Assembly: GCA_902787955.1 (NCBI GenBank)
Contig: CADAIJ010000008.1
Span: forward strand, 1 to 64,000
Direction: 5' to 3'
Length of the DNA stretch: 64,000 bases
DNA from: an uncultured Erysipelotrichaceae bacterium
GTDB taxonomy: Bacteria > Bacillota_I > Bacilli_A > RFN20 > CAG-826
The translations under genes were made by a program, and so were the position numbers. Shown in pieces: positions 1-64,000 of the stretch. Within the stretch, counting starts at the first letter, position 1. Each line of letters starts with the position of its first letter. The notes beneath the pieces were generated by a model, which saw only the letters and a program-made list of their open reading frames with translations, searched no databases and was not told the origin of the DNA.

Positions 1-570
1 ACCGCTACCATTGCTTCTATCTTTTATAATCAAATGAAATTATCAGTTTCCTTTTCTGATTCTTTAAAAGCGATGGGACTTTTAGCTCTAATTATTGTTT
101 CTTTAATTCTTGTCGGCATAACTTCTTTAGTTGGATATTTATTAATGACTATCAAAACAGGCAAAAAGAAGCTGATACCAACATTAGTATCAGTAGTTCC
201 TTTAGTAGTTGCTCTTATCATAGGTATTACTGGTATTGTTACTACAAGAATTCAATATGAAGACTATAAAACATTTACAACAGAGAAATGGATGAAGGCT
301 GAGAATAATCACGATTATCGTGGATTACTTATTTATTCTTTTTTAGATAAATATGATCTTAGTGGCTATAGTCTTGAGGAAACAAAAGATTTACTTGGCA
401 CTCCTGATCAAGCTAATGAAATAACACTTGAAACATATCCACCTCAATATGGTGGTGTCATATACATTTACGATTTGGGATATTACAAAGACTATATGGA
501 TCCTACGACATTTGAGATTACATTCAGTCAAAATAACAATGTTGTTTCCTATGAAGTGGTTCCACATTAA
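1..570 (+). CDS. membrane protein, 5'-truncated by window edge
   Basis: Unrecognised membrane protein whose beginning lies left of the window. The frame is open from base 1, and the first ATG in the window (34) has no ribosome binding site, so I treat the gene as cut by the edge. Two hydrophobic segments are visible (about residues 10-38 and 47-71 counted from that ATG), followed by a soluble tail of about 105 residues. The tail has a helix-like YSLEETKDLLGTPDQ followed by strand-rich sequence, a pattern that loosely recalls BamE/SmpA folds; the match is weak. A lipoprotein gene starts 23 bases after the stop on the same strand, so the two may be co-transcribed. No function is assigned. Confidence 0.6.
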   Translation, partial: TATIASIFYNQMKLSVSFSDSLKAMGLLALIIVSLILVGITSLVGYLLMTIKTGKKKLIPTLVSVVPLVVALIIGITGIVTTRIQYEDYKTFTTEKWMKAENNHDYRGLLIYSFLDKYDLSGYSLEETKDLLGTPDQANEITLETYPPQYGGVIYIYDLGYYKDYMDPTTFEITFSQNNNVVSYEVVPH

Positions 571-593
571 AAAGTATTATTCATGAATAAAAT

Positions 594-1202
594 ATGAAAA
601 AGATTACTCTTCTAGTTATTATCTCTACTCTCATTTTTACAGCTTGTCATAACGATAACCATTATGTTGAAAATTCTTTTTTTGATGACAAATTACTAAA
701 AAATGAAGAAATAAGCGACTTACCTGACCCACTAGGGAATGCTCTTCTTTATTTCAAAGGATATGGTTTTATTAATCCTAGAGCTTACATTGATTCTTCT
801 ATGGTTAGCAGTGATTACGCAAATATGTATGCTTATAGCATATATAATTATCTAAAAGAAAAATCTTTTAAATATTTATACACCGTTAGCGGAACTAATA
901 TGTATAACACTCCAGCGGTTAATAAATATTCTTACAACTTGAAAGTGCCGTCTAATTTTACCGAATTTATGGTAGATGAATATTATTCTGGTGGGAGCGT
1001 TATTAATAATCCATGGGTCTTTGTATTTTCAAATGGAGATTTTGTTGAAAACGATCAAGGCGATAAATGTTTGGAGTCCGCACATTGCATCATCATTTCA
1101 AAAGAAGCCTTTTGTACATATGAGTATAACGAAAAGACCATCAATTATACTTATTTTGTTGAATTAGATACGCATTCTATTTATTGGCACTATGAGGCAT
1201 AA
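594..1202 (+). CDS. hypothetical lipoprotein
   Basis: Secreted, membrane-anchored protein of unknown role. Residues 1-17 form a short lipoprotein signal peptide (MKK, then a hydrophobic run) ending in the lipobox FTAC with Cys18 as the lipidation site. The mature part (about 184 residues) is rich in Tyr, Asn and Ser and contains several Cys, including a C-L-E-S-A-H-C segment near the C-terminus. I recognise no domain. There is no Shine-Dalgarno sequence before ATG 594; a TATTAT at 575-580 could be a -10 box giving a very short leader, or the gene may depend on the membrane-protein gene 23 bases upstream. Two hairpins follow the stop, the second with a T run. Confidence 0.6.
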   Translation: MKKITLLVIISTLIFTACHNDNHYVENSFFDDKLLKNEEISDLPDPLGNALLYFKGYGFINPRAYIDSSMVSSDYANMYAYSIYNYLKEKSFKYLYTVSGTNMYNTPAVNKYSYNLKVPSNFTEFMVDEYYSGGSVINNPWVFVFSNGDFVENDQGDKCLESAHCIIISKEAFCTYEYNEKTINYTYFVELDTHSIYWHYEA

Positions 1203-1261
1203 AAATTTATTTTTGGCTGAAGAAATTATTGAAAATTAGCAGATAAATGTTAATAAAATAA

Positions 1262-1312
1262 TGAACTGTCCGAAAGGACTGAGTTCATCATTTGAGGGCG
1301 AGGTGCCCTTTT
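1262..1312 (+). terminator. tandem hairpins, second an intrinsic terminator
   Basis: First hairpin: TGAACT/AGTTCA continuing into GTCC/GGAC with a GAAA tetraloop (1262-1287, two-base bulge). Second hairpin: AGGGC-GAGGT-GCCCT (1295-1309) followed by TTTT. The second looks like a Rho-independent terminator for the upstream lipoprotein gene; the first may be part of the same 3' structure. Confidence 0.65.
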
Positions 1313-1361
1313 AATTTTTATTCAAAAATATAAATTAATTAGCAATCATGTGCTCGAGTGC

Positions 1362-1390
1362 TTGCTTCTTCTTATTCTTCTCTATATGAT
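1362..1390 (+). promoter_or_regulatory. promoter of the large surface lipoprotein
   Basis: TTGCTT (1362-1367), 17-base spacer, TATGAT (1385-1390): a good housekeeping-type promoter. Predicted transcription start is near 1397, just before the inverted repeat at 1406-1420 and the Shine-Dalgarno AGGGAGG at 1424-1430. Confidence 0.6.
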
Positions 1391-1405
1391 TAGATTAGAA
1401 AAACA

Positions 1406-1420
1406 TTCGAATTAATCGAA
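1406..1420. promoter_or_regulatory. operator-like inverted repeat TTCGA-N5-TCGAA (copy 1)
   Basis: TTCGAATTAATCGAA lies between the predicted transcription start and the ribosome binding site of the 1437 gene, a position where a bound repressor would block expression. Near-identical sites occur at 30374-30388 and 60677-60691, also upstream of genes. Confidence 0.45.
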
Positions 1421-1436
1421 TAAAGGGAGGTTTTTC

Positions 1437-4400
1437 ATGGGAAAGAACAATAAACTTTTTGCCTTACTCCTTCTCGTCGCTAGCTTATGTCTCGCCGCGT
1501 GTGGTGGCGACAATGGCGGTGGCGGCTCCAGTGGCGGAGGCAACTCCGGTAGCGGAGATAGCTCCAGTAGCGAAGGTAGCTCTATTAGCAGTGAAAGCAG
1601 TGGATCTCAACCATTTACACCCGCTCACGCTGGTACAAAAGCTGATCCGTATTCCGTCAGTGATGCGTATGGCTTAATCGAAGAGATGAAAGATAACGAA
1701 TACGGCACAGCGACCGTATACGTAACAGGTAAAATCACATCAGACAATTCTGATATCTATTTCAACACTAAATATAGTAGCGCCACATTTATGATGAGTG
1801 ATGGCACTAAATCAATTAAAGCGTATTCCATTTCTGGCTGCTCAGTCACAGATGGAGATGATAACTTCGTTGGCAAAGATTACGAAGTTGTCGTCGGTGG
1901 CGTTTTAATTAAATACCTTGAAAATGGTAATGTTGTCCCGGAAGTTGGATATAGTAACTCAGCTAAAAACACAACTGAATTAGTATCTTCTATTCCACCA
2001 GGTGGGCCAAAAGAAACTTTTACAATTACATTTAATTCTAATGGTGGTTCTTCTGTGGCCCCGATTAAAGTTAAAGATGGCTCTATACCTAATAAGCCAG
2101 CGGATCCTACGAAAAAAGGATATGACTTTGCTGGTTGGTATAAAGATACTGATTTATTAGATCCATTTGACTGGAACGCTCCAGTAACTGGAAATATCAC
2201 TTTATATGCTAAGTGGACTGAAAATGCTTCGCATAAAGCTGACCAAGCTTTTGAAAAGTTAGATAATTTATCCAATTTAAGCGTTAACATTCAAAGTGCG
2301 ACAAGCTTAGGTTTAGCAGAAACCGCTTCAGCTCATGCTAGACCACATAAGAAATTAGCCCGTGTTCAGGAAGATGAAGAAGAATTTGAACCTTCTAACA
2401 CTTTAGTGATGACATCCACTGATTATGAAGCGGGTGATCCAGAAGCTAATGAAGATGGAACAGTCGATGTTTCATTTACGAAAATTGATACCACAGTCAA
2501 AACAAAAGAAGTTAAAGGTGATACAACCTTAATCGCTTCCGCGAAAGATGGCGATACTGGTGAAGTTATCATCAAAGAATATAGTGGTAGCACAATTACA
2601 TTTGAATCTGATACAAAACACGAATATCGCATTCTTGATAAAGATGGTAAAGTTGTTCAAGATTGGTTTAAAGGTCAAGCAAATGAGACCACAACTAATC
2701 CAATCGAAGGCACATATGTAAAATATACATATGAACCAGTTCACGCTGGTACATTAGAAGATCCATATTCCGTGACCGATGCTTTTGAATTAATTAGCGA
2801 ATTAGCGGAAAATGGTCATGATAATGAAACGGTCTACGTTAAAGGTACTGTTACCTCATATTCTGATGAAATATTTAGTACTTATAATGATATATACAAT
2901 AGTGCTACATATACTATCTCTGATGGGATTCACTCGATTAGAGCTTATTCCATTTGCGGTTATTCATCAATTCCAAGTGATGAAAATTATATTAACCACG
3001 GCTATGAAGTCGTCGTCGCAGGCGTATTCATTAAATATAATGATAACGGCACGATTGTTCCTGAAGTTGGTTATAGTAAAGAGGCCAAAAATAAAACTCA
3101 GTTAATTTCATCTACCCCTCCTCAAGGTGGTGGAAATCCATTTAATCCAATTCACGAAGGTACATTAGAAGATCCATATAGTGTTACTGATGCCGTTGGT
3201 TTAATTGACCTCATGATGGCGGGAGATTACTCTACCGAAACAGTTTATGTGAAAGGTACTATTTCTAGCCCAACAGATCAAATTACCATTAATGATACAT
3301 ATCATAGCGCCACATTTATGATGACTGATGGAAATAGATCCATTAAAGCTTATTCTATTAATGGCTGTAGCAAAGATCCTACTAATGAAGGATTCATTGA
3401 TATGGGTTATGAAGTCGTCGTCGCAGGCGTATTCATTAAATATAATAATAACGGCACGCTTGTTCCTGAAATTGGTTATAGCTCTTCTGTTGGTAACTCG
3501 ACAGCGTTAGTGTCTAAAACCGCCCCAGAAACACCATCTGAACCAGTTGATCTTTCAGAGAATACAGTTGATTCTAAAACACAAGAATACACTGTTATTG
3601 CTAGATCGATTGACTCAATCGTTTCTTATCCAAATTATGAAGGATTTAAATACACATTAACCGATGAAGATGATAATGTCATCGTTAATGAAACAACTGC
3701 GGAAGGCGCAGCGAATATCTCTACAGATGATTCCTTAATCGTCTTTGATGGTTTAATTGAAGGTAAACAATATACATTACATTATGAAGGTCTTGGTGAA
3801 GAGACCATAGTCGAACAATCCACAGTCGGTGGTGAAATCGATAAGATGTATGTTTATAACGAACAATTCACATTTGTCTCCTTTGTCCCATATGGTACTG
3901 GTAGTAGACCAAAAGAAGATGAAATGATCTATGAAAGCGATGGTATCGCTAACTACGATAGAAGAGACTACTATTCAGATGAAGATAGATTAAGCTTTAT
4001 CTTTGATAACTACAGTGGTTTCATCTATTTAATTAAAAACTTCCATATTAAATATATTCATAACAACTTGTTATTATCTGAAAATGATGATTTCGTTTAT
4101 GACTTCAAAATTGATGATGATAATAACTTAGTTATCTATGCATTATTCACATCAACAAGTATTAACGCGTTTAACTTCTTCAAAGATAAAAACGGTGTTA
4201 ACTGCATTGAAACTGATAAGCTCAACATATACGATGAAGAAACTGATACTTATTATTTCGTCGCTGAACCAAATAGAGATGATTTAACAAAGATTCAAAC
4301 ATGTGGTGAATTTAAAACTCACGATGAATTAAGAGCGTATGTTGATAAACACTTAGATAGAATCGATCTTCAAGAAATCTTAAGCTACATTGGTCAATAC

Positions 4401-5126
4401 TCAATGGGTGACTTTAGAGATGATAAGAACCAGCGTTATTATTTAACAACGACTGGTGAAACTCTCTATCTTGAATATAGAAGCGATGTCTATAAAACAA
4501 TGGTTGAATTCTATATGGTTTTACCAAATGGAGAAAAACGAGAACTCAATATTGGCGATAAATTCACTGGTGTTACCCATTATGGTTGGTGGGGCGAATT
4601 AGTGAGAGTCAGCCAAGGTGTCATTTACGGCTTAAGAAATTTCGATTGTTATAATCCATATCTCGCTTGCCAAGGTGAAATCTGGTTCTATGACTTTGTC
4701 AATGATGAGATCTATTACACCGCGATTCCTGGCTTCCAAGGTGGCACAACTACATTTATCAACTGGAACTATATCGATCAATACGATACACTTCTAATTT
4801 ATATTGGTGAAGATAGCACTTTATATAGCTGGACTCTCACTAATTTAGATGACTTCACATTAGAGCCAAGATATATGTGGATTAATAATGATTTATCTAT
4901 TTGGGTCAACTCTTTCACAATAACCGAATTATCCGATGTCGTTTTGACAAACTGTTCTTTAAGTGATGAATTTGACACATTATTAACTCATGGTGTGCAC
5001 GGTGATATCTCTTATGAAGTGGTCGTGGAAGAAGATGAAGACGGCAAAGTTGAAGTCAAGGCTTATAAGGCTGATGAATATGTTGCACCAGAAATTAAGA
5101 TTGTCTTACAACCAATCAACAGATAA
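1437..5126 (+). CDS. large repeat-containing surface lipoprotein with InlB-type B-repeat
   Basis: Cell-surface lipoprotein of 1229 residues. The signal peptide ends in lipobox LAAC (Cys21), followed by a Gly/Ser spacer to about residue 60. Three copies of a module of about 120 residues follow (about 64-187, 436-558, 573-695), each starting with H-x-G-T-x-x-D-P-Y-S-V and containing YVKGT-type and EVVVAGV strands; these look like OB-fold-type modules known in secreted proteins (inference). Between copies 1 and 2 sits a Listeria-Bacteroides B-repeat (about 197-261: FTITFNSNGG, GYDFAGWYKD, ITLYAKWT). A fibronectin-like segment (about 700-800) and a long beta-rich C-terminal part of no recognised family complete it. 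There are no membrane anchors beyond the lipid. The start has an excellent Shine-Dalgarno, AGGGAGG, 6 bases before ATG. Probable adhesin or polymer-binding protein. Confidence 0.85.
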   Translation: MGKNNKLFALLLLVASLCLAACGGDNGGGGSSGGGNSGSGDSSSSEGSSISSESSGSQPFTPAHAGTKADPYSVSDAYGLIEEMKDNEYGTATVYVTGKITSDNSDIYFNTKYSSATFMMSDGTKSIKAYSISGCSVTDGDDNFVGKDYEVVVGGVLIKYLENGNVVPEVGYSNSAKNTTELVSSIPPGGPKETFTITFNSNGGSSVAPIKVKDGSIPNKPADPTKKGYDFAGWYKDTDLLDPFDWNAPVTGNITLYAKWTENASHKADQAFEKLDNLSNLSVNIQSATSLGLAETASAHARPHKKLARVQEDEEEFEPSNTLVMTSTDYEAGDPEANEDGTVDVSFTKIDTTVKTKEVKGDTTLIASAKDGDTGEVIIKEYSGSTITFESDTKHEYRILDKDGKVVQDWFKGQANETTTNPIEGTYVKYTYEPVHAGTLEDPYSVTDAFELISELAENGHDNETVYVKGTVTSYSDEIFSTYNDIYNSATYTISDGIHSIRAYSICGYSSIPSDENYINHGYEVVVAGVFIKYNDNGTIVPEVGYSKEAKNKTQLISSTPPQGGGNPFNPIHEGTLEDPYSVTDAVGLIDLMMAGDYSTETVYVKGTISSPTDQITINDTYHSATFMMTDGNRSIKAYSINGCSKDPTNEGFIDMGYEVVVAGVFIKYNNNGTLVPEIGYSSSVGNSTALVSKTAPETPSEPVDLSENTVDSKTQEYTVIARSIDSIVSYPNYEGFKYTLTDEDDNVIVNETTAEGAANISTDDSLIVFDGLIEGKQYTLHYEGLGEETIVEQSTVGGEIDKMYVYNEQFTFVSFVPYGTGSRPKEDEMIYESDGIANYDRRDYYSDEDRLSFIFDNYSGFIYLIKNFHIKYIHNNLLLSENDDFVYDFKIDDDNNLVIYALFTSTSINAFNFFKDKNGVNCIETDKLNIYDEETDTYYFVAEPNRDDLTKIQTCGEFKTHDELRAYVDKHLDRIDLQEILSYIGQYSMGDFRDDKNQRYYLTTTGETLYLEYRSDVYKTMVEFYMVLPNGEKRELNIGDKFTGVTHYGWWGELVRVSQGVIYGLRNFDCYNPYLACQGEIWFYDFVNDEIYYTAIPGFQGGTTTFINWNYIDQYDTLLIYIGEDSTLYSWTLTNLDDFTLEPRYMWINNDLSIWVNSFTITELSDVVLTNCSLSDEFDTLLTHGVHGDISYEVVVEEDEDGKVEVKAYKADEYVAPEIKIVLQPINR
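3000..3482 (+). repeat. near-identical direct repeats inside the surface lipoprotein gene
   Basis: About 75 bases at 3000-3076 recur almost unchanged at 3406-3482 (the segment encoding YEVVVAGVFIKYN and the following G-Y motif), 406 bases apart. The flanking module sequence is much more diverged, which suggests recent gene conversion or duplication between modules 2 and 3. Confidence 0.75.
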
Positions 5127-5150
5127 TCTTAATTACTAGTAATTAAAAAT

Positions 5151-5191
5151 AAGGGGCTGTGCGAAAACCTAAAAGGTGAGTAGGGCCCCTT
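5151..5191 (+). terminator. terminator-like hairpin after surface lipoprotein gene
   Basis: AAGGGGC (5151-5157) pairs with GCCCCTT (5185-5191), enclosing a small inner hairpin ACCT-AAA-AGGT (5167-5177). The following T run is short, so termination strength is uncertain. Confidence 0.55.
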
Positions 5192-5230
5192 TGATTGTGG
5201 CTTGTTATAGATATTATCTATCATTACCTG

Positions 5231-5287
5231 ATTGATTTTGCTCCTGATAACTATATGACCGGCACTTATACCATTAGTGGTTTAAAA
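5231..5287 (+). pseudogene. fragment of a paralogue of the 7822-9240 gene
   Basis: Read from 5234 the sequence encodes DFAPDNYMTGTYTISG, which matches DFAPDNYMTGKYTING in the C-terminal domain of the 7822-9240 protein at 14 of 16 positions. Similarity is lost upstream of about 5231 and downstream of about 5287. There is no start codon or domain context, so this is a leftover of a duplicated or deleted copy. The frame stays open into the start region of the next gene. Confidence 0.7.
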
Positions 5288-5349
5288 CAAATACTGTGGC
5301 ACTTTTGTGGCAAGACTTGTGATAAAGTAGATTCGATAAAGGAGACATT

Positions 5350-5649
5350 GTGTATATGAAAGAAGAATTATTAAAAGGTTTAACAGAAGAACAAATTGCA
5401 AGAATTAAAGCCTGTAATAACAGTGAAGAACTCTTAAAGTTAGCAAAAAAAGAAGGCGTGGAATTAACCGACGAACAATTAAAAGCGATATCCGGTGGAG
5501 GCTTAATATGTTCAACCTCAAATGATTGTCCTCAATGTGGCGCTGGATACGATGATATTATGTTCTGGAGTGAACGTGATGCAAAAGGGCATGAAACCGT
5601 TCATTACGAATGCAAAAAATGTCAATGTCAATGGACCAAGAATAGATAA
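5350..5649 (+). CDS. Nif11-like leader peptide with cysteine-rich core (putative RiPP precursor)
   Basis: Small protein of 99 residues with the layout of a Nif11-like leader precursor: a helical N-terminal part with EEQIARIK, SEELLKLAKKEG and LTDEQLKAISGG, ending in the double glycine at 49-50 where a peptidase would cut. The remaining 49 residues contain six cysteines (54, 60, 63, 88, 91, 93) in a CPQCG and CKKCQC arrangement that looks like a zinc ribbon rather than a typical lanthipeptide core. AAAGGAG (5338-5344) lies 5 bases before GTG 5350 and 11 before ATG 5356, so either start is possible. No modification enzyme or C39-peptidase exporter is visible in the window. Either an orphan RiPP precursor or a secreted zinc-binding microprotein. 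Confidence 0.7.
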   Translation: MYMKEELLKGLTEEQIARIKACNNSEELLKLAKKEGVELTDEQLKAISGGGLICSTSNDCPQCGAGYDDIMFWSERDAKGHETVHYECKKCQCQWTKNR

Positions 5650-5661
5650 TTTAGTTCGTGT

Positions 5662-5681
5662 TAACATTTAGTAAAATGTTA
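5662..5681 (+). other. stem-loop after Nif11-like gene
   Basis: TAACATTT-AGTA-AAATGTTA is a perfect 8-bp stem 13 bases past the stop codon. No T run follows, so it could be an mRNA 3' stabiliser or a weak terminator. Confidence 0.4.
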
Positions 5682-5756
5682 CTACTTATCAAAAAGTGTT
5701 CCTTGTATTGTTTTCGTAGTACTTAGACACATTTTGTCATGATTAAAGCGTTTAAT

Positions 5757-5786
5757 TTGTGTTGGCAAACAATTGTCCATTATAAT
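5757..5786 (+). promoter_or_regulatory. possible distal promoter for DUF3800 unit
   Basis: TTGTGT (5757-5762), 18-base spacer, TATAAT (5781-5786). If used, the leader would begin near 5793 and include an extra hairpin TCTTTG-N9-CAAAGA (5813-5833). Confidence 0.4.
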
Positions 5787-5839
5787 TTGATAACGTTCAA
5801 AATAGGCATGTTTCTTTGAAAACAACACAAAGATTCTTG

Positions 5840-5867
5840 TTGAACAATTAAATCATAAATGTAATAA
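5840..5867 (+). promoter_or_regulatory. promoter of the short RNA before DUF3800
   Basis: TTGAAC (5840-5845), 16-base spacer, TAATAA (5862-5867). The predicted start is near 5874, giving an RNA of about 55 bases that ends at the terminator before the DUF3800 gene. Confidence 0.5.
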
Positions 5868-5873
5868 TAAAGT

Positions 5874-5930
5874 TGGGCACAGGAAACTGGGGTCCATCGG
5901 GATGTGGGAGAGTTGTTCCCACTTTTTTTT
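5874..5930 (+). ncRNA. short structured leader RNA or sRNA upstream of DUF3800 gene
   Basis: A compact RNA between a promoter and a strong terminator. Hand folding gives TGGG (5874-5877)/TCCA (5893-5896) enclosing CAG-GAAA-CTG (5880-5889), then a terminator stem GTGGGA (5904-5909)/TCCCAC (5917-5922) with eight T residues. The GGGG at 5889-5892 could instead pair with the CCC of the terminator, so an antiterminated form is possible. Its base composition is G-rich compared with the surrounding AT-rich spacer. From memory, comparative surveys have described structured RNAs upstream of DUF3800 genes; I cannot check whether this is one of them. Confidence 0.55.
5904..5930 (+). terminator. intrinsic terminator 8 bases before DUF3800 start codon
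   Basis: Perfect 6-bp stem GTGGGA/TCCCAC with a 7-base loop followed by T8 (5923-5930). The DUF3800 ATG is at 5938, so the gene can be expressed only by read-through or by a promoter hidden within this structure. Confidence 0.8.
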
Positions 5931-5937
5931 GCCAATT

Positions 5938-6633
5938 ATGAACAAACCAAAAAGACTAGACATTTACATTGATGAAAGTGGAGATTTTTCCACTTATTCA
6001 ACCGAGAACCCCTTGTATTCGGTTGCTTTTGTGCTTGTTGATGCCAATGATGACAATATTGGTCCAATCAATAAATTTAACAGCAATTTGAATAGCTTAA
6101 TGGGTGGAGATCATTTTGTTCATGTCGGGAATTTGGTAAGAGGCGAAAAGCCATATATTGGTATGTTGAGAGAAGAAAGATGGAAGTTGTTCTATGCTTT
6201 GCATTTATTTGCCTATTTTGCAAAATATAAAATCGTTGTCCCAACAACTATTAAAAATGAAACAGTTGAAGAAATAGTATCATCTATTGCAAAAACCTTA
6301 TTAAATGCAATCGATGAGTCTTCTTATTATTTTAATAAATATGATAAAATCATTCTTCATTATGATTACGGACAAGGAGCACTTACAGGTATTATTACAA
6401 CTGCATTTTTATCTAGATTTCCAAATTGTCACATTATTAAAACTCCACAATCGCAAAATCCGTTTATGCAGCTAGCGGATTTATATGCATATTTTGAACT
6501 ACTTAAATACAAAATATCTAAGAGTTATTTAACTAAAAGCGAATCTAGATTCTTTGGTGGAATCAGGAATTTAAAAGACAATTTCATCAACAAATTGGAA
6601 GATAAATATCTTATTAAGAACAAAAAGTATTGA
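5938..6633 (+). CDS. DUF3800 domain protein
   Basis: Protein of 231 residues with the two hallmarks of DUF3800: an N-terminal acidic motif IYIDESGDF (Asp12, Glu13, Asp16) and a C-terminal QNPFMQLADLYAYF motif. The family is widespread in mobile and defence regions and is thought to have an RNase H-like nuclease fold; its function is not established. I chose ATG 5938 because an upstream in-frame ATG at 5902 lies inside the terminator hairpin, and the 12 residues it would add are not family-like. No Shine-Dalgarno is visible, which fits tight or unusual expression. The gene sits directly behind a promoter-RNA-terminator unit. A GNAT gene follows after 6 bases. Confidence 0.85.
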   Translation: MNKPKRLDIYIDESGDFSTYSTENPLYSVAFVLVDANDDNIGPINKFNSNLNSLMGGDHFVHVGNLVRGEKPYIGMLREERWKLFYALHLFAYFAKYKIVVPTTIKNETVEEIVSSIAKTLLNAIDESSYYFNKYDKIILHYDYGQGALTGIITTAFLSRFPNCHIIKTPQSQNPFMQLADLYAYFELLKYKISKSYLTKSESRFFGGIRNLKDNFINKLEDKYLIKNKKY

Positions 6634-6639
6634 TGAAAA

Positions 6640-7113
6640 ATGAGAAATGAAAAAATGAAGAATAAAGGCCATTATATTTTTAGAAAAGCAAGCGAAAATG
6701 AAGTTGAGATATTAACCGAACTTTCAATTGCAGCTTTTCATACTGATTATTTAGTGGGGGGAAATAAACTAGATGGCCCACCAGGCTATGATGATATAAA
6801 GTGGCATTTTGATATGCAAAAAGATGGCCACCTATATACCTTTCAAATTGATAATAGAATTATAGGTGGAGCAGTTATCTTTATAGATAATAATAGCATT
6901 TATATCGGAAGAATATTTGTAGATCCTTTATATCACCATCAAGGATATGGCATTGCGATAATGAATGCGATTGAATCTTTAGATAATACAATCAACAGTT
7001 TTTATTTAGATACGCCTATAGTAAATAAAAGAACTAATGCATTTTATAAAAAACTTGGCTATGTAGAAACTAGTAGAGATAACGAGTGCATAAACTACAA
7101 AAAAATAAAATAA
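6640..7113 (+). CDS. GNAT family N-acetyltransferase
   Basis: Acetyl-CoA-dependent acyltransferase of 157 residues; the substrate is unknown. Motif A is clear in IGRIFVDPLYHHQGYGIAI (about residues 89-107), with the Q-x-x-G-x-G/A-like turn that binds the CoA pyrophosphate. A late FYKKLGYVET strand-helix is the usual C-terminal GNAT element. It starts 6 bases after the DUF3800 stop, so it is probably in the same transcript. ATG 6640 and ATG 6655 are both possible starts and neither has a clear Shine-Dalgarno. It is followed by a convergent terminator. Its link to the DUF3800 gene could be chance or a two-gene unit. Confidence 0.8.
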   Translation: MRNEKMKNKGHYIFRKASENEVEILTELSIAAFHTDYLVGGNKLDGPPGYDDIKWHFDMQKDGHLYTFQIDNRIIGGAVIFIDNNSIYIGRIFVDPLYHHQGYGIAIMNAIESLDNTINSFYLDTPIVNKRTNAFYKKLGYVETSRDNECINYKKIK

Positions 7114-7174
7114 GCCTTCTTTAATGGACAACATTTGTATTAAATAAGGTAAACCATTCCATCGTGATAAAATA

Positions 7175-7202
7175 ACGGTATACAGAGTATGCCGTTTTTT
7201 AT
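7175..7202. terminator. bidirectional terminator between convergent genes
   Basis: ACGGTATAC (7175-7183), AGA loop, GTATGCCGT (7187-7195), one G-T pair, then a T run on the plus strand; on the minus strand it is followed by a T-rich stretch. It serves the GNAT gene and the minus-strand gene ending at 7199. Confidence 0.75.
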
Positions 7203-7624
7203 TTAGATCCTGTATAGAAATCGACTTTACTGACACTATTGGAGACTACAAGAATGGTGTTTTGATTCAATTTAGTAATTAATTCATCTGCGGCTTTATA
7301 TACTTCAGTTTTATCCGCATGCTCAACGATACAAACAAAGGTGTATTCAAGTGTAATTACACTACTTTCATCTCTCCACACCCCTTTTGCGTCATACATT
7401 GTAAATCCGTTAGAAAAATGATCCATCATTGTGTTATGAACAATAGAACGAGCTTCTTCTAACGGCATTTCTAATTGATATGTATCTTTATCGTTTGTAC
7501 CAACATAGAGAGTATATTCAATTTCCGGAGTAGGAGTTATATAAGAACGGATTAACGACCAGGAAGATAATCCTATGGCAATAGTAGCGATAGAACAAAG
7601 AATAACGAATTGTAGTTTTTTCAT
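7199..7624 (-). CDS. membrane-anchored DUF3574-like protein
   Basis: Protein of 141 residues with one N-terminal membrane or signal segment (about residues 5-27) and an extracytoplasmic domain. TLYVGTNDKDTYQLEM, FSNGFTMYDAKGVW and a following E-x-T-F-V pattern resemble the small DUF3574 family (glycine-aspartate-rich beta-alpha fold, function unknown). The Shine-Dalgarno AAGGAG lies 13 bases from this ATG but only 5 from an out-of-frame ATG that is immediately followed by TAA, so a start-stop codon pair precedes the real start. The gene is single, convergent with the GNAT gene and divergent from the 7822 gene. Confidence 0.6.
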   Translation of the reverse strand: MKKLQFVILCSIATIAIGLSSWSLIRSYITPTPEIEYTLYVGTNDKDTYQLEMPLEEARSIVHNTMMDHFSNGFTMYDAKGVWRDESSVITLEYTFVCIVEHADKTEVYKAADELITKLNQNTILVVSNSVSKVDFYTGSK

Positions 7625-7692
7625 AATTACATATTATCTCCTTATTTATGAAACATTTTTAATAAGTTGTATTATAAATTACGAGACTATTG

Positions 7693-7702
7693 TATCGCGA
7701 TA
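7693..7702. promoter_or_regulatory. perfect palindrome in divergent spacer
   Basis: TATCGCGATA, a GC-centred perfect palindrome in an otherwise AT-rich 197-base spacer between the divergent 7624 and 7822 genes. A short possible operator; no protein assigned. Confidence 0.3.
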
Positions 7703-7821
7703 TTTTATTTACAATATTACTTATATTTATTTCTATTAGCGTAATTCATTATTGAAATTTTGATATATATGCTATAACTAAATTAACTATTATATAATTC
7801 CTTATTCAAGGGGGGCGTTGT

Positions 7822-9240
7822 ATGAATAAAAAAATAAGCTTCTTTCTATTAGGATCATTTTTAGGTGCGCTTGGTCTAGGTTTTCTTAATGCATCTATAA
7901 ATCGAAATAATATTAGTAAAGTTGATGCGGCGAATTCTTATCTAGAATTTAAAGATGATGTTGCTACTTTAGGCAAATATCCTCAAACAATAAGTCATGA
8001 TGATGTGTTTTCCATTAAGACTTATGGAACTTTAGATACTGTTACTGGATGGTACACTTATAACAATAAGACTTATGCGATTAAAACAGTTGAACTAGAC
8101 GCAGATTATCGTGAAACTGAGAAATTCAATGATGGAAGTTATGCTAAAAATTATGAGAACATCGAAAAAGTCTTTTTAGTGGAAGATTTAAAATGGGAAA
8201 TTTTATCCATTAAAGATGGCTATGCAAACATCATTTCAACAAGAGTTATCGATCGTCAAGTATTCGATAATAGTAATCAAAAAGACTATAAGAAGTCCCT
8301 TATTTATGCGATTAATAATGCGGTCTTTTATGAATCGGCCTTTACTGAAGAAGAAAGAAATTATCTTAATATATTTGATTCAACTGAAAAATATTATGTT
8401 AGTTTACCAGAAGAATCAGAACTTAATGGTTATGAAGATAAAAAGCTAGAATATCCTTCTGATTACGCTATAGCTTCTAAATTATCTGGCAGTTATCGTA
8501 GTGGTGGTAGCACATATGTTAACGCTCCATTTTGGACAAAAACAATTTCCTCAGAAGGAGATAGAATTAAAGTCTTTTGGTCTAAACAATCTACAACTAA
8601 CTGTGTTACCGCTGATAGTAAAATTGGCGTAAGACCAGTTCTTAAGGTTTTATATAATAAAGGACAAGGTGGTGGAGGTGGAACACCTTCATCTAATCCA
8701 TCATCTGGAGGAAACGCTCCTCTTATTATTGGTATCATCTTTACTATTTTAGGAGCTGGTGGACTTACTACTTTCTTTATTCTTTGGTCTAAAAAGCATC
8801 AAGCTGGTAAACCTCCTCTTTGGCTCATAATTTCAATTGCAGGATCTTTAGTTATTTCTGTAGTTGGTTTAGGTTGCTTTGCTGGAGGATTATCCGGTGG
8901 TTCTGGTGGAGGATGCTTACAAACTGGCTATTACGTTCAAGAAAGCCAATATAGTGGCGGTGGTATCGTTCAAGTTGGTTATACTGCTTGGTTAATTAAG
9001 TCTGATGGCACTGTTTCTTATTGTAGCCACTTAAAAGATAATAATACCGCTAGTGATTTTGCCCCTGATAATTATATGACTGGTAAATACACAATAAATG
9101 GCTCCAAACTAGTTATTGATATTCCAGTGCATGAAATTCCAAACTTCGGAAAAGTTGGAGGAATAACTACTTTCACTATTAAAAGCTGCACTTCTTTCAA
9201 AAAGAATAGTGATACCTTTAACTGGGTGAGAGGTGAATAA
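7822..9240 (+). CDS. surface protein with DUF6273-like domain and two membrane segments
   Basis: Protein of 472 residues. An N-terminal signal or anchor segment (7-25) leads to an extracytoplasmic domain (about 42-280) with LGKYPQT, WEILSIKDGYANIIS, LPEESEL, FWTKTIS and GVRPVLKV, the hallmark order of DUF6273, a domain of unknown function common in gut Firmicutes surface proteins. A Gly-rich linker (about 281-300) is followed by two membrane segments (about 301-323 and 333-355) and a C-terminal domain of about 110 residues with DFAPDNYMTG. A broken copy of this last domain lies at 5231-5287. The Shine-Dalgarno AAGGGGGG is strong. A zinc-ribbon membrane protein follows after 2 bases, so the two are co-transcribed. 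Role unknown. Confidence 0.75.
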   Translation: MNKKISFFLLGSFLGALGLGFLNASINRNNISKVDAANSYLEFKDDVATLGKYPQTISHDDVFSIKTYGTLDTVTGWYTYNNKTYAIKTVELDADYRETEKFNDGSYAKNYENIEKVFLVEDLKWEILSIKDGYANIISTRVIDRQVFDNSNQKDYKKSLIYAINNAVFYESAFTEEERNYLNIFDSTEKYYVSLPEESELNGYEDKKLEYPSDYAIASKLSGSYRSGGSTYVNAPFWTKTISSEGDRIKVFWSKQSTTNCVTADSKIGVRPVLKVLYNKGQGGGGGTPSSNPSSGGNAPLIIGIIFTILGAGGLTTFFILWSKKHQAGKPPLWLIISIAGSLVISVVGLGCFAGGLSGGSGGGCLQTGYYVQESQYSGGGIVQVGYTAWLIKSDGTVSYCSHLKDNNTASDFAPDNYMTGKYTINGSKLVIDIPVHEIPNFGKVGGITTFTIKSCTSFKKNSDTFNWVRGE

Positions 9241-9242
9241 TT

Positions 9243-9701
9243 ATGAAATACTGTACAAAATGTGGCGCGCAAATGAATGATGACGCTTTATTCTGTCCAA
9301 AATGTGGAACAAGAGTTAATGAGGTTATTGAAGAAAATAAGACTAGTGAAGAGCCTATCAATAATGAATCTTCTAATATAGCCTCTAATCAAAACACAAA
9401 ACAAAGAAAAGCTATTCATGAACAAAAAATTATCGAATTTCTTCCAATATCTTTAGCAATTGTAGTTGCTTCAATTATTGTTTGGATTATTGATTCTACC
9501 GCTCAATTAAGTGGAATTTCTCATATAATGCCGCTTCTTTTATTCATTTTATTCTCTGGTGGCTATAGTGCCATTTCAATGATTAGAGCGATTAAAACTT
9601 TAAATCGAAAAATGTATTTTAATTCGATTTTATCATTCGTTTTATTCGCATTATTAGTCACTTGTTTCTTTGTAAATCTTGTCATGCTATTTAGTAGATA
9701 A
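9243..9701 (+). CDS. zinc-ribbon membrane protein
   Basis: Protein of 152 residues. The N-terminus is a classical double CxxC zinc ribbon (YCTKCGAQMNDDALFCPKCGTR, given here in two halves: CTKC at 4-7 and CPKC at 19-22), followed by a polar linker (about 30-65) and three hydrophobic segments (about 66-84, 93-113, 125-148). Such short ribbon-plus-membrane proteins are frequent in Firmicutes and have no agreed function. Two bases separate it from the DUF6273 gene, and its Shine-Dalgarno GAGGTG lies inside the end of that gene, so translation is probably coupled. A terminator follows. Confidence 0.75.
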   Translation: MKYCTKCGAQMNDDALFCPKCGTRVNEVIEENKTSEEPINNESSNIASNQNTKQRKAIHEQKIIEFLPISLAIVVASIIVWIIDSTAQLSGISHIMPLLLFILFSGGYSAISMIRAIKTLNRKMYFNSILSFVLFALLVTCFFVNLVMLFSR

Positions 9702-9732
9702 GCTGAGACAAAAATAATAAAAAACCTATAAG

Positions 9733-9770
9733 ACCTCGCCTCAATTTCATAAAAAGGCAAGGTTTTTCTT
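9733..9770 (+). terminator. intrinsic terminator after zinc-ribbon gene
   Basis: ACCT-C-GCCT (9733-9741) pairs with AGGC-A-AGGT (9755-9763), one mismatch, followed by TTTTCTTTT. It closes the 7822-9701 operon. Confidence 0.7.
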
Positions 9771-9779
9771 TTACTTAAT

Positions 9780-9809
9780 TTGAGCGTTATAAATGATTTT
9801 TATTATAAT
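9780..9809 (+). promoter_or_regulatory. promoter of the HMA-ZIP operon
   Basis: TTGAGC (9780-9785), 18-base spacer, TATAAT (9804-9809). Confidence 0.6.
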
Positions 9810-9841
9810 AAGTCTTAAAATAGGAGCGTTTAAAAAAAGAA

Positions 9842-9854
9842 TTAGAGACTCTAA
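9842..9854 (+). promoter_or_regulatory. inverted repeat over the start region of the HMA gene
   Basis: TTAGAG-A-CTCTAA ends 2 bases before ATG 9857, where a Shine-Dalgarno should be. It may be an operator for a metal-responsive repressor or the binding site of a translational control factor. A TAGGAG lies farther upstream (9821-9826). Confidence 0.35.
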
Positions 9855-9856
9855 GT

Positions 9857-10105
9857 ATGAATAAATATGTTCTTGGAATTGATGGTATGAGATGTGGGAT
9901 GTGTGAAACCCATGTTCAAGATACTATTCGTAAAAATGTAAACGTTAAATCAGTTAAAGCTTCTCATTTAAAGAAAGAATTAGTTGTAATAACTGAAGAA
10001 GATTTAACTCTTGATGATTTCCATAAATTCTTGGATTCAACCGGTTATGGAATTACTTCATTTAATAAAGGAGAGGCGATTAAGAAACTATTAGGATGGA
10101 GGTAA
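9857..10105 (+). CDS. heavy-metal-associated (HMA) domain protein
   Basis: Single-domain metal carrier of 82 residues with the HMA motif GMRCGMCE (G-M-x-C-x-x-C, Cys14 and Cys17), as in CopZ-type chaperones and the N-termini of P-type ATPases. These domains bind soft metals such as Cu(I), or Zn(II). The rest follows the expected beta-alpha-beta-beta-alpha-beta order. It is followed after 4 bases by a ZIP transporter, so in this operon it may buffer or hand over the imported metal; copper is the more usual cargo for the motif, zinc is suggested by the neighbour. The start codon is preceded by a 13-base inverted repeat rather than a normal Shine-Dalgarno. Confidence 0.85.
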   Translation: MNKYVLGIDGMRCGMCETHVQDTIRKNVNVKSVKASHLKKELVVITEEDLTLDDFHKFLDSTGYGITSFNKGEAIKKLLGWR

Positions 10106-10109
10106 TTAT

Positions 10110-10904
10110 ATGCCTGAATATGCTTATCCACTTATTGGAATACCTTTAATCTTTATCTGTACCACATTAGGTGCTCTTTTCGTTTTCTTCATTCGTAATA
10201 AAGAAATATCTCCTCGCTTAAGTAAAATCTTTACCGGCTTTGCTGCAGGGGTAATGTTTTCTGCTTCCTTCTTCTCATTAATTAAACCAGCTTTAGAATC
10301 TGAAGTAACTTATATGCCTTCATGGGTAGTTGTTGCTATTTCAATTGCTTTAGGTGCCTTATTTTTATGGGGCATCGATAAACTTGTTCCTCACTTTCAT
10401 AGTGCGGAAAAACAAGAAGAAGGTTTACCAACTCGAACAATGTCTAAGACATCAAAGATGTTCTTAGCAGTCACTATTCATAACGTCCCTGAAGGTTTAT
10501 CAGTTGGTATTGCTTTTGGGGTAGCTTTATCTCAAGGTGGTAACCCAGCTTTATTAATGGGCGCTTTACTTCTTGCTATTGGCATTGGTATTCAAAATAT
10601 TCCTGAAGGAGCAGTGGTCTCTCTTCCAATTAAAGGTGAAACCGGTTCTTCTTCCAAAGCTTTTATATTTGGTATGCTATCCGGAATTGTTGAACCAATT
10701 GCCGCGGTAATTGGTTTATTCTTAGCGATGCAAATTCAAGGTATTATGCCTTGGGCTTTAGCTTTTGCCGCGGGTTGTATGATATATGTTGTCGCCGAAG
10801 AAATGATTCCAGAGATGACTAGTGAAGGACATGACCATTTTGGTGTGTGGTCATTTATCATTGGTTTTATCATCATGCTCGCTTTAGACTGCATTCACTT
10901 TTAA
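10110..10904 (+). CDS. ZIP family metal transporter
   Basis: Integral membrane importer of divalent metal ions (Zn2+, possibly Fe2+ or Mn2+), 264 residues with about eight membrane segments. The two metal-binding transmembrane motifs are present: HNVPEG (about residues 125-130) and NIPEGA (about 162-167), and a His-containing loop (PHFHSAEKQEE) lies between segments 3 and 4. It belongs to the GufA-like branch of ZIPs. A strong Shine-Dalgarno GGAGGT sits at the end of the HMA gene 4 bases upstream, giving a two-gene metal operon. A second ZIP of the same branch is on the minus strand at 34084-34860. Confidence 0.9.
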   Translation: MPEYAYPLIGIPLIFICTTLGALFVFFIRNKEISPRLSKIFTGFAAGVMFSASFFSLIKPALESEVTYMPSWVVVAISIALGALFLWGIDKLVPHFHSAEKQEEGLPTRTMSKTSKMFLAVTIHNVPEGLSVGIAFGVALSQGGNPALLMGALLLAIGIGIQNIPEGAVVSLPIKGETGSSSKAFIFGMLSGIVEPIAAVIGLFLAMQIQGIMPWALAFAAGCMIYVVAEEMIPEMTSEGHDHFGVWSFIIGFIIMLALDCIHF

Positions 10905-10928
10905 ATATATTAAAATAGATTAATAAAG

Positions 10929-10934
10929 TATAAT
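10929..10934 (+). promoter_or_regulatory. -10 box of an apparently leaderless kinase gene
   Basis: TATAAT, 6 bases before ATG 10941. The predicted start of transcription coincides with the start codon. There is no Shine-Dalgarno and the -35 region is poor. Confidence 0.55.
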
Positions 10935-10940
10935 AATCAC

Positions 10941-12218
10941 ATGGATCCTAAAGTAGTATTTAACGCGACAGTTTGTATTATTGGAATACTTATTATTTTT
11001 ATCCATGTCGTTAACCTCATCATAAAGAAAGATAAAAGAAAAGATGAGAAAGCCTTATTAGCGTTCTTTGTTTTTACAATGTTTCATCTTGCCTTATATC
11101 TCACTTTTATTTTAATTAAAGAGAAATACACTAGTAATAATTATATTATTACCTTCTACACTATATTCTATATTATGAATAACTTGGAAGTGCTTTTTTT
11201 CTATCAATATTTTTCAAGTTATTCAAACATTGAGAAAAAGATCAAAGACACTTTTAACATCATTAATGTAGCATTATTTTTATTATTCGTTATTTCTGAT
11301 ATTGTAAATATCTTTGCCCATATGTATTTCACCGCGGTTGATGGGGTATATACAAGATCCGACCTTATGATACTTTCTCAAGGCTATCAGTTTGTGATGC
11401 TTGCTATTGTCTTTATTTTAGTATTAATAAACAAAGGACTTAATTTCCGTGAAAAGATTGCCTTTTCTTTATATTGCATCCTCCCGTTAATCTCGATTAT
11501 TGCGCAAAACATTTTCAAAGGTTACGCGATTGCTTACGCTACATTATTACTCGCGATTGAAATCCTGTTCCTTTTCTTAAATGTTGAAAAGAATATCAGA
11601 ATCAGAGAAGATGAGCAAAAACTTAAAGACGCTCATATAAAAATTATGGTGTCGCAAATCCAACCTCACTTTGTTTATAATACCCTTTCTTCAATCTCGA
11701 CCTTAATTCCTATTGATCCTGAAAAAGCTCAAAAAGCTCTTGATGATTTCTCTAATTATTTAAGAATGAATTTCTCCACTTTAACCGAAACCAAACTCGT
11801 CTCATTTGAAGATGAACTTAAACATATTCGAACCTATGTTAATCTCGAACAGATGAGATTTAAAGAAAGAGTCCAGGTTATTTATGATATTAAAGTGTCT
11901 GCCTTCAGCGTTCCTCCTTTAAGTATCCAACCTTTGGTTGAAAATGCGATTAAACACGGCATTTTAAAAAGAATTGAAGGTGGAGTTGTTGAACTTAGTA
12001 CTCATGAAGATGACGATGCTTATATCGTAGAAGTAACTGATAACGGTATTGGTTTTGATATGAATGAAGTTGATTTTAAGAGCAATAAACATATTGGTTT
12101 AAATAACGTTAGACATCGTATCTTGACCATGGCTCATGGCGAAATTACTTTTAGCAGTGAAGTTAATAAAGGCACTAAAGTAGTAGTGAAGTTCTTTAAA
12201 AAATATGCCAAGCAATAA
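10941..12218 (+). CDS. LytS/YehU-type sensor histidine kinase
   Basis: Membrane sensor kinase of 425 residues. The N-terminal half has about six membrane segments. The kinase core begins with the His_kinase motif QIQPHFVYNTLSSI (phosphorylated His near residue 240), followed by an ATPase domain with N-box ENAIKHGI, G1 box VTDNGIGFD and G2 box HIGLNNVRHRI. This subfamily normally signals to a LytTR response regulator, but none is adjacent; the next gene overlaps it by 14 bases and encodes a TfoX-like protein. It is therefore an orphan kinase here. There is no Shine-Dalgarno; TATAAT sits 6 bases before ATG, so the mRNA is probably leaderless. Confidence 0.85.
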   Translation: MDPKVVFNATVCIIGILIIFIHVVNLIIKKDKRKDEKALLAFFVFTMFHLALYLTFILIKEKYTSNNYIITFYTIFYIMNNLEVLFFYQYFSSYSNIEKKIKDTFNIINVALFLLFVISDIVNIFAHMYFTAVDGVYTRSDLMILSQGYQFVMLAIVFILVLINKGLNFREKIAFSLYCILPLISIIAQNIFKGYAIAYATLLLAIEILFLFLNVEKNIRIREDEQKLKDAHIKIMVSQIQPHFVYNTLSSISTLIPIDPEKAQKALDDFSNYLRMNFSTLTETKLVSFEDELKHIRTYVNLEQMRFKERVQVIYDIKVSAFSVPPLSIQPLVENAIKHGILKRIEGGVVELSTHEDDDAYIVEVTDNGIGFDMNEVDFKSNKHIGLNNVRHRILTMAHGEITFSSEVNKGTKVVVKFFKKYAKQ

Positions 12219-12495
12219 AGAATATCTTGATTACGTTTTAGATCTATTAAGAGAAGTTAATGGAATCTCTTATAAAAAGATGATGGGGGAATACGTTTTA
12301 TATAAAGATAATATTGTTTTCGGTGGAATTTATGATAACCGCTTTTTAATTAAAAAATGTAGTTATAGCGAATCTTTAAATCTCAAAGAAATTATCCCTT
12401 ATCCAACATCAAAAGGTCTTTATCTAATCGATATTGAAAATCCTGACGAGATTAAAGAAATTGTTCTAAATTTAGTTAAAGATTTAAAAGAATAA
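12205..12495 (+). CDS. TfoX N-terminal domain protein
   Basis: Small protein of 96 residues matching the TfoX N-terminal domain: ISYKKMMGEYVLYKDN, FGGIYDNRFLIKK and a C-terminal helix. In gammaproteobacteria TfoX/Sxy promotes competence gene expression; stand-alone N-terminal domains in Firmicutes have no proven role. Its start lies 14 bases inside the end of the kinase gene, so the two are translationally coupled, and it could conceivably be a partner of that orphan kinase (inference). Twelve bases after its stop lies a dispersed 25-base element that forms part of the terminator. Confidence 0.8.
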   Translation: MPSNKEYLDYVLDLLREVNGISYKKMMGEYVLYKDNIVFGGIYDNRFLIKKCSYSESLNLKEIIPYPTSKGLYLIDIENPDEIKEIVLNLVKDLKE

Positions 12496-12506
12496 TTATC
12501 GATTTT

Positions 12507-12531
12507 TCCCAAACACTTGAGTTCCTATATG
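12507..12531 (+). repeat. dispersed 25-base element, copy 1
   Basis: TCCCA-N7-GAGTTCCTATATG. Its 3' half pairs with ATAGGAGCT at 12544-12552 to make the terminator of the kinase-TfoX operon. It lies in the same orientation as the copies at 12823, 31440, 48908 and 57074. Confidence 0.75.
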
Positions 12532-12557
12532 GTTTTTTACAAAATAGGAGCTTTTTT
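12520..12557 (+). terminator. intrinsic terminator of kinase-TfoX operon
   Basis: AGTTCCTAT (12520-12528) pairs with ATAGGAGCT (12544-12552, one G-T pair), followed by a T run. Confidence 0.75.
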
Positions 12558-12581
12558 ATTTGTTGAAAAATTTTTCTTACC

Positions 12582-12613
12582 TTAAGGTTCGTTTAAGGTT
12601 CACTTTTTATAAT
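12582..12613 (+). promoter_or_regulatory. activator-type promoter with 11-bp direct repeats before VTC remnant
   Basis: TTAAGGTTC occurs at 12582-12590 and again at 12593-12601, exactly 11 bases apart, followed by TATAAT at 12608-12613. Direct repeats with an 11-bp period covering a missing -35 box are the classical layout for an OmpR/PhoB-family activator. A strong AAAGGAGG follows. Confidence 0.5.
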
Positions 12614-12638
12614 AACTCTACAAAAGGAGGTAAAACAT

Positions 12639-12797
12639 ATGGAAAAAGAGAAAGTAATTACCGTTATGAAACGATACGAACTTAAGTACGAACTTAATAA
12701 AGATCAACTCGAATTCTTTATGGAAAAAGTCTTAAAACATATGAAGGTTGATAAATATGGTTTAACTTCTATCGCCTCCCTTTATTATGACATATAG
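12639..12797 (+). pseudogene. truncated VTC-domain (polyphosphate polymerase) gene
   Basis: A 52-residue reading frame with a strong Shine-Dalgarno (AAAGGAGG, 8 bases from ATG). It encodes MKRYELKYELNKDQ, then MKVDKYGLTSIASLYYD: the N-terminal strand-helix of VTC-type polyphosphate polymerases, whose intact members begin with a similar RYE-KY motif and a Y-x-x-x-x-I-x-S-L-Y-Y-D-T segment. The frame stops two codons after LYYD, precisely where an 11-bp inverted-repeat element begins (12790). About 200 residues with the catalytic core are missing and nothing VTC-like follows the element. The family adds phosphate to polyphosphate using ATP. The product here cannot be active. Confidence 0.7.
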
Positions 12798-12848
12798 GAA
12801 ACTACTTATTTGAGACAAATTGTCCCATTTAGGAGACTTCCTATATGT
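12790..12848. mobile_element. 59-bp inverted-repeat element breaking the VTC gene
   Basis: ACATATAGGAA (12790-12800) and TTCCTATATGT (12838-12848) are perfect 11-bp inverted repeats. The interior contains the dispersed 25-base element copy 2 (12823-12847) and a small GACAA/TTGTC hairpin. It encodes nothing. It resembles a MITE or palindromic repeat, and its left end coincides with the truncation of the VTC gene. No target-site duplication could be made out. Confidence 0.55.
12823..12847 (+). repeat. dispersed 25-base element, copy 2
   Basis: TCCCA-N7-GACTTCCTATATG, the right half of the 59-bp inverted-repeat element. With copy 1 it brackets the VTC remnant in direct orientation. Confidence 0.75.
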
Positions 12849-12927
12849 TTTTCTTTACTTTGAAATTATTAATTCTTGTTGAGCGAAATGCATTTATTAT
12901 AAAATAATCGATAGTTACATCTAAATT

Positions 12928-13749
12928 ATGTTTGATCCAAAAACTGATAAATATCCTTATCCTAGTGACACTGCTGCTCACTATTTAGTCGTGAATCTTG
13001 ATCGCGGCATTGTTTTTGATAAGAATTATCCTTATGTTGATTATTCTAAAGGCTTTGCATTTAAAAGATTTTTGGTGAGGATTTTACTTCGCTTTATTGT
13101 TTTTCCAATGGCTAGAATCAGAATGGGCTTAAGAATTAAAGGAAAAGGCAACATTAAGAATTACAAATATCTATTATCTAGTGGCGCGGTTACCGTTTCT
13201 AACCACGTTCATTTGTGGGACTATATTTGCGTTATGAAAGCTGTCCATAACTATAAATGGCCTTATTTATTAGCATGGAATAAAAACGTTAATGGAGAAA
13301 GTGGACCATTAGTTAGGATGGTTGGTGGCATCCCAATCCCTGAACATGATGTTGAAGCCACAGTAGCATTTTCTAAGGCTATCAAAAGACTTTTCGAAGA
13401 AAACAATTTCTTACAAATATATGCTGAAGGAAGTATGTGGGAATATTACGCTCCTATAAGACCATTCAAAATAGGAGCAGCTTCTCTTGCAATTAAAAAT
13501 AATGTCCCTATTCTTCCGATGGCGTTTTCTTATCGTATACCTGGCTGGATTAGAAGAAAGATATTCAAACAAATCGCTTTATTTACTTTGAATATTGGTG
13601 AGCCTTTAAAAGCTAATCCTGATTTAGATAAAAGTGCACAAATAGAAGATTTAACAATTAGAACACATGAAGCCATTGTTAAATTATCTGGCCAAGATAA
13701 GAATATCTATGAACCTTTATATAAAGATTCAAAGAGGATTGATTATTAA
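12928..13749 (+). CDS. PlsC-like 1-acyl-glycerol-3-phosphate acyltransferase
   Basis: Membrane-associated phospholipid acyltransferase family protein of 273 residues. The catalytic NHxxxxD motif is present as NHVHLWD (about residues 92-98) and the substrate-binding EGS motif as YAEGSMW (about 169-175). Family members transfer an acyl chain to lysophosphatidic acid in membrane lipid synthesis. The N-terminal 50 residues with an unusual Tyr/Asp/Pro-rich stretch precede the domain. The gene has no clear Shine-Dalgarno and no close partner; a lipoprotein gene follows after 43 bases with its own ribosome binding site. The exact substrate cannot be read from sequence. Confidence 0.8.
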   Translation: MFDPKTDKYPYPSDTAAHYLVVNLDRGIVFDKNYPYVDYSKGFAFKRFLVRILLRFIVFPMARIRMGLRIKGKGNIKNYKYLLSSGAVTVSNHVHLWDYICVMKAVHNYKWPYLLAWNKNVNGESGPLVRMVGGIPIPEHDVEATVAFSKAIKRLFEENNFLQIYAEGSMWEYYAPIRPFKIGAASLAIKNNVPILPMAFSYRIPGWIRRKIFKQIALFTLNIGEPLKANPDLDKSAQIEDLTIRTHEAIVKLSGQDKNIYEPLYKDSKRIDY

Positions 13750-13792
13750 TACTTTCTTTTATTATTTATAATAGATATAAGAGGTGATGATT

Positions 13793-14482
13793 ATGAAAAG
13801 AACCAAAGTTTTAACATTATTTCCTTTTATTGCATTAACATTATCTAGCTGTGTTAATGGAATTTCAAAAGATGAATACGAAGCAAAATTAAGTGAGGTT
13901 GAAGCAAATTACGCTAATATCACCAATGTCCATATTAATAATCGAAACAATACAACTAAATACGATTATAAAGAAGGCGAATTCTATGGATATTATAATT
14001 TCGCTTTAATTATTTTTGTTCCAATCACTCAAGGAACTTATACTTGGAAAGATGGCGATAAATATTATCACACTGAAGTTCATGCTGATTCTTCAAAGAC
14101 TAAAAAGAGTGAGATTTCTAAAGAACAATTCGATACTTATATGACCGCTCATAAAGCAAAAATACTTTCATTAATGAGTGAAGTTACCCTTAAGATTCAT
14201 GACTTTATGCAAGAAAATCCAACCACGGTTTCTAAAGCGGAAAACGAATATAAATATGATTCATTCAACAAAGAATATCATTTCTATTCTAAAGTTGAAG
14301 AAACCTATCAAGATAGTGAAGGTAATCCTACAAAAACTGACTACTTTGTTTCTTTTAAAGATCAAAAGTTAAAAGAATATCATGCTAAAACTGGAACAAG
14401 TGACAGTTATCGTTATTTCTCCTATGGAGATGCTAAGTTTAACGAGCCAACTATGCCAGATAATAGCTCCAATAATCAATAA
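13793..14482 (+). CDS. hypothetical lipoprotein
   Basis: Lipid-anchored extracytoplasmic protein of 229 residues; no domain recognised. I chose ATG 13793 because GAGGTG (13781-13786) is correctly placed for it, whereas the upstream GTG and ATG (13784, 13787) fall within that site. The signal peptide (MKRTKVLTLFPFIALTLSSC) ends in lipobox LSSC. The mature part starts with a heptad-like helix (KDEYEAKLSEVEANYANI) and continues with Tyr/Lys-rich strands. It resembles the small lipoproteins at 43545-44441 and 56443-57021 in general layout (one helix, then a lipid-facing beta domain as in LppX/LolA-type folds), but this is only an impression. Confidence 0.6.
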   Translation: MKRTKVLTLFPFIALTLSSCVNGISKDEYEAKLSEVEANYANITNVHINNRNNTTKYDYKEGEFYGYYNFALIIFVPITQGTYTWKDGDKYYHTEVHADSSKTKKSEISKEQFDTYMTAHKAKILSLMSEVTLKIHDFMQENPTTVSKAENEYKYDSFNKEYHFYSKVEETYQDSEGNPTKTDYFVSFKDQKLKEYHAKTGTSDSYRYFSYGDAKFNEPTMPDNSSNNQ

Positions 14483-14517
14483 TTTAAACACTGTATAAAA
14501 ATATTTTTGATTAACCC

Positions 14518-14546
14518 TTGAATAGGAAGTTTTTACTATTTATAAT
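14518..14546 (+). promoter_or_regulatory. lexA: lexA promoter
   Basis: TTGAAT (14518-14523), 17-base spacer, TATAAT (14541-14546). Predicted transcription start at about 14553. Confidence 0.7.
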
Positions 14547-14550
14547 AACT

Positions 14551-14566
14551 ATGAACAAATATTCAT
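14551..14566. promoter_or_regulatory. putative LexA box overlapping the lexA transcription start
   Basis: ATGAACAAATATTCAT is an inverted repeat with ATGAA/TTCAT arms. Its core GAAC-AAAT-ATTC departs by one base from the Firmicutes LexA box GAAC-N4-GTTC. It covers the predicted +1, the expected place for autorepression. Confidence 0.55.
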
Positions 14567-14577
14567 GGTGTTAAAAT

Positions 14578-15174
14578 ATGTCAGTCCGAAATTTTGAATT
14601 AGAAGAAAGAATCGTAAGCTATATTCAAGGCTATATAGATGAATATAGTGTTTCACCAACCGTTCGAGAAATCGCAACTTATTGTGGGTGCGCGCCGAGC
14701 AATATACAAAGATATATCGATCGTTTGACTAGTGAAGGTAAACTCAACCGTTTAGGCACTAGGCAATTTGAAACTAAACTAAATGATTCTCCTATGATTC
14801 ATATTCCTCTTGTTGGTGTTATCGCTTGTGGCACACCAATTTTAGCAGAACAAAATATTCAAACTTATATTCCAATGCGTCGTTCAATCGTTGGTATTGG
14901 TGAATTCTTTGCCTTAACTGCTAAAGGTGATTCCATGATTGATGCTGGAATTGAAGAAGGGGACATAGTTATCGTTAAAATTCAAAATTACGCTTTTGAA
15001 GGTCAAATCGTTGTAGCCTTAATCGATGATGAAGCAACTTTAAAACGCTACTATATTGACCGCAAAAACAAATGCATTCGATTACACCCTGAAAATAAAA
15101 AATATGATGATATCTTGCTTAAGGACGTCTTAATCCAAGGTGTTGCAACTAAAATTATTAAATCACTGGAGTAA
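14578..15174 (+). CDS. lexA: LexA repressor
   Basis: SOS repressor of 198 residues. The N-terminal winged HTH (about 1-60: SPTVREIATYCGCAPSNIQRYI as recognition region) is followed by the self-cleaving S24 peptidase domain. Cleavage would fall at Cys84-Gly85 (VGVIACGTP), with Ser119 (GDSM) and Lys156 (ATLKRYY) as the catalytic dyad; these numbers equal those of E. coli LexA, except that the scissile Ala-Gly is Cys-Gly as in UmuD. When RecA filaments form on single-stranded DNA, LexA cuts itself and derepresses repair genes. There is no Shine-Dalgarno; the predicted leader is about 25 bases. An ASCH gene follows after 2 bases. Confidence 0.92.
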   Translation: MSVRNFELEERIVSYIQGYIDEYSVSPTVREIATYCGCAPSNIQRYIDRLTSEGKLNRLGTRQFETKLNDSPMIHIPLVGVIACGTPILAEQNIQTYIPMRRSIVGIGEFFALTAKGDSMIDAGIEEGDIVIVKIQNYAFEGQIVVALIDDEATLKRYYIDRKNKCIRLHPENKKYDDILLKDVLIQGVATKIIKSLE

Positions 15175-15176
15175 AT

Positions 15177-15515
15177 ATGTTACATAAAATGACTTTAAGG
15201 GATAAACCCTTTCAACAAATAAAAACAGGTAAGAAAGATATTGAAATGCGTTTATATGATGAAAAGCGCAGCAAAATCAAAGCGAGAGATCAAATTGAAT
15301 TCACTAATACTGAAACAAATGAAAAACTTCTCGTTAATGTCGTTGCAATTCATATCTTTAATAATTTCACCGAACTTTATAAATCGTTTTCTAAGACTAG
15401 ATTAGGTTATGGTTTTAAAGAAAAAGCTAACCCATCCGACATGCTTGAATATTATAATCAAGGACTTCAAGATATATACCGTGTCGTAGGTATTGAAATT
15501 AAACTCGCCAAATAG
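15177..15515 (+). CDS. ASCH domain protein
   Basis: Small protein of 112 residues with the ASCH/PUA-like fold signature: an N-terminal L-R-D-K-P-F-Q-Q-I-K-T-G-K-K segment followed by IEMRLYDEKR, then a GDxIEF-like strand (ARDQIEFTN). ASCH domains bind RNA or modified nucleotides, and some are amidohydrolases acting on acetylcytidine; the activity here is not predictable. It begins 2 bases after the lexA stop with no own ribosome binding site, so it is co-translated with LexA and should be SOS-regulated (inference). A bidirectional terminator follows. Confidence 0.8.
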   Translation: MLHKMTLRDKPFQQIKTGKKDIEMRLYDEKRSKIKARDQIEFTNTETNEKLLVNVVAIHIFNNFTELYKSFSKTRLGYGFKEKANPSDMLEYYNQGLQDIYRVVGIEIKLAK

Positions 15516-15533
15516 CTTCTTCTTCCCATAAAT

Positions 15534-15565
15534 AAAAGTGATGGCCCAGAGAACCATCACTTTTT
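15534..15565. terminator. bidirectional terminator, lexA operon and aldolase gene
   Basis: AAAAGTGATGG (15534-15544) pairs with CCATCACTTTT (15554-15564); 11-bp perfect stem with T runs on both strands. The genes on either side converge here. Confidence 0.85.
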
Positions 15566-15582
15566 CTTATTCTGAAGAATAA

Positions 15583-16560
15583 TTATTTCTTATTTTGAGA
15601 ACCGAGAACATCGATAATCTTGTGTTTAACGATTTCTCTACAGTTATTTCTAGCATCGGTCAAATATTGACGTGGGTCGAAATGATCTGGGTGTTCATCA
15701 AAGTGTTTTCTAATACCAGCAGTGACACCTAAACGTAAGTCAGAGTCAATGTTGATCTTACAAACTGCCATAGAAGCGGCTTTACGAAGTTGATCTTCTG
15801 GAATACCGACAGCATCTGGCATCTTTCCACCGTGAGCATTGATGATTTCAACGTATTCTTGGAGAACACTTGAAGCACCATGTAAAACGATTGGGAAGCC
15901 TGGAAGACGTTTGCTAACTTCTTCTAAGATATCAAATCTGAGTGGTGGAGGTACTAAGACGCCTCTTGCATCACGTGTGCATTGAGCAGGTGTGAATTTA
16001 TAAGCACCATGAGAAGTACCGATAGCGATTGCTAAGCTATCAACACCAGTACGTTTAACGAAGTCTTCGACTTGGTTTGGATCAGTGTAAGAAGATTTGC
16101 CAAATTCAACTTTAACATCATCTTCAACACCTGCTAAGGTACCAAGTTCAGCTTCAACTGTAACGTATGGGTGTTTGCTTGTGTCGTGAGCGTATTCGAC
16201 AACTTTACGGGTAAGGGCAATATTTTCTTCATATGGTTTAGATGAAGCATCGATCATAACGGAAGTAAATCCGGAATCGATACAATCTTTACATGTTTCG
16301 AAATCTGCACCGTGGTCTAAGTGAAGAACTACTGGAATATCAGTATCTAAAACAGCAGCTTCAACTAATTTTTTAAGATATACAGGTTTAGCGTATTTTC
16401 TTGCTCCAGCGGAAACTTGAAGAATAACTGGAGAGTTAAGTTCGTTTGCAGCTTCAGTGATGGCTTGGACAACTTCCATGTTGTTGACATTGAAAGCACC
16501 GATTGCGTAACCACCCTTATAGGCTTTTTCAAACATTTCTTTGCTATTAACTAATGGCAT
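15583..16560 (-). CDS. fba: class II fructose-1,6-bisphosphate aldolase
   Basis: Zinc-dependent aldolase of 325 residues splitting fructose-1,6-bisphosphate into dihydroxyacetone phosphate and glyceraldehyde-3-phosphate in glycolysis. Metal and substrate motifs are visible: LHLDHGAD (catalytic Asp and zinc His), EAELGTLAG, GTSHGAY and VLHGASS. The length is longer than the usual 285-residue bacterial form and fits the type with a GVLVPPPLRFDIL insertion. I chose ATG at 16560 (MPLVNSKEMF) because AGGA lies 9-10 bases upstream and the protein family begins here; 13 extra residues from an upstream ATG are not family-like. Single gene, divergent from the hemolysin III gene. Confidence 0.93.
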   Translation of the reverse strand: MPLVNSKEMFEKAYKGGYAIGAFNVNNMEVVQAITEAANELNSPVILQVSAGARKYAKPVYLKKLVEAAVLDTDIPVVLHLDHGADFETCKDCIDSGFTSVMIDASSKPYEENIALTRKVVEYAHDTSKHPYVTVEAELGTLAGVEDDVKVEFGKSSYTDPNQVEDFVKRTGVDSLAIAIGTSHGAYKFTPAQCTRDARGVLVPPPLRFDILEEVSKRLPGFPIVLHGASSVLQEYVEIINAHGGKMPDAVGIPEDQLRKAASMAVCKINIDSDLRLGVTAGIRKHFDEHPDHFDPRQYLTDARNNCREIVKHKIIDVLGSQNKK

Positions 16561-16635
16561 TTTAAAAAATCCTTTCTTGTTATGTATTAAATTTAACAAT
16601 ATTGAATAATAAATTCAATTAATATGATAAAAAAT

Positions 16636-16650
16636 AGCGATATTTTCGCT
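16636..16650. promoter_or_regulatory. inverted repeat in divergent aldolase/hemolysin III spacer
   Basis: AGCGA-TATTT-TCGCT lies in the 174-base spacer between the divergent starts at 16560 and 16735. A possible shared operator; the rest of the spacer is AT-rich with nothing else supported. Confidence 0.3.
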
Positions 16651-16734
16651 TATTAATCTAAAAAGGTTAATTTTCTTATTTCAATTTTAGAAAAGTTTAT
16701 TAAAATAAAATAACGCTCTTAGAAAGGAGAGGCT

Positions 16735-17457
16735 ATGTCTAAATATCGTCCAATCTCAAATAGAATTGATTTAGCTCCATATACCTTAGCTCAGGAATTA
16801 TGGAATTCGATTTCACATGGATTAGGCGCAGTATTTGGAATAGTTGCCTTAATCCTTTGCTTAGTTAAAATCACAAACACTCCATCAGAATCCACTTTAA
16901 TGTTTGGATTAAAGATTGGTTCTGCTATTTTCTACGGAATTTCAATTATTGTCTGTATGACTATTTCTTGTGTTTACCATAGCTTAGCTAAAAATAGAGG
17001 AAAAAGAGTTTTAAGAGTTATTGATCATGCGATGATTTATCTACTTATCGCAGGTAGTTACGCTCCATTCTGCTTAGTTGCCTTACATAATGAACCACTT
17101 TGGGGAATAGCAGGAACTGAAGCTTTTGCAGGCTATTTAGTTTTAGGACTCTGTTATACATTAATTATTATTGGTGTTGTTTTCTCTAGTATCGATATTC
17201 ATAAATATAGCGCTCTTTCAATGGTTATGTATGTAGTGGGAGGTTTAACAATCTTAATTAACCCTGTCGCTGCTTTAAATGGTATTGGAATACCAGGCTT
17301 TATCCTATTAACTTCTAGTGGTGCGATTTATATTATTGGTAGTGTTTTATATGGTTTAGGAAAGAATCATTCGCTTTGGTGGCACACAGTCTTTCACTTC
17401 TTTGTTTTAGCCGCTTTAGTGACGATGTTCTTCTCAATTTATTTATATGTTTTCTAG
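16735..17457 (+). CDS. trhA: hemolysin III / PAQR family membrane protein
   Basis: Seven-transmembrane protein of 240 residues of the hemolysin III (YqfA/TrhA, PAQR) family. The metal-binding motifs are present: S-C-V-Y-H-S (S-x-x-x-H type) near residue 80, IDHAMIY in segment 3, and WWHTVFHFF with H-x-x-x-H near the C-terminus. Bacterial members affect membrane fluidity and fatty-acid homeostasis; true haemolysis is doubtful. AAAGGAG lies 6 bases before ATG. The HAD phosphatase gene starts 11 bases before this gene ends, so both are translationally coupled. Confidence 0.85.
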   Translation: MSKYRPISNRIDLAPYTLAQELWNSISHGLGAVFGIVALILCLVKITNTPSESTLMFGLKIGSAIFYGISIIVCMTISCVYHSLAKNRGKRVLRVIDHAMIYLLIAGSYAPFCLVALHNEPLWGIAGTEAFAGYLVLGLCYTLIIIGVVFSSIDIHKYSALSMVMYVVGGLTILINPVAALNGIGIPGFILLTSSGAIYIIGSVLYGLGKNHSLWWHTVFHFFVLAALVTMFFSIYLYVF

Positions 17458-18133
17458 TTGTAAAAAAGTTCAAAAAACCCCATACAAAGCCATTATTTTT
17501 GATTTAGATGGCACAATTTTAGATACTTTAGAAGACATTAAAAACGCAGTTAATATTACCTTAAAAGAATTAGGCTATAACCTTACTTATACTTATGAAG
17601 AAGTTAAGCACATGATAGGAAACGGCTCTTTTATCCTTTGGGAAAGAGCAACTAAACCACTTAATCTTACTGAAGAAGAATTAAATAGAACTCATGAAAT
17701 CTATCTTCGTCATTATTTAGCGGAACAAGGTAAAAACACTTATCCATTTAAAGACGAAGAGAAGTTACTTAAGAAACTAAAAAAATGTCATCTCAAGCTC
17801 TTTGTATATACAAATAAACCACATAATTTAGCCTTAGACATCATTTCTAAAACTTATGGCGATAAACTATTCGAACTTGTTATCGGCCATAAAGAAGGAA
17901 TGAAAGTTAAACCTAATGGCAATATTATTGATGAGATTGCTCGTTTATATTCCTATTCAAAAGATCAAATCCTTTATATCGGTGATTCTCATGTTGATAT
18001 TGAAACTGCGAGAAATGCGAATGTAAAGGTTGGTTTAGTCACTTTTGGGTACGATACTTATACTGAATCTTTATTAAAAGAAGCGGATTATATTTTTAAT
18101 TCAATCGACGATTTAAACGCTTTCTTTTTCTAA
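17447..18133 (+). CDS. HAD-family phosphatase (phosphoglycolate phosphatase-like)
   Basis: Cytosolic haloacid-dehalogenase phosphatase of 228 residues. Motif I is FDLDGTILDT (nucleophile Asp at about residue 19), motif II VYTNKP, motif III a conserved Lys in MKVKPNG, and motif IV GDSHVDIETA. The alpha-helical cap between motifs I and II makes it the Gph/PpaX type that hydrolyses phosphoglycolate or pyrophosphate; the substrate cannot be fixed from sequence. It overlaps the hemolysin III gene by 11 bases and has no separate Shine-Dalgarno. Confidence 0.85.
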   Translation: MFSSCKKVQKTPYKAIIFDLDGTILDTLEDIKNAVNITLKELGYNLTYTYEEVKHMIGNGSFILWERATKPLNLTEEELNRTHEIYLRHYLAEQGKNTYPFKDEEKLLKKLKKCHLKLFVYTNKPHNLALDIISKTYGDKLFELVIGHKEGMKVKPNGNIIDEIARLYSYSKDQILYIGDSHVDIETARNANVKVGLVTFGYDTYTESLLKEADYIFNSIDDLNAFFF

Positions 18134-18219
18134 ATCGCCTTATTTTTCCCATTTTTAATGTATTTTACTTGTAAAATTTTTCAAATAATTCAATATTTTA
18201 ATATATTGAGGAAACACCG

Positions 18220-20652
18220 ATGCTTGAATTAAAAAATATTGTCAAAGATTATTACACCGGGAATCTAGTTACTCATGCTTTAAAAGGAGTATCTATTAAT
18301 TTCCGCCGCAATGAATTTGTTTCCATCTTAGGACCATCAGGATGCGGGAAAACAACCTTACTTAATATTATTGGGGGATTAGATAGATATACTTCTGGTG
18401 ATTTAACCATTGAAGGTAAATCTACTAAAGAATATAAAGACCGTGATTGGGATACTTATCGTAACCATTCTATCGGTTTTGTTTTCCAATCTTATAACTT
18501 AATCATGCATCAATCCATATTAGGCAATGTTGAACTTGCCTTAACTATTTCAGGTGTTTCTAAAAAAGATCGTCGTGAAAGAGCTAAAAAAGCTTTAGAA
18601 CAAGTGGGTTTAGGTGAATATATCACTAAAATGCCTAACCAATTATCTGGCGGACAGATGCAAAGAGTTGCTATCGCTCGTGCACTTGTTAATAATCCAG
18701 AAATCTTACTCGCTGATGAACCTACTGGTGCGTTAGATAGTGAAACTTCAGTCCAAATTATGGATTTACTTAAAGAAATCGCTAGCGACCGTCTTGTTAT
18801 CATGGTTACTCATAACCCTGATCTTGCTCAAGCTTATTCCACTCGTATCATCAATTTAAGTGATGGCTTAGTAATAGGGGATTCTAATCCATTTAGTGAT
18901 GAAGATGCTAAAAAAGATATTAAAGAAATTGATAAATCCACCAAAGGAAGAAAGAAACAAGCTTCGATGTCTTTCTTAACTGCATTAGGCTTATCCTTTA
19001 AGAACCTTCTTTCAAAGAAAGGAAGAACAATTCTTATTTCCTTTGCAGGTTCAATTGGTATTACTGGTATCGCTTTAATTCTTTCTCTTTCTGATGGTTT
19101 TCATAACTATATTAATCAAATTCAAACCGATACTTTATCCTCTTATCCAATAACTATTTCTGAGACTGAAAACCAGCTCAGCATTGAATCTTTAATTTCT
19201 AATCACGCTGAAGGACTTGATGAATATCCAGAAGGTGAAGATGTTAAAGAAGCTCCAACCTTAACTGAAGTTGTTTCTAGTTATGTTTCGACAAGTTATA
19301 CGAATGACTTAAAGTCTTTTAAAGCGTATCTAGAAAAAGAAGAAACGAAGAAAGAATACGAAAAATATTACAACGCAATTCAATATGTTTATGATGTTGA
19401 TTTCAGGACTTTCTCTAAAGTTGAAGGAGCCTATGAACAAGTTTATCCAGTTTCTTATTCTTCTTTAGGACCTCTTAAAAACTATTCGTGGTTACTTCAA
19501 AACTATGATGAAATCATAGATAATAGAGAACTTATAGAACAACAATATGATATTTTAAAAGGTGATTATCCAACTAAGGCAACAGATTTAGTTATTATCT
19601 TAGATAAATATAACCGTATTGATGACTATGTGTTATATGCCTTAGGACTTAAAAACTTAGATGAAGATATCGCAGCTATTACCGCTGGTGAAAAACCAAA
19701 AAGATGGTCCGGTAATTTTGACCAGATCTTATCTTTAACTTATAAACAAGTTTTAAGAGTAGACCTTTATAAAGATAGAGGCGATGGGGTTTATGTTTCC
19801 CGTGACTCCAATGAATTTAATGAATATATTGATGAAAACTGCCCAACCTTAAATGTTGTTGGTATTCTTAGACCAAAACAATCATCAACAACTCAATCAA
19901 TTAATGGCAGCATCGGTTATACTTCTAAATTGACCGAACTTATCGTTAATAGAACAAACGAATCTCCATATATTGTCGCTCAAAAAGCTGATCCAACCCA
20001 TGATTTAAGAAATGATAAAGCGGAAATCACTTCTTTAGAATATGACAAGATTATGTCTGATATGGGTGTTTGTGATTTTAGCGCACCTTCTCGCATTAAG
20101 ATTTATCCAAAGTCATTTGACGCTAAAGATAAAGTCAAAGAAATGATTACCGTTTATAATGACGCTCAAGAAAGTGAAACAAAAACAATCAAATATACGG
20201 ATTCTGTGAGTGTTATTATCGAAGCAGTTTCTATCATTGTTAATTCAGTTACCTATGTTTTAATTGCTTTCGTTTCTATTTCTCTTGTCGTTTCTTCAAT
20301 TATGATTGGAATTATTACTTATGTTTCAGTTATTGAAAGAACAAAAGAAATTGGTGTCTTAAGGTCTTTAGGAGCGTCGAAAAAGGATGTTGCGAATGTC
20401 TTTAATGCTGAAACATTGATGATTGGTTTCTCCGCCGGGTTAGTAGGTATTGGCATAACTCTTCTATTTATAATTCCAATAAATATCATTCTCTTTAGTT
20501 TAACTAAGATTGCTTCTTTAGCTATCTTAATGTGGTATTGGATTTTAGCCCTTATTGGAATTTCAATGATTTTAACTCTTATTGCTGGCTTATTCCCATC
20601 CATGATCGCGGCGAATAAAGACCCTGTTGTCGCCCTTAGAACTGGCGAATAA
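18220..20652 (+). CDS. ABC transporter, ATPase fused to MacB-like permease
   Basis: Single polypeptide of 810 residues combining an ATPase (about 1-225: Walker A GPSGCGKTT, signature LSGGQMQR, Walker B ILLADEP, H-loop VTHNPD) with an FtsX/MacB-type permease. The permease has a first membrane segment at about 262-285, a large extracytoplasmic domain to about 655, and three C-terminal segments (about 660-700, 725-755, 762-790). The order matches type VII ABC systems (LolCDE/MacB/FtsEX/BceAB), which act by mechanotransmission rather than transport through a channel. It may serve lipoprotein handling, antimicrobial peptide resistance or export. It stands alone with a good Shine-Dalgarno (GAGGA) and a hairpin after the stop. 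Confidence 0.88.
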   Translation: MLELKNIVKDYYTGNLVTHALKGVSINFRRNEFVSILGPSGCGKTTLLNIIGGLDRYTSGDLTIEGKSTKEYKDRDWDTYRNHSIGFVFQSYNLIMHQSILGNVELALTISGVSKKDRRERAKKALEQVGLGEYITKMPNQLSGGQMQRVAIARALVNNPEILLADEPTGALDSETSVQIMDLLKEIASDRLVIMVTHNPDLAQAYSTRIINLSDGLVIGDSNPFSDEDAKKDIKEIDKSTKGRKKQASMSFLTALGLSFKNLLSKKGRTILISFAGSIGITGIALILSLSDGFHNYINQIQTDTLSSYPITISETENQLSIESLISNHAEGLDEYPEGEDVKEAPTLTEVVSSYVSTSYTNDLKSFKAYLEKEETKKEYEKYYNAIQYVYDVDFRTFSKVEGAYEQVYPVSYSSLGPLKNYSWLLQNYDEIIDNRELIEQQYDILKGDYPTKATDLVIILDKYNRIDDYVLYALGLKNLDEDIAAITAGEKPKRWSGNFDQILSLTYKQVLRVDLYKDRGDGVYVSRDSNEFNEYIDENCPTLNVVGILRPKQSSTTQSINGSIGYTSKLTELIVNRTNESPYIVAQKADPTHDLRNDKAEITSLEYDKIMSDMGVCDFSAPSRIKIYPKSFDAKDKVKEMITVYNDAQESETKTIKYTDSVSVIIEAVSIIVNSVTYVLIAFVSISLVVSSIMIGIITYVSVIERTKEIGVLRSLGASKKDVANVFNAETLMIGFSAGLVGIGITLLFIIPINIILFSLTKIASLAILMWYWILALIGISMILTLIAGLFPSMIAANKDPVVALRTGE

Positions 20653-20655
20653 AAT

Positions 20656-20678
20656 AAATATAACATACAGTTATATTT
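20656..20678 (+). terminator. hairpin after ABC transporter gene
   Basis: AAATATAAC-ATACA-GTTATATTT, a perfect but AT-rich 9-bp stem 3 bases past the stop, followed by AATTTG. Confidence 0.5.
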
Positions 20679-20702
20679 AATTTGTACTATATAAAATCTT
20701 CA

Positions 20703-20730
20703 TTGTAATCGTAAATATTTTTGTTATACA
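20703..20730 (+). promoter_or_regulatory. promoter of addB, apparently leaderless
   Basis: TTGTAA (20703-20708), 16-base spacer, TATACA (20725-20730), then 8 bases to ATG 20739. Confidence 0.5.
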
Positions 20731-20738
20731 CTTTAGAC

Positions 20739-23048
20739 ATGAAAACGTTAGTTATAGCGCCTAATGGTCTTAATGGAACCTTATTTAATTTGTATCGAAA
20801 TAACGATCCATTTTTAGACGTGAAATTTATAACTAAGGAAGAATTTATTGAGTCAATTTCTTATAAATATACTTCTGATACAGTTTTGTATTTAATTTCT
20901 CATTATAATTTTGACTTTAATCTTGCCACTAAGTTCTTAAAGGAAATGCGCTTTGTTAGTGGTGGTAATTCTTCTAAAGTTATTGAATCAATTAAGATTT
21001 TCAAAGACTTAGGAAATCAGGGATTAATTAGTCGAAACGAATACTTTGATTTTGAGCTTAAAAATAGTGATATTAAAGTCTATGGCTATTCGAAAAACGA
21101 CCCAGAACTCAATTATTTTCTTAAAAATTACAAATATTCTTATATTCAATTAGATATTCAAAATAATTTATCTATTGCTCAATTTGATGATTACGAAGAT
21201 GAATTATTTTATTTATTTAATGAAATAGGAAAGCTTCTTGATAGTGGTGTTTCTTATAAAGATATAGCGGTTTATGGGCTTGATAATAAAATCAATCTTT
21301 CGATCGACCGTTTAATTGATAACTACGGAATTAATTTTAATGGTTTATCTTATTTCACTTTATTAGATGAAGTTTATACCAAAAAGTTTTTAAAAAGGTT
21401 TGATGGCACTAATCTTGAAACATTATTTGAAGAATTATCCGCTGAATACGATAGTGATAATTTCTCTAAATTTAAATCGCTAATTCGTTCCTATTATTCT
21501 GAAACTTTATCTAGAGATAAACAACTACAATTATTTAAAGACATTTTATCTAATTACCATATTGATAAAACTAACTTTGAAGAAGGTATTAGATTACTTA
21601 AAGAGCCATACGCTAAGGAAGGGACACATTTATTTATTGTTAACTTCACCGCGGGTAATTTCCCAAAAGTTAAAAAAGATGATGGCTATTTCTTTAAACT
21701 CGATTTAGAAGGAACTGATTTTCCTAATTTAGAAGAAAGAAATAATGCCTTAAGTGATTTTTATATAAATGCTTTAAATGATAAAGTTCATCTTCATTTA
21801 TCAATGTCGATTAGAAAAGATGGAGTTAAAGTTAATTCGTCCCATTTAGTGGATCTTTTAAAGATAAATATAATAAAAAATCCTATAGGAACTCGGTTCT
21901 TTTCCAAAAAAGAAGCCTATTTAAAATATGCAAACGCCTTAGATATTAAGAAGAATTACCGTCACTTATCTGATGTTTATTTTGGTTTTAAAGATGTTAT
22001 TAATATTCCTTATATGAAATATAGTAACGCTTATAAAGGAACAAAGCATTATGATGAACATCCAATTAAATTATCCTATTCAAGCGTTAAACATTATTAT
22101 GAATGTGCCTTTAAATTCTATCTTTCAAATGCTTTAAATCTTGATAATGATTTCGATACATTTCCAATGATATTTGGTTCATTCGCTCATGATATTTATG
22201 AGCATATTGGGCAAGGTGATTTCGATACATTATTTAATAAAGCATATGCTAAATACGAATCAAGATTATCAGCAAAAGACAAAGTCTTTATTGAATTTAG
22301 AAAAGAACATATCCGTAAAGTTCATGACTTTATCGTTAGCTTTGAAAATAACCTTGATAATCCGCTTATTAAAAGAGAACTTGAAATTAAAGATTTTATT
22401 GCGCCTAAGATTATTCTTGATGGTAAAATTGATAAATTTATCTTAACTGGCGAAAACCATGAATATGTAACTGTCATCGACTATAAAACTGGTTCTGAAG
22501 AATTTAAAGATGATTTAGTTCAATACGGTTTATCACTTCAACTTCCAACATATTCATATTTATTAAGCCTTAATCCAAATTACAAAGATTTAGAGATTAT
22601 TGGATTATTTATTGAACCTGCATTTAATAAAAAAGGTGCTTCGATGGCTATAGATTCCCAAGAATATAACGATGAATTACGTCTTAAAGGTGTTTATATC
22701 GATAGCATTGATAAAATCAAAACCTTAGATCCAGATGTAATAACTAAATCAGATTATATTTATGGTTTAAAAATTGTTAAATCTGGTGAAGGTTTTGCTT
22801 CAAACGGTAAAGGAACCGATCGTTTTAAAAATAATAAATGGTTTAACGACACGAAAGATTTAGCAAAAGACTTATTTATCGAAGCGGGAACAAAGATATT
22901 AAATAATGAATTCCCAATTAACCCTAAAGAATATAAGAGCAAAGATAAATCCTGCGAATATTGTACATTTAGAGACATTTGTTATAAAAGACGCAGCGAT
23001 TATGTGATTTTAAAAAACGGAGACGAAGACGAAAATGAGCAAGACTAG
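20739..23048 (+). CDS. addB: AddB/RexB-like nuclease subunit
   Basis: Subunit of the AddAB helicase-nuclease that resects double-strand ends for recombination. The C-terminal part carries the RecB-type nuclease: FGSFAHDIYEHIG, then VIDYKTGS (catalytic D-x-K). It also carries the four-cysteine iron-sulfur clamp, one Cys in YYECAFKFY and three in CEYCTFRDIC (C-x2-C-x5-C). At 769 residues it is far shorter than Bacillus AddB (about 1160); the N-terminal helicase-like part, which in other species reads Chi, is reduced and lacks a Walker A. ATG 20739 is chosen over a TTG at 20721 that lies inside the predicted -10 box. addA overlaps by 14 bases. Confidence 0.85.
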   Translation: MKTLVIAPNGLNGTLFNLYRNNDPFLDVKFITKEEFIESISYKYTSDTVLYLISHYNFDFNLATKFLKEMRFVSGGNSSKVIESIKIFKDLGNQGLISRNEYFDFELKNSDIKVYGYSKNDPELNYFLKNYKYSYIQLDIQNNLSIAQFDDYEDELFYLFNEIGKLLDSGVSYKDIAVYGLDNKINLSIDRLIDNYGINFNGLSYFTLLDEVYTKKFLKRFDGTNLETLFEELSAEYDSDNFSKFKSLIRSYYSETLSRDKQLQLFKDILSNYHIDKTNFEEGIRLLKEPYAKEGTHLFIVNFTAGNFPKVKKDDGYFFKLDLEGTDFPNLEERNNALSDFYINALNDKVHLHLSMSIRKDGVKVNSSHLVDLLKINIIKNPIGTRFFSKKEAYLKYANALDIKKNYRHLSDVYFGFKDVINIPYMKYSNAYKGTKHYDEHPIKLSYSSVKHYYECAFKFYLSNALNLDNDFDTFPMIFGSFAHDIYEHIGQGDFDTLFNKAYAKYESRLSAKDKVFIEFRKEHIRKVHDFIVSFENNLDNPLIKRELEIKDFIAPKIILDGKIDKFILTGENHEYVTVIDYKTGSEEFKDDLVQYGLSLQLPTYSYLLSLNPNYKDLEIIGLFIEPAFNKKGASMAIDSQEYNDELRLKGVYIDSIDKIKTLDPDVITKSDYIYGLKIVKSGEGFASNGKGTDRFKNNKWFNDTKDLAKDLFIEAGTKILNNEFPINPKEYKSKDKSCEYCTFRDICYKRRSDYVILKNGDEDENEQD

Positions 23049-26000
23049 ATGGAATAATGAACAAGTTAATGCCTTTTCTTGTCGAGAAGGAAACTTTTTA
23101 GTCTCCGCATCCGCTGGTAGTGGTAAGACTGCAGTTCTAACTGAAAGAGTTTATGAAATGATTAAAGAAGGAGTGGGATTAGATGAATTATTAATCCTTA
23201 CTTTTACTAATCTTGCGGCCGCTAATATGAGAGAAAAGATTAGAGATAAACTTCTTGAAGATAATTTGACTAAACTCGCCTCAATGTTAGACGCAGTTAA
23301 TATTCAAACTTTCGATGCTTTTGCTCTTTATCTAGTTAAAAAGTATTATTACCGTTTGAACTTAAAAAATAATATTAAGTTAGTTGATGAGCCAATAATT
23401 CAACTCGCTAAGAATAAAATTCTTAATAATATCTTTGATGAATATTATGAAGCTAGAGATCCTAAGTTCTTAGAGTTAATATCTTATTTCTCTATTAATA
23501 ATGATGAAGATGTTAAGAAAGCTATCTTTGATATTTATGAAAAAGCAAATCTATCCGTTAATTTTGACGAGATGCTTTTAAAATATAAAACCACTTTCCT
23601 ATCTGATGAATTTATCGAAAACGTTATTAATGATTTCGTAAAGCAAAGTGAAGAACAAATTGATTTATATTATGAAGAAGCCAAAGCTCTTGGCTCAAGC
23701 GGAGATTTCCCAGGTGAATTAGCGAAATATTTAGAGTTATTCATGAATAAGAAAACTTATGATGAATTAGCTTTAGTTTTCCATAATCCTCTAATTTCTT
23801 TCCCAGAACGAAGAAAGAAATCAATGAAACTTGATGATCCAAACGATACCCCAATCGTTGAACGTATTAAAGATTCAATGGCGAAAATGAAAGACTTATT
23901 CGCTCTAAAAACTTTAAAAGAAATCAAAGATCAGATTAATTCCACTAAAGAATATGTCTCTTTAATGGTGGATATAACTAAAGAACTTAATAATCGCTTA
24001 ACTGCTTTTAAGGATAAACATTCATCCTACACCTTTGGTGATATCTTTAAATTCGCCATTAAATTAGCGGAACTCGAAGACATCCAAAATGACTTAAAGA
24101 AACAATATCGCTTCATTATGGTGGATGAATATCAAGACACTAATGACTTACAAGAATACTTTATTAACTTATTTAAGAATAATAATGTCTTTGCTGTAGG
24201 GGATGTTAAACAATCAATTTATCGTTTTAGAAACGCTAACCCAGATATTTTCTTAAATAAATTTAATTCCTATTCAAAATATGATCCAAATAATGCTAAT
24301 CAAACTGACGCCCGAATTGATTTACCAAAGAATTATCGTAGTTCAGAAGAAGTGTTAGCTACAGTCAATGAAATCTTTAATGTCATAATGAAGAAAAGAG
24401 AAACCGGCTTAGATTATAAGAAAGAACATATGATGCAAGCGGGTAATCCTTTAATTAATAAAAACAAGGAACATATAACGACACTTCTTAACGAAGAAAT
24501 TACATATTCTTTGCCAGAAAACACTACAACCGAAGAATATGAAGCGCGCTTAATTGCAAGTGATATTAGACGAAGAATTGATGAAAAAGAACAAGTCTTT
24601 GAAAAAGGAATTTATAAAGAAATTTCATATAGGAACTTCGCTATTTTGATTTCAAAAAAGACTAAATTTAGCGTTTATCAAAAGGTTTTCGAAGAATATA
24701 AGATTCCATTATTTGCAAACTATATGCAGCCGATTCATGAATCAGATTTAACTTTAGTTCTTGAATCAATCATTAAAGCTTTAAGTCATTTAGACAATGT
24801 AACTTCTAATGATTTTAGGCACGCAATGTTTAGTATTCTTCGTTCATTCTTATATTCAAAAGAAGAAGATTACATTGAGAACTTATTATTCACCAATAAA
24901 TATGAAGATGATGAAGCTTATAAACTTCTTTTAGAAATTAAAGAACGTGCTAAAACAAATTCATCACTTAAATCAATTATTCTTGATGTTATTAAGACAT
25001 TTAAATTTAACGAAAAGATTATCTATATTGGTGATGTTAATCGTTCCTTAGAAATCATGGAAAACTATGTTGAAATTGCCTCCAATATGGATGAACTAGA
25101 ATATAGTTTAGAAGAATTTAACGATTACTTTGAAGAACTTAAAGAATTTGATATTGAACCTGAATTCAACGCTTCATCATCTTTGGATGATTCAGTCAAA
25201 CTCATGTCAATCCATGCTTCTAAAGGACTTGAATTTAATTATGTTTATCTTCCATCTTTAGCCTCAAGAGATCGTTCAAATAGTAATAGGATATTTATTA
25301 ATAATACATACGGAATTACTCTTCCTACTTATAAATTTGAAAAAGAATCAACCTTACTTCATGATTTAGCAATTAGAAACGATAAGAAAGAAGACTTACT
25401 TGAAAAACTTAGATTATTCTATGTTGCCTTAACCCGCGCTCAAGAGAAGATTATATTTGTCTATAATCCTGAAAAAGCGAAGAAGAACCTAAATTCATTT
25501 GAAGATATTTCTTCTTTCCTTGATATGTACTTATTCGCTAAACCTCAAGTATTTTCTATATCAATGAGTCCAAGTGAACCTCCAAGTAATGAAAAAGGAG
25601 AAGAGACAAAAGATATTAAGTTTGAATTAAAACAAATTAATAAAATGTCTAAAGAGATTAAAGAAAAACGAAGAGCGTCTAAAGACACAGAAACCGATCA
25701 AATTGATTCTAAAGCCTTAGAGCTTGGTAATAAATATCACTATTACCTTGAATTAGTGGATTTCAAGAAGAAAGATACTTCGTTTATTAAAGATAATAAC
25801 GATCGAAATATTATTAGCCGTTTCCTTAAAAATGAAAACTTTAATAAAAAAGGACTAGTTAAAGTAGCGCATGAATATCGTTTCTATGATGAGATTAATG
25901 ATATAAACGGCATTATAGACTTACTTCTTATTTATAACGACCATATCGATATTATCGATTTTAAATTATCCAAAATTGATGATAAGGACTACGATAAACA

Positions 26001-26100
26001 ATTAAGTATTTATAAAGATTACATCTCCCAAATCTCTAATCTTCCAATATATACTTATGTCACATCTATCTTTAAAGGTGATGTTAGAGAGGTTAAATAA
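23035..26100 (+). CDS. addA: AddA helicase-nuclease subunit
   Basis: UvrD-type helicase plus nuclease of 1021 residues, partner of AddB. Motif I is SASAGSGKTAVL (Walker A, about residues 23-34), motif II MVDEYQDTND, motif III-like VFAVGDVKQSIYRFR, motif V KLMSIHASKGLEF, motif VI LFYVALTRAQEK. The C-terminal nuclease shows GIIDLLLIY and IIDFKLSK (D and D-x-K). It moves 3'-5' and supplies the ATP-driven unwinding. It is shorter than Bacillus AddA (about 1230), like its partner. It overlaps addB by 14 bases and shares one base with the following PHP gene (TAATG). Confidence 0.92.
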   Translation: MSKTRWNNEQVNAFSCREGNFLVSASAGSGKTAVLTERVYEMIKEGVGLDELLILTFTNLAAANMREKIRDKLLEDNLTKLASMLDAVNIQTFDAFALYLVKKYYYRLNLKNNIKLVDEPIIQLAKNKILNNIFDEYYEARDPKFLELISYFSINNDEDVKKAIFDIYEKANLSVNFDEMLLKYKTTFLSDEFIENVINDFVKQSEEQIDLYYEEAKALGSSGDFPGELAKYLELFMNKKTYDELALVFHNPLISFPERRKKSMKLDDPNDTPIVERIKDSMAKMKDLFALKTLKEIKDQINSTKEYVSLMVDITKELNNRLTAFKDKHSSYTFGDIFKFAIKLAELEDIQNDLKKQYRFIMVDEYQDTNDLQEYFINLFKNNNVFAVGDVKQSIYRFRNANPDIFLNKFNSYSKYDPNNANQTDARIDLPKNYRSSEEVLATVNEIFNVIMKKRETGLDYKKEHMMQAGNPLINKNKEHITTLLNEEITYSLPENTTTEEYEARLIASDIRRRIDEKEQVFEKGIYKEISYRNFAILISKKTKFSVYQKVFEEYKIPLFANYMQPIHESDLTLVLESIIKALSHLDNVTSNDFRHAMFSILRSFLYSKEEDYIENLLFTNKYEDDEAYKLLLEIKERAKTNSSLKSIILDVIKTFKFNEKIIYIGDVNRSLEIMENYVEIASNMDELEYSLEEFNDYFEELKEFDIEPEFNASSSLDDSVKLMSIHASKGLEFNYVYLPSLASRDRSNSNRIFINNTYGITLPTYKFEKESTLLHDLAIRNDKKEDLLEKLRLFYVALTRAQEKIIFVYNPEKAKKNLNSFEDISSFLDMYLFAKPQVFSISMSPSEPPSNEKGEETKDIKFELKQINKMSKEIKEKRRASKDTETDQIDSKALELGNKYHYYLELVDFKKKDTSFIKDNNDRNIISRFLKNENFNKKGLVKVAHEYRFYDEINDINGIIDLLLIYNDHIDIIDFKLSKIDDKDYDKQLSIYKDYISQISNLPIYTYVTSIFKGDVREVK

Positions 26101-26921
26101 TGTCTAAATATAATTTCCATAGTCATACGAAGAGATGCGGTCACGCGAGTGGTGAAGACGAAGAATATGTTTTAAGCGCAATCGAAAATGGCTATAAGAC
26201 ATTAGGCTTTTCTGATCACACTCCTATTTATGGCTTTACTCAACCTCGAATAAGAATGAATGAAGGACAGATTATTGACTACACTAGAAGCGTTAATTCT
26301 TTAAAAGAAAAATATAAAGATGAAATCGATATTCATATTGGTCTAGAAGTTGAATACTTTCCGTTTAATATGCCTTATGTTGAATCTTTACTAAAAGAAG
26401 GTGAGATTGAATACATCATTTTAGGTCAACATTTCTATAAAGAAAGTAGAGAAAGTGAACTATATTTATATGATGAAAATGAGCTCTCTTTATATGTTGA
26501 TCATGTCATTAAAGGTATAGAAACTGGCTTATTTTTATATATTGCTCATCCTGATCACTATGGACTTTTCTATCATAGGCAAGATGAAAATTCATATAAC
26601 GAAGCTAAAAGATTAATCTTAAAAGCTAAAGAGTTAGGTATTCCATTAGAACTTAATATTTCTAAACTCGCTAATAACATAAGAGCAGAAAAAGATTTGT
26701 TCTTTTTAGTGCCTTTCCCAATTGAACAATTCTGGAAGTTAGTAGGGGAAATTGGAGCAGATGTCGTCCTTGGTTTAGATGCTCACACCCCACTTGCCTA
26801 TTATGATTCTCCTCTAGAATGGGCGGATGAATTTATAAAAAAACATAACCTCCACGTTATTTCTAGCGAAGAGGTTATAGCTCGTATTAATAAAATCAAA
26901 AATAACTTAGCCCTTAAGTAA
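26100..26921 (+). CDS. PHP-domain phosphatase, histidinol-phosphatase-like
   Basis: PHP-family metal-dependent phosphatase of 273 residues. The four PHP motifs are visible: NFHSHTKRCGHA near the N-terminus, FSDHTPI, GLEVEYF and late LGLDAHTP; IAHPDHYG supplies further His ligands. The closest type is HisJ/HisK histidinol-phosphatase, the penultimate step of histidine synthesis, but no other his gene is in the window, so another phosphoester substrate is possible. It shares one base with the addA stop (TAATG), so translation is coupled, though a functional link to recombination is not obvious. Its 3' end overlaps the convergent purine permease by 15 bases. Confidence 0.8.
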   Translation: MSKYNFHSHTKRCGHASGEDEEYVLSAIENGYKTLGFSDHTPIYGFTQPRIRMNEGQIIDYTRSVNSLKEKYKDEIDIHIGLEVEYFPFNMPYVESLLKEGEIEYIILGQHFYKESRESELYLYDENELSLYVDHVIKGIETGLFLYIAHPDHYGLFYHRQDENSYNEAKRLILKAKELGIPLELNISKLANNIRAEKDLFFLVPFPIEQFWKLVGEIGADVVLGLDAHTPLAYYDSPLEWADEFIKKHNLHVISSEEVIARINKIKNNLALK

Positions 26922-28394
26922 TGGGAGTATCGCTGTTAAAGCAAAACTAATAATAAACGCCGCACTAATAACATATAAAGGTGTGGTGTTTTCTTTAGCT
27001 TTTCCTGTAAATAAATTCATTAAAACAAAAGCGATAATACTAAAGCCAATACCATTAGAAATAGAATAAGTTAATATTGTAAACAATATTCCAACAATTG
27101 TAGTGACCGCAATAACGATATTTTCTTTGAAATCAATATTGCGAAGTGAAGATATCATAATGATTAAACCAATAGAAACTAAAGCGATCGCATAAATTGA
27201 TGGAGCAGTAAAGATTGAAAAGAGTGGATAAACGAATGCACTTAATAAGAATAAGAAGGAAGCTAATGTTACAGACAAACCAGTTTTTGCTCCTAAAGAA
27301 ACACCAGTATTAGATTCAGCAAATGGCATAATAGTGGTGGTTCCAAGTGGAGCGCACACTAACGCGCCAGTTGCATCTGCAATAATAACTCTTTTATAGT
27401 TTTTCATCTCACCTTTTTCATTGAATAATCCAGCGTTTTCTCCGACCGCAATTAAAGTAGCAGTTGTGTTAAATAATGTGACGAAGATTAATGAAAAGAT
27501 TGCTAAATAAGTAGCAGGTTCAGTAAAGATATGACCTAAATCCTCACCTAATTTTTCAAAGCTATATGAATCACTAAATACACCAAAGAAGAAGACGTTT
27601 CTAATTCCGTTAACATCAATTCCCCAGCTTGGTTTTGAAAGCCATGGAGCGATAGGTAAATTAGTAGGAACTCCGCTTAAATTAGCGAAATCATATACAT
27701 AAACTCCTCCAACTTCTTTAATTGTTCCAGCACCAATCATAATACTTGAAACAGTTAAACCAATGACTGCAGAAACTAAAATTCCAATAGGAACTGCTAG
27801 ATTTGTGATAGTTTTATTCTTAACAAACATTAATCCGATTGTGCCAAAGATACAAATTAAGCCAATAATAATAGCAGGATCAGCAAAGTTACCTAAAGTA
27901 ACATAAGTAGTTGGATCACTAGCGATAATCCCACTTTTATTTAAACCAACAAAGATAATAAATGCGCCTAAACAAGCTGCAATAATACTTCTTAAATTAG
28001 CAGGAATTACTTCAATTAATTTCTTTCTTATCGGAGTGAAAGAGAAGAAAAAGAATAAAATACCCGAGATAAAAAGAAGAACCATCTTTTGTTGCCAGTT
28101 TGTAAATCCCATCGCATCAGTTAAGGAATAGGCTACAAAAGCATTTAAGCCCATACCTGCTGATAATACGATTGGATAATTCGCAACAAGCGCCATTATA
28201 AGTGAGATAACACATGATAAAAGAGCAGTAATGGCAAAGACGCCGCCTCGATCCATTCCCATATCACTTAAAATAGAGGAGTTAACAGGAAGGATATAGC
28301 ACATTGAAATAAAGGTGATTGCGCCACCTATAAGTTCTTTTTTGATTGAAGCGTTATTTTCAGTTAAATGGAATATTTTGTCTAAGAATTTCAT
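26907..28394 (-). CDS. NCS2-type purine permease (AzgA/PbuG-like)
   Basis: Membrane permease of 495 residues with about 13 hydrophobic segments. It belongs to the AzgA/PbuG branch of the nucleobase transporters: the N-terminal GGAITFISMCYILPVN, the AGMGLNAFVAYSL segment and the TTTIMPFAESNTGVSLGAKTG region are characteristic, as is the stretch PANLRSIIAACLGAFI. Members import adenine, guanine or hypoxanthine with protons. Single gene on the minus strand; its end overlaps the convergent PHP gene by 15 bases, leaving no room for a terminator between them. No purine riboswitch was recognised in the 34-base spacer before the next gene. Confidence 0.88.
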   Translation of the reverse strand: MKFLDKIFHLTENNASIKKELIGGAITFISMCYILPVNSSILSDMGMDRGGVFAITALLSCVISLIMALVANYPIVLSAGMGLNAFVAYSLTDAMGFTNWQQKMVLLFISGILFFFFSFTPIRKKLIEVIPANLRSIIAACLGAFIIFVGLNKSGIIASDPTTYVTLGNFADPAIIIGLICIFGTIGLMFVKNKTITNLAVPIGILVSAVIGLTVSSIMIGAGTIKEVGGVYVYDFANLSGVPTNLPIAPWLSKPSWGIDVNGIRNVFFFGVFSDSYSFEKLGEDLGHIFTEPATYLAIFSLIFVTLFNTTATLIAVGENAGLFNEKGEMKNYKRVIIADATGALVCAPLGTTTIMPFAESNTGVSLGAKTGLSVTLASFLFLLSAFVYPLFSIFTAPSIYAIALVSIGLIIMISSLRNIDFKENIVIAVTTIVGILFTILTYSISNGIGFSIIAFVLMNLFTGKAKENTTPLYVISAAFIISFALTAILPLLKG

Positions 28395-28427
28395 ACTACG
28401 TATCTTATCACATCTCTTTTTTTCTTT

Positions 28428-29048
28428 CTATACGATTGGTGGCATTGAGTAGCAAACGACAATGCCAATCACCGCGCTAGAAAGAATAATCATAATTGGA
28501 TTAATCTTTTTATTAAATACTTTATAAATAAAGAACGCATTAATTAAAACTAAACCAAAGATAAATATGGTTTGATAGTTAAAACTATAATCAATTGATC
28601 CATTAACTATATGAACAGGGAATAAGACATCCATTAATAAGGTGAGACCTGCCGCCATAATTAATGCAATTGCAACTGGAGTAATTCCCTTAAGAGCACT
28701 TTGCACATATTTACTCTTCATGAATTTCTTTAGAAGCATTGCAATTATAAGCATGATGATAAAAGCAGGAAGAACAACACCAACTGTTGCACATAAGCTT
28801 CCTAAGAAAGATCCAAATTGACCAAGTTCAGTTAGTCCTCCTTGAGTGCTACCAACATAAGTAGCCATATTAATAGCGATTGGACCAGGAGTAACTTCAC
28901 TAACCCCAATCATATTTAAGAATTCACTTTCAGTTAGCCAAGCGTGATTTAAAACTGTATCTTTTACAAGAGGAATCATCGCATAGCCTCCACCAAAGGT
29001 GAATAAACCGATGATGAAGAATTCATAGAAGAGTTCAAAGAAAATCAT
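28428..29048 (-). CDS. chrA: chromate transporter family, half-size subunit 2
   Basis: Half-length CHR-family membrane protein of 206 residues with about five or six segments. Diagnostic motifs are FTFGGGYAMIPLVKD, LTESEFLNMIGVSEVTPGPIAINMATYVG and GSLCATVGVVLPAFI. In the CHR family two such halves work together to move chromate or, in organisms that never meet chromate, probably a natural anion. The start overlaps the stop of the upstream half by 4 bases and has a strong Shine-Dalgarno GGAGG inside that gene. The two subunits are sequence-related to each other, as usual for this family. Confidence 0.88.
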   Translation of the reverse strand: MIFFELFYEFFIIGLFTFGGGYAMIPLVKDTVLNHAWLTESEFLNMIGVSEVTPGPIAINMATYVGSTQGGLTELGQFGSFLGSLCATVGVVLPAFIIMLIIAMLLKKFMKSKYVQSALKGITPVAIALIMAAGLTLLMDVLFPVHIVNGSIDYSFNYQTIFIFGLVLINAFFIYKVFNKKINPIMIILSSAVIGIVVCYSMPPIV

Positions 29049-29650
29049 TTTTTCTCCTCCTCTTCTTTATGTTTTAAATGTCTACCTTGGATGAAGCCAT
29101 AATATAAAAAACCAATCAGAAGTCCCGCCAAAATATAGTAGAAGGCATAAAAATCAATATTAAACAAATAGAGAATTAACTCTAAAATCATCACTACTGA
29201 AAAGATGGTAATAGCGAGCCAATCTTTCTTCATTCCTTTTATTAAAGTAAAACCTACTCTAAGAATTAAAAAGACAACACCTGCTTTAATACCCATGAAT
29301 GCATATTTAACGACTTCATATTCAAGTAAGTTTCTTAAGAATAAGGAAATAATAAACATTAAAACAAACGGAGTTGTGATAGTGCCTAGTGTTGCCATTA
29401 GACTTCCTAAAACCCCAGCTTTCTTATAGCCAAGATAAGTAGCTAAATTTACAGCGATTGGTCCAGGAGTGGATTCACTAATCGCGGTCATCTCCATCAG
29501 TTCTTCATCGTTTATGTATCTTCTTTTAACAACTAAATCATCTCTTAAAAGAGTTAACATAGTTGTTCCTCCTCCAATAGAAAAAGTCCCTAACTTTAGA
29601 AAAATTAGGTATAACTTAAGCGAATCGAGTAAGCGAGACGATTTTTTCAT
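29045..29650 (-). CDS. chrA: chromate transporter family, half-size subunit 1
   Basis: First half of the CHR pair, 201 residues. Motifs FSIGGGTTMLTLLRDD, DEELMEMTAISESTPGPIAVNLATYLG and GSLMATLGTITTPFV mirror those of the second half. I chose ATG 29650 (MKKSSRLLDSLK): an upstream TTG at 29674 lies upstream of and partly within the predicted -10 box. TATAAT (29658-29663, minus strand) is only 7 bases before this ATG and there is no Shine-Dalgarno, so the mRNA looks leaderless. Divergent from the Nudix gene with 50 bases between start codons. Confidence 0.87.
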   Translation of the reverse strand: MKKSSRLLDSLKLYLIFLKLGTFSIGGGTTMLTLLRDDLVVKRRYINDEELMEMTAISESTPGPIAVNLATYLGYKKAGVLGSLMATLGTITTPFVLMFIISLFLRNLLEYEVVKYAFMGIKAGVVFLILRVGFTLIKGMKKDWLAITIFSVVMILELILYLFNIDFYAFYYILAGLLIGFLYYGFIQGRHLKHKEEEEKK

Positions 29651-29657
29651 GAATTCG

Positions 29658-29663
29658 ATTATA
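29658..29663 (-). promoter_or_regulatory. -10 box of the leaderless chromate transporter operon
   Basis: TATAAT on the minus strand, 7 bases before ATG 29650. Confidence 0.55.
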
Positions 29664-29700
29664 CCATATAGCAATTTTATTTGCTAAAATACCTATTTGC

Positions 29701-30222
29701 ATGAAACTTTTATACGAACTTAATGATACAGAATATGAATTTAAAGGATTCACTCATACTAGAGAAATAGTAAGAGGAATTATTTTAGATGAAGAAAATC
29801 GCATCTGCTTAGAATATATTCTTGATGACGATGGTTTTGGTCACCGCGATTATTATGAAACTCCAGGCGGTGGAATGGATAAAGGTGAAGATCACAAAAA
29901 TACTTTAGACCGTGAATGCGCAGAAGAAATTGGCTATCACTGCGAAGTAATTAAAGAAATTGGCTGTGTTATAGATAACTACAACTTAATCAAAAGAAGA
30001 AATCATAATTACTATTATTTAGCTAGAAGAACCACTAAATGCGAGAAGCACCAATTAGCGGATGAAGTCCAAAGAATTAAAGACATCATCTGGGTTGATA
30101 TTGATACCGCCATTAATCTTTATGAAAATATGCAGGATGAATTAGTTGGAAAAATTGTTAAAAATAGGGAACTTCCTATCCTAAAATTAATTAAAACTAC
30201 TTTACAAAATCATAACTTATAG
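29701..30222 (+). CDS. Nudix hydrolase
   Basis: Cytosolic hydrolase of nucleoside diphosphates linked to another moiety, 173 residues. The Nudix box is complete: GGGMDKGE followed by RECAEEIGY (G-x5-E-x7-R-E-x-x-E-E-x-G). The C-terminal part (IIWVDIDTAI) is a normal Nudix strand-helix. The substrate cannot be told. There is no Shine-Dalgarno; a TAAAAT box sits 10 bases before ATG, so the leader would be only a few bases. The tRNA-His gene begins 24 bases past its stop in the same direction. Confidence 0.85.
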   Translation: MKLLYELNDTEYEFKGFTHTREIVRGIILDEENRICLEYILDDDGFGHRDYYETPGGGMDKGEDHKNTLDRECAEEIGYHCEVIKEIGCVIDNYNLIKRRNHNYYYLARRTTKCEKHQLADEVQRIKDIIWVDIDTAINLYENMQDELVGKIVKNRELPILKLIKTTLQNHNL

Positions 30223-30246
30223 TTAATATATTCAAGCATCTAAAAT

Positions 30247-30324
30247 GGCGAGTGTGGTGAAGAGGCCTAACACTCTCGGCTGTGAACCGAGCATTCGCGC
30301 GTTCGAATCGCGTCACTCGCCCCA
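30247..30324 (+). tRNA. tRNA-His(GTG)
   Basis: Cloverleaf of 78 bases including the additional G at -1 typical of tRNA-His, which pairs with C73. The acceptor stem is GCGAGTG/CACTCGC, the anticodon arm CTCGG-CTGTGAA-CCGAG with anticodon GTG, and the T-loop TTCGAAT. The 3' CCA is encoded (30322-30324). A terminator follows. Confidence 0.95.
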
Positions 30325-30338
30325 GATTCGTTAAATAA

Positions 30339-30366
30339 TCCTCGATTGCAATCGGGGATTTTTTAT
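30339..30366 (+). terminator. intrinsic terminator after tRNA-His
   Basis: CCTCGATTGCAATCGGGG (an 18-base hairpin with one T-G pair, 30340-30357) followed by ATTTTTTATTT. Confidence 0.8.
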
Positions 30367-30373
30367 TTGGAAT

Positions 30374-30388
30374 TTCGAATTTATCGAA
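30374..30388. promoter_or_regulatory. operator-like inverted repeat TTCGA-N5-TCGAA (copy 2)
   Basis: TTCGAATTTATCGAA, about 65 bases before the GGDEF gene at 30453 and just after the tRNA-His terminator. It matches the site at 1406-1420 except for one base in the spacer. Confidence 0.45.
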
Positions 30389-30439
30389 ACTAAACCAGAA
30401 TTGCATAATTTCTAACTGAACAAATCAAATAATATGTTA

Positions 30440-30445
30440 TATATT
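30440..30445 (+). promoter_or_regulatory. -10 box of leaderless GGDEF gene
   Basis: TATATT, 7 bases before ATG 30453; no Shine-Dalgarno. Confidence 0.45.
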
Positions 30446-30452
30446 TGTTAAT

Positions 30453-31397
30453 ATGAATTTTTCCTTGTTTAACATTTTTAGAATTAAAAACGTTTATATA
30501 AGAGAACTTGTGGAAACATTAATTTCTGCAGTTTTGATGACTGGATTAGTTCTTTTAGTCTATTTTGTTAATATCCCTAATCCTAATTTGATTTTATTCA
30601 CTGGAATGATTGTGATCACAACTATTTTTGGTTTTATTCCAGGGGTAACAACACTTTTAGGAATCAATATCTATTCCTTTTATTTCTTTTCCACTAATAA
30701 TGATTTTATTCATTTTACTGATGTTAATTCTCAAAAAGTTACTGTTACAGTAATTACTTCTATTTTATGTTATGCATTTGTTGGCCTTTTGAATTATTTA
30801 TACCAAAAAGATGCTAAAAAGATTATTGAAACAAATCAAAATTTAAAAAAGAACAATGAAGAATTAACTGAATTATCTCAGATTGATGAATTAACGAATG
30901 CTAAGAATCGTTTAGCATTAAGAAATGACTTTAATTCATATGTTGGTAAAGAAATCCAATTAATGTTATTTGATATTGATGAATTTAAACAAATCAATGA
31001 TAAATATGGACATAGCATTGGCGATAAGACTCTATCAACCGTTAGTAAACTTACCAGAGAAGTCTTTTCTAATGATGGTGTTTATCGTTTTGGCGGAGAC
31101 GAATTTATTGTTATTCAATCCGATCTTACTTTAAAAGAATTTAAGAATAAAATTAAACAGCTTCAAAAATTAGTTAAAGACATTATTATCAGTGAAGGCA
31201 ACAAAGGTATTAACCTTTCATTTGGCTATACTTATGGAGTCGTAACTAGTGTAATTGATATTCGCTCTATGATGCAGCTTTCTGATGAACTTTTGTATGA
31301 AGTTAAAAGAAGCGGAAAGAACGGTTCATTAGGCAAAAGATACGATCTTGATATGGCTGATGATGCTTCATTGATTAATAATTCTAAAACTAAATAA
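30453..31397 (+). CDS. membrane diguanylate cyclase (GGDEF)
   Basis: Protein of 314 residues: an N-terminal membrane part with about four hydrophobic segments (about 15-120), a short linker helix (about 125-145: KKIIETNQNLKKNNEELTEL), and a GGDEF domain (about 150-305) with DELTNAKNRLALR, LFDIDEFKQIND and the intact signature YRFGGDEF (GGDEF at 214-218). Intact GGDEF enzymes make cyclic di-GMP from two GTP. No RxxD inhibitory site is seen before the signature. The membrane part is probably the sensor. An HD-GYP protein is encoded 180 bases downstream, giving a maker-breaker pair. The gene is apparently leaderless. Confidence 0.9.
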   Translation: MNFSLFNIFRIKNVYIRELVETLISAVLMTGLVLLVYFVNIPNPNLILFTGMIVITTIFGFIPGVTTLLGINIYSFYFFSTNNDFIHFTDVNSQKVTVTVITSILCYAFVGLLNYLYQKDAKKIIETNQNLKKNNEELTELSQIDELTNAKNRLALRNDFNSYVGKEIQLMLFDIDEFKQINDKYGHSIGDKTLSTVSKLTREVFSNDGVYRFGGDEFIVIQSDLTLKEFKNKIKQLQKLVKDIIISEGNKGINLSFGYTYGVVTSVIDIRSMMQLSDELLYEVKRSGKNGSLGKRYDLDMADDASLINNSKTK

Positions 31398-31414
31398 AAC
31401 ACAAAAACTATTAA

Positions 31415-31470
31415 GAACTCCTATCGATTGGACAATTTTTCCCAACGGATTGAGTTCCTATATCTTTTTA
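31415..31470 (+). terminator. 3' hairpin of GGDEF gene containing the dispersed element
   Basis: GAACTC (31415-31420) pairs with GAGTTC (31452-31457), with an inner TTGG/CCAA, and a T-rich stretch follows. The 3' arm lies in copy 3 of the 25-base element. Confidence 0.5.
31440..31464 (+). repeat. dispersed 25-base element, copy 3
   Basis: TCCCA-N7-GAGTTCCTATATC, 43 bases past the GGDEF stop codon, same orientation as the other copies. The rest of the 180-base spacer holds only AT-rich sequence and the -10 box of the next gene. Confidence 0.75.
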
Positions 31471-31564
31471 TAAATATCTTTAATTTTAAAGATTTTATTA
31501 CTATTTTCAGTACTTCATTTATTATAAATAAAAATATTTAATAGCAATTTAAAATATCGGTTGG

Positions 31565-31570
31565 TAATAT
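31565..31570 (+). promoter_or_regulatory. -10 box of leaderless HD-GYP gene
   Basis: TAATAT, 7 bases before ATG 31578; no Shine-Dalgarno. Confidence 0.45.
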
Positions 31571-31577
31571 TAATACA

Positions 31578-32984
31578 ATGAATTTGTCATACAATATCTA
31601 TTTTTCGATTGCGGCAGTGATAATTACAATCATCCTTATTTTGATTGTTTCTCTTCACTATTCATCCACAAATGTTGTGAATAAAAGATATAAAGTTTTT
31701 CTTATTGCTGCGATTTCAATGATATTTCTTGATATCGCAACTGTAGTAACTAATGATTACGCTCATAATATCCCGCACTTCTTAAATATGTTCCTTAATG
31801 GATTATATTTCCTTTCTGGTGCAGTAGTGGCAATCTTATTCTTATCGTATTGTGTTTCTGTTGCTTTTGGCGATGATAAGTCAGATAAAACTAGAAAAAT
31901 AATCTCAATATCAGCGACTATTATTTTAGCGATTTATGGTATTGCCTTATTCGTTAATAACTTCACCGGCTTCTTCTTTTATTTTGATTACACAAAAGAT
32001 TTTGCCTATTGTGCAGGCCCTGTTTATCTTTTAGTTAATTTTTTAGCGGTTCTATTCACATTAGAATCTTTAGTATTATTTGTTATTAAAAAAGATAAAT
32101 TTAATAAGAGGCAAATTATCTCAACTATTCTTTTCTATGCTTCTTTCTTTATTAGCTTCTTACTCCAATTATTCGCTTTCCCAAAAGTTTTATTATCAGA
32201 CTTTGGTATCGCAATTGGGGCGTTAATCGTCTTCTTCTCAATTGAAACACCAGACTATATTAATCTTATCCGCACCTTAGATGAACTTAATGAACTTAAA
32301 GCTTCATTAGAAATTCAGGTTAAAATCCGAACCAATGAATTAGATTTAGAAAAGAAATCCTATGAGGAATTAACACTTGAAACATTATCTTCATTAGCTC
32401 AAGTTATTGATGCGAAAGATCATTATACTAATGGACACTCTTTTAGAGTGGCAGCATATGCAAAAGGCATCGCTGAAGAACTAGGCTTAAGCTATCAAGA
32501 ATGCGAACAAATCTACTTTGCAGGTTTAATTCATGATGTCGGTAAAATCGGAATTAAAGAAGGCATTTTAACTAAACCAGGAAAACTAACACCTGAAGAA
32601 TATAAATTAATTCAAGCTCACTCAAGCTTAGGTGGAGATATCTTAAAAGGAATTAAAGAATTCCCAATTTTTGAAAAAGTTGCTCGTAATCATCATGAAC
32701 GATATGATGGAACTGGCTATCCAGACAAACTTAAAGGCGAGGAAATATCTTTAGAAGCTAGAATAGTTACAATCGCTGATACATTTGATGCAATGACTAG
32801 CGATAGAAGTTATCGTAAAGCTTTAACTGATGAATATGCTTTAAACGAACTTCAAAGATATAAAGGTACACAATTTGATCCTAATTTAGTGGATGTCTTT
32901 ATTAAACTTTATAACAGGTACGGTGATTCAATTCGCAATCATATCGACGATTTATCATCTGACATTCGAAATAAAAATGAATAA
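31578..32984 (+). CDS. membrane HD-GYP phosphodiesterase
   Basis: Protein of 468 residues. About eight membrane segments fill the N-terminal half (sensor), followed by a coiled linker (about 233-268) and an HD-GYP domain (about 275-450). Metal and substrate motifs are intact: NGHSFRVAAYA, LIHDVGKIGI (HD), NHHERYDGTGYPDKLKGEEI (GYP written here as GTGYP) and IADTFDAMTSDR. Such domains hydrolyse cyclic di-GMP to pGpG or GMP, or cGAMP in some lineages. Its position after a GGDEF gene supports a cyclic di-GMP role. The gene is apparently leaderless, and a perfect hairpin terminates it. Confidence 0.9.
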   Translation: MNLSYNIYFSIAAVIITIILILIVSLHYSSTNVVNKRYKVFLIAAISMIFLDIATVVTNDYAHNIPHFLNMFLNGLYFLSGAVVAILFLSYCVSVAFGDDKSDKTRKIISISATIILAIYGIALFVNNFTGFFFYFDYTKDFAYCAGPVYLLVNFLAVLFTLESLVLFVIKKDKFNKRQIISTILFYASFFISFLLQLFAFPKVLLSDFGIAIGALIVFFSIETPDYINLIRTLDELNELKASLEIQVKIRTNELDLEKKSYEELTLETLSSLAQVIDAKDHYTNGHSFRVAAYAKGIAEELGLSYQECEQIYFAGLIHDVGKIGIKEGILTKPGKLTPEEYKLIQAHSSLGGDILKGIKEFPIFEKVARNHHERYDGTGYPDKLKGEEISLEARIVTIADTFDAMTSDRSYRKALTDEYALNELQRYKGTQFDPNLVDVFIKLYNRYGDSIRNHIDDLSSDIRNKNE

Positions 32985-33014
32985 TAATCTATTAAGTTAG
33001 CTATTATTCTTTTT
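32979..33014 (+). terminator. intrinsic terminator of HD-GYP gene
   Basis: GAATAATA (32979-32986) pairs with TATTATTC (33002-33009), followed by T5. The stop codon lies in the 5' arm, and the T run merges with the -35 box of the next gene's promoter. Confidence 0.7.
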
Positions 33015-33041
33015 GCTTTTTTATCTATATAAAGTTATAAT
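33013..33041 (+). promoter_or_regulatory. promoter of DUF1295 gene
   Basis: TTGCTT (33013-33018), 17-base spacer, TATAAT (33036-33041). Confidence 0.65.
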
Positions 33042-33078
33042 CGCATTTGTTGTTTTTTGAAAACCAAGGAGTTTTTAT

Positions 33079-34062
33079 ATGAAAAAGTTCATTCCGACTA
33101 TTATCTCAGTTGTAGTTATCTTAACCTTAGCAACCCTTTCAATTGTTTTAGGGGGATATACATTTAATGAAACTCAACTTGAGATCTTTTATATCCTTTT
33201 AATCATCTGTGGTAGCAGTGCCTTATATTGCTTTGTAGTAGGGGAAATCTCTGGCAATAACTCCCAAATGGATAAACTCTGGAGTCTTCTTCCAATTGCC
33301 TATACTTGGGTTATCGCTATTAAAGGTGGAATGGATATAAGATTAATAATCTACGCTATCTTAGTTACTTTGTGGGGAATTAGATTAACCTTTAACTTTG
33401 CTCGTAAAGGTGCCTATAGAATCAAATTCTGGGAAGGTGAAGAAGATTACCGTTGGGCTATCTTACGTAAAAATAGCATCTTAAAGAAAAGATTCCTTTG
33501 GGCTCTATTTGATTTATTCTTTATATCTATTTATCAAAACCTTATCGTTTTAGCGATTTGTTTACCAGCGTTAGCCTGTGTTGGTTCAACTGCTACATTT
33601 GGTTTATTCGATTATATTGCTTCAATCTCTGCGGCTTTATTCTTACTTATTGAACTTATCGCTGATGAAGAGCAATGGAAGTTCCAACAAACTAAAAAAG
33701 CTCTTCTTAACGAAGGAAAGAGCTTAGAAGAACTTGATGAACCATATAGTCGCGGCTTTAATACGATTGGCTTATGGGGTTATTTACGTCATCCAAATTA
33801 CCTCGGTGAACAAGGATTCTGGTTTGCATTATATTTCTTTGTTTTAGGAGCAGGCGCCACAATGTATGGAGTCTTCAATATGACTCTTGTTGGACCGTTA
33901 TTCTTAATCCTATTATTCTTAGGAAGTTCAACGTTTGGCGAATCAATCTCTTCAAGCAAATATCCAAAATATAGTGATTATCAAAGACAAGTATTCAAAT
34001 ATCTTCCTTTAAGAAAATATAAAGATGAAGATGATAGAGAAAAAACCGAGGAAAAGGCTTAA
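33079..34062 (+). CDS. DUF1295 / steroid 5-alpha-reductase-like membrane protein
   Basis: Integral membrane protein of 327 residues with about eight segments. The family marker is the C-terminal GLWGYLRHPNYLGEQGFWFALYFF, here split as YLRHPNYLGEQ (about residues 239-249), shared with isoprenylcysteine methyltransferases and steroid 5-alpha-reductases, where it binds SAM or NADPH. DUF1295 proteins are presumed reductases of unsaturated lipids; the substrate in bacteria is not known. The charged C-terminal tail (EDDREKTEEKA) is cytosolic. A good promoter and Shine-Dalgarno (AAGGAG, 8 bases) precede it. It converges with the second ZIP gene over a shared terminator. Confidence 0.82.
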   Translation: MKKFIPTIISVVVILTLATLSIVLGGYTFNETQLEIFYILLIICGSSALYCFVVGEISGNNSQMDKLWSLLPIAYTWVIAIKGGMDIRLIIYAILVTLWGIRLTFNFARKGAYRIKFWEGEEDYRWAILRKNSILKKRFLWALFDLFFISIYQNLIVLAICLPALACVGSTATFGLFDYIASISAALFLLIELIADEEQWKFQQTKKALLNEGKSLEELDEPYSRGFNTIGLWGYLRHPNYLGEQGFWFALYFFVLGAGATMYGVFNMTLVGPLFLILLFLGSSTFGESISSSKYPKYSDYQRQVFKYLPLRKYKDEDDREKTEEKA

Positions 34063-34073
34063 TGCCTTTTTTC
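34052..34073. terminator. bidirectional terminator, DUF1295 and ZIP genes
   Basis: AAAAGGC-TTAAT-GCCTTTT; the DUF1295 stop codon is in the loop. T runs exist on both strands and the ZIP gene ends 11 bases away. Confidence 0.7.
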
Positions 34074-34083
34074 TTTTATAAAA

Positions 34084-34860
34084 TTATCCTAAAGCGATAT
34101 CAAGGATCATCATTAAGACGAAACCAACCGCTAAACCGATAGTGGCTAAGTTAGAGTGTTTTCCTTGGTTTGCTTCTGGAATTAATTCTTCGACAACTAC
34201 ATAAATCATAGCGCCTGCTGCAAAAGCAAGAGTGTAAGGAAGAATTACTGTTACTAAAGCTGTTAAACCAATAGCAATTAAAGAAGCAATAGGTTCAACA
34301 ACGCCGGATAAAGATCCATATAAAAACGCTTTAATTTTACTTTGTCCTTCTTCTTTAAGTGGCATTGAAATAATGGCACCTTCAGGGAAATTTTGAATTG
34401 CTAAACCAATAGCAAGTACAAGCATTGCTTGTTCATTTAAAGAACCATTTAACGCTCCGGCGATAACAATACCAGCGGCTAAACCTTCAGGAATATTATG
34501 AATCGTAACCGCTAAAACCATCTTAAATGATTTAGATAGTTTATTAGTTTTAATACCTTCCTCTTCATCGTTTTTATGCATATGAGGAGTGATAATATCA
34601 AGTAAAAGAAGAAAACCAACACCCACTAAAAATCCGATAGCAGGGACGAGCCATGATTTAAAATCAGCTGGATCAAAGCTATGGATAGCAGGCTCTAAGA
34701 GTGACCAAATAGACGCGGCAATCATGACTCCCGCGGCAAAACCCATCAAAATCTTTTGAACTTTGGGATTAATTTCTTTCTTCAGAAAGAATACCATTCC
34801 ACTTCCTAATATTGTTCCAAAGAAAGGAATGAATACACATAATATCATTAATGGGGTCAT
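34084..34860 (-). CDS. ZIP family metal transporter (second)
   Basis: Divalent metal importer of 258 residues, about eight membrane segments, clearly paralogous to the 10110-10904 protein: it shares HNIPEG (about residues 121-126), NFPEGAIISMPLK, LSGVVEPIASLIA and AGAMIYVVVEELIPE. The loop after segment 3 carries a PHMHKNDEEEG metal-binding stretch. Unlike the first copy it is a single gene without an HMA partner, so the two are likely expressed under different conditions. The Shine-Dalgarno is AGGAG, 9-10 bases before ATG. Zinc is the most likely cargo; Fe or Mn are possible. Confidence 0.9.
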   Translation of the reverse strand: MTPLMILCVFIPFFGTILGSGMVFFLKKEINPKVQKILMGFAAGVMIAASIWSLLEPAIHSFDPADFKSWLVPAIGFLVGVGFLLLLDIITPHMHKNDEEEGIKTNKLSKSFKMVLAVTIHNIPEGLAAGIVIAGALNGSLNEQAMLVLAIGLAIQNFPEGAIISMPLKEEGQSKIKAFLYGSLSGVVEPIASLIAIGLTALVTVILPYTLAFAAGAMIYVVVEELIPEANQGKHSNLATIGLAVGFVLMMILDIALG

Positions 34861-34984
34861 CTATTTTTTCTCCTAGCACGCATTCTTTTAAAAGAGCCAA
34901 TAGTTATTATAACCATTAATAAATATAGAAAAAGAATAATTGTGTTATTCCTTAAATTAACTATTTGTTTTATTCTATTTAATA

Positions 34985-36061
34985 ATGAATAAACACTTAA
35001 AGCGTACCATTGTTTCTTTATCTATTGCTATTCCTTCCTTAATAGTGACTTATTTTGCATCTGGAATTATCGCTATTAAAATTGCAGATCAAAACATTAT
35101 GGAAAGAAGAGGTAGTAGCTTAGAAGATCTTGATTTACCTCGATATAAAATATTTAAAAATAGAAAAGATTTTCCTTCTTTAGCTAATCGCGAAGAATAC
35201 ACCTTTAATTTAGATGGCGATACTTTGTATGGCTATTTATATGAAACCTCTTCTCCAAAAGGATTAGTAGTAAGCGCTCATGGGGTTAATGATTTAGCTG
35301 ATGGAGAGCACGCTATATATCATGATTATTTCTTAGCTCATGGCTTTGATGTTTTCGCTATCGATATGGCAGGTTGTGGCAAATCAAGCGGCATTATGCA
35401 TAACTTATACCACTCTAAGAGTTGTCTTGATAGCGCATTAACTAAAATTAAGGGAATTTCCAAATTGACTGGACTTCCTATATGCTTATTTGGCCATTCA
35501 TGGGGTGCTTATGGTGTCGTTTCGACAACCTTAACTAATAGTTATGTTAAAGCAGTAGCATCATTATCTGGCTACGATACTCCAAGTAATTTGATGTATC
35601 AACTTGCTTTAAGTAATGTTGGTAATTTTATGGCATTTACGAAACCTGCTTTCACCTTCAGCTGTAGTATTATTCATGGAAGCAAATTATTTGTTAATGC
35701 TAGTGATGCAGTTAAAGCTAATCCAAACATTGGTTACTATATTGTTCAAGGTGATAAGGATAACACCGTTGATTATAAACGTACTTCTCAATATGAAGTG
35801 TTAAGCAAAGAAAACCTTAATAATGTTAAACTCAATCTTATAGAAGGAATGGGACATAATTCTCCTTGGATTTCTTTAACTAGTCATAAGTATATCGATG
35901 AAGTAGTGGAACCTCACCTTAGAGAAATAAAAAGAACATATGGTGAGAACGCTAAAACATATGCCGATGAATATATTTCTACCCTCGACTTAAATAAAAC
36001 AAGCGAAATAAATATAGAATTAATGAATGAAATCTTAAATTTCTTTGAGGAGCGTATTTAG
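34985..36061 (+). CDS. alpha/beta hydrolase (serine aminopeptidase S33 type)
   Basis: Membrane-anchored or secreted alpha/beta hydrolase of 358 residues. An N-terminal hydrophobic segment (about 8-30) precedes the fold. The nucleophile elbow is GHSWGAYG (Ser near residue 171), the oxyanion strand SAHGVNDLADG, the acid is probably in VQGDKDNTVDY and the catalytic His in GMGHNSPW. The closest type is hydrolase_4/S33 (monoglyceride lipase-like), so an acyl ester or amide is the likely substrate. There is no Shine-Dalgarno; TATTCT (34971-34976) is 8 bases before ATG, so it too may be leaderless. It stands alone. Confidence 0.82.
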   Translation: MNKHLKRTIVSLSIAIPSLIVTYFASGIIAIKIADQNIMERRGSSLEDLDLPRYKIFKNRKDFPSLANREEYTFNLDGDTLYGYLYETSSPKGLVVSAHGVNDLADGEHAIYHDYFLAHGFDVFAIDMAGCGKSSGIMHNLYHSKSCLDSALTKIKGISKLTGLPICLFGHSWGAYGVVSTTLTNSYVKAVASLSGYDTPSNLMYQLALSNVGNFMAFTKPAFTFSCSIIHGSKLFVNASDAVKANPNIGYYIVQGDKDNTVDYKRTSQYEVLSKENLNNVKLNLIEGMGHNSPWISLTSHKYIDEVVEPHLREIKRTYGENAKTYADEYISTLDLNKTSEINIELMNEILNFFEERI

Positions 36062-36134
36062 AATAAAAACTTATAAAGTTATTTATTTGCGCTACAATAT
36101 ATTTGTTATTTAGTAAAACTAAAGGAGCCTAAAT

Positions 36135-38174
36135 ATGAATAAATCCCTCGCTTTATTACTTCTTCCAATATCTTTACTTATATCTTCCTGTGGTGGAGCT
36201 ATTAATCCATCAAATACAAATGATTCAAAAGATAGCGGTAATCCTGGTACATCTACCACTGATAGTGGGACAAGTGATACTTCAGGAGGCGGCTCAACTG
36301 ATACATCTACTAGTGACGGTGGAGATCCAATAAGTCCCGATTCAATTCAAAACTATAATATTCTCCACGCTTGGGATTGGACTATTTCTAATGTTATCTC
36401 TCGTTTAGATGATATTAAAAATGCCGGATATGGTTCTATTCAATTATCTCCTTTACAACCTCAAAAAGATTATTACACTGGTCAAACTTGGAAATCTCAG
36501 TGGTGGAAACTTTATCAACCATATGGTTTTTCCATTGCCCAATCAAATCAAAATGTTTTAGGAACTAAATCAGAACTCGCTAATTTATGCTCCAAAGCTA
36601 ATGAAAAAGGCTTAAAGATTATCGTAGATGTTGTTTCTAACCATTTAGCAGGTGGTAATGGCACTTCATTAAATTCTGAAGTTGCAAAATATGAACCAGT
36701 TATTAAAAATGAAAATTTAATTCACACTTTAGGAAAAAGCGCTGATGACAATAACCTTCAATCTATCGTTCAAGGTACAATTGGTAATTTCCCAGATTTA
36801 AAAACTGAAGACAGTAGAGTTCAAGAAAGAGTTATTTCTTTACTCAAAGAATATATCGACTGTGGGGTTAGTGGTTTTAGATTTGACGCGGCTAAACATA
36901 TTGAAACACCTGATGATGGTGATTACGCTTCTAACTATTGGCCAAATATTCTTAACGCCGCAACATCATATGCAACCTCTAAAGGTAAAGACACTCCATA
37001 TTATTATGGAGAAATCTTAACTACTTGCGGTGTTAACCGTTCTTATTCAAGTTACACCGAATATATGTCCGTCATTGATAACAAACAAGGTGAAAAGATT
37101 TTAAGTGGTGTTACTGGTGATAACATTTCTAAACTAGATGATAAATATAATTCAAAAGTATCTGCGGATAAGTTGGTCCTTTGGGCAGAATCACATGATA
37201 CATATGCTAATGATGATAAACAAACCACAAATGTAGCAGTGGAAGATATTAATAAAGCATATATGATTCAAGCTAGCCGTAAAGATGCCTCAAGTTTATT
37301 CTTTGTCCGTCCAGATGGTTATAGCACTATCTTTGGTGAAGTTGGCACAAATTATTGGAAGAATAGTGAAATTAAAGCTATTAACCTCTTCCATAATCGT
37401 TACATTAATAAAGCCGAAGCAATTAATAACAATAATGGTTGCTTTGTTAATGTGCGTGGAAGTGGTTCAAATGCAGGTGCCGCAATTATTAATATTGCTA
37501 ACACATCTTCAACTGTTACCGTTAACGTTAACGGTTTAACTAATGGAACTTATACTGATTTAGTTAGCAATGCTAAGTTCAATGTTTCTAATGGACAAGT
37601 TAGCGCTAAATTCACTAATAACGCTTGCATTTTGGTTCCAGATAATGGTGGAGATCAAAGCGCTCCTGAATTAAATCCAACTGTTCCAAATGAAGTTTAT
37701 AGTGGTTCTACAGTTATAACTGTTAACGCTAGTAATGCTAAAACAATTACCTATTCAATTAATAACACTCAAGCTAAAACTTTAAATACAAATACTTTAA
37801 CTTTAGGTGAATCACTTTCTAATGGATTAATCAGCATTAAATTTAGCGCAACAAATGATTATGGTAGTGTCTCTAAGACCTTAAACTTAATCAAAACAGA
37901 CGCTTTAACCAATAAAGATTTAATTATTTATAATTTAGACACAAACTATCTATATAAACTTTGGACTTGGAAAGGTAGTAATAGCGGTAGTTGGAAAGAT
38001 TTAACAATGGAAGGATCTGTTGGTGGTTATTCCATGGGAGAAGATGATACCTTTATTGTTGTTAAATGGAATAAGAATGAATCTAATCCAACTTGGGATA
38101 ACAAAGTTAACCAAACTGAGAACATTTCTAAAACCCAAAGAATATATAACTATAATGATTTAACAATTAAATAA
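36135..38174 (+). CDS. lipoprotein alpha-amylase, AmyE-like (GH13)
   Basis: Surface starch-degrading enzyme of 679 residues. The signal peptide ends in lipobox ISSC (Cys19), followed by a Ser/Thr/Asp/Gly linker to about 70. The GH13 barrel follows: VDVVSNH, GFRFDAAKH with nucleophile Asp251, acid/base Glu293 in YYYGEI, and Asp355 in ESHDTYAND. The order and spacing are close to Bacillus subtilis AmyE (GH13_28 type). A beta-sandwich C-terminal domain is followed by an Ig-like linker (about 512-590). The end module (about 595-679, YKLWTWKGS, WNKNESNPTW) looks like a CBM26 starch-binding domain. The Shine-Dalgarno AAAGGAG is good. An esterase gene follows after 4 bases and peptidase T after that. 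Confidence 0.92.
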   Translation: MNKSLALLLLPISLLISSCGGAINPSNTNDSKDSGNPGTSTTDSGTSDTSGGGSTDTSTSDGGDPISPDSIQNYNILHAWDWTISNVISRLDDIKNAGYGSIQLSPLQPQKDYYTGQTWKSQWWKLYQPYGFSIAQSNQNVLGTKSELANLCSKANEKGLKIIVDVVSNHLAGGNGTSLNSEVAKYEPVIKNENLIHTLGKSADDNNLQSIVQGTIGNFPDLKTEDSRVQERVISLLKEYIDCGVSGFRFDAAKHIETPDDGDYASNYWPNILNAATSYATSKGKDTPYYYGEILTTCGVNRSYSSYTEYMSVIDNKQGEKILSGVTGDNISKLDDKYNSKVSADKLVLWAESHDTYANDDKQTTNVAVEDINKAYMIQASRKDASSLFFVRPDGYSTIFGEVGTNYWKNSEIKAINLFHNRYINKAEAINNNNGCFVNVRGSGSNAGAAIINIANTSSTVTVNVNGLTNGTYTDLVSNAKFNVSNGQVSAKFTNNACILVPDNGGDQSAPELNPTVPNEVYSGSTVITVNASNAKTITYSINNTQAKTLNTNTLTLGESLSNGLISIKFSATNDYGSVSKTLNLIKTDALTNKDLIIYNLDTNYLYKLWTWKGSNSGSWKDLTMEGSVGGYSMGEDDTFIVVKWNKNESNPTWDNKVNQTENISKTQRIYNYNDLTIK

Positions 38175-38178
38175 GCCT

Positions 38179-39030
38179 ATGAATATACCTAATCACATCG
38201 GACCTTTTAAAAGATATTTGGCTAGCCCAACTACATTAAAGTATGGCTATTATTACTGCGCTAAATTCAAACTCCCTTTTCATAATGAAGAAAGATATAT
38301 CAGAGTGTGGTTGCCTCCAAATTATGACTTTAAAAACCAAAATAATCGATTTCCTACTATTTATTTTTCTGATGGACAGAATTTAGTGGATGCTTATTTA
38401 AGCGCCTATGGAGAATGGAAATTTGATAAAGTAGTTAATAAATTACTTGAAGAAGATAATGTTGGCGCGATTGCCGTAGGGATTGATTGTCCAAAGATTC
38501 CTCAAGAAAGATGCAACGAACTTAATCCTCCTTACCCAGTCAAAACTAAGTTTCGTAAAGATGGACCAAATCATCCATTCGCTAATAAATATATCGATTA
38601 TATTAGAGGGACCTTAAAACCTCTTATCGATTCCTTATTCTTTACAAAAGCTGATAAAAAGAATACTGGAATTGGCGGATCTTCGATGGGTGGCATTATG
38701 GCTTTTTATGCCTATATATACGCCCCTGAGACATTTGGCTTCTCTTTATCTTTCTCCCCAGCTTTCTTCTTTTATTCGAAAAAAGGATGGGAGAATATCT
38801 TAAATTCATATGGTTTAACCCCTCAGAAACAAGGGAAATTATATTTATATGTTGGAGGTAAAGGATTTGAAGAGATATTTGTTAAATCCACATTTAACAC
38901 CTTTAATTATTTATTAAGTTTAGGATTTAATCATGACCAAGTGAGAATGAAATATGTTTCACAAGCGGAACATAATGAAGCAGCTTGGTCAAATGAGCTT
39001 TATGAAGCACTTAGATTCTGGCTAATCTAG
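38179..39030 (+). CDS. putative esterase (esterase D / PF00756 type)
   Basis: Cytosolic alpha/beta hydrolase of 283 residues; no signal peptide. The nucleophile elbow is GIGGSSMGGIMAFY, and PTIYFSDGQNLVDAY carries the oxyanion-hole strand. The family includes carbohydrate esterases, S-formylglutathione hydrolases and trehalose mycolyltransferases. It starts 4 bases after the amylase stop without a clear Shine-Dalgarno, so it is read with the amylase and may remove acyl groups from imported oligosaccharides (inference). The catalytic acid and the late AEHNEAAW His motif are consistent with an active enzyme. Confidence 0.82.
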   Translation: MNIPNHIGPFKRYLASPTTLKYGYYYCAKFKLPFHNEERYIRVWLPPNYDFKNQNNRFPTIYFSDGQNLVDAYLSAYGEWKFDKVVNKLLEEDNVGAIAVGIDCPKIPQERCNELNPPYPVKTKFRKDGPNHPFANKYIDYIRGTLKPLIDSLFFTKADKKNTGIGGSSMGGIMAFYAYIYAPETFGFSLSFSPAFFFYSKKGWENILNSYGLTPQKQGKLYLYVGGKGFEEIFVKSTFNTFNYLLSLGFNHDQVRMKYVSQAEHNEAAWSNELYEALRFWLI

Positions 39031-39043
39031 ATTGGAGATAAAT

Positions 39044-40246
39044 ATGGAATTATTAGAAAGATTTATTAATTACGTTAAGATTGACACTCAAAGTGATGAA
39101 GAGTCAGTAACCACTCCGTCCACAATGAAACAATATGATCTTTTAAACTTACTTAAAAAAGAATTAGAAGAATTAGGAGTTAAAGCTGAAATTGATCAAT
39201 ATGGAAGACTATACGCAAAAGTTAATGGCAATCCAAAACTAGATACAATTGGTTTTTGTTCCCATGTTGATACCGCTTTAGAGTGCAGTGGTAAAAACGT
39301 TAATCCTCAGGTTATTAGAAACTATGATTTAAAGGATATCTCATTAGGTAAAAGTGGACTCTATTTATCTATTAAGGAATTTAATAAATTAAAAGAACTT
39401 AAAGGAAAAACCTTAATCACTACTGATGGAACAACTTTATTAGGTGCAGATGATAAAGCTGGTGTTGCAATCATCATGACTGCTTTAGAAAAATATCTCA
39501 CTTTAGATGAAAATCAGCGACACCCTATGGCTATTTTATTTACACCTGATGAAGAAATTGGCCGTGGACCAGAACATTTTGATCCAGTTAAATACGGTGC
39601 TAAATACGCTTACACCATTGATGGAGCGGATCCAAAATATATTTCTATAGAAAACTTCAATGCTAAAAGTGCTTTAGTGGAAGTTAAAGGCAAAGCCATC
39701 CATCCTGGAGATGCTAAAAACAAGATGGTTAATGCTATTACTGTCTTAAATGAATTTATTAATAATCTACCTAAAGATATGGTTCCTGAAAAAACCGAAT
39801 TAAGAGAAGGCTTTAATCATATAACTTCAATCTCTGGTAGTGTTGAAGAAGCTAAAGCTACTTATATTTTAAGAAATCACGATATGGATATTTTAAATAA
39901 ACAAGTTGAAGATTTTGAAACTGCTAAAGAAAAAACAATGCAGAAATTCCCTCAATCTTCTATAACCCTCACTTTTAAAGATCAATATCGTAATATGAAA
40001 GAAGTTATTGATAAATGCCCAGAAGTAACTCGTAAAGCGGAAGAGGCATATAAAAAAGTTGGTATTAATTTTGAATATGAACCAACCCGTGGTGGAACTG
40101 ATGGCGCAACCTTTTCCTTTTTAGGAACACCATGCCCAAATCTTGGTACAGGAAGCTATAATCATCATGGAAAATTCGAATTTGCTTGTTTAGAAGAAAT
40201 GGAGCAAATGGTCGATTTAATCATAGCAATTATAAGGGAAGACTGA
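39044..40246 (+). CDS. pepT: peptidase T (tripeptide aminopeptidase)
   Basis: Cytosolic dinuclear zinc aminopeptidase of 400 residues (M20 family) that removes N-terminal residues from tripeptides. Zinc and catalytic motifs: SHVDTA near residue 70, LLGADDKAG, FTPDEEIGRGP (catalytic Glu-Glu) and YTIDG; the C-terminal RGGTDGATFS and GSYNHHGKFEF complete the site. ATG 39044 is chosen because GGAG sits 6 bases upstream and an in-frame TTG at 39032 lies in front of it. It follows the esterase gene closely and so forms the third gene of the amylase operon, an odd mix of sugar and peptide use. A half-copy of the dispersed element (GACTTCCTAT) follows the stop. Confidence 0.93.
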   Translation: MELLERFINYVKIDTQSDEESVTTPSTMKQYDLLNLLKKELEELGVKAEIDQYGRLYAKVNGNPKLDTIGFCSHVDTALECSGKNVNPQVIRNYDLKDISLGKSGLYLSIKEFNKLKELKGKTLITTDGTTLLGADDKAGVAIIMTALEKYLTLDENQRHPMAILFTPDEEIGRGPEHFDPVKYGAKYAYTIDGADPKYISIENFNAKSALVEVKGKAIHPGDAKNKMVNAITVLNEFINNLPKDMVPEKTELREGFNHITSISGSVEEAKATYILRNHDMDILNKQVEDFETAKEKTMQKFPQSSITLTFKDQYRNMKEVIDKCPEVTRKAEEAYKKVGINFEYEPTRGGTDGATFSFLGTPCPNLGTGSYNHHGKFEFACLEEMEQMVDLIIAIIRED

Positions 40247-40288
40247 AAAAAATAAGGGACTTCCTATTAATTATTTTTATTTTTGTGC

Positions 40289-40316
40289 TTGTCTTTTATT
40301 CAAATAAAACTATAAT
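40289..40316 (+). promoter_or_regulatory. promoter of Pro-Glu repeat protein
   Basis: TTGTCT (40289-40294), 16-base spacer, TATAAT (40311-40316); AAAGGAG follows 10 bases before ATG 40340. Confidence 0.65.
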
Positions 40317-40339
40317 GTAGTCAAAGGAGTTTTTTATTT

Positions 40340-41461
40340 ATGGGAAACAAAAAAACAAAAGGAAGAATTAAATTACCTGAAATCGTTGCTATTTTCCTTG
40401 TGATTTTACTTGTTGCTTATGTAGTCATCTTATTAGTTTTCTCTGGAAGTAATGCTGCCTACTTAAAATCTGCCTTCAAGTATTTCTTAAGTGTATTTAG
40501 CTTCGGTGGTGCTTACCACGAATTTGCAGTTCTTGGCTTACCATTTGTCGGTGCTTTCTTAGTATTCTGGGCAAGTGTTGTTGTCGCAATTATCTGCTTA
40601 ATTTATTTCATTAAAAACAAAAGAGGAAGAGCAGTCGTTGGTGTTATCGATTTATTACTCGGTGCTGCTATCTTAGACTTCTCTATCTGTTTCTATCAAG
40701 GAAACAGTGCTAAAATCTCTGGCCGTGTCTTAAGCGGTCCAACAACTGTTGCTGTTTGTGCAGTTATCTTAGTTGTTTTCTTAGCCTTCTTATTTGGTGT
40801 TGTTGGCTTACTTGCTGCCTTCAAAGACGAAGCTGTTAGAGTCGTCGGCGAAGCCGCTGCTGAAGCTGCTAAAGAACTCGAAGAAGAAGAACCAGTTAGA
40901 AAACCTGAACCACAACCAGAACCTGAACCAGAACCAGAGCCTGAACCAGAACCTGAACCAGAACCAGAGCCTGTTGAAGAAGAACCAGTTGAAGAGCCTG
41001 TTGAAGAAGAACCAGTTGAAGAACCTGTTGAGGAAGAACCAGCTGAAGAAGAAGCAGAACCTGAAGAAGGCGGTGCTGCACGTAAGATTGAACGTGTTCC
41101 ATTCGCTGACAAGGTTCGTAAAGCTGATCGTGATTTAAAGAACAAATACGATGAACTTAGACAATATTTAGCTCTCTATGGTTTAAAGAGCAGAATCTCT
41201 GTCGACGGCGATTCTTATCGTTTACACAAAGTTCTTTATGTCCAAATTACAATTGCTGGTAAGAAGATGAAAGTTTATTATAAACTTAATCCAAATGATT
41301 ATTTAACTTCTCCAATTCCAGTAAGAGATGCTAGCAAAGTTAAGAAATATGCTGATATCCCAGCCCAACTTGACGTTAGAAGTGATCTCTCTGTAAAACG
41401 TGCTAAAGAATTAATCGATACTGTCATGGAAAATGCCGGTATTGAAAAAGAAGAAGAATAG
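40340..41461 (+). CDS. membrane protein with Pro-Glu repeat tether
   Basis: Unrecognised protein of 373 residues. Four hydrophobic segments (about 12-35, 60-92, 98-118, 130-158) are followed by an acidic stretch. This runs into a Glu-Pro dipeptide repeat (about 192-213) and P-V-E-E repeats (about 214-240), and then a folded C-terminal domain of about 125 residues with RKIERVPFADKV, YALYGLKSRISVDGDSY-like beta strands and a KLNPNDYL motif. Alternating Glu-Pro gives a stiff, extended rod, as in TonB-like spacers; it would hold the C-terminal domain away from the membrane. Related proteins are common in mollicute-like gut bacteria as far as I recall, with no known role. Codon use is unusually even, with more C-ending codons, suggesting high expression. 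Confidence 0.75.
   Translation: MGNKKTKGRIKLPEIVAIFLVILLVAYVVILLVFSGSNAAYLKSAFKYFLSVFSFGGAYHEFAVLGLPFVGAFLVFWASVVVAIICLIYFIKNKRGRAVVGVIDLLLGAAILDFSICFYQGNSAKISGRVLSGPTTVAVCAVILVVFLAFLFGVVGLLAAFKDEAVRVVGEAAAEAAKELEEEEPVRKPEPQPEPEPEPEPEPEPEPEPEPVEEEPVEEPVEEEPVEEPVEEEPAEEEAEPEEGGAARKIERVPFADKVRKADRDLKNKYDELRQYLALYGLKSRISVDGDSYRLHKVLYVQITIAGKKMKVYYKLNPNDYLTSPIPVRDASKVKKYADIPAQLDVRSDLSVKRAKELIDTVMENAGIEKEEE
40905..41060 (+). repeat. in-gene tandem repeats coding Glu-Pro and Pro-Val-Glu-Glu
   Basis: Repeats of GAACCA/GAACCT hexamers and a 21-24 base unit (GAAGAACCAGTTGAAGAGCC-like) make up this stretch. It is prone to slippage, so length may vary between strains. Open frames on the other strand here are shadows of the repeat. 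Confidence 0.85.
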
Positions 41462-41481
41462 TTCTTCATAATTCAAACAAT

Positions 41482-41511
41482 AAGTCCATCTCGCTCGGGA
41501 TGGACTTTTAT
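41482..41511. terminator. bidirectional terminator, Pro-Glu gene and minus operon
   Basis: AAGTCCATC (41482-41490) pairs with GATGGACTT (41499-41507), followed by TTT. The genes on both sides end here. Confidence 0.75.
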
Positions 41512-41516
41512 AATGC

Positions 41517-42614
41517 TTAGTATTTTAAGTGTTTAGCTAGTTCTTTTAGATTCTCATCTTTTAAGAAATCATGGAATTCGTTATAAGAAGAGAACTGATA
41601 ATCTTTTAAATAGAAATATAATTTATTAATTATCTTATCGTTTTCATTATTTGCTTTTAGATAATCTTCATCATTATATTTTTCATAAACCTTTTCTTCA
41701 TATAAGGTGAGGATTTGTCTTCTTAGCATTGCAATTAAGGAAGCTTCAATCCAATAATCGTAAGTAGTGTTATCTTTCTCTAATCCTTTTAGTTTTAGAT
41801 ATAAAGGTAAACCATCATGGACGTTGTGCCATATATCAATAAAAGCGTAGTCGAAGTGGTGGTTAATCTTTAAATAGTTAAAGCAATCATCATTAATAAC
41901 TCTAATCTTGTTTTTAGTATTAATTTTAGGAAGGATAACTTTGTTAAAGATATCAATAACTCTTTTATCTTTTTCAATAACTGTGATAGATTTAACATCC
42001 TTTTTTAAGGAAACCATATAGGTATAATAACCAAGTCCAAGACCAAAGACTAAAACGTCTCCATGAGCGTGTTTAATCGGTTCTTTCATCGTATTTATTT
42101 CATGCGGATTAAGTGACATCCAAATCTCATCTTTTTCCAAAAGAGCAGGGTATCTATATCCTTTATCAAAAAATCCGAATGGAGTGTGTTCTTCAAAATA
42201 AGTATTATTAACTTCAATTTCGTTATAAACAAATCCTTCGAATGGTTTATATTCTAAGGAAGTTAAAAGCCAGTCTCCTTCTTTATAATTTAGCCCTCTA
42301 ATTAGTTTTAGATATGGATCATTTAAATAATCACTTAGGTTTAATGAGTCCATCTTAGATATTTTTGAATTATTAATTAAGGCGATAAAATCTTCGTTAG
42401 TGTCATCTAATTCTTCTACTTCCAAGAAAGCTTTATAAAATGATTCGTTTAAGGAATATTTTGAACGATACTTATTAATTAATTCTTTATCAATATCATT
42501 AAAATGATTATTTAAATAATCGATATAAAGTTCAACGGAGGATATATTAAGTTCTTTAGCGTCTAAAAGCTTAATTACTTTTTCGTGATCTTCTTTAGTA
42601 AAATTAAAAATCAT
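41517..42614 (-). CDS. SAM-dependent methyltransferase-like protein
   Basis: Protein of 365 residues with a Rossmann-type SAM-binding core in the C-terminal half: VFGLGLGYYTYMVS (glycine-rich loop), SITVIEKDKRVIDIF (acidic residue for the ribose), and VINDDCFNY plus DYAFIDIWH. The order resembles spermidine synthase-type folds, but the N-terminal 160 residues do not, so neither substrate nor activity is certain. It is the last gene of a three-gene minus-strand operon, overlapping the upstream hydrolase by 4 bases, with AAAGGAG 8 bases before its ATG. Confidence 0.75.
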   Translation of the reverse strand: MIFNFTKEDHEKVIKLLDAKELNISSVELYIDYLNNHFNDIDKELINKYRSKYSLNESFYKAFLEVEELDDTNEDFIALINNSKISKMDSLNLSDYLNDPYLKLIRGLNYKEGDWLLTSLEYKPFEGFVYNEIEVNNTYFEEHTPFGFFDKGYRYPALLEKDEIWMSLNPHEINTMKEPIKHAHGDVLVFGLGLGYYTYMVSLKKDVKSITVIEKDKRVIDIFNKVILPKINTKNKIRVINDDCFNYLKINHHFDYAFIDIWHNVHDGLPLYLKLKGLEKDNTTYDYWIEASLIAMLRRQILTLYEEKVYEKYNDEDYLKANNENDKIINKLYFYLKDYQFSSYNEFHDFLKDENLKELAKHLKY

Positions 42615-43540
42615 AAATTATGCTCCTTTAAGAAAGAGATAACTGTTTCTTTATATTCTTCTTTATAGGTGCGGATTGCTTCTAAATGTTCCGCACCTTC
42701 AAAAGTTTTAGTTTCTACTTCCACTTTATCTTTAAAGTTATTCTTATTAATCTCTAAATCTTTATATTCCACTTTTGAATCGTTTGTGCCATGAAGCAAA
42801 AGTAAAGGAGCACTAGCCTTTTTACCTGCTTTCTTTGTATTGTTATTTAACGAGAATCCTTTAAAAAGGATTAAATAAATATTTACAAATGGAAGAACAA
42901 TTGGTTTAAGAGGAATTTTAATATTTCTTAATTCAAACTTTAAGGCGTCTTTTAAGTTAGCGTATCCGCTATCAGAAATGATGGCTTTGATTTCTTTATT
43001 CGTGTCTTCACCTTCATTCATCATAACGATATGTCCACCCATTGAAGCACCCATTAAAATGAATTCATGAGTAGGGAATCTATTTCTCATTAACTTAATC
43101 CAGTCATTAAGATCTCTAGTTTCCTTTTTGCCCATCGTAAAGTATTTACCTTCACTAGTGTCATGACATCTATTATTTATAAGAAGTAAGCTATACCCAT
43201 ATTCATAAAGGAATTTAGCTTGAATTGTTAAAGAATAATATCTTCCATGATAACCATGGACTAAGATGGCGAGTTTATTGGAATTCTTATTTTCGATTAG
43301 GTAGCCTTTAAGTTTTAAGTTATCATAACTAACTAGAGTTAGTTCTTCGATAGTTTGGGACCAAAGCCACTTTCTTTCTGGAGAATTTTTAGATTCTAAA
43401 TCTTCGTTTTCAGCGAATTCAGCATCACCTTTTCTTCTTAAAAAGGCAATCTTAAAGAAGATACTTCCGGTTATTAACATATAAATAAGTGCTAAAAGGA
43501 AGATTGCTCCTAAGATAGAACCTAAAATAATCCAAATCAT
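42611..43540 (-). CDS. alpha/beta hydrolase with N-terminal membrane anchor
   Basis: Hydrolase of 309 residues. An N-terminal membrane segment (about 2-22) is followed by the fold: ILVHGYHGRYYS, nucleophile elbow GASMGGHIVM (Ser near residue 163), LLLHGTNDSKVEY (acid) and GAEHLEAI (His). It resembles the YqkD/BAAT-like hydrolases of Bacilli that act on acyl esters at the membrane. It sits 4 bases after a lipoprotein gene and overlaps the methyltransferase-like gene, forming one operon. The start has no clear Shine-Dalgarno. Confidence 0.8.
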   Translation of the reverse strand: MIWIILGSILGAIFLLALIYMLITGSIFFKIAFLRRKGDAEFAENEDLESKNSPERKWLWSQTIEELTLVSYDNLKLKGYLIENKNSNKLAILVHGYHGRYYSLTIQAKFLYEYGYSLLLINNRCHDTSEGKYFTMGKKETRDLNDWIKLMRNRFPTHEFILMGASMGGHIVMMNEGEDTNKEIKAIISDSGYANLKDALKFELRNIKIPLKPIVLPFVNIYLILFKGFSLNNNTKKAGKKASAPLLLLHGTNDSKVEYKDLEINKNNFKDKVEVETKTFEGAEHLEAIRTYKEEYKETVISFLKEHNL

Positions 43541-43544
43541 ATAA

Positions 43545-44441
43545 TTAGTTTACTTCAACTTCACCGTTAAATAAGTCTTTTACTTCATCTAAATGTTCAA
43601 TAGTTAATTCTTCATTAATATTACTATATGTATTGGTGTAAGTTTGATGGCAAGAAGAATCGAGCATCTTTTTCGCGACATATTTTGAATCTAAAGATAC
43701 AGATACAGGAGTGTAATCGTTTAGTAACTTAATTGTTAAATTAATCTCACTAAAGATTGGATAATCATCTAATCCCCCAAATTGTTTCATTTGAATTCTT
43801 ACATTAGTAGATGATTTTTCTGGATCTAAACCTAAAGTAAATACATGAATATCTCCTTCCATTTTCTTTGAAATAGAAGTGATAGTTTCATCTTTAATAA
43901 TATAACCTTCGATTCCTTTATCCAAAGGATAAGTTCCATATTTATCAAGATAAGACTTCATATCTTTAAGATGATAATTACTTTCTCCATTATCTTTATA
44001 TAAAGCTTTCTTATCATGATAAAAAACTTCATGAGTTGTGTTTACAAGAGAAGAATGAGATTCATTCATCATATAAGCATAGTCTTTACTCTTTATTGTT
44101 TTAACCGCGATAGATTGATCAATATCGATACCAAAAACATTAGATAGAGTATGTCCTTCTGTAATAGCTTTAAAAGAAGTTAAAGACGCAAATTTAGCGT
44201 TATAGTAAGTGATGAAAGATTTATAGTTTTCTTCCGTTAAATCACTAACAAGTGGCGTCTTTTCTTCACTAGTTGATGTATTATCACTTCCTTCACTAGC
44301 ATCAGTTGAGGTGATGGAAGTTTCACTAATATCTTCTTCACTATCTTCCTCTCGAGATAAATGAGTATTTGAAGAAGATCCACAAGAAGCGAGGAATAAG
44401 GTTAAGATTGTGCTTAGAATAAATAGTTTTGTCTTTTTCAT
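43545..44441 (-). CDS. hypothetical lipoprotein
   Basis: Lipid-anchored protein of 298 residues, first gene of a minus-strand operon. The signal peptide ends in lipobox LASC (Cys20), followed by an acidic Ser/Thr/Glu linker (about 25-65). The folded part (about 68-298) has many beta strands with KDYAYMMNES, KKALYKDNGESNY and a late LNDYTPVSVSLDSKYV; this recalls LppX/LprG-like lipid-binding folds, but I cannot establish it. The 135-base divergent spacer to the 44577 gene holds that gene's promoter. Confidence 0.65.
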   Translation of the reverse strand: MKKTKLFILSTILTLFLASCGSSSNTHLSREEDSEEDISETSITSTDASEGSDNTSTSEEKTPLVSDLTEENYKSFITYYNAKFASLTSFKAITEGHTLSNVFGIDIDQSIAVKTIKSKDYAYMMNESHSSLVNTTHEVFYHDKKALYKDNGESNYHLKDMKSYLDKYGTYPLDKGIEGYIIKDETITSISKKMEGDIHVFTLGLDPEKSSTNVRIQMKQFGGLDDYPIFSEINLTIKLLNDYTPVSVSLDSKYVAKKMLDSSCHQTYTNTYSNINEELTIEHLDEVKDLFNGEVEVN

Positions 44442-44537
44442 TTTTTAAGGTCTTTCCATTTTAAATCGTAGTGATTTTAGCACATCTAATTAAAAATGCC
44501 ATATCTTTATAAAATAAAGGTCAACTTATTATTAAGA

Positions 44538-44565
44538 TTGAAACTATTTCTAAATTTGTTATGAT
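44538..44565 (+). promoter_or_regulatory. promoter of the acyltransferase operon, nearly leaderless
   Basis: TTGAAA (44538-44543), 16-base spacer, TATGAT (44560-44565), then 11 bases to ATG 44577; the predicted leader is about 5 bases. No Shine-Dalgarno. Confidence 0.55.
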
Positions 44566-44576
44566 AATCATAGTTT

Positions 44577-45953
44577 ATGATTAACGAATTGACCTTAAAA
44601 GAGGATAAAGCTAAACGCTTAAATGAGCTTCAAAGTAAGCTTGATTTAAAGAAAAAGACCGCTTTAGAACAAATTGAAGATAAATATAACACTCTTTTAT
44701 GTACCGCTAACGAAGAAGAAAAGAGTTCTTTACTAAGCAATAAAGAAAAAGAAATCGAAGATCTTAATAAGAAATTCGAACTTAAATATAAAAAAGCTGA
44801 GAAGCGTGAAGATAGCCATATCAAAAATGTTTTAAGATTATCAAAACGTATCTTTGAAGTGGATTTACTTCGCGGAATTGTTATCTGGGGCATGATTATT
44901 GATCACACCATCTTTAACTTCTCCGATAAAGGTTTCTTTAAAGATGCATTTAATTTCCACGGATACGGAACCTTAGGTTGGGTTGAAGCTTTCCGTGGTT
45001 TCTGCACTCCATTTTATGATAGTGAATTCCGTATTGGAGTTAGATTATTTGGTATATTTGCCTTATTCATGTTAACTGGTATATCTTCATCTTTCTCTAA
45101 ATCCAATATCAGAAGAGGTTTACTTTTAACAGGCTTTGGGGTTCTAATCACTGTTATCTTAAATATCTTTGCCGTAGCCTTCTCTAATCCTGGTTTACAT
45201 ATGTTAATGTGTATTATTACAACCTTAGGCTTAGCAATATTAATCTATAATGGTTCAAAGATTTTATTTGATAAATTACACGAAAAATACGAAGATCACC
45301 TTTTTAAGGTGGGCAAAAGAGATAATCTCACTATTGAAGGTGGTAAACTAGTTCACACCAAAAGTCAAAAAGGTTGGGTTAAAACTTGTATTATTGCAAC
45401 TATCTCTTTATTAGCGTTATGGGTTTTAGTTACCGCCTTAGTTTATTGTAATTCCCAATATACCGCATATGAAGTAGCGCATGGTGCGCCTGAAGGAGTT
45501 AACCATACCTTTGTTGATTATTTATCTCACTTCTATTTAATCTTTAATGGCGATGGCAACTTTATCGGTTGGGATAGAATTGGCGCGGATATTGCCTGGT
45601 CTAATTTAGACTTTGTTAGTTATTTAAAAATCTTCTTTGGGGTACGTGGTTTTGGCTTTGACTGGTTAGGCTTATTCCCATTCGTAGCCTATACGTTCTT
45701 AGGTGGCTTAATTGGTAACACTATCTATAATGATAAAAAATCAATTATCTATTATTTCACTAAAGAAGATAGAACTAATCCAAATTACTTAGAAACTAAA
45801 GCCGGACAACTAAATTTAAAACTTAATATGAAGTTAAGCTTTATTACTTATCCTGGTAAACATACTTTATTAATTTATATCTTCCATCAACCCGCAATTA
45901 CCATATTTTTTGGTTTGATATTTTTAATGTTAGGAGCCACGTTAAATGTCTAA
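44577..45953 (+). CDS. DUF1624/HGSNAT-like membrane acyltransferase
   Basis: Membrane protein of 458 residues. The first 85 residues are charged and predicted coiled coil. The membrane part starts with the family signature RIFEVDLLRGIVIWGMIIDH (here RIFEVDLLRG at about residues 93-102), found in DUF1624 and heparan-glucosaminide N-acetyltransferases, which move acetyl groups across the membrane to sugars. About nine segments follow, with a long loop (about 215-260). It overlaps the next gene, an acyl-CoA-ligase-like enzyme, by 8 bases, which could supply activated acyl groups (inference). The N-terminal coiled coil is an unusual addition. Confidence 0.78.
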   Translation: MINELTLKEDKAKRLNELQSKLDLKKKTALEQIEDKYNTLLCTANEEEKSSLLSNKEKEIEDLNKKFELKYKKAEKREDSHIKNVLRLSKRIFEVDLLRGIVIWGMIIDHTIFNFSDKGFFKDAFNFHGYGTLGWVEAFRGFCTPFYDSEFRIGVRLFGIFALFMLTGISSSFSKSNIRRGLLLTGFGVLITVILNIFAVAFSNPGLHMLMCIITTLGLAILIYNGSKILFDKLHEKYEDHLFKVGKRDNLTIEGGKLVHTKSQKGWVKTCIIATISLLALWVLVTALVYCNSQYTAYEVAHGAPEGVNHTFVDYLSHFYLIFNGDGNFIGWDRIGADIAWSNLDFVSYLKIFFGVRGFGFDWLGLFPFVAYTFLGGLIGNTIYNDKKSIIYYFTKEDRTNPNYLETKAGQLNLKLNMKLSFITYPGKHTLLIYIFHQPAITIFFGLIFLMLGATLNV

Positions 45954-47586
45954 AAATCACAATGAAACTACTTTTAAAATGAATCCAAAACAAACTATCT
46001 ATCAGATGGTTAAGGATACCGCTTTAAGTTTTCCAAAACTTGTCGCTCTTCGTTATATGCATCATTCATATAACTATAAACATGTTTTAAAACGCATTAA
46101 CCAATTTGCTTTTGAACTTAAAGAACTAGGAATTAAAAAAGATGAACCAGTTACTGTTTGTCTTCCAAATATTCCTGACGCTGTTTATCTTTTATACGCT
46201 ATTAGTCAAATAGGCGCGATTGCCAACTTAGTTCACCCATTATTTTCTTATTCTCAAATGGAAGAGAATTATGAAGTTACTAAATCAAAATATGTATTTG
46301 TTCTAGATACTCGTTATAAAGACTTTGCTCCTTTAAAAGAGAAAGGAGTTCGCTTATTCGCTTGCTATCCAGATACTGAATTAAGCTTTATCGAAAAACT
46401 CGTTTACCGTAAAAAAACATATAAGAAACGCGGTAAAATCCCTTATGAAGATAGAATGAGAGCTTTTTATCATGCTCCTATTTATAAAGAAGAAGACACT
46501 AACTATTTAGGCGATAATCTTTATCTTCATAGTGGTGGAACCTCAGGTAAGCCAAAGATTGTGGCCTTATCTTCCTTTGCTTTAAATAGCATTTGTAACG
46601 TATCTCCTTGGATTGTTGGAAGAGAAAATTTAATTGGCTCATCAATCTTAGCGGTTTTACCAATGTTCCATGGATTTGGTTTATGCATGGGAATTCATGC
46701 GATGCTTTCTAATGGTGGAACTGATGTCTTAATGCCAAAGTTTTCCCCTAAAGACTGCGTTAAATATATTCGTAAAAATGAACTTGAAATCTTATTAGGC
46801 GTCCCAATTCTATATGAAGCTTTACTTAATACTCGTGGTTTCTATGGAAGAAAATTAAGACACTTAAATATCGCTTTCGTCGGTGGAGACTTTGTCTCTA
46901 ACTATTTAATTGATCGTTTTAACCGTAGAATGATTAAGTTTGGCTCTATCTGTCGTTTAAGAGAAGGCTATGGCTTAACTGAATCAGTTAACGTCTGCTG
47001 CGTTAACACTCACCGTTATCATAAAGATAATACGGTTGGAATTGGTTTACCTTGTGTTAAATTCAAAGTCATTGATCCTGATACTTTAGAAGATTTAGGT
47101 TTTGATAAAGAAGGTGAACTTATTATCGGCGGCGACACCAAGATGAACGGTTATCGCTTCAGCGAAGATCCTGATATCAATAACAAAGTCTTTGTTGAAT
47201 TTGATGGTGAAAAATATATTAGAACAGGTGACTTCTGTAGTTTAGACGCAGATAACTTTGTTCACTTTAAAACTAGACTTAAAAGAATTATTAAGGTTAA
47301 CGGTGTTCCAGTATTCCCACTTGAAATTGAAGACATTTGTCAATCATTTGAGTTTGTCTTTGACGCTGCAGTTAAAGGAGTAGAGGACGCTAAACACGGA
47401 CATATTGTTGTTTTATATATTGTCTTAAACCGTAACTTTAATATCACTAAAGAAAAAGCTGAACAAATCCTTGTTGATAAGATTGTTTCTTCCCAAGGTG
47501 TTTACGCTAAACCTAAAATTGTTAAATTCATTGATAAAATGCCACATACCCCAATTGGAAAGGTCGATATTAACGCTTTAGATTAA
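45946..47586 (+). CDS. AMP-forming acyl-CoA synthetase-like enzyme
   Basis: ANL-superfamily adenylate-forming enzyme of 546 residues. Motif A3 is LHSGGTSGKPK (phosphate-binding loop), motif A5 GYGLTE, motif A7 YIRTGDF and the late catalytic Lys in TPIGKVD. The family activates a carboxylic acid with ATP and transfers it to CoA or a carrier; long-chain fatty acids are the commonest substrate but phenolic or amino acids are possible. Gene overlap of 8 bases with the acyltransferase and a 2-base gap to the amidohydrolase indicate one operon. Confidence 0.88.
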   Translation: MSKNHNETTFKMNPKQTIYQMVKDTALSFPKLVALRYMHHSYNYKHVLKRINQFAFELKELGIKKDEPVTVCLPNIPDAVYLLYAISQIGAIANLVHPLFSYSQMEENYEVTKSKYVFVLDTRYKDFAPLKEKGVRLFACYPDTELSFIEKLVYRKKTYKKRGKIPYEDRMRAFYHAPIYKEEDTNYLGDNLYLHSGGTSGKPKIVALSSFALNSICNVSPWIVGRENLIGSSILAVLPMFHGFGLCMGIHAMLSNGGTDVLMPKFSPKDCVKYIRKNELEILLGVPILYEALLNTRGFYGRKLRHLNIAFVGGDFVSNYLIDRFNRRMIKFGSICRLREGYGLTESVNVCCVNTHRYHKDNTVGIGLPCVKFKVIDPDTLEDLGFDKEGELIIGGDTKMNGYRFSEDPDINNKVFVEFDGEKYIRTGDFCSLDADNFVHFKTRLKRIIKVNGVPVFPLEIEDICQSFEFVFDAAVKGVEDAKHGHIVVLYIVLNRNFNITKEKAEQILVDKIVSSQGVYAKPKIVKFIDKMPHTPIGKVDINALD

Positions 47587-47588
47587 TT

Positions 47589-48842
47589 ATGAAAACATTA
47601 CTTAAAAACGCTAGAATATTAACTTTGGTTAATGATGAAATTATTGAAGGCGATATTTTAATCACTGATAATCGCATTACTAAGATTGAAAAAAATATCA
47701 AGGATAAGGCTGACAAAGTAATTGACTGCGAAGGCAATTTACTCATGCCAGGCTTTAAAAATGTCCACGCTCATACAGCAATGATTTTCGCTAGAAGCTA
47801 TGCTGATGATCTTCCATTACATGAATGGTTATTCGATAAAATATTTCCATTAGAAGAGAAGTTTATTGATGGAGATATTTATCATTTAACTAAAGTTGGA
47901 ATCTTAGAATACCTTACTTCTGGTATTACATTTGCTTTCGATATGTATTTCCATACTGAAGAAATTAAACAAGCCTCAGAAGAAATGGGCTTTAGAACTA
48001 CTATTCTATTCACTTCTTTAAACGATAAAGTAGATTTTATGGAAAAGAAAGTTTTAAGCAATAGAGGGGATAATTTAGTTAATTATTGCTTAGGAATTCA
48101 TGCGGAATATACCACACCTATTGAAAGAATTAGAGAAATAGCTGCTTTATCTCATAAGATTAAAGCTCCAGTATTCACTCATGTCGGTGAAACCGAAAGC
48201 GAAGTTCAAGGCTGTGTTGAAAGATATGGCAAAACCCCACTTAAACTTATGATTGAAGAAGGATTATTTGATTATGGTGGTGGTGGATTCCATTGTAACT
48301 ATTTCACTGATGAAGAAATTGAATTAGCTAAAAAACATAACTTTAATATCATTACATGCCCATGCTCTAACTTGAAGTTAGCTAGTGGTATTGCTCCAAT
48401 TGCTAAATATCAAAAAGCTGGACTTAATATTGGTATTGGTACTGATGGTGCTGCTTCTAATAACGCACTTGATATGTTCAGAGAAATGTATCTAGTTTCT
48501 ACCTTACAAAAAGTCACTAATAAAGATGCGGCTTGTATGGATGGATATGATGTCTTAAAAATGGCGACACTTGGTGGTGCTACGGCACTTGGCTTAGATG
48601 AGTGTGATGTATTAGCTCCTGGCAAATTAGCGGACATCATTATGATCGATTTAAAAAATCCTGCTATGCAACCACTTAATAATATTAAGAAGAATATCGT
48701 TTACGCAGGTAGCAAAGATATCGTTAAAATGACAATGATTAACGGTAAAGTTCTTTACTATAATAAAGAGTTCTTTGTAGGCGAAGATGTAAACGAAATA
48801 TATCGTAAAGCTCAAGAAGTTACCGATAGACTTAAAGGATAA
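47589..48842 (+). CDS. mtaD: amidohydrolase, MTA/SAH deaminase-like
   Basis: Metal-dependent deaminase of 417 residues from the TrzN/MtaD branch of amidohydrolases. Motifs: NVHAHTAMIFARSYADDLPL (here NVHAHTAM, metal His pair), LGIHAEYT, FTHVGETESEV, GGGFHCNYF and GIGTDGAASNN with the metal Asp. Family members deaminate S-adenosylhomocysteine or methylthioadenosine to the inosyl form. It begins 2 bases after the ligase gene and ends before a terminator. The tie to a membrane acyltransferase operon is not explained by this activity. Confidence 0.85.
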   Translation: MKTLLKNARILTLVNDEIIEGDILITDNRITKIEKNIKDKADKVIDCEGNLLMPGFKNVHAHTAMIFARSYADDLPLHEWLFDKIFPLEEKFIDGDIYHLTKVGILEYLTSGITFAFDMYFHTEEIKQASEEMGFRTTILFTSLNDKVDFMEKKVLSNRGDNLVNYCLGIHAEYTTPIERIREIAALSHKIKAPVFTHVGETESEVQGCVERYGKTPLKLMIEEGLFDYGGGGFHCNYFTDEEIELAKKHNFNIITCPCSNLKLASGIAPIAKYQKAGLNIGIGTDGAASNNALDMFREMYLVSTLQKVTNKDAACMDGYDVLKMATLGGATALGLDECDVLAPGKLADIIMIDLKNPAMQPLNNIKKNIVYAGSKDIVKMTMINGKVLYYNKEFFVGEDVNEIYRKAQEVTDRLKG

Positions 48843-48861
48843 AAAACATATAGGAACTCAG

Positions 48862-48885
48862 GGGGATTCATTAATCCCCTTTTTC
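48862..48885 (+). terminator. terminator of the acyltransferase-ligase-amidohydrolase operon
   Basis: GGGGATT-CATT-AATCCCC (48862-48879) followed by T6. Confidence 0.85.
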
Positions 48886-48900
48886 TTTGGCTAAATGAGA

Positions 48901-48921
48901 AAAAAAGTCCCAAAAGAGGGA
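48901..48921 (-). terminator. minus-strand terminator of the thioredoxin-like lipoprotein gene
   Basis: On the minus strand GTCCC-TCTTTT-GGGAC is followed by T7. The 3' arm lies in copy 4 of the 25-base element. Confidence 0.7.
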
Positions 48922-48932
48922 CTTCCTATAGG
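48908..48932 (+). repeat. dispersed 25-base element, copy 4
   Basis: TCCCA-N7-GACTTCCTATAGG, same orientation as the other copies, 66 bases after the mtaD-like stop. Confidence 0.75.
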
Positions 48933-48944
48933 ATTATCTATTAA

Positions 48945-50069
48945 TTATTCAAAGGAATGAGTAACCTTTGGAAGGCTTTCATCAAGGAATGCTTTAAGTA
49001 ATGGATTATGATATTTTTCAGCAGATTTATGTGTCCAAGAAATATACTTAAAGCTACTTCCTATTTCGATAACGTTAACATCATCCGCAGTTAGCTCTAA
49101 GCCTTTTAAGACTTTGGTATCAACCTTAGATGTATAACTTAATTTTTCCGCTCTTTCAGCGGTGTAATATGAATCAGTAACAACATATTTTCCATCAACT
49201 TCACTAATAGTATCGTTAAAAGTAACAGACATAGATAAAATGGAAGTTCCATAGCTCTCGCCATTACCTTTAATAAGTTGGAAGGTTGGAACATAGCCAG
49301 TATTGTAGCCAAGTTCAGTATTAACCGCGTTACTTAAGCCATATTTATCTTTAAAGTTTTGCCAAGCAACTTTTGATTCTGGAGTTAATTGATTGTCTTT
49401 ATCATAAACTCTAATTCCAAGAGCCTCACAATCAAGAATATACATGTTATTCATTGAGGCGTTCTCTTTAATATATTGTCTAAGATAATGGGTATCAACA
49501 TAACCACAATCAGAGCAGTTATTGCGGGCGAAATAGATAACAGCTTCTTTTCCGGAAGCATAAATAGAATCAAGTTGAGTTAAGTTAATTTCAAAAGCTT
49601 TTGGAAGATTAACAACTTCTTCCATATATTTTTCGAAATCTTTTTGTTGTTTAAAGATATAATCTTTTTGATCATAAACACGATGTTGTTTTAATTTACC
49701 ATTTTCAAAAATAGCGAATGTTTCACGGTCAGACATAACAGTCATTCCAAAGGTATCCATTAATTTGGATTCAGCATTATAAAATTCAGTATTTTTAATT
49801 GTATAAACTTTGACATGTGTTTTTGCGATATAACCATAAAGAATGTTCTTAAATGTAGCCCAGCATGTACAGTTAGTGGACGGAGCGACAGTTATAATAA
49901 ATGTTTTTTCATCTTTCACCAGGGAAGTTAATGAATCATAACTCACATCACTAAGTGTATTATTAATCATTTGTCCGTAGGTTAAATCAATCTTCCCTCC
50001 ATTACCTCCACAGGAAGTAGCGAATGGAATAATCATAAATGGTAATAAAAATAAGACACTTTTCTTCAT
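48945..50069 (-). CDS. lipoprotein with two thioredoxin-like parts
   Basis: Lipid-anchored protein of 374 residues. The signal peptide ends in lipobox ATSC (Cys20). The N-terminal half carries an NCTCW motif (about residues 69-73) in a thioredoxin-like strand-helix context, followed by strands KTHVKVYTIKN. The second half carries NNCSDCGYVD (a CxxC-type site near residue 190) after AVIYFAR. This suggests two thioredoxin folds facing the outside, perhaps a disulfide or cysteine-handling protein. No known family was recognised. There is no Shine-Dalgarno; TATAAT on the minus strand lies 9 bases before ATG, so it is apparently leaderless. Confidence 0.7.
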   Translation of the reverse strand: MKKSVLFLLPFMIIPFATSCGGNGGKIDLTYGQMINNTLSDVSYDSLTSLVKDEKTFIITVAPSTNCTCWATFKNILYGYIAKTHVKVYTIKNTEFYNAESKLMDTFGMTVMSDRETFAIFENGKLKQHRVYDQKDYIFKQQKDFEKYMEEVVNLPKAFEINLTQLDSIYASGKEAVIYFARNNCSDCGYVDTHYLRQYIKENASMNNMYILDCEALGIRVYDKDNQLTPESKVAWQNFKDKYGLSNAVNTELGYNTGYVPTFQLIKGNGESYGTSILSMSVTFNDTISEVDGKYVVTDSYYTAERAEKLSYTSKVDTKVLKGLELTADDVNVIEIGSSFKYISWTHKSAEKYHNPLLKAFLDESLPKVTHSFE

Positions 50070-50078
50070 ATTGCGATT

Positions 50079-50084
50079 ATTATA
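50079..50084 (-). promoter_or_regulatory. -10 box of the leaderless lipoprotein gene
   Basis: TATAAT on the minus strand, 9 bases before ATG 50069. Confidence 0.5.
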
Positions 50085-50198
50085 TTTTTTAATAATAACC
50101 TATTCAACTTTTTTGTTCAAAATCACTCCTTTTTCTTTATATTTTTATTATATAAATGTGGCCAATTTTATTTTTCCTAATTTTCGTGAAAAATTTTA

Positions 50199-50227
50199 TT
50201 GCTTTTTTATTTCCTTAAACTTATTAT
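50199..50227 (+). promoter_or_regulatory. promoter of the potABCD leader RNA
   Basis: TTGCTT (50199-50204), 17-base spacer, TATTAT (50222-50227); predicted start near 50235. Confidence 0.55.
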
Positions 50228-50234
50228 TATTGCC

Positions 50235-50576
50235 GTGAAAAATAGTAGTCGTAATTTGTTTGGGACTACGTCACACCTAATTCTATCAATGTTAATGACG
50301 TTGATACTTGACCCACACTAAGAGATTAGTTGGAAAAAGCACCGGACAGCTGGTCAAATGCCGAATTAGAGATAGTGATATCTTGTTATTATTTATAAGC
50401 TCATGCTTGGAGTGAAAGTCTCCCGTACCTTGTAAGTGCATAATAAGAGTAGTAAAAGTAAGTATTTACTATATAGACTCCCAAAAAATTGCGACGTATT
50501 CTTCCGTAAAAGCGAATACTCTACGCATTAAGAAAAAGCATCTATAAGGTACAAAGAAATTTGTATCTTTTTATTT
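50235..50576 (+). ncRNA. long structured leader RNA before potABCD (unknown family)
   Basis: About 340 bases, clearly richer in G and C than the flanking spacer. Hairpins drawn by hand: GTAGTC/GACTAC (50245-50269); ATCAATGT-TAATG-ACGTTGAT (50285-50305); TTGACC/GGTCAA (50308-50313 with 50352-50357) enclosing ACTAA-GAGA-TTAGT; AGATA-GTGA-TATCT (50370-50383); GGAG/CTCC (50409-50423); TAGTAAA/TTTACTA (50450-50471); and GTATTC/GAATAC within GCG/CGC (50491-50526). Two loops are GNRA type. GGAGT (50409-50413) can pair instead with ACTCC (50478-50482). A terminator follows directly before the potA Shine-Dalgarno. There is no plausible open frame. I do not recognise it as any riboswitch, tmRNA, RNase P, SRP or 6S RNA. 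Confidence 0.65.
50548..50576 (+). terminator. intrinsic terminator between leader RNA and potA
   Basis: GGTACAAA-GAAA-TTTGTATC (8 bp, one G-T pair, GNRA loop) followed by TTTTTATTT. The potA AAAGGAG begins 2-3 bases later, so this is placed as an attenuator or as the end of an independent RNA. Confidence 0.8.
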
Positions 50577-50593
50577 AAAGGAGAGTAAGGCCA

Positions 50594-52255
50594 ATGGAAG
50601 ATAAAAATAAAGATTACATCATCGAACTTAAAGATGTTTGTAAACAATTTGGCGATAACCACGTTGTTGAACACTTTAATCTTTATGTTAAACGCGGTGA
50701 ATTCATCACCTTTTTAGGCCCTTCTGGATGTGGTAAAACCACAACCTTAAGAATGATCGCTGGTTTTGAACTTCCAACTTCTGGAACAATTTTACTTAAC
50801 GGTAAAGATATTTCTTTACTCCCTCCTTATAAAAGACCAATTAACACCGTCTTCCAAAGATACGCTTTATTCGCTCACTTAAATATCTATAACAATATCG
50901 CTTTTGGTTTAAAACTTAAAAAGATTCCTTACGAAGTAAAAGTGGTTGATAAAGAACGCATCAACGAACTTAAAGAAGAAATTAAGATGCTTCGTGATGA
51001 ACTAAATAATACAAGCTGCACTGATCAAAGATCGGAAATCGACACTAAAATCGTTGATATGCAAAACGAAATCATTGAATTAAAGAAGAATCCATCTTTC
51101 CCAGTCACAAAGTTTAGACACTTTACTAAGAAAGAAATTCAAGAAAAAGTTCGTAACGCTTTAAAAGTAGTGGACCTTGAAGGCTTTGAAAAAAGAGATA
51201 TTTCCACTCTTTCAGGTGGTCAACAACAAAGAATTGCTATTGCAAGAGCGATTGTTAATGAACCAGAAATCCTCCTTCTTGATGAACCTTTAGGAGCCTT
51301 AGACTTAAAGATGAGAAAAGAAATGCAACTCGAACTTAAAGAGATGCATAAAAAGATTGGTATCACCTTCATCTATGTTACCCATGACCAAGAAGAAGCT
51401 TTAACAATGTCTGATACAATCGTGGTTATGAACGATGGCTTCATCCAACAAATTGGTAAACCAAAACAAATCTATGATGAACCAGTTAACGCTTTTGTCG
51501 CTGACTTTATCGGTGAATCAAACATTTATACTGGTACTATCGCTCCTAATAACCAAATTCGTTTCTTAAATAAATATTGGGATGGAGATCCAGTTGATTT
51601 CCCTAAATTCCAAGTTAATGAAAAAGTTGACGTTGTCATTCGTCCTGAAGACTTTATCCTTGGTTTAAAAGATAAAGGCACAGTTAATGGTGTTATCTCC
51701 TCAAAAATCTTTAAAGGAATGCACTACGAATATATTGTTAACGTTTTAAAAGCCGAAGTAGTGGTTCAATCCACTAGTGAACTTGAAGAAGGAATTGAAG
51801 TTTCTTTAAGGGTTGATCCAACTAACATTCAAATCATGAAGAAACCATATGTTTCTAACTTCTATGATGGCTATATTACTAAAGACTATAAGATTGAATT
51901 CGCTAATGCAGAATTTAATTTTGATATCTCTTTATTATTTGCTGGATCTAAATTCAATGAAGATGAAGTTTTAGTGGATGAAAACGGTAATGAAATCGAA
52001 GTTACTGATATGGAAGTTAACGTTGAAGTCCCATTTGAAGCTTTAAATATCTCTGATGATTTAGACGCTAGCGAGATTAACGGTAACATCATCTCCATGA
52101 TTTATCATGGTGAATATTATGAAATCTTAGTTAGAACTGATGAAGAAGAAGACTTTGTCTTAAACGTTCCAGATTTATGGAATGAAAACGATAGAGTCGC
52201 TGTTATTGTTGATGAAACTAAGATTAAAGTAACTCGTAAAGGAGCTAAGAAATAA
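50594..52255 (+). CDS. potA: spermidine/putrescine ABC transporter ATPase PotA
   Basis: Cytosolic ATPase of the polyamine importer, 553 residues. Walker A is GPSGCGKTT (42-50), the Q-loop VFQRYALFAH (86-95), signature LSGGQQQR (206-213), Walker B EILLLDEP and the H-loop VTHDQEE. It is much longer than the usual 350-380. An insertion of about 65 residues (about 112-178), predicted coiled coil, lies between the Q-loop and the signature in the helical subdomain, and the C-terminal TOBE region is extended by an acidic stretch (about 430-553). I recall long PotA proteins in mycoplasmas. The Shine-Dalgarno is AAAGGAG, 9 bases before ATG. potB follows after 1 base. Confidence 0.93.
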   Translation: MEDKNKDYIIELKDVCKQFGDNHVVEHFNLYVKRGEFITFLGPSGCGKTTTLRMIAGFELPTSGTILLNGKDISLLPPYKRPINTVFQRYALFAHLNIYNNIAFGLKLKKIPYEVKVVDKERINELKEEIKMLRDELNNTSCTDQRSEIDTKIVDMQNEIIELKKNPSFPVTKFRHFTKKEIQEKVRNALKVVDLEGFEKRDISTLSGGQQQRIAIARAIVNEPEILLLDEPLGALDLKMRKEMQLELKEMHKKIGITFIYVTHDQEEALTMSDTIVVMNDGFIQQIGKPKQIYDEPVNAFVADFIGESNIYTGTIAPNNQIRFLNKYWDGDPVDFPKFQVNEKVDVVIRPEDFILGLKDKGTVNGVISSKIFKGMHYEYIVNVLKAEVVVQSTSELEEGIEVSLRVDPTNIQIMKKPYVSNFYDGYITKDYKIEFANAEFNFDISLLFAGSKFNEDEVLVDENGNEIEVTDMEVNVEVPFEALNISDDLDASEINGNIISMIYHGEYYEILVRTDEEEDFVLNVPDLWNENDRVAVIVDETKIKVTRKGAKK

Positions 52256-52256
52256 A

Positions 52257-53114
52257 ATGGAAGCGACCTTAAAACAAAAAAGAAAGACTAGTCGCTTTAA
52301 CTTTAGAGGCAGTTTATGCATGCCATACGCTGTCTTTATGGCCCTTTTTGTTATCGCTCCTCTTCTTTTAATTCTTTATTACGCTTTTACTGATGCTAAT
52401 GGAGTGTTCACTTTAGATAACTGGCAAACCGTCTTCTCTTCTCCAGAGAACTGGAAAGTAATCGGAATGACTTTTGTTATATCAATTTCTACCACTATCA
52501 TCTGTATTTTAATCGCCTTCCCAATTGCGAAGATCTTATCCAATAAGAAGCTCAATAAAAACGCTGTCTTAGTTTATATTTTCCTTCTTCCAATGTGGAT
52601 TAACTTTGTTATTCGTACTATTGGTCTTAAATCTTTAGTGGATGGCGCAACTGAATCAATGTTTGGTTATAAGCTCACTGTTAATTATCCATATATTGCG
52701 ATTATTATCGGTATGGTTTATGACTATCTTCCATTTGCTATCCTTCCTTTATATAACCAAATGCTTAAACTTGATAAGAATCAAATCGAAGCCGCTAGCG
52801 ACCTCGGAGCGAATCCTTTCCAAGTTTATGTTAAAACCATTATTCCAATGACAATTCCGGGGATTATATCCGCGGCAACGATGACATTTATGCCAACGAT
52901 GTCTTCTTATGTTATTGCGAATAAGATGTCGAATAATACAACTTTAATTATTGGTAACTTAATCCAAAACTACTTTGGAACTAGAGTTACTGATATCTCT
53001 AATCATATCGGTTCTGTCTTATCTTTAGTTATGTTAATCATCATTGGTTTCTCCATTGTTTTTGAAAAGCTTATCGATAAGAAAGGTGATGAAAAGAAAG
53101 GAGGTATTTGGTAA
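52257..53114 (+). CDS. potB: polyamine ABC transporter permease PotB
   Basis: Membrane permease of 285 residues with six segments. The cytoplasmic EAA loop that docks on PotA is EAASDLGANPFQVYVKTIIP (given here as EAASDLGANP, about residue 179). PotB and PotC form the channel through which spermidine or putrescine delivered by PotD enters. The start is 1 base after the potA stop, with GGAG inside the end of potA; potC overlaps by one base (TAATG). Length and topology are normal. Confidence 0.93.
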   Translation: MEATLKQKRKTSRFNFRGSLCMPYAVFMALFVIAPLLLILYYAFTDANGVFTLDNWQTVFSSPENWKVIGMTFVISISTTIICILIAFPIAKILSNKKLNKNAVLVYIFLLPMWINFVIRTIGLKSLVDGATESMFGYKLTVNYPYIAIIIGMVYDYLPFAILPLYNQMLKLDKNQIEAASDLGANPFQVYVKTIIPMTIPGIISAATMTFMPTMSSYVIANKMSNNTTLIIGNLIQNYFGTRVTDISNHIGSVLSLVMLIIIGFSIVFEKLIDKKGDEKKGGIW

Positions 53115-54013
53115 TGGAAAAAGTTATGTCTGAACAAGATATTAATAAAGCTTTAGCACGAAAAAGAGTAAACGCGAAAATCTTAAAAGCCTCCGCGATT
53201 GGTTTTATCTATTTAGCCCTTATCTTAATGTATCTCCCTTTAATCTATATCACCGTGTTTAGTTTTACAACTAACCAAACAACCGGTAAGTGGGGCGGAT
53301 TTAGTTTTGATAACTACACAACCTTATTTAATGTCGGTGGTAATAAAGTCGCTCAAGCAATCTGGGGTGCAGTGGGTAACACCGTAATGGTGGCCCTTGT
53401 CGCCGCGTTAATTGCAACTATCTTAGGTACTTTAGGAGCGATTGGTATTTTCTACTTAAAAAGAAAATGGATGAAAAATACTTTAGATTTCGTCACCCAA
53501 ATCCCAATTGTTAACGCTGAAATTGTTACCGCAGTTAGCTTATGTATCTTATTTGTTATTACCGCTCGTACAATCGGTTTACAAAGAAGCTTTATAACTT
53601 TAGTTATAGGTCATGTTGTTTTAGCGATTCCTTATGTTGTTATCTCGGTTAAACCAAAACTAGAACAAATGGATCCTTCTTTATATGAAGCAGCGATGGA
53701 TTTAGGAGCAACCCAAACTCAAGCTTTATTCAAAATTATTATTCCAGATATCCTTCCAGGTATCTTAACTGGTTTCTTACTCTCAATTACTTTATCGTTA
53801 GATGATTATGTTATCACCGCCTTTACTAAACCTACTTCTGGTGGCTTTGATACAATCTCTACTTACGTGGATGCCGCTACCGCAAAAGGTGGTCTTCCAA
53901 CTCAACTCAGGGCATTTACAGCGATTCTCTTCGCTGTCATATTATTCGTCATGATTTTCATGAATATCAAAGGCGTTAGAGACGCTAAAAAGATTAAAAC
54001 TAAAGGAGAATAA
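53114..54013 (+). CDS. potC: polyamine ABC transporter permease PotC
   Basis: Second permease of the importer, 299 residues, six membrane segments. The EAA loop is YEAAMDLGATQTQALFKIIIP (YEAAMDLGAT, about residue 195). ATG 53114 overlaps the potB stop (TAATG) and has AAAGGAGG about 9 bases upstream; a TTG two codons earlier is less likely. potD follows after 5 bases. Together with potA, potB and potD it forms a complete, canonical operon. Confidence 0.93.
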   Translation: MEKVMSEQDINKALARKRVNAKILKASAIGFIYLALILMYLPLIYITVFSFTTNQTTGKWGGFSFDNYTTLFNVGGNKVAQAIWGAVGNTVMVALVAALIATILGTLGAIGIFYLKRKWMKNTLDFVTQIPIVNAEIVTAVSLCILFVITARTIGLQRSFITLVIGHVVLAIPYVVISVKPKLEQMDPSLYEAAMDLGATQTQALFKIIIPDILPGILTGFLLSITLSLDDYVITAFTKPTSGGFDTISTYVDAATAKGGLPTQLRAFTAILFAVILFVMIFMNIKGVRDAKKIKTKGE

Positions 54014-54018
54014 ACAAA

Positions 54019-55392
54019 ATGAAAAAAGGTAAATTAACTTTATTTATAGTTCCATTTCTTGCTCTTGCTAATGCTTCCTTATTAAGCGCGTGTGGTCCAA
54101 AAACTGATTACACCTTAACTATTTATAACTGGGAAGATTATATTTACGAAGCCACTGATGAAATGGGGAATATTATCGTAGGTGAAAAGTCTACCGTCCA
54201 AGCTTTCAAAGAATATTTTGAAGATAAAACTGGTAAAACAATCACTATCGATTATGAAAACTTTTCCACTAATGAAGAAATGTATCAACAAATTAAATTA
54301 GGTGCTATTTCCCCTGACTTAATTTGCCCATCTGATTACATGATTCAAAAGATGGCTAACGAAGGTATGCTTGAAAAGTTCTCATATAATGAGAAAGATG
54401 ATAAATATGGTGCATCTTTAGAAAACTGGGAAAACTATCAATCTCCATTTATCCATGACCGTTTTAAAGCGGAAAAACTTGAAGATGGTAATTCTTTCTT
54501 AAGCTACGCTGTTCCATATTTCTGGGGCACAATGGGTTTCACTTATGATTCCGCTTGGTTTAATAAAGAAGATGTTAATTCCTGGGAAGCTTTATGGAAA
54601 ACATCCGCTGATGAGGGAGCTGGTAAAAAGAAATTCGAAAAACAATTCTCTTTAAAAGACTCTATGAGAGATACTTATGTCGCTGCCATCTTCCACGTTT
54701 ATAAAGATGAAATTGATGCTTTAAATAAAACTGCTTCTGATTATAACGCTAAACTCGGTCAAATCTTCAATAGATGTGATAAAGAAACAATCGCTAAAGT
54801 AGAAGCTGCTCTTAAAGGTGCTAAATACGCTGTTCAAGGTTTCGAAGTTGATGAAGGTAAAGATGATATCGTTAGAGGTTCTTATCACGCTAACTTAGCC
54901 TGGTCTGGTGATTCTGTTTATTCTATGGATAATGCTGAAGCAGCTGAGCCAGCTGTCTATCTTAATTACATCGTTCCAGAAGAAGGAAGTAACGTCTGGT
55001 TTGATGGTTGGTGTATGCCAAAAGGTTCTCAAAAAGAATTAGCAGAAGAATTCGTTAACTTTATTTCCAATCCAGAAAACGCTGCTAAATGTATGGAATC
55101 TGTCGGTTATACCTCTCCAGTAGTAGGGGATGAAATTTGGGAACTTGTTAATGATTGGTACGCTGCTGATGAAAATGAAAGTGAAACATATGAAGTCGAT
55201 TTAAGCTTCTATTTCGGTGATTCAATTGAAGAAGCCGCTCTTATTAATATTCCTCTTGAAAATGAAGGAAGACAATTCGACGCTCAATACCCAACCGAAG
55301 AAGTCTTAAATAGATGCTGCATCATGAAAGACTTTGGTAAAGCTCAAGCCGATGTTGAAGATATGTGGCTTAGAGTTAAAGCCGCTTATTAA
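54019..55392 (+). CDS. potD: polyamine-binding lipoprotein PotD
   Basis: Substrate-binding lipoprotein of 457 residues. Lipobox LSAC with Cys25 tethers it outside the membrane. The mature start LTIYNWEDYI is typical of PotD/PotF, as are CPSDYMI, NLAWSGD and FDGWCMPKGS (with Trp and Asp residues that cradle the polyamine). It is about 100 residues longer than E. coli PotD, with extra sequence at about 35-60 and 215-270. It captures spermidine or putrescine and feeds PotBC. AAAGGAG precedes the ATG. A strong terminator follows the operon. Confidence 0.93.
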   Translation: MKKGKLTLFIVPFLALANASLLSACGPKTDYTLTIYNWEDYIYEATDEMGNIIVGEKSTVQAFKEYFEDKTGKTITIDYENFSTNEEMYQQIKLGAISPDLICPSDYMIQKMANEGMLEKFSYNEKDDKYGASLENWENYQSPFIHDRFKAEKLEDGNSFLSYAVPYFWGTMGFTYDSAWFNKEDVNSWEALWKTSADEGAGKKKFEKQFSLKDSMRDTYVAAIFHVYKDEIDALNKTASDYNAKLGQIFNRCDKETIAKVEAALKGAKYAVQGFEVDEGKDDIVRGSYHANLAWSGDSVYSMDNAEAAEPAVYLNYIVPEEGSNVWFDGWCMPKGSQKELAEEFVNFISNPENAAKCMESVGYTSPVVGDEIWELVNDWYAADENESETYEVDLSFYFGDSIEEAALINIPLENEGRQFDAQYPTEEVLNRCCIMKDFGKAQADVEDMWLRVKAAY

Positions 55393-55409
55393 TTATTAAT
55401 TAATAAAGT

Positions 55410-55441
55410 AAAAGACAAGGCTCAACACCTTGTCTTTTTTA
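55410..55441. terminator. bidirectional terminator, potABCD and aldo/keto reductase
   Basis: AAAAGACAAGG (55410-55420) pairs with CCTTGTCTTTT (55428-55438), an 11-bp perfect stem with T runs on both strands. Confidence 0.9.
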
Positions 55442-55453
55442 TTCATCTAGTCC

Positions 55454-56296
55454 CTAGTTATTCAGTGGCCAAAGTGGATCTTCACCATAGTCACTATCAT
55501 TCATCTTTAATAGTGCTATCATATCCTCTTTAGAGATTTCAAAATCTAGTTTAATGTTATCTTCAATATGTTCTTTAGAAGATGCTTTTGGAATAGATAT
55601 GGTATTTAGTTGAAGTGTGTACTTGATACAAAGTTGAGGGACACTGACATTATATTTATCCGCGATTGCTTTAATATCTTTATTATTTAAGATTCTTCCA
55701 TGAGCGATAGGGGAATAAGCTTCCACGATAATATCATGCTCTTTAGAGTATCTCATCACATCAAGTGGGGTGTGACAAATATGGACTGGGATTTGGTTAA
55801 CCATAGGCTTAATCTCACAATTCTTTAAGATGTTTTCAGTATCATCGTTAAAGAAGTTAGAAATACCAATCGCTTTAAGCTTTCCTTCTTTATAAGCTTC
55901 TTCAAGCGCTCTCCAAACATTGATGTTTTCTTTAAAGAAACGGATTGGACTTCTAAATAAGGCCCAAGGTTGAGGGCAGTGGATAAGCATTAAATCGATA
56001 TATTCCACTCCTAAACATTTCAATGAATTATCAATTGATCTTTTAGCGCCCCTATATGTTTTAGTTTCGGCTTTTACTTTAGAAGTAATAAAGACTTCTT
56101 CTCTTTTAAGTCCAGATAATCTAATTCCTTCACCCACTCCACGTTCATTTCCATATGCTTGAGCGGTATCAATATGACGGTAACCAGCATCTAAAGCCAT
56201 CTTAACGCATCGAGGAGCGTCTTTATCTTTAATTAGCCAAGTTCCAAACGCTAAAGCAGGGACTTTAACACCATTATTTAAAGTATATTCTTTCAT
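55454..56296 (-). CDS. aldo/keto reductase
   Basis: NADPH-dependent oxidoreductase of 280 residues reducing aldehydes or ketones. The catalytic tetrad is visible: Asp and Tyr in IDTAQAYGNE (about residues 43-52), Lys in FITSKVKAE and His in DLMLIHCPQP. The cofactor-binding C-terminal stretch has ISIPKASSKEHIEDN. It resembles the 2,5-diketo-gluconate reductase (YvgN) branch. The substrate is not known. AAGGA precedes the ATG. Single gene; a terminator is shared with potD. Confidence 0.88.
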   Translation of the reverse strand: MKEYTLNNGVKVPALAFGTWLIKDKDAPRCVKMALDAGYRHIDTAQAYGNERGVGEGIRLSGLKREEVFITSKVKAETKTYRGAKRSIDNSLKCLGVEYIDLMLIHCPQPWALFRSPIRFFKENINVWRALEEAYKEGKLKAIGISNFFNDDTENILKNCEIKPMVNQIPVHICHTPLDVMRYSKEHDIIVEAYSPIAHGRILNNKDIKAIADKYNVSVPQLCIKYTLQLNTISIPKASSKEHIEDNIKLDFEISKEDMIALLKMNDSDYGEDPLWPLNN

Positions 56297-56388
56297 AATT
56301 TGTTTCCTTCTTCATTTGATGTTATCAACTAGATTTATTATAGGTCAATTAATATGCGTTTTCTTTAATAAAATTATTTCTTACTATC

Positions 56389-56416
56389 TTGAAAATCATT
56401 GCATTGAGAATATAAT
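56389..56416 (+). promoter_or_regulatory. promoter of lipoprotein 56443
   Basis: TTGAAA (56389-56394), 16-base spacer, TATAAT (56411-56416); Shine-Dalgarno AAAAGGAG follows at 56426-56433. Confidence 0.65.
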
Positions 56417-56442
56417 TTCTAATAGAAAAGGAGATATTAATA

Positions 56443-57021
56443 ATGAAAAAATATTTTACATTTGCAATGGCGTTAGTTTCCGTCGGTGTGCTCGCCAGCT
56501 GTAATGGACGTGGTAGTGAAGTTAGTAAAGATGAATTCACTAATAAAGCAAACGCAATTCAAGAACCTGCTACTGCTTATACTGGTGCAACCCTTGAATA
56601 TAGTGTTGCTGTTGAAGTTACTACTCCAAATAAAGAAGGTAAAGATGAAACCAAAAAACAAGAAGATAAAGGCAAAATCGAATTTACCTATGATAATGGA
56701 GAATTCTCCACAAAAGAAAAACTTCCTGAACAACTCGCTTCTTATGCTGCTTTTGTTCAATCAAGTTTAAAAGATGAAATAGCAGAACTTTCTACTCTTA
56801 TTCCAGAAGGACTCGAAATCAAATACTATGTCGCTCCATTTGGTATTGGTTTTAAAGGTGAACTTAAAGATCCAATCAAAATGAATATGGATGCTTATGT
56901 TGCCTTCAATGATTATGGCTTTGCCACAAGAATGGAATTAAAGTCAACAACCGAAATGGAAGTTATGGGCGTTAAAGCTACAACAAAAGCTGATGCTTGG
57001 TTCAACGTTTCTTATAGATAA
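56443..57021 (+). CDS. hypothetical lipoprotein
   Basis: Lipid-anchored protein of 192 residues. The signal peptide (MKKYFTFAMALVSVGV) ends in lipobox LASC (Cys20). The mature part begins KDEFTNKANAIQ, as in the 13793-14482 lipoprotein's KDEYEAKLSEV, then has strands with TLEYSVAVEVTT, a Lys-rich loop, and a C-terminal AYVAFNDYGFATRMELKST, ending in AWFNVSYR. The layout resembles lipid carriers of the LppX/LolA type, but this is not certain. A good promoter and Shine-Dalgarno precede it, and a terminator follows. Confidence 0.65.
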   Translation: MKKYFTFAMALVSVGVLASCNGRGSEVSKDEFTNKANAIQEPATAYTGATLEYSVAVEVTTPNKEGKDETKKQEDKGKIEFTYDNGEFSTKEKLPEQLASYAAFVQSSLKDEIAELSTLIPEGLEIKYYVAPFGIGFKGELKDPIKMNMDAYVAFNDYGFATRMELKSTTEMEVMGVKATTKADAWFNVSYR

Positions 57022-57039
57022 TTTTAAATAATCTAACTA

Positions 57040-57063
57040 GGGTTCCTTAATGGAGCTCTTTTT
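57040..57063 (+). terminator. terminator of lipoprotein 56443
   Basis: GGGTTCC-TTAAT-GGAGCTC (57040-57058, two G-T pairs) followed by T5. Confidence 0.75.
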
Positions 57064-57073
57064 ATTATGTTTT

Positions 57074-57098
57074 TCCCAAATAGTGGACTTCCTATAGG
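57074..57098 (+). repeat. dispersed 25-base element, copy 5
   Basis: TCCCA-N7-GACTTCCTATAGG, 53 bases past the lipoprotein stop, same orientation as the other four copies. Confidence 0.75.
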
Positions 57099-57151
57099 AT
57101 AATTAGAAAATTTTCTTTATCTTTTTTTCGATTTTGATAAGAATAAATAGT

Positions 57152-57589
57152 ATGGAAATTATCGTAAAGAAGTTCTATTAATTAAGCTTAGATGAACTTT
57201 ATGAAATCGTTAAAGCACGAGAAGTAGTTTTTCATATGGAACAAAAAGTAACTGAAATTGATTACGATGATGTTGATAAAATTTCCTACCATATGTTTGC
57301 ATTAGAAAAAGATAAATTGATTGGTTATATTCGTATTTATAATGATGAAAATAATAAGGATATTGTTCATCTAGGACGTTTCTTAACAGTAGTTAGAAGA
57401 AAAGGATACGGAAGAAAAATCTTTAAAGAAGCAGTGGACTATTCAATTAATAAACTACACGCGAAAAGAATTGAAATACACGCCCAAACATATGTGAAGG
57501 ATTTATATAAAGAGTTCGGTTTTAATGAAGAAGGCGAGCCATTTTATGAAGCTGGAATCGAACATATTAAGATGGTTTATAACAAATAA
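57152..57589 (+). pseudogene. ElaA-like GNAT acetyltransferase with in-frame stop
   Basis: Reading from ATG 57152 gives MEIIVKKFY, then TAA (57179-57181), then LSLDELYEIVKAREVVFHMEQKV and on to the end without shift (written here in pieces). The part after the stop includes LYEIVKAREVVFHMEQ, the conserved N-terminal helix-strand of ElaA-type GNATs, so the stop lies inside the ancestral protein. The remaining frame, 57236-57589, has a complete acetyl-CoA motif (LGRFLTVVRRKGYGRKIF). One base change, such as GAA to TAA, would explain it. Either a recent pseudogene, an assembly error, or a gene restarted from 57236 as a 117-residue protein lacking the first 28 residues. Confidence 0.7.
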
Positions 57590-57604
57590 AATAGCAATTA
57601 TCTA

Positions 57605-57634
57605 TTGATAAAATTACTTTAGTGTTTTTATAAT
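57605..57634 (+). promoter_or_regulatory. promoter of GGDEF gene 57644, nearly leaderless
   Basis: TTGATA (57605-57610), 18-base spacer, TATAAT (57629-57634), then 9 bases to ATG; no Shine-Dalgarno. Confidence 0.6.
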
Positions 57635-57643
57635 GAAATTTGT

Positions 57644-58678
57644 ATGGCAGCTAATGTAGATAAAAAGCAACATTATCGCACGATTGAAAAAACCTGTTAT
57701 GGCGCTAATATCATTTACTTGATTTTACATGTCTTTTATTTGGTTTTATTTATCGTTAATCATTACGATATTTTAGCCTATGTTACTGGTGGTATTATCG
57801 CTATCTACATTCTCTTCTTTTTCTTAATTAAAGCGAGAAAATATTATATTTACGCTCTTTGCTGTGGAAACTTATTCTTTGGCTATATTTCGGTAACAAC
57901 CATAATGCTTGGCTTTAATACCGGTTTCCATTTCTATTTAATCGGTTTATGCGTTGTTTCATTCTTCACAACCTATTTCTCTAAATTTAGAAACATCAAA
58001 GGATCAATTGTCTGGGTTGGTCTATCTTTAACCATTTATTTAACCCTTTACTTAGTAACAACATTTAATAAACCATATTATGAAAATATCCCTCAATGGC
58101 TTGAGATGACCTTATTTATCACTCACGCTGTTGTAGTCTTTGGCTTTATCGCCATCTATTTAGTGGTCTTCTTAAGATACGCAATGTCACTCGAAAATAA
58201 GATTGTTAATGAATCACGTACTGACGAATTAACTCAAATCAGTAACCGCTATGGTTTATATGATTATTTTGAAAATGAAGATAATAAATCTAATCTTGTT
58301 TTAGCTTTATTTGATATCGATGACTTTAAAAATATCAATGATACTTATGGTCACGCAGTAGGGGATGATGTTTTAACTAAAGTCGCTAATCTTGCGGTAT
58401 TTACTCTTAAAGATTCCTTTGTCTGCCGCTATGGTGGTGAAGAATTTGTTATCGTTTTAAGAAATGAAGGTAAATATTCTTTCTTTGATAAACTTGAAGA
58501 ATTTAGGAAGAGTGTTGAAAAAGAAACATTCGAAGTAGGTTTTAATAAAGTAAAAATCACCGTCACTATCGGCGCAGCTAAATACACTAATGGTATTTCA
58601 TTAGAAAAGTGGGTCGAACTTGCTGATGAAAGAATGTATACCGGTAAAAATACTGGTAAGAATAAAACAGTTATTTAA
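57644..58678 (+). CDS. membrane diguanylate cyclase (GGDEF), second copy
   Basis: Protein of 344 residues. About six membrane segments (about 15-185) form a sensor of unknown ligand, followed by a GGDEF domain (about 195-340): DELTQISNRYGLYDYF, LFDIDDFKNINDTYGH, and the signature CRYGGEEF (GGEEF at 264-268), an active variant. It should make cyclic di-GMP from GTP. It is related to the 30453 enzyme but has a different membrane part. It is a single gene, apparently leaderless, with a terminator after it. Confidence 0.9.
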   Translation: MAANVDKKQHYRTIEKTCYGANIIYLILHVFYLVLFIVNHYDILAYVTGGIIAIYILFFFLIKARKYYIYALCCGNLFFGYISVTTIMLGFNTGFHFYLIGLCVVSFFTTYFSKFRNIKGSIVWVGLSLTIYLTLYLVTTFNKPYYENIPQWLEMTLFITHAVVVFGFIAIYLVVFLRYAMSLENKIVNESRTDELTQISNRYGLYDYFENEDNKSNLVLALFDIDDFKNINDTYGHAVGDDVLTKVANLAVFTLKDSFVCRYGGEEFVIVLRNEGKYSFFDKLEEFRKSVEKETFEVGFNKVKITVTIGAAKYTNGISLEKWVELADERMYTGKNTGKNKTVI

Positions 58679-58698
58679 TTAATTACTATGTGCTTATA

Positions 58699-58723
58699 GA
58701 CTTCCAGATGGAGGTCTTTTTTT
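58699..58723 (+). terminator. terminator of GGDEF gene 57644
   Basis: GACTTCC-AGAT-GGAGGTC (one G-T pair) followed by T7. Confidence 0.8.
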
Positions 58724-58741
58724 ATAACAATACTAATATAT

Positions 58742-59317
58742 TTATTCTTTAGTTCTTGTGGATCTTACATTATATGTAACTAGTATCGTAGTAGACATAA
58801 TTGTTGGAATAAATATTGATAAATACATCGCTACATAAGTTAACCAATTATCTTCAACACTTCCTAAGAAAGATATGTTTGCGGTGATTGATGAATAAAT
58901 AGAGAAGGTCAAAGAAATAACTACCATTAATATAGCGAATAAATAAGTTAGTTTCTTGTTATTTAAAACAAATAGAAATGCAAAGACTAAAGCGAATAAG
59001 ATAACTAAAACCGCAACCTGGAAAGTATCTCTTTGAGGCATAAGAATATTAACAAATATCGCCGCTAGAAATGGAGCAACTGCTAATTTATAAGCAAATT
59101 CCTTTTTCTTATAACCAATAACTCCATAGCCAATAATTCCTAAAGTAGAAATGATAATTAAAACATAAGAAGAAATCATCCATCCCCCTAGATTATTAGA
59201 AGTTACAAAGACTAATAGATAAATTGAGACAAGTAATAAAATACAAGTCAAAATCATCTGCACAAATAACATTATTCCTTGGGATTTTTTAATACCTAAT
59301 TTCTTTTCTACATCCAT
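58742..59317 (-). CDS. hypothetical six-segment membrane protein
   Basis: Protein of 191 residues with six predicted membrane segments (about 15-38, 43-65, 77-94, 98-117, 120-146, 158-182) and very short polar loops. The N-terminus MDVEKKLGIKKSQG and the C-terminus NVRSTRTKE are charged and presumably cytosolic. I recognise no motif of a known transporter family. The Shine-Dalgarno AAGGTG is 9 bases before ATG. It is on the minus strand, 91 bases after the 59409-60614 surface protein gene, with the latter's terminator between them, so it probably has its own promoter. Confidence 0.7.
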   Translation of the reverse strand: MDVEKKLGIKKSQGIMLFVQMILTCILLLVSIYLLVFVTSNNLGGWMISSYVLIIISTLGIIGYGVIGYKKKEFAYKLAVAPFLAAIFVNILMPQRDTFQVAVLVILFALVFAFLFVLNNKKLTYLFAILMVVISLTFSIYSSITANISFLGSVEDNWLTYVAMYLSIFIPTIMSTTILVTYNVRSTRTKE

Positions 59318-59371
59318 ACTTAATTCACCTTAAAATTATATTTCCTCTAACAAGGCGCTTTTATTATAACA

Positions 59372-59404
59372 AAAAAGGACTGACACTTTCGTATCAATCC
59401 TTAA
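59372..59404 (-). terminator. terminator of surface protein 59409
   Basis: On the minus strand AAGGATTGATAC-GAAA-GTGTCAGTCCTT (two G-T pairs, GNRA loop) followed by T4-5. Confidence 0.75.
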
Positions 59405-59408
59405 TTAC

Positions 59409-60614
59409 TTATTTCTCTTTTCTTCTTTTTAAGATATTTAAGGTAATTCCACCTAACGATATCGCTCCAATTATGGTAATGATAATTAGAATAGTAGTGG
59501 TTTCATTAGCTTTACTTCCTTGCATCATTTCATTATTGATTAACGCTCTTGCAGCGGAAGTATCACGATTAAGAGATGGATTTTTACTTAAACCATAAGC
59601 TTCTACCATGAAGTCATATTGGGAGACACCGAGGACAACAGTATATGGAATATTATTATCGTTTAATTTAATAACGGTATTTCGATCTGGCATCTCGTAT
59701 TGAACACTATTAAGTATAGCGATAGCAGCATTTCCACCAGAATGCTCGCTAAAGTCATAACTGCCAACTCCATACCAATAAGTTTCCTTATAGGAAAGAC
59801 TTTTCCCACAAAGATTATTTGCGTTTGTAGCAAAATCATAAGCAATAAATAAAGCATTGTAGTATTGACCATAATCTTCAATATAAAGATAGATGGTTGT
59901 TTCTCTTTTTTGTTCGCTATCTAACTCATTTTCTGAAGAAATAGTTAACCAACAAATACCTGGCATTTCATAATCATACAATGCATCTGGCACATAATCG
60001 TGAGTGGTGAAATTGATTTTATAATTAGTACCATCAACATTTGTAATAGAATCAATCGAGCATCTTTGATTGCTTGTTGTAGCACCTGTAACTTTGGTAT
60101 ATCCAGTAGGGGCTTTGAAATCTAAATACCCTTTGTCACCAAAATATAAATAATGATATCCAGCATCGGCAAATCGAGAAATTGTATAGTCTCCACCAGA
60201 TTCAGAATAAATAGGCAATGTATCTTCAACAATAATGTCATTATTGACAACATACATAACATTTACTTCTGTAGCACCTGGCCCTTTAAATAAAATATTG
60301 AATGTAACAGAATAACTTGATTTAACCTCTTTAGGACCCATCGTAGCAATAGCGCTTCCTCCTGCCACTACTCCGACATACACATCATCAAAATTTCCTT
60401 GATAATTATTTAAAGTTGCAGTTACATCGCCGGAAGTTTCTCCTGCTTTTCCAATTACTTTATGAGTCGAAAAAGCAATATACGGATCACCGGCGGCTCT
60501 AGTTTCTTTAATTTCATCATTAGAAAGATGATTAACAAATCCAATAGATGACATTGCTCCGATTAAAAGTAGTGAGCAAACAACTGTTAAAGATTTAAAA
60601 AAGTTTCTTTTCAT
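59409..60614 (-). CDS. secreted surface protein with C-terminal membrane anchor
   Basis: Extracellular protein of 401 residues. The signal peptide (about 1-30, MKRNFFKSLTVVCSLLL then ASSIGF) is followed by an acidic start and beta-rich domains: one at about 43-130 (GDVTATLNNYQGNFDDVYV, TFNILFKGPGATEV) of Ig-like look, then a YLYFGDKGYLDFKAPTG part and a third Tyr-rich part. The C-terminus has a membrane segment (about 372-393) and KRRKEK, an anchor that resembles sortase sorting signals but lacks LPxTG. No domain family recognised. The Shine-Dalgarno AGAGG is good. The operator-like TTCGATTAAATCGAA lies just upstream of the -35 box of its promoter. Confidence 0.7.
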   Translation of the reverse strand: MKRNFFKSLTVVCSLLLIGAMSSIGFVNHLSNDEIKETRAAGDPYIAFSTHKVIGKAGETSGDVTATLNNYQGNFDDVYVGVVAGGSAIATMGPKEVKSSYSVTFNILFKGPGATEVNVMYVVNNDIIVEDTLPIYSESGGDYTISRFADAGYHYLYFGDKGYLDFKAPTGYTKVTGATTSNQRCSIDSITNVDGTNYKINFTTHDYVPDALYDYEMPGICWLTISSENELDSEQKRETTIYLYIEDYGQYYNALFIAYDFATNANNLCGKSLSYKETYWYGVGSYDFSEHSGGNAAIAILNSVQYEMPDRNTVIKLNDNNIPYTVVLGVSQYDFMVEAYGLSKNPSLNRDTSAARALINNEMMQGSKANETTTILIIITIIGAISLGGITLNILKRRKEK

Positions 60615-60676
60615 AAGTCAAACCTCTTTTTATAGCAAAAAATATACATAATTTTGTATTTCTTGTAAAACAATTT

Positions 60677-60691
60677 TTCGATTAAATCGAA
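60677..60691. promoter_or_regulatory. operator-like inverted repeat TTCGA-N5-TCGAA (copy 3)
   Basis: TTCGATTAAATCGAA; on the minus strand it lies 3 bases upstream of TTGTTT-N17-TATGTA, the promoter of the 59409-60614 gene. On its reverse strand it differs from the 1406 site at one base. Confidence 0.45.
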
Positions 60692-60723
60692 GAACTAGCT
60701 TATTAAAACCGTTTGATTCATCA

Positions 60724-61563
60724 TTAAAATATATTATTAATGATTACCAATAATGTTTTAATCACATCTAAGAAATCAATTCCTTGAGCATACGCATTTT
60801 TCAAACAATAGTTGTTCCATCTTGCTTTCATTTGAGAATCATCGCTTATTCTCTCAATAATTTTTATGGATTCTTCTTTTGTAAAATGAGTATCACGGTA
60901 CTTACAAGTGTTCGCAAATGCCTCTTTTAAAATCATTGCATTGATTTCATTCCATCTTAACTTATAAATAATGTAAATATCATAATAGTCTTTACTTCTA
61001 CTATTAATAGTGTCTCTAACTAAAATTGTTTGTAACTTTTCGGCTAAAATGGTTTCAAAATTATAAGATTTAAAATTAAGAACTTTATTCTCAAAAAGGC
61101 ACCTATACTGATAATCAATTGCCATTGGGGTTATTGGATCCCCTGTAGCAATATCAATACTAATTTTTTCTTTGATGTTTTCAAGTTTTCCTAAAAAAGT
61201 AATATTGTAACCGCCATATTTGTCTTCTTCTCTGATAGTGTTAACACCTTCGTATTGAAAGCTTACATTATCACCAATATCTATTTGTGAAATCTTTTTT
61301 AAAATATCAAGAATTCTTTCTTTCTCAAAATCTATTTTTCTTAATAAGAAATCAATGTCCATGGTTGATCTCAAATTGATTCCTAAAGACGTGGATAGTA
61401 AAAATCCACCCTTGAAGATAAAATTATCAACGTATTTGGAAGCTTCTAAGCGTTTTAAAAATGCATCAAAGAAAAATGATTTCAACAATATGTTTTGATG
61501 AACACCTGTTTTAAGTGATAAATTATTAATTCTCGCTTGCAAGGAATTTTTATTAATCGGCAT
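60724..61563 (-). CDS. AbiEii-type nucleotidyltransferase toxin
   Basis: Toxin of the type IV AbiE toxin-antitoxin family, 279 residues. The nucleotidyltransferase site is visible as FKGGFLLSTSLGINLRSTMDIDF (given as FKGGFLLS and RSTMDIDF, about residues 49-71), with further conserved AEKLQTIL and SKDYYDIY. AbiEii enzymes modify a nucleotide target (in related systems, tRNA ends are blocked) and give reversible growth arrest or abortive phage infection. The start overlaps the antitoxin gene by 11 bases, the usual order antitoxin then toxin. Base use does not differ obviously from neighbours. Confidence 0.88.
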   Translation of the reverse strand: MPINKNSLQARINNLSLKTGVHQNILLKSFFFDAFLKRLEASKYVDNFIFKGGFLLSTSLGINLRSTMDIDFLLRKIDFEKERILDILKKISQIDIGDNVSFQYEGVNTIREEDKYGGYNITFLGKLENIKEKISIDIATGDPITPMAIDYQYRCLFENKVLNFKSYNFETILAEKLQTILVRDTINSRSKDYYDIYIIYKLRWNEINAMILKEAFANTCKYRDTHFTKEESIKIIERISDDSQMKARWNNYCLKNAYAQGIDFLDVIKTLLVIINNIF

Positions 61564-62158
61564 TTAGAATTACCTCCATCTGAGTTCTGACTTTATCCTC
61601 TATTTTCATAATACGAGCGTATTCAATTAGTTTATTGATGCTTTTGTCACTAGATTTAGCGTATCTTACTAGTGCTTTAACATAAACTTCGAAATCCATT
61701 TTATCTTTATGCTTTATGATGTCACATATTGTTTTTTCTTTATCGTAGACTTTAACGCTATTCCCAAGATTGGTTTGTACTTCAATAATTCCAAGATTAT
61801 ATGAATCATAATTAATATCAGTATGCGTGATAATGCCATCTTGTTTTTTAGCCATTGGTCGATAATTTAATGGGCCTGTCACTTCAAGATAATTTGGAAG
61901 AATATCTCCTAGATTATGAAGATAAATAGCTGTGTTAAATGAATAAATGAATCTAGGATATGTATATTGAAAGACAAGATATGGATCTATTATCCAATCA
62001 TTAACTGCGTAAAAACCTCTAACTATTTGTTTTAGGTTATATTTATTTACATATCTTGAAAGATATATTGAAGGAATTCTAGCTTCATCAATATTTTTTC
62101 TAGTTATATAGCCTTTATTCGCTATAATCATTTTTTTAATCTTGTTTTCAACGCTCAT
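61553..62158 (-). CDS. AbiEi-type antitoxin / transcriptional regulator
   Basis: Protein of 201 residues with an N-terminal winged HTH (about 1-50: NKGYITRKNIDEARI, YLSRYVNKYNLKQIVRGFYA) and a C-terminal domain (about 75-200) with SFNTAIYLHNLGD, EVTGP and KTICDII. This is the AbiEi_4 arrangement. In studied members the C-terminal domain neutralises the toxin indirectly (no complex forms, type IV), and the HTH represses its own promoter by binding two inverted repeats. The promoter region here carries matching repeats at 62170-62209. The Shine-Dalgarno AGGA precedes the ATG. Confidence 0.87.
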   Translation of the reverse strand: MSVENKIKKMIIANKGYITRKNIDEARIPSIYLSRYVNKYNLKQIVRGFYAVNDWIIDPYLVFQYTYPRFIYSFNTAIYLHNLGDILPNYLEVTGPLNYRPMAKKQDGIITHTDINYDSYNLGIIEVQTNLGNSVKVYDKEKTICDIIKHKDKMDFEVYVKALVRYAKSSDKSINKLIEYARIMKIEDKVRTQMEVILNAD

Positions 62159-62169
62159 GTTTGTTCCTA

Positions 62170-62209
62170 ATACAACTATATTCTATTATCTTATGGTTGT
62201 ATATGCAAC
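62170..62209 (-). promoter_or_regulatory. abiE promoter with inverted-repeat operators
   Basis: ATACAAC (62170-62176) and GTTGTAT (62196-62202) are 7-bp inverted repeats 19 bases apart; the second is also part of GTTGTATATGCAAC (62196-62209), a nearly perfect palindrome. On the minus strand TTGCAT-N17-TAGAAT overlaps both, so AbiEi binding would block the promoter. Confidence 0.6.
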
Positions 62210-62269
62210 AATAAAAAGGTTATTTTGAAACATAGTTCTCTATAATTCTTGACTTCAATTCATTTAATA

Positions 62270-62297
62270 AAAAAGAAAAAATCACAAAATTGTGATT
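62270..62297 (-). terminator. terminator after gltX and tRNA-Glu
   Basis: On the minus strand AATCACAA-TTGTGATT-type stem (62280-62297) followed by TTTTTTCTTTTTT. The remaining 62298-62402 stretch holds no supported feature. Confidence 0.75.
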
Positions 62298-62402
62298 ATA
62301 ATCTTTTCAAACGATTTATCTTTTTACTATATAAATGCTAAATCAAACGTAATTTTGAGAATGCATCCATTAAAGTGGAAAGACATCGTCTAATATTTCA
62401 AT

Positions 62403-62478
62403 TGGTGACCCCATCGGGAATCGAACCCGAGATTAGACCTTGAGAGGGTCTCGTCTTAAACCTCTTGACCATGGGGCC
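62403..62478 (-). tRNA. tRNA-Glu(CTC)
   Basis: Cloverleaf of 76 bases on the minus strand. Acceptor GGCCCCA/TGGGGTC (one G-T pair), anticodon arm AGACC-CTCTCAA-GGTCT with anticodon CTC, T-loop TTCGATT, discriminator A and encoded CCA (62403-62405). The D-arm TGGTCAAGAGGTTTAAGAC is typical of Gram-positive tRNA-Glu. Anticodon CTC reads GAG only; the main TTC isoacceptor must be elsewhere. It sits 22 bases after the gltX stop, same strand. Confidence 0.93.
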
Positions 62479-62500
62479 GGTAGAGAAAATTAAAGCAAGA

Positions 62501-64000
62501 TTACTTTAAATTTTCAATAGCTTTGTTAATTCTGCGATTAACTTCTTCTTTACCTAAAATAGTTAAGACACTATGAAGGTTAGGGGAGTTCTTACTTCCA
62601 GTAACGGCGACACGGATCATTTCAGCAACATCACCAACATGTCCTTTATATGCGTCTTTATTTTGTTTATAGACTTTATTAGATTCAGCAAATTTATGTC
62701 TAACACCAAGTTCTTTGACGGTGTTAAACCATAAATCATTTGGAAGAGAATAGTCATTTGAGGACATAAAGTCTTCTAAAACTTCTTTAATAAGTCCTGG
62801 CTCCATAAAGTCATTAAATGGGTAACCATTTTTAACAACGTTTTCATATTCATCATTAAAGAAGAACTTAATGCTTGGATAGACATCACTATAAGAGATG
62901 AAGTCTTTACGAGCTTTTTCGCCACCTCTTTCAATATTTAAGATAGAAGTAGTGAACTCTTTAGTGTTTTCAATATGTTCATAAAGAACTTTGTCATATT
63001 GTTTAGACCATTCAAGTAAACGGTTATAAACTTCTTCTGCTCTCCAAGAGGCAATAATTTCTTTAGAGAAATAATTTAATTTATCTTGGTCAAATAAAAC
63101 ACCATCTAAGGACATCTTTTCAAAAGTGAATGGGAATTTAGAAATATCAAAAGTCTTATTTTCTAAAGTCCATTCTTCAAAGTTAGAGTTCGCAATTGAC
63201 ATTAAATAGGCTTCAAGAGCTTCTTTTGGGAATCCTTTTTCAATGAATAAAGCCACGCTAGCTTCTGGATCTTTTCTTTTAGAAAGTTTACGTTTATTAC
63301 CGTTATCAAGTTTCATAATAACAGGTAAATGAGCGTAATCAACAAGTGGGAAACCTAAAGCATTAAATAAATCAACATGAATAGGCGCGCTTGCAATCCA
63401 TTCTTCGCCACGAATAACAGTAGTGGTTCTCATAAAATGATCATCAACTGCGTGAGCGAAGTGATAAGTTGGAAGTCCATCAGACTTCATAATAACAACA
63501 TCTAAGTCGTTTTCTGCAATTGCGATATCACCACGAATTAAGTCATGAATAACAATTTTATTTAAGTGATTACCAAGTGATCTAAAGCGAATAACATATG
63601 GTGTTCCCGCTTTAATCTTTTCTAAAGCTTCTTCAGGAGTGGTGTTACGGTAAACCGCATAACCCCCATAATAACCTGGGATTTCTTTATTAGCTTCTTG
63701 GACTTCTCTAATTTCTTCAAGTTCTTTAGCAGTGCAGAAACATGGATAAGCTCTTCCTTGTTTCATGAGTTCTTTAATACAAACTTTATAAATGTCCGCG
63801 CGATGTGATTGTTGATATGGACCGTAATTACCTTTTTCTTTATCACCTAAATAACCTTCATCAGGGATGATATCGAAATAAGATAATTGATCGATAAGTT
63901 CTTTTGCAGAACCACTTATCTCTCTTTTGGTGTCAGTATCTTCTAATCTAACATAGAAAACACCACCAGTATCTTTGGCAATTTTGCTATTAATTAAGGA
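62501..64000 (-). CDS. gltX: glutamyl-tRNA synthetase, N-terminus beyond window
   Basis: Class I aminoacyl-tRNA synthetase charging tRNA-Glu with glutamate. 499 codons are inside the window; the frame is open to the right edge, and only about 20-30 N-terminal residues with the HIGH motif are missing. Visible: VRLEDTDTKRE (the conserved xxEDTDxxR), YGPYQQSHR, the zinc-like CFCTAKEL region and KRKLSKRKDPEA (the KMSKS motif as KLSKR). The C-terminal anticodon-binding part ends EEVNRRINKAIENLK. The first in-window ATG (63766) is internal. tRNA-Glu(CTC), its substrate, lies 22 bases downstream on the same strand with a shared terminator. Confidence 0.95.
   Translation of the reverse strand, partial: SLINSKIAKDTGGVFYVRLEDTDTKREISGSAKELIDQLSYFDIIPDEGYLGDKEKGNYGPYQQSHRADIYKVCIKELMKQGRAYPCFCTAKELEEIREVQEANKEIPGYYGGYAVYRNTTPEEALEKIKAGTPYVIRFRSLGNHLNKIVIHDLIRGDIAIAENDLDVVIMKSDGLPTYHFAHAVDDHFMRTTTVIRGEEWIASAPIHVDLFNALGFPLVDYAHLPVIMKLDNGNKRKLSKRKDPEASVALFIEKGFPKEALEAYLMSIANSNFEEWTLENKTFDISKFPFTFEKMSLDGVLFDQDKLNYFSKEIIASWRAEEVYNRLLEWSKQYDKVLYEHIENTKEFTTSILNIERGGEKARKDFISYSDVYPSIKFFFNDEYENVVKNGYPFNDFMEPGLIKEVLEDFMSSNDYSLPNDLWFNTVKELGVRHKFAESNKVYKQNKDAYKGHVGDVAEMIRVAVTGSKNSPNLHSVLTILGKEEVNRRINKAIENLK

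Follow-up and report, generated by a model that had tools for sequence, protein, structure and literature searches.

Leader of the potABCD operon

What does the RNA leader directly in front of potABCD respond to, and does it stand alone in this genome or belong to a wider family? The first-pass annotation of the window, the 64,000-nt stretch analyzed here, had read this leader as a polyamine- or metabolite-sensing RNA controlling polyamine import, or else as an independent non-coding RNA. The operon has the following features:

50577–50583, + strand: Shine-Dalgarno sequence AAAGGAG of potA, from the sequence
50594–52255, + strand: potA, polyamine ABC transporter ATPase, ATG at 50594 (NCBIfam E 6e-144, below the curated cut-off)
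52257–53114, + strand: potB, permease (family models)
53108–54013, + strand: potC, permease (family models)
54019–55392, + strand: potD, substrate-binding lipoprotein (family models)

The annotated identity of potABCD was backed by these family models; the divergence of the proteins keeps the scores below the equivalog cut-offs. The window's PotA (553 aa, 50594–52255) carries an insertion of ~60 residues inside its ABC domain, which splits the matches into two stretches, as well as a long C-terminal extension. On the opposite side of the leader, a lipoprotein gene at 48945–50069 (− strand) is transcribed divergently; its product has a CxCW motif and matches nothing in Pfam. Four relatives (L033–L036) have a neighbor of this kind, likewise divergent, upstream of the leader, so the synteny is conserved.

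Window 50234–50575 is a structured, terminator-ended leader of potABCD. Its promoter was found where the first-pass annotation had placed it (+ strand; TTGCTT at 50199–50204, a 17-nt spacer, and TATTAT at 50222–50227). The −35/−10 pair agrees with the consensus at 8 of 12 positions, has a weak −35 and was missed by a promoter scan; six of six leaders compared from the window's clade nevertheless keep TTGNNN-N17-TATTAT, at an unchanged distance. The fold of 50232–50600 reached −97.8 kcal/mol, compared with −72.2 ± 5.7 for shuffled sequences (z = −4.5), and the annotated GNRA-type loops (GAGA in hairpin 50317–50330, GTGA in hairpin 50370–50383) and long-range stem TTGACC/GGTCAA (50308–50313/50352–50357) are all present. 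The leader, which had been described as free of ORFs, has no sense-strand ORF of more than 40 aa; the sense ORFs inside it span 22–40 aa, use TTG or GTG as start codon, and cross conserved helices. Two descriptions needed amendment. The GC content of the leader (0.345) and of the aptamer candidate within it (0.373) does exceed that of the upstream spacer (0.189), but barely exceeds the window average (0.321), and the terminator, correctly placed directly before the potA Shine-Dalgarno sequence, has a stem of 10 bp rather than 8.

A larger RNA, represented in Rfam by a 54-nt fragment

An Rfam scan of the whole window at gathering score returned tRNA only. The leader had been described as lacking the conserved cores of familiar riboswitch classes, and at that score this held; with a relaxed threshold, however, 54 nt of it (50309–50364) resembled RF02440, SpF59_sRNA or ldcC RNA, a family with no function assigned (27.4 bits, E 0.0045–0.0074; genome-wide E 0.0045). 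The window's 27.4 bits lie below the gathering cut-off of 37.2 bits and thus do not make it a member of RF02440; against this family, relatives that belong to the same larger RNA reach 38.8–71.5 bits, and its core, UGACC...CGGACAGC-GGUCAAAUGCCGA, is present in the window at 50309–50364. The resemblance goes halfway towards the match to a known Rfam family that the first-pass annotation had named as a refutation, but it widens the finding and does not explain the leader away.

Profile models were needed to go further, because DNA similarity had yielded one good match only, in a genus mate. The exact core CGGACAGCNGGTCAAATGCCGA occurred in 27 GTDB contigs, almost all from Ruminococcus. The genes downstream of it were speD and an Orn/Lys/Arg decarboxylase gene, followed by speE in one locus that extends far enough. 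When these loci were aligned with the window, homology extended well past Rfam's 54 nt, to AAUAAGAGUAGUAAAAG..UAUAUAGACUC, and covariance models revealed a conserved element of ~180 nt, made up of a putative 5′ H-type pseudoknot and a 3′ domain that Rfam lacks. We found this element in 16 of 245 genomes of the window's order, 13 of 219 around Paenibacillus, 32 of 216 around Ruminococcus, and 9 of 392 in a sample of the phylum, all of which are lower bounds, with the best few candidates per genome scored. Two of the nine phylum matches (L053 and L054) were false, lying in AT-rich coding DNA, and were rejected as members. A search across the class for the exact 3′ pattern gave 3 of 395; a plasmid search gave one copy, on a Paenibacillus megaplasmid, and none was found in viral contigs. 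With the window's potA-linked clade left out of the model, the window was still recovered (48.1 bits and E 3.7e-8, the next match in it having 14.6 bits), so the match is not circular. The window RNA belongs, as a divergent member, to an RNA far larger than the RF02440 fragment through which Rfam knows it.

Architecture and covariation of the aptamer candidate

The aptamer candidate and the helices that precede it in the leader are as follows:

50245–50269, + strand: 5′ hairpin GUAGUC/GACUAC (pairs checked; also in the leaders of potA-linked relatives)
50277–50283/50363–50369, + strand: outer helix P0, CUAAUUC/GAAUUAG (limited to the window's clade)
50308–50363, + strand: 5′ domain, the SpF59/ldcC part in Rfam (RF02440 match; P1 and P2 covariation)
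50308–50313/50352–50357, + strand: P1, around P2 at 50317–50321/50326–50330 (covariation, 37 sequences)
50343–50348/50359–50363, + strand: putative H-type pseudoknot, CGG-CA/UGCCG
50370–50383, + strand: P3 hairpin, AGAUA-GUGA-UAUCU (two-sided changes in 5 of 5 pairs, 68 sequences)
50386–50392/50440–50446, + strand: P4, UUAUUAU/AUAAUAA, long-range helix enclosing P5 and a hairpin at 50409–50423
50395–50399/50429–50433, + strand: P5, AUAAG/CUUGU
50447–50450/50477–50480, + strand: P8, GAGU/ACUC, 3′ edge of the aptamer candidate
50451–50456/50465–50470, + strand: P9, AGUAAA/UUUACU, with a conserved AUAUAG bulge in the P8/P9 region

Helices of the leader covary among relatives (68 sequences; 37 for the 5′ domain). 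In the 68-sequence alignment, which had been fitted to the structure, 91.4% of cells were paired compared with 31–47% in slid controls, and two-sided changes affected 124 cells, in 14 of 32 pairs, compared with 41.5 cells after shuffling. The corresponding count for the 5′ domain was 56 cells compared with 19 (37 sequences); one pair of P1 alternates among U-A, C-G and G-C, and each of the five P2 pairs shows two-sided changes in some sequences. P4, P5 and P8 are kept mostly as sequence and covary modestly. RNAalifold recovered P3, P5 and P8 unaided from the 68 sequences, and P4 and P9 as well from a window-free set. The pairs of CGG(A)CA with UGCCG, which would form an H-type pseudoknot in the 5′ domain, are nearly invariant and so count as suggested; their G50363 is also claimed by the last pair of P0. 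Long stretches such as AAUAAGAGUAGUAAAAG and AUAUAG are invariant among members.

Expression platform

Three elements of the leader bear on how the RNA could act on transcription:

50425–50433, + strand: switching strand GUACCUUGU, of which CUUGU is the 3′ side of P5 and the whole the 5′ side of the antiterminator
50544–50552, + strand: antiterminator partner AUAAGGUAC, overlapping the 5′ arm of the terminator
50546–50574, + strand: intrinsic terminator, a 10-bp stem (50546–50569) and then a U-run

An alternative pairing of GGAGT with ACTCC, put forward in the first-pass annotation, found no support in relatives and gives way to the pairing of GUACCUUGU with AUAAGGUAC. In the window, this duplex (9–10 bp) has an energy of −13.6 kcal/mol, which none of 300 shuffles equaled. 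The 3′ strand of P5, R-CUUGU-G, is likewise complementary to the 5′ arm of the terminator in Ruminococcus (CAGCUUGU with ACAGGCUG) and in other members (ACUUG with CAAGU). Across 59 loci the pairing averaged −10.7 kcal/mol, compared with −4.7 kcal/mol for shuffled arms, and was individually significant (p ≤ 0.05) in 76% of them, leaving ~24% in which it was not. Nearly all members have an intrinsic terminator between aptamer and gene. In terms of pairing potential, the duplex of the P5 strand with the terminator arm and the terminator itself are predicted to be mutually exclusive, as antiterminator and terminator. Pseudoknot-free nearest-neighbor folding gave a minimum free energy of −89.7 with other long-range pairs in place of the aptamer as drawn, and modeled energies for the window of −71.3 for aptamer plus terminator and −85.6 for the antiterminator, with no pseudoknot term; folding of this kind neither favors the drawn aptamer nor decides between the two states.

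Genes downstream of the RNA

A polyamine gene came first downstream of the RNA in 64 of the 67 loci with a readable gene (speD in 23, potA in 16, an Orn/Lys/Arg decarboxylase gene in 13, and a carboxy(nor)spermidine dehydrogenase gene in 12); RNA sequence alone had served to find the loci, which are not phylogenetically independent, and the first seed set was speD-linked. The encoded proteins belong to the adenosylmethionine decarboxylase (TIGR03331), OKR_DC_1 and PotA families, and the dehydrogenases match the carboxynorspermidine synthase model at scores under its cut-off; their relatives in the PDB are 8deb, a carboxyspermidine dehydrogenase, and 4rl6. The remaining three first genes encode peptidase lipoproteins with no obvious polyamine link. 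potA is the target in the window's family and, independently, in Clostridia.

Neither SpeD nor a carboxy(nor)spermidine dehydrogenase was detected in the window genome (94% complete), and import is therefore probably its main polyamine source. A PF01564 match in this genome was not accepted as SpeE, being weak (29 bits over 80 positions of a 366-aa frame), though a SpeE may still be encoded. In sister genera of the same family that have the dehydrogenase, the RNA sits before the dehydrogenase gene. Since the RNA is attached to import here and to the dehydrogenase there, the common denominator would be a polyamine and not decarboxylated SAM (dcSAM) or MTA, and the shared product or cargo spermidine or a like polyamine.

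Proposed mechanism and alternatives

By computation, the RNA shows conservation, covariation, association with polyamine genes, and mutually exclusive pairing potential. The occurrence of the same RNA before spermidine synthesis genes and before Clostridial potA, together with its covarying helices and its terminator/antiterminator arrangement, favors the earlier proposal of a polyamine-sensing RNA for import. We consider the leader likely to be an OFF riboswitch that acts in cis through its terminator and senses spermidine or a polyamine closely related to it; direct binding of a polyamine, the identity of that polyamine, and the OFF direction are what we infer. The ~180-nt element at 50306–50482 would be the aptamer. 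When polyamine is scarce, 50425–50433 would pair with the 5′ arm of the terminator at 50544–50552, the terminator would be blocked, and potABCD would be transcribed. Bound polyamine would instead stabilize P4/P5 and neighboring helices and lock the switching strand in P5, upon which the terminator could form and transcription would stop at ~50575, releasing an RNA of ~340 nt.

A riboswitch of the same build could read another signal of the pathway, such as SAM, dcSAM, MTA, arginine, lysine, ornithine or Mg2+, and SAM and basic amino acids are indeed used by SpeD and the decarboxylases. We regard this as unlikely: potABCD is the target in genomes without SpeD and the dehydrogenase, where dcSAM or MTA would be uninformative, and no Mg2+ or amino-acid transport gene came first among the 67 loci. 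The long invariant AAUAAGAGUAGUAAAAG and AUAUAG are as compatible with protein binding as with a ligand, and the leader might then be bound by a polyamine-sensing repressor or antiterminator; but distant Bacillota share an elaborate fold of several helices and a probable pseudoknot, and no co-located regulator gene was seen in the stretches read, which makes such a protein-bound leader quite improbable.

An independent, trans-acting small RNA is what the Rfam name SpF59_sRNA implies; pneumococcal F59/SN20 was reported as an sRNA, and a terminated leader would itself be a stable RNA of ~340 nt. Nevertheless, members lie in the same orientation directly before genes that are nearly always polyamine genes, with a terminator in between, and an aptamer complementary to the terminator arm is a feature of RNAs that act in cis, so we hold this reading to be very improbable. 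Least credible is a translated uORF or leader peptide that attenuates by ribosome stalling. Polyamine control through uORFs is known in other systems, but there is no sign here of a conserved ORF, the frames of 22–40 aa run across conserved helices, the variation is compensatory, and the indels of the alignment are not restricted to multiples of three.

Relation to known RNAs

In S. pneumoniae, F59 (82 nt) and SN20 lie between SP0915 and SP0916; SN20 is a transcribed region of ~318 nt with a predicted promoter and terminator, before SP0916, and was kept as an sRNA by its authors, who speculated on an FMN switch (PMC2887815, PMC3395615). Judging from RF02440 and this literature, F59/SN20 appears to be the same RNA. 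RF02440/F59/SN20/srn235 shares with the window RNA the UGACC..CGGACAGCnGGUCAAAUGCCGA core, a 5′ domain able to form a pseudoknot, and a position before a polyamine-type decarboxylase gene, whereas the Rfam model, 54 nt long and named as an sRNA, lacks the most conserved 3′ domain (~95–165 nt) and the expression platform.

The spermidine riboswitch of Salvail et al. (2023), the sole validated one that we found, is a SAM-I variant whose published alignment has 13 representatives. It resembles the RNA described here in lying before ldcC, speE and speB and, under the mechanism proposed above, in acting as a terminator-based OFF switch and in serving polyamine homeostasis (PMC10853860). The present RNA, however, has another architecture, a far wider spread, and transport genes among its targets, and no SAM-clan match was found in the leader (E ≤ 10) or in its relatives (gathering scores). 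The potE (WRC-18-1) and odc1 motifs are likewise structured RNA candidates before polyamine genes, but are set apart by their descriptions: potE is confined to Veillonella and environmental sequences, and odc1 is uORF-linked and alpha-proteobacterial (PMC8632094).

The kind, a riboswitch, is known; the class appears undescribed, no paper found in the open-access literature having treated this RNA as a riboswitch. We see in it a strong candidate for a polyamine riboswitch class that is both new and widespread; the window's copy would be a divergent, potABCD-linked member. We lean towards regarding it as a previously unrecognized class of the Bacillota, a large pseudoknotted RNA serving both spermidine synthesis and polyamine import, one 54-nt corner of which has been catalogued as an sRNA. 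The paper on the first validated spermidine riboswitch expected further polyamine riboswitch classes (PMC10853860), and the RNA described here is a concrete and abundant candidate for one, with four gene contexts. If this holds, it would account for the balance that many gut Bacillota strike between importing and making polyamines, re-interpret the pneumococcal "sRNA", and offer a large RNA for studying how an RNA can single out a small polycation that has a weak affinity for RNA of every kind.

Variant members

The dehydrogenase-linked members of the window's order (L038–L046 and L049) differ in the sequence of the 5′ domain or are missing it, and are without the canonical RF02440 core. By eye, they seemingly have GGC/GCC for CGG/CCG with the topology kept, hinting that the 5′ module is exchangeable. 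A Clostridial potA-linked subtype (L097, L099–L103) has a short ACG/CGU pairing in place of P9. Three divergent members (L048, 1501–1658; L051, 1501–1651; L050, 1501–1684) lie before the genes for C39-like and M28 peptidase lipoproteins.
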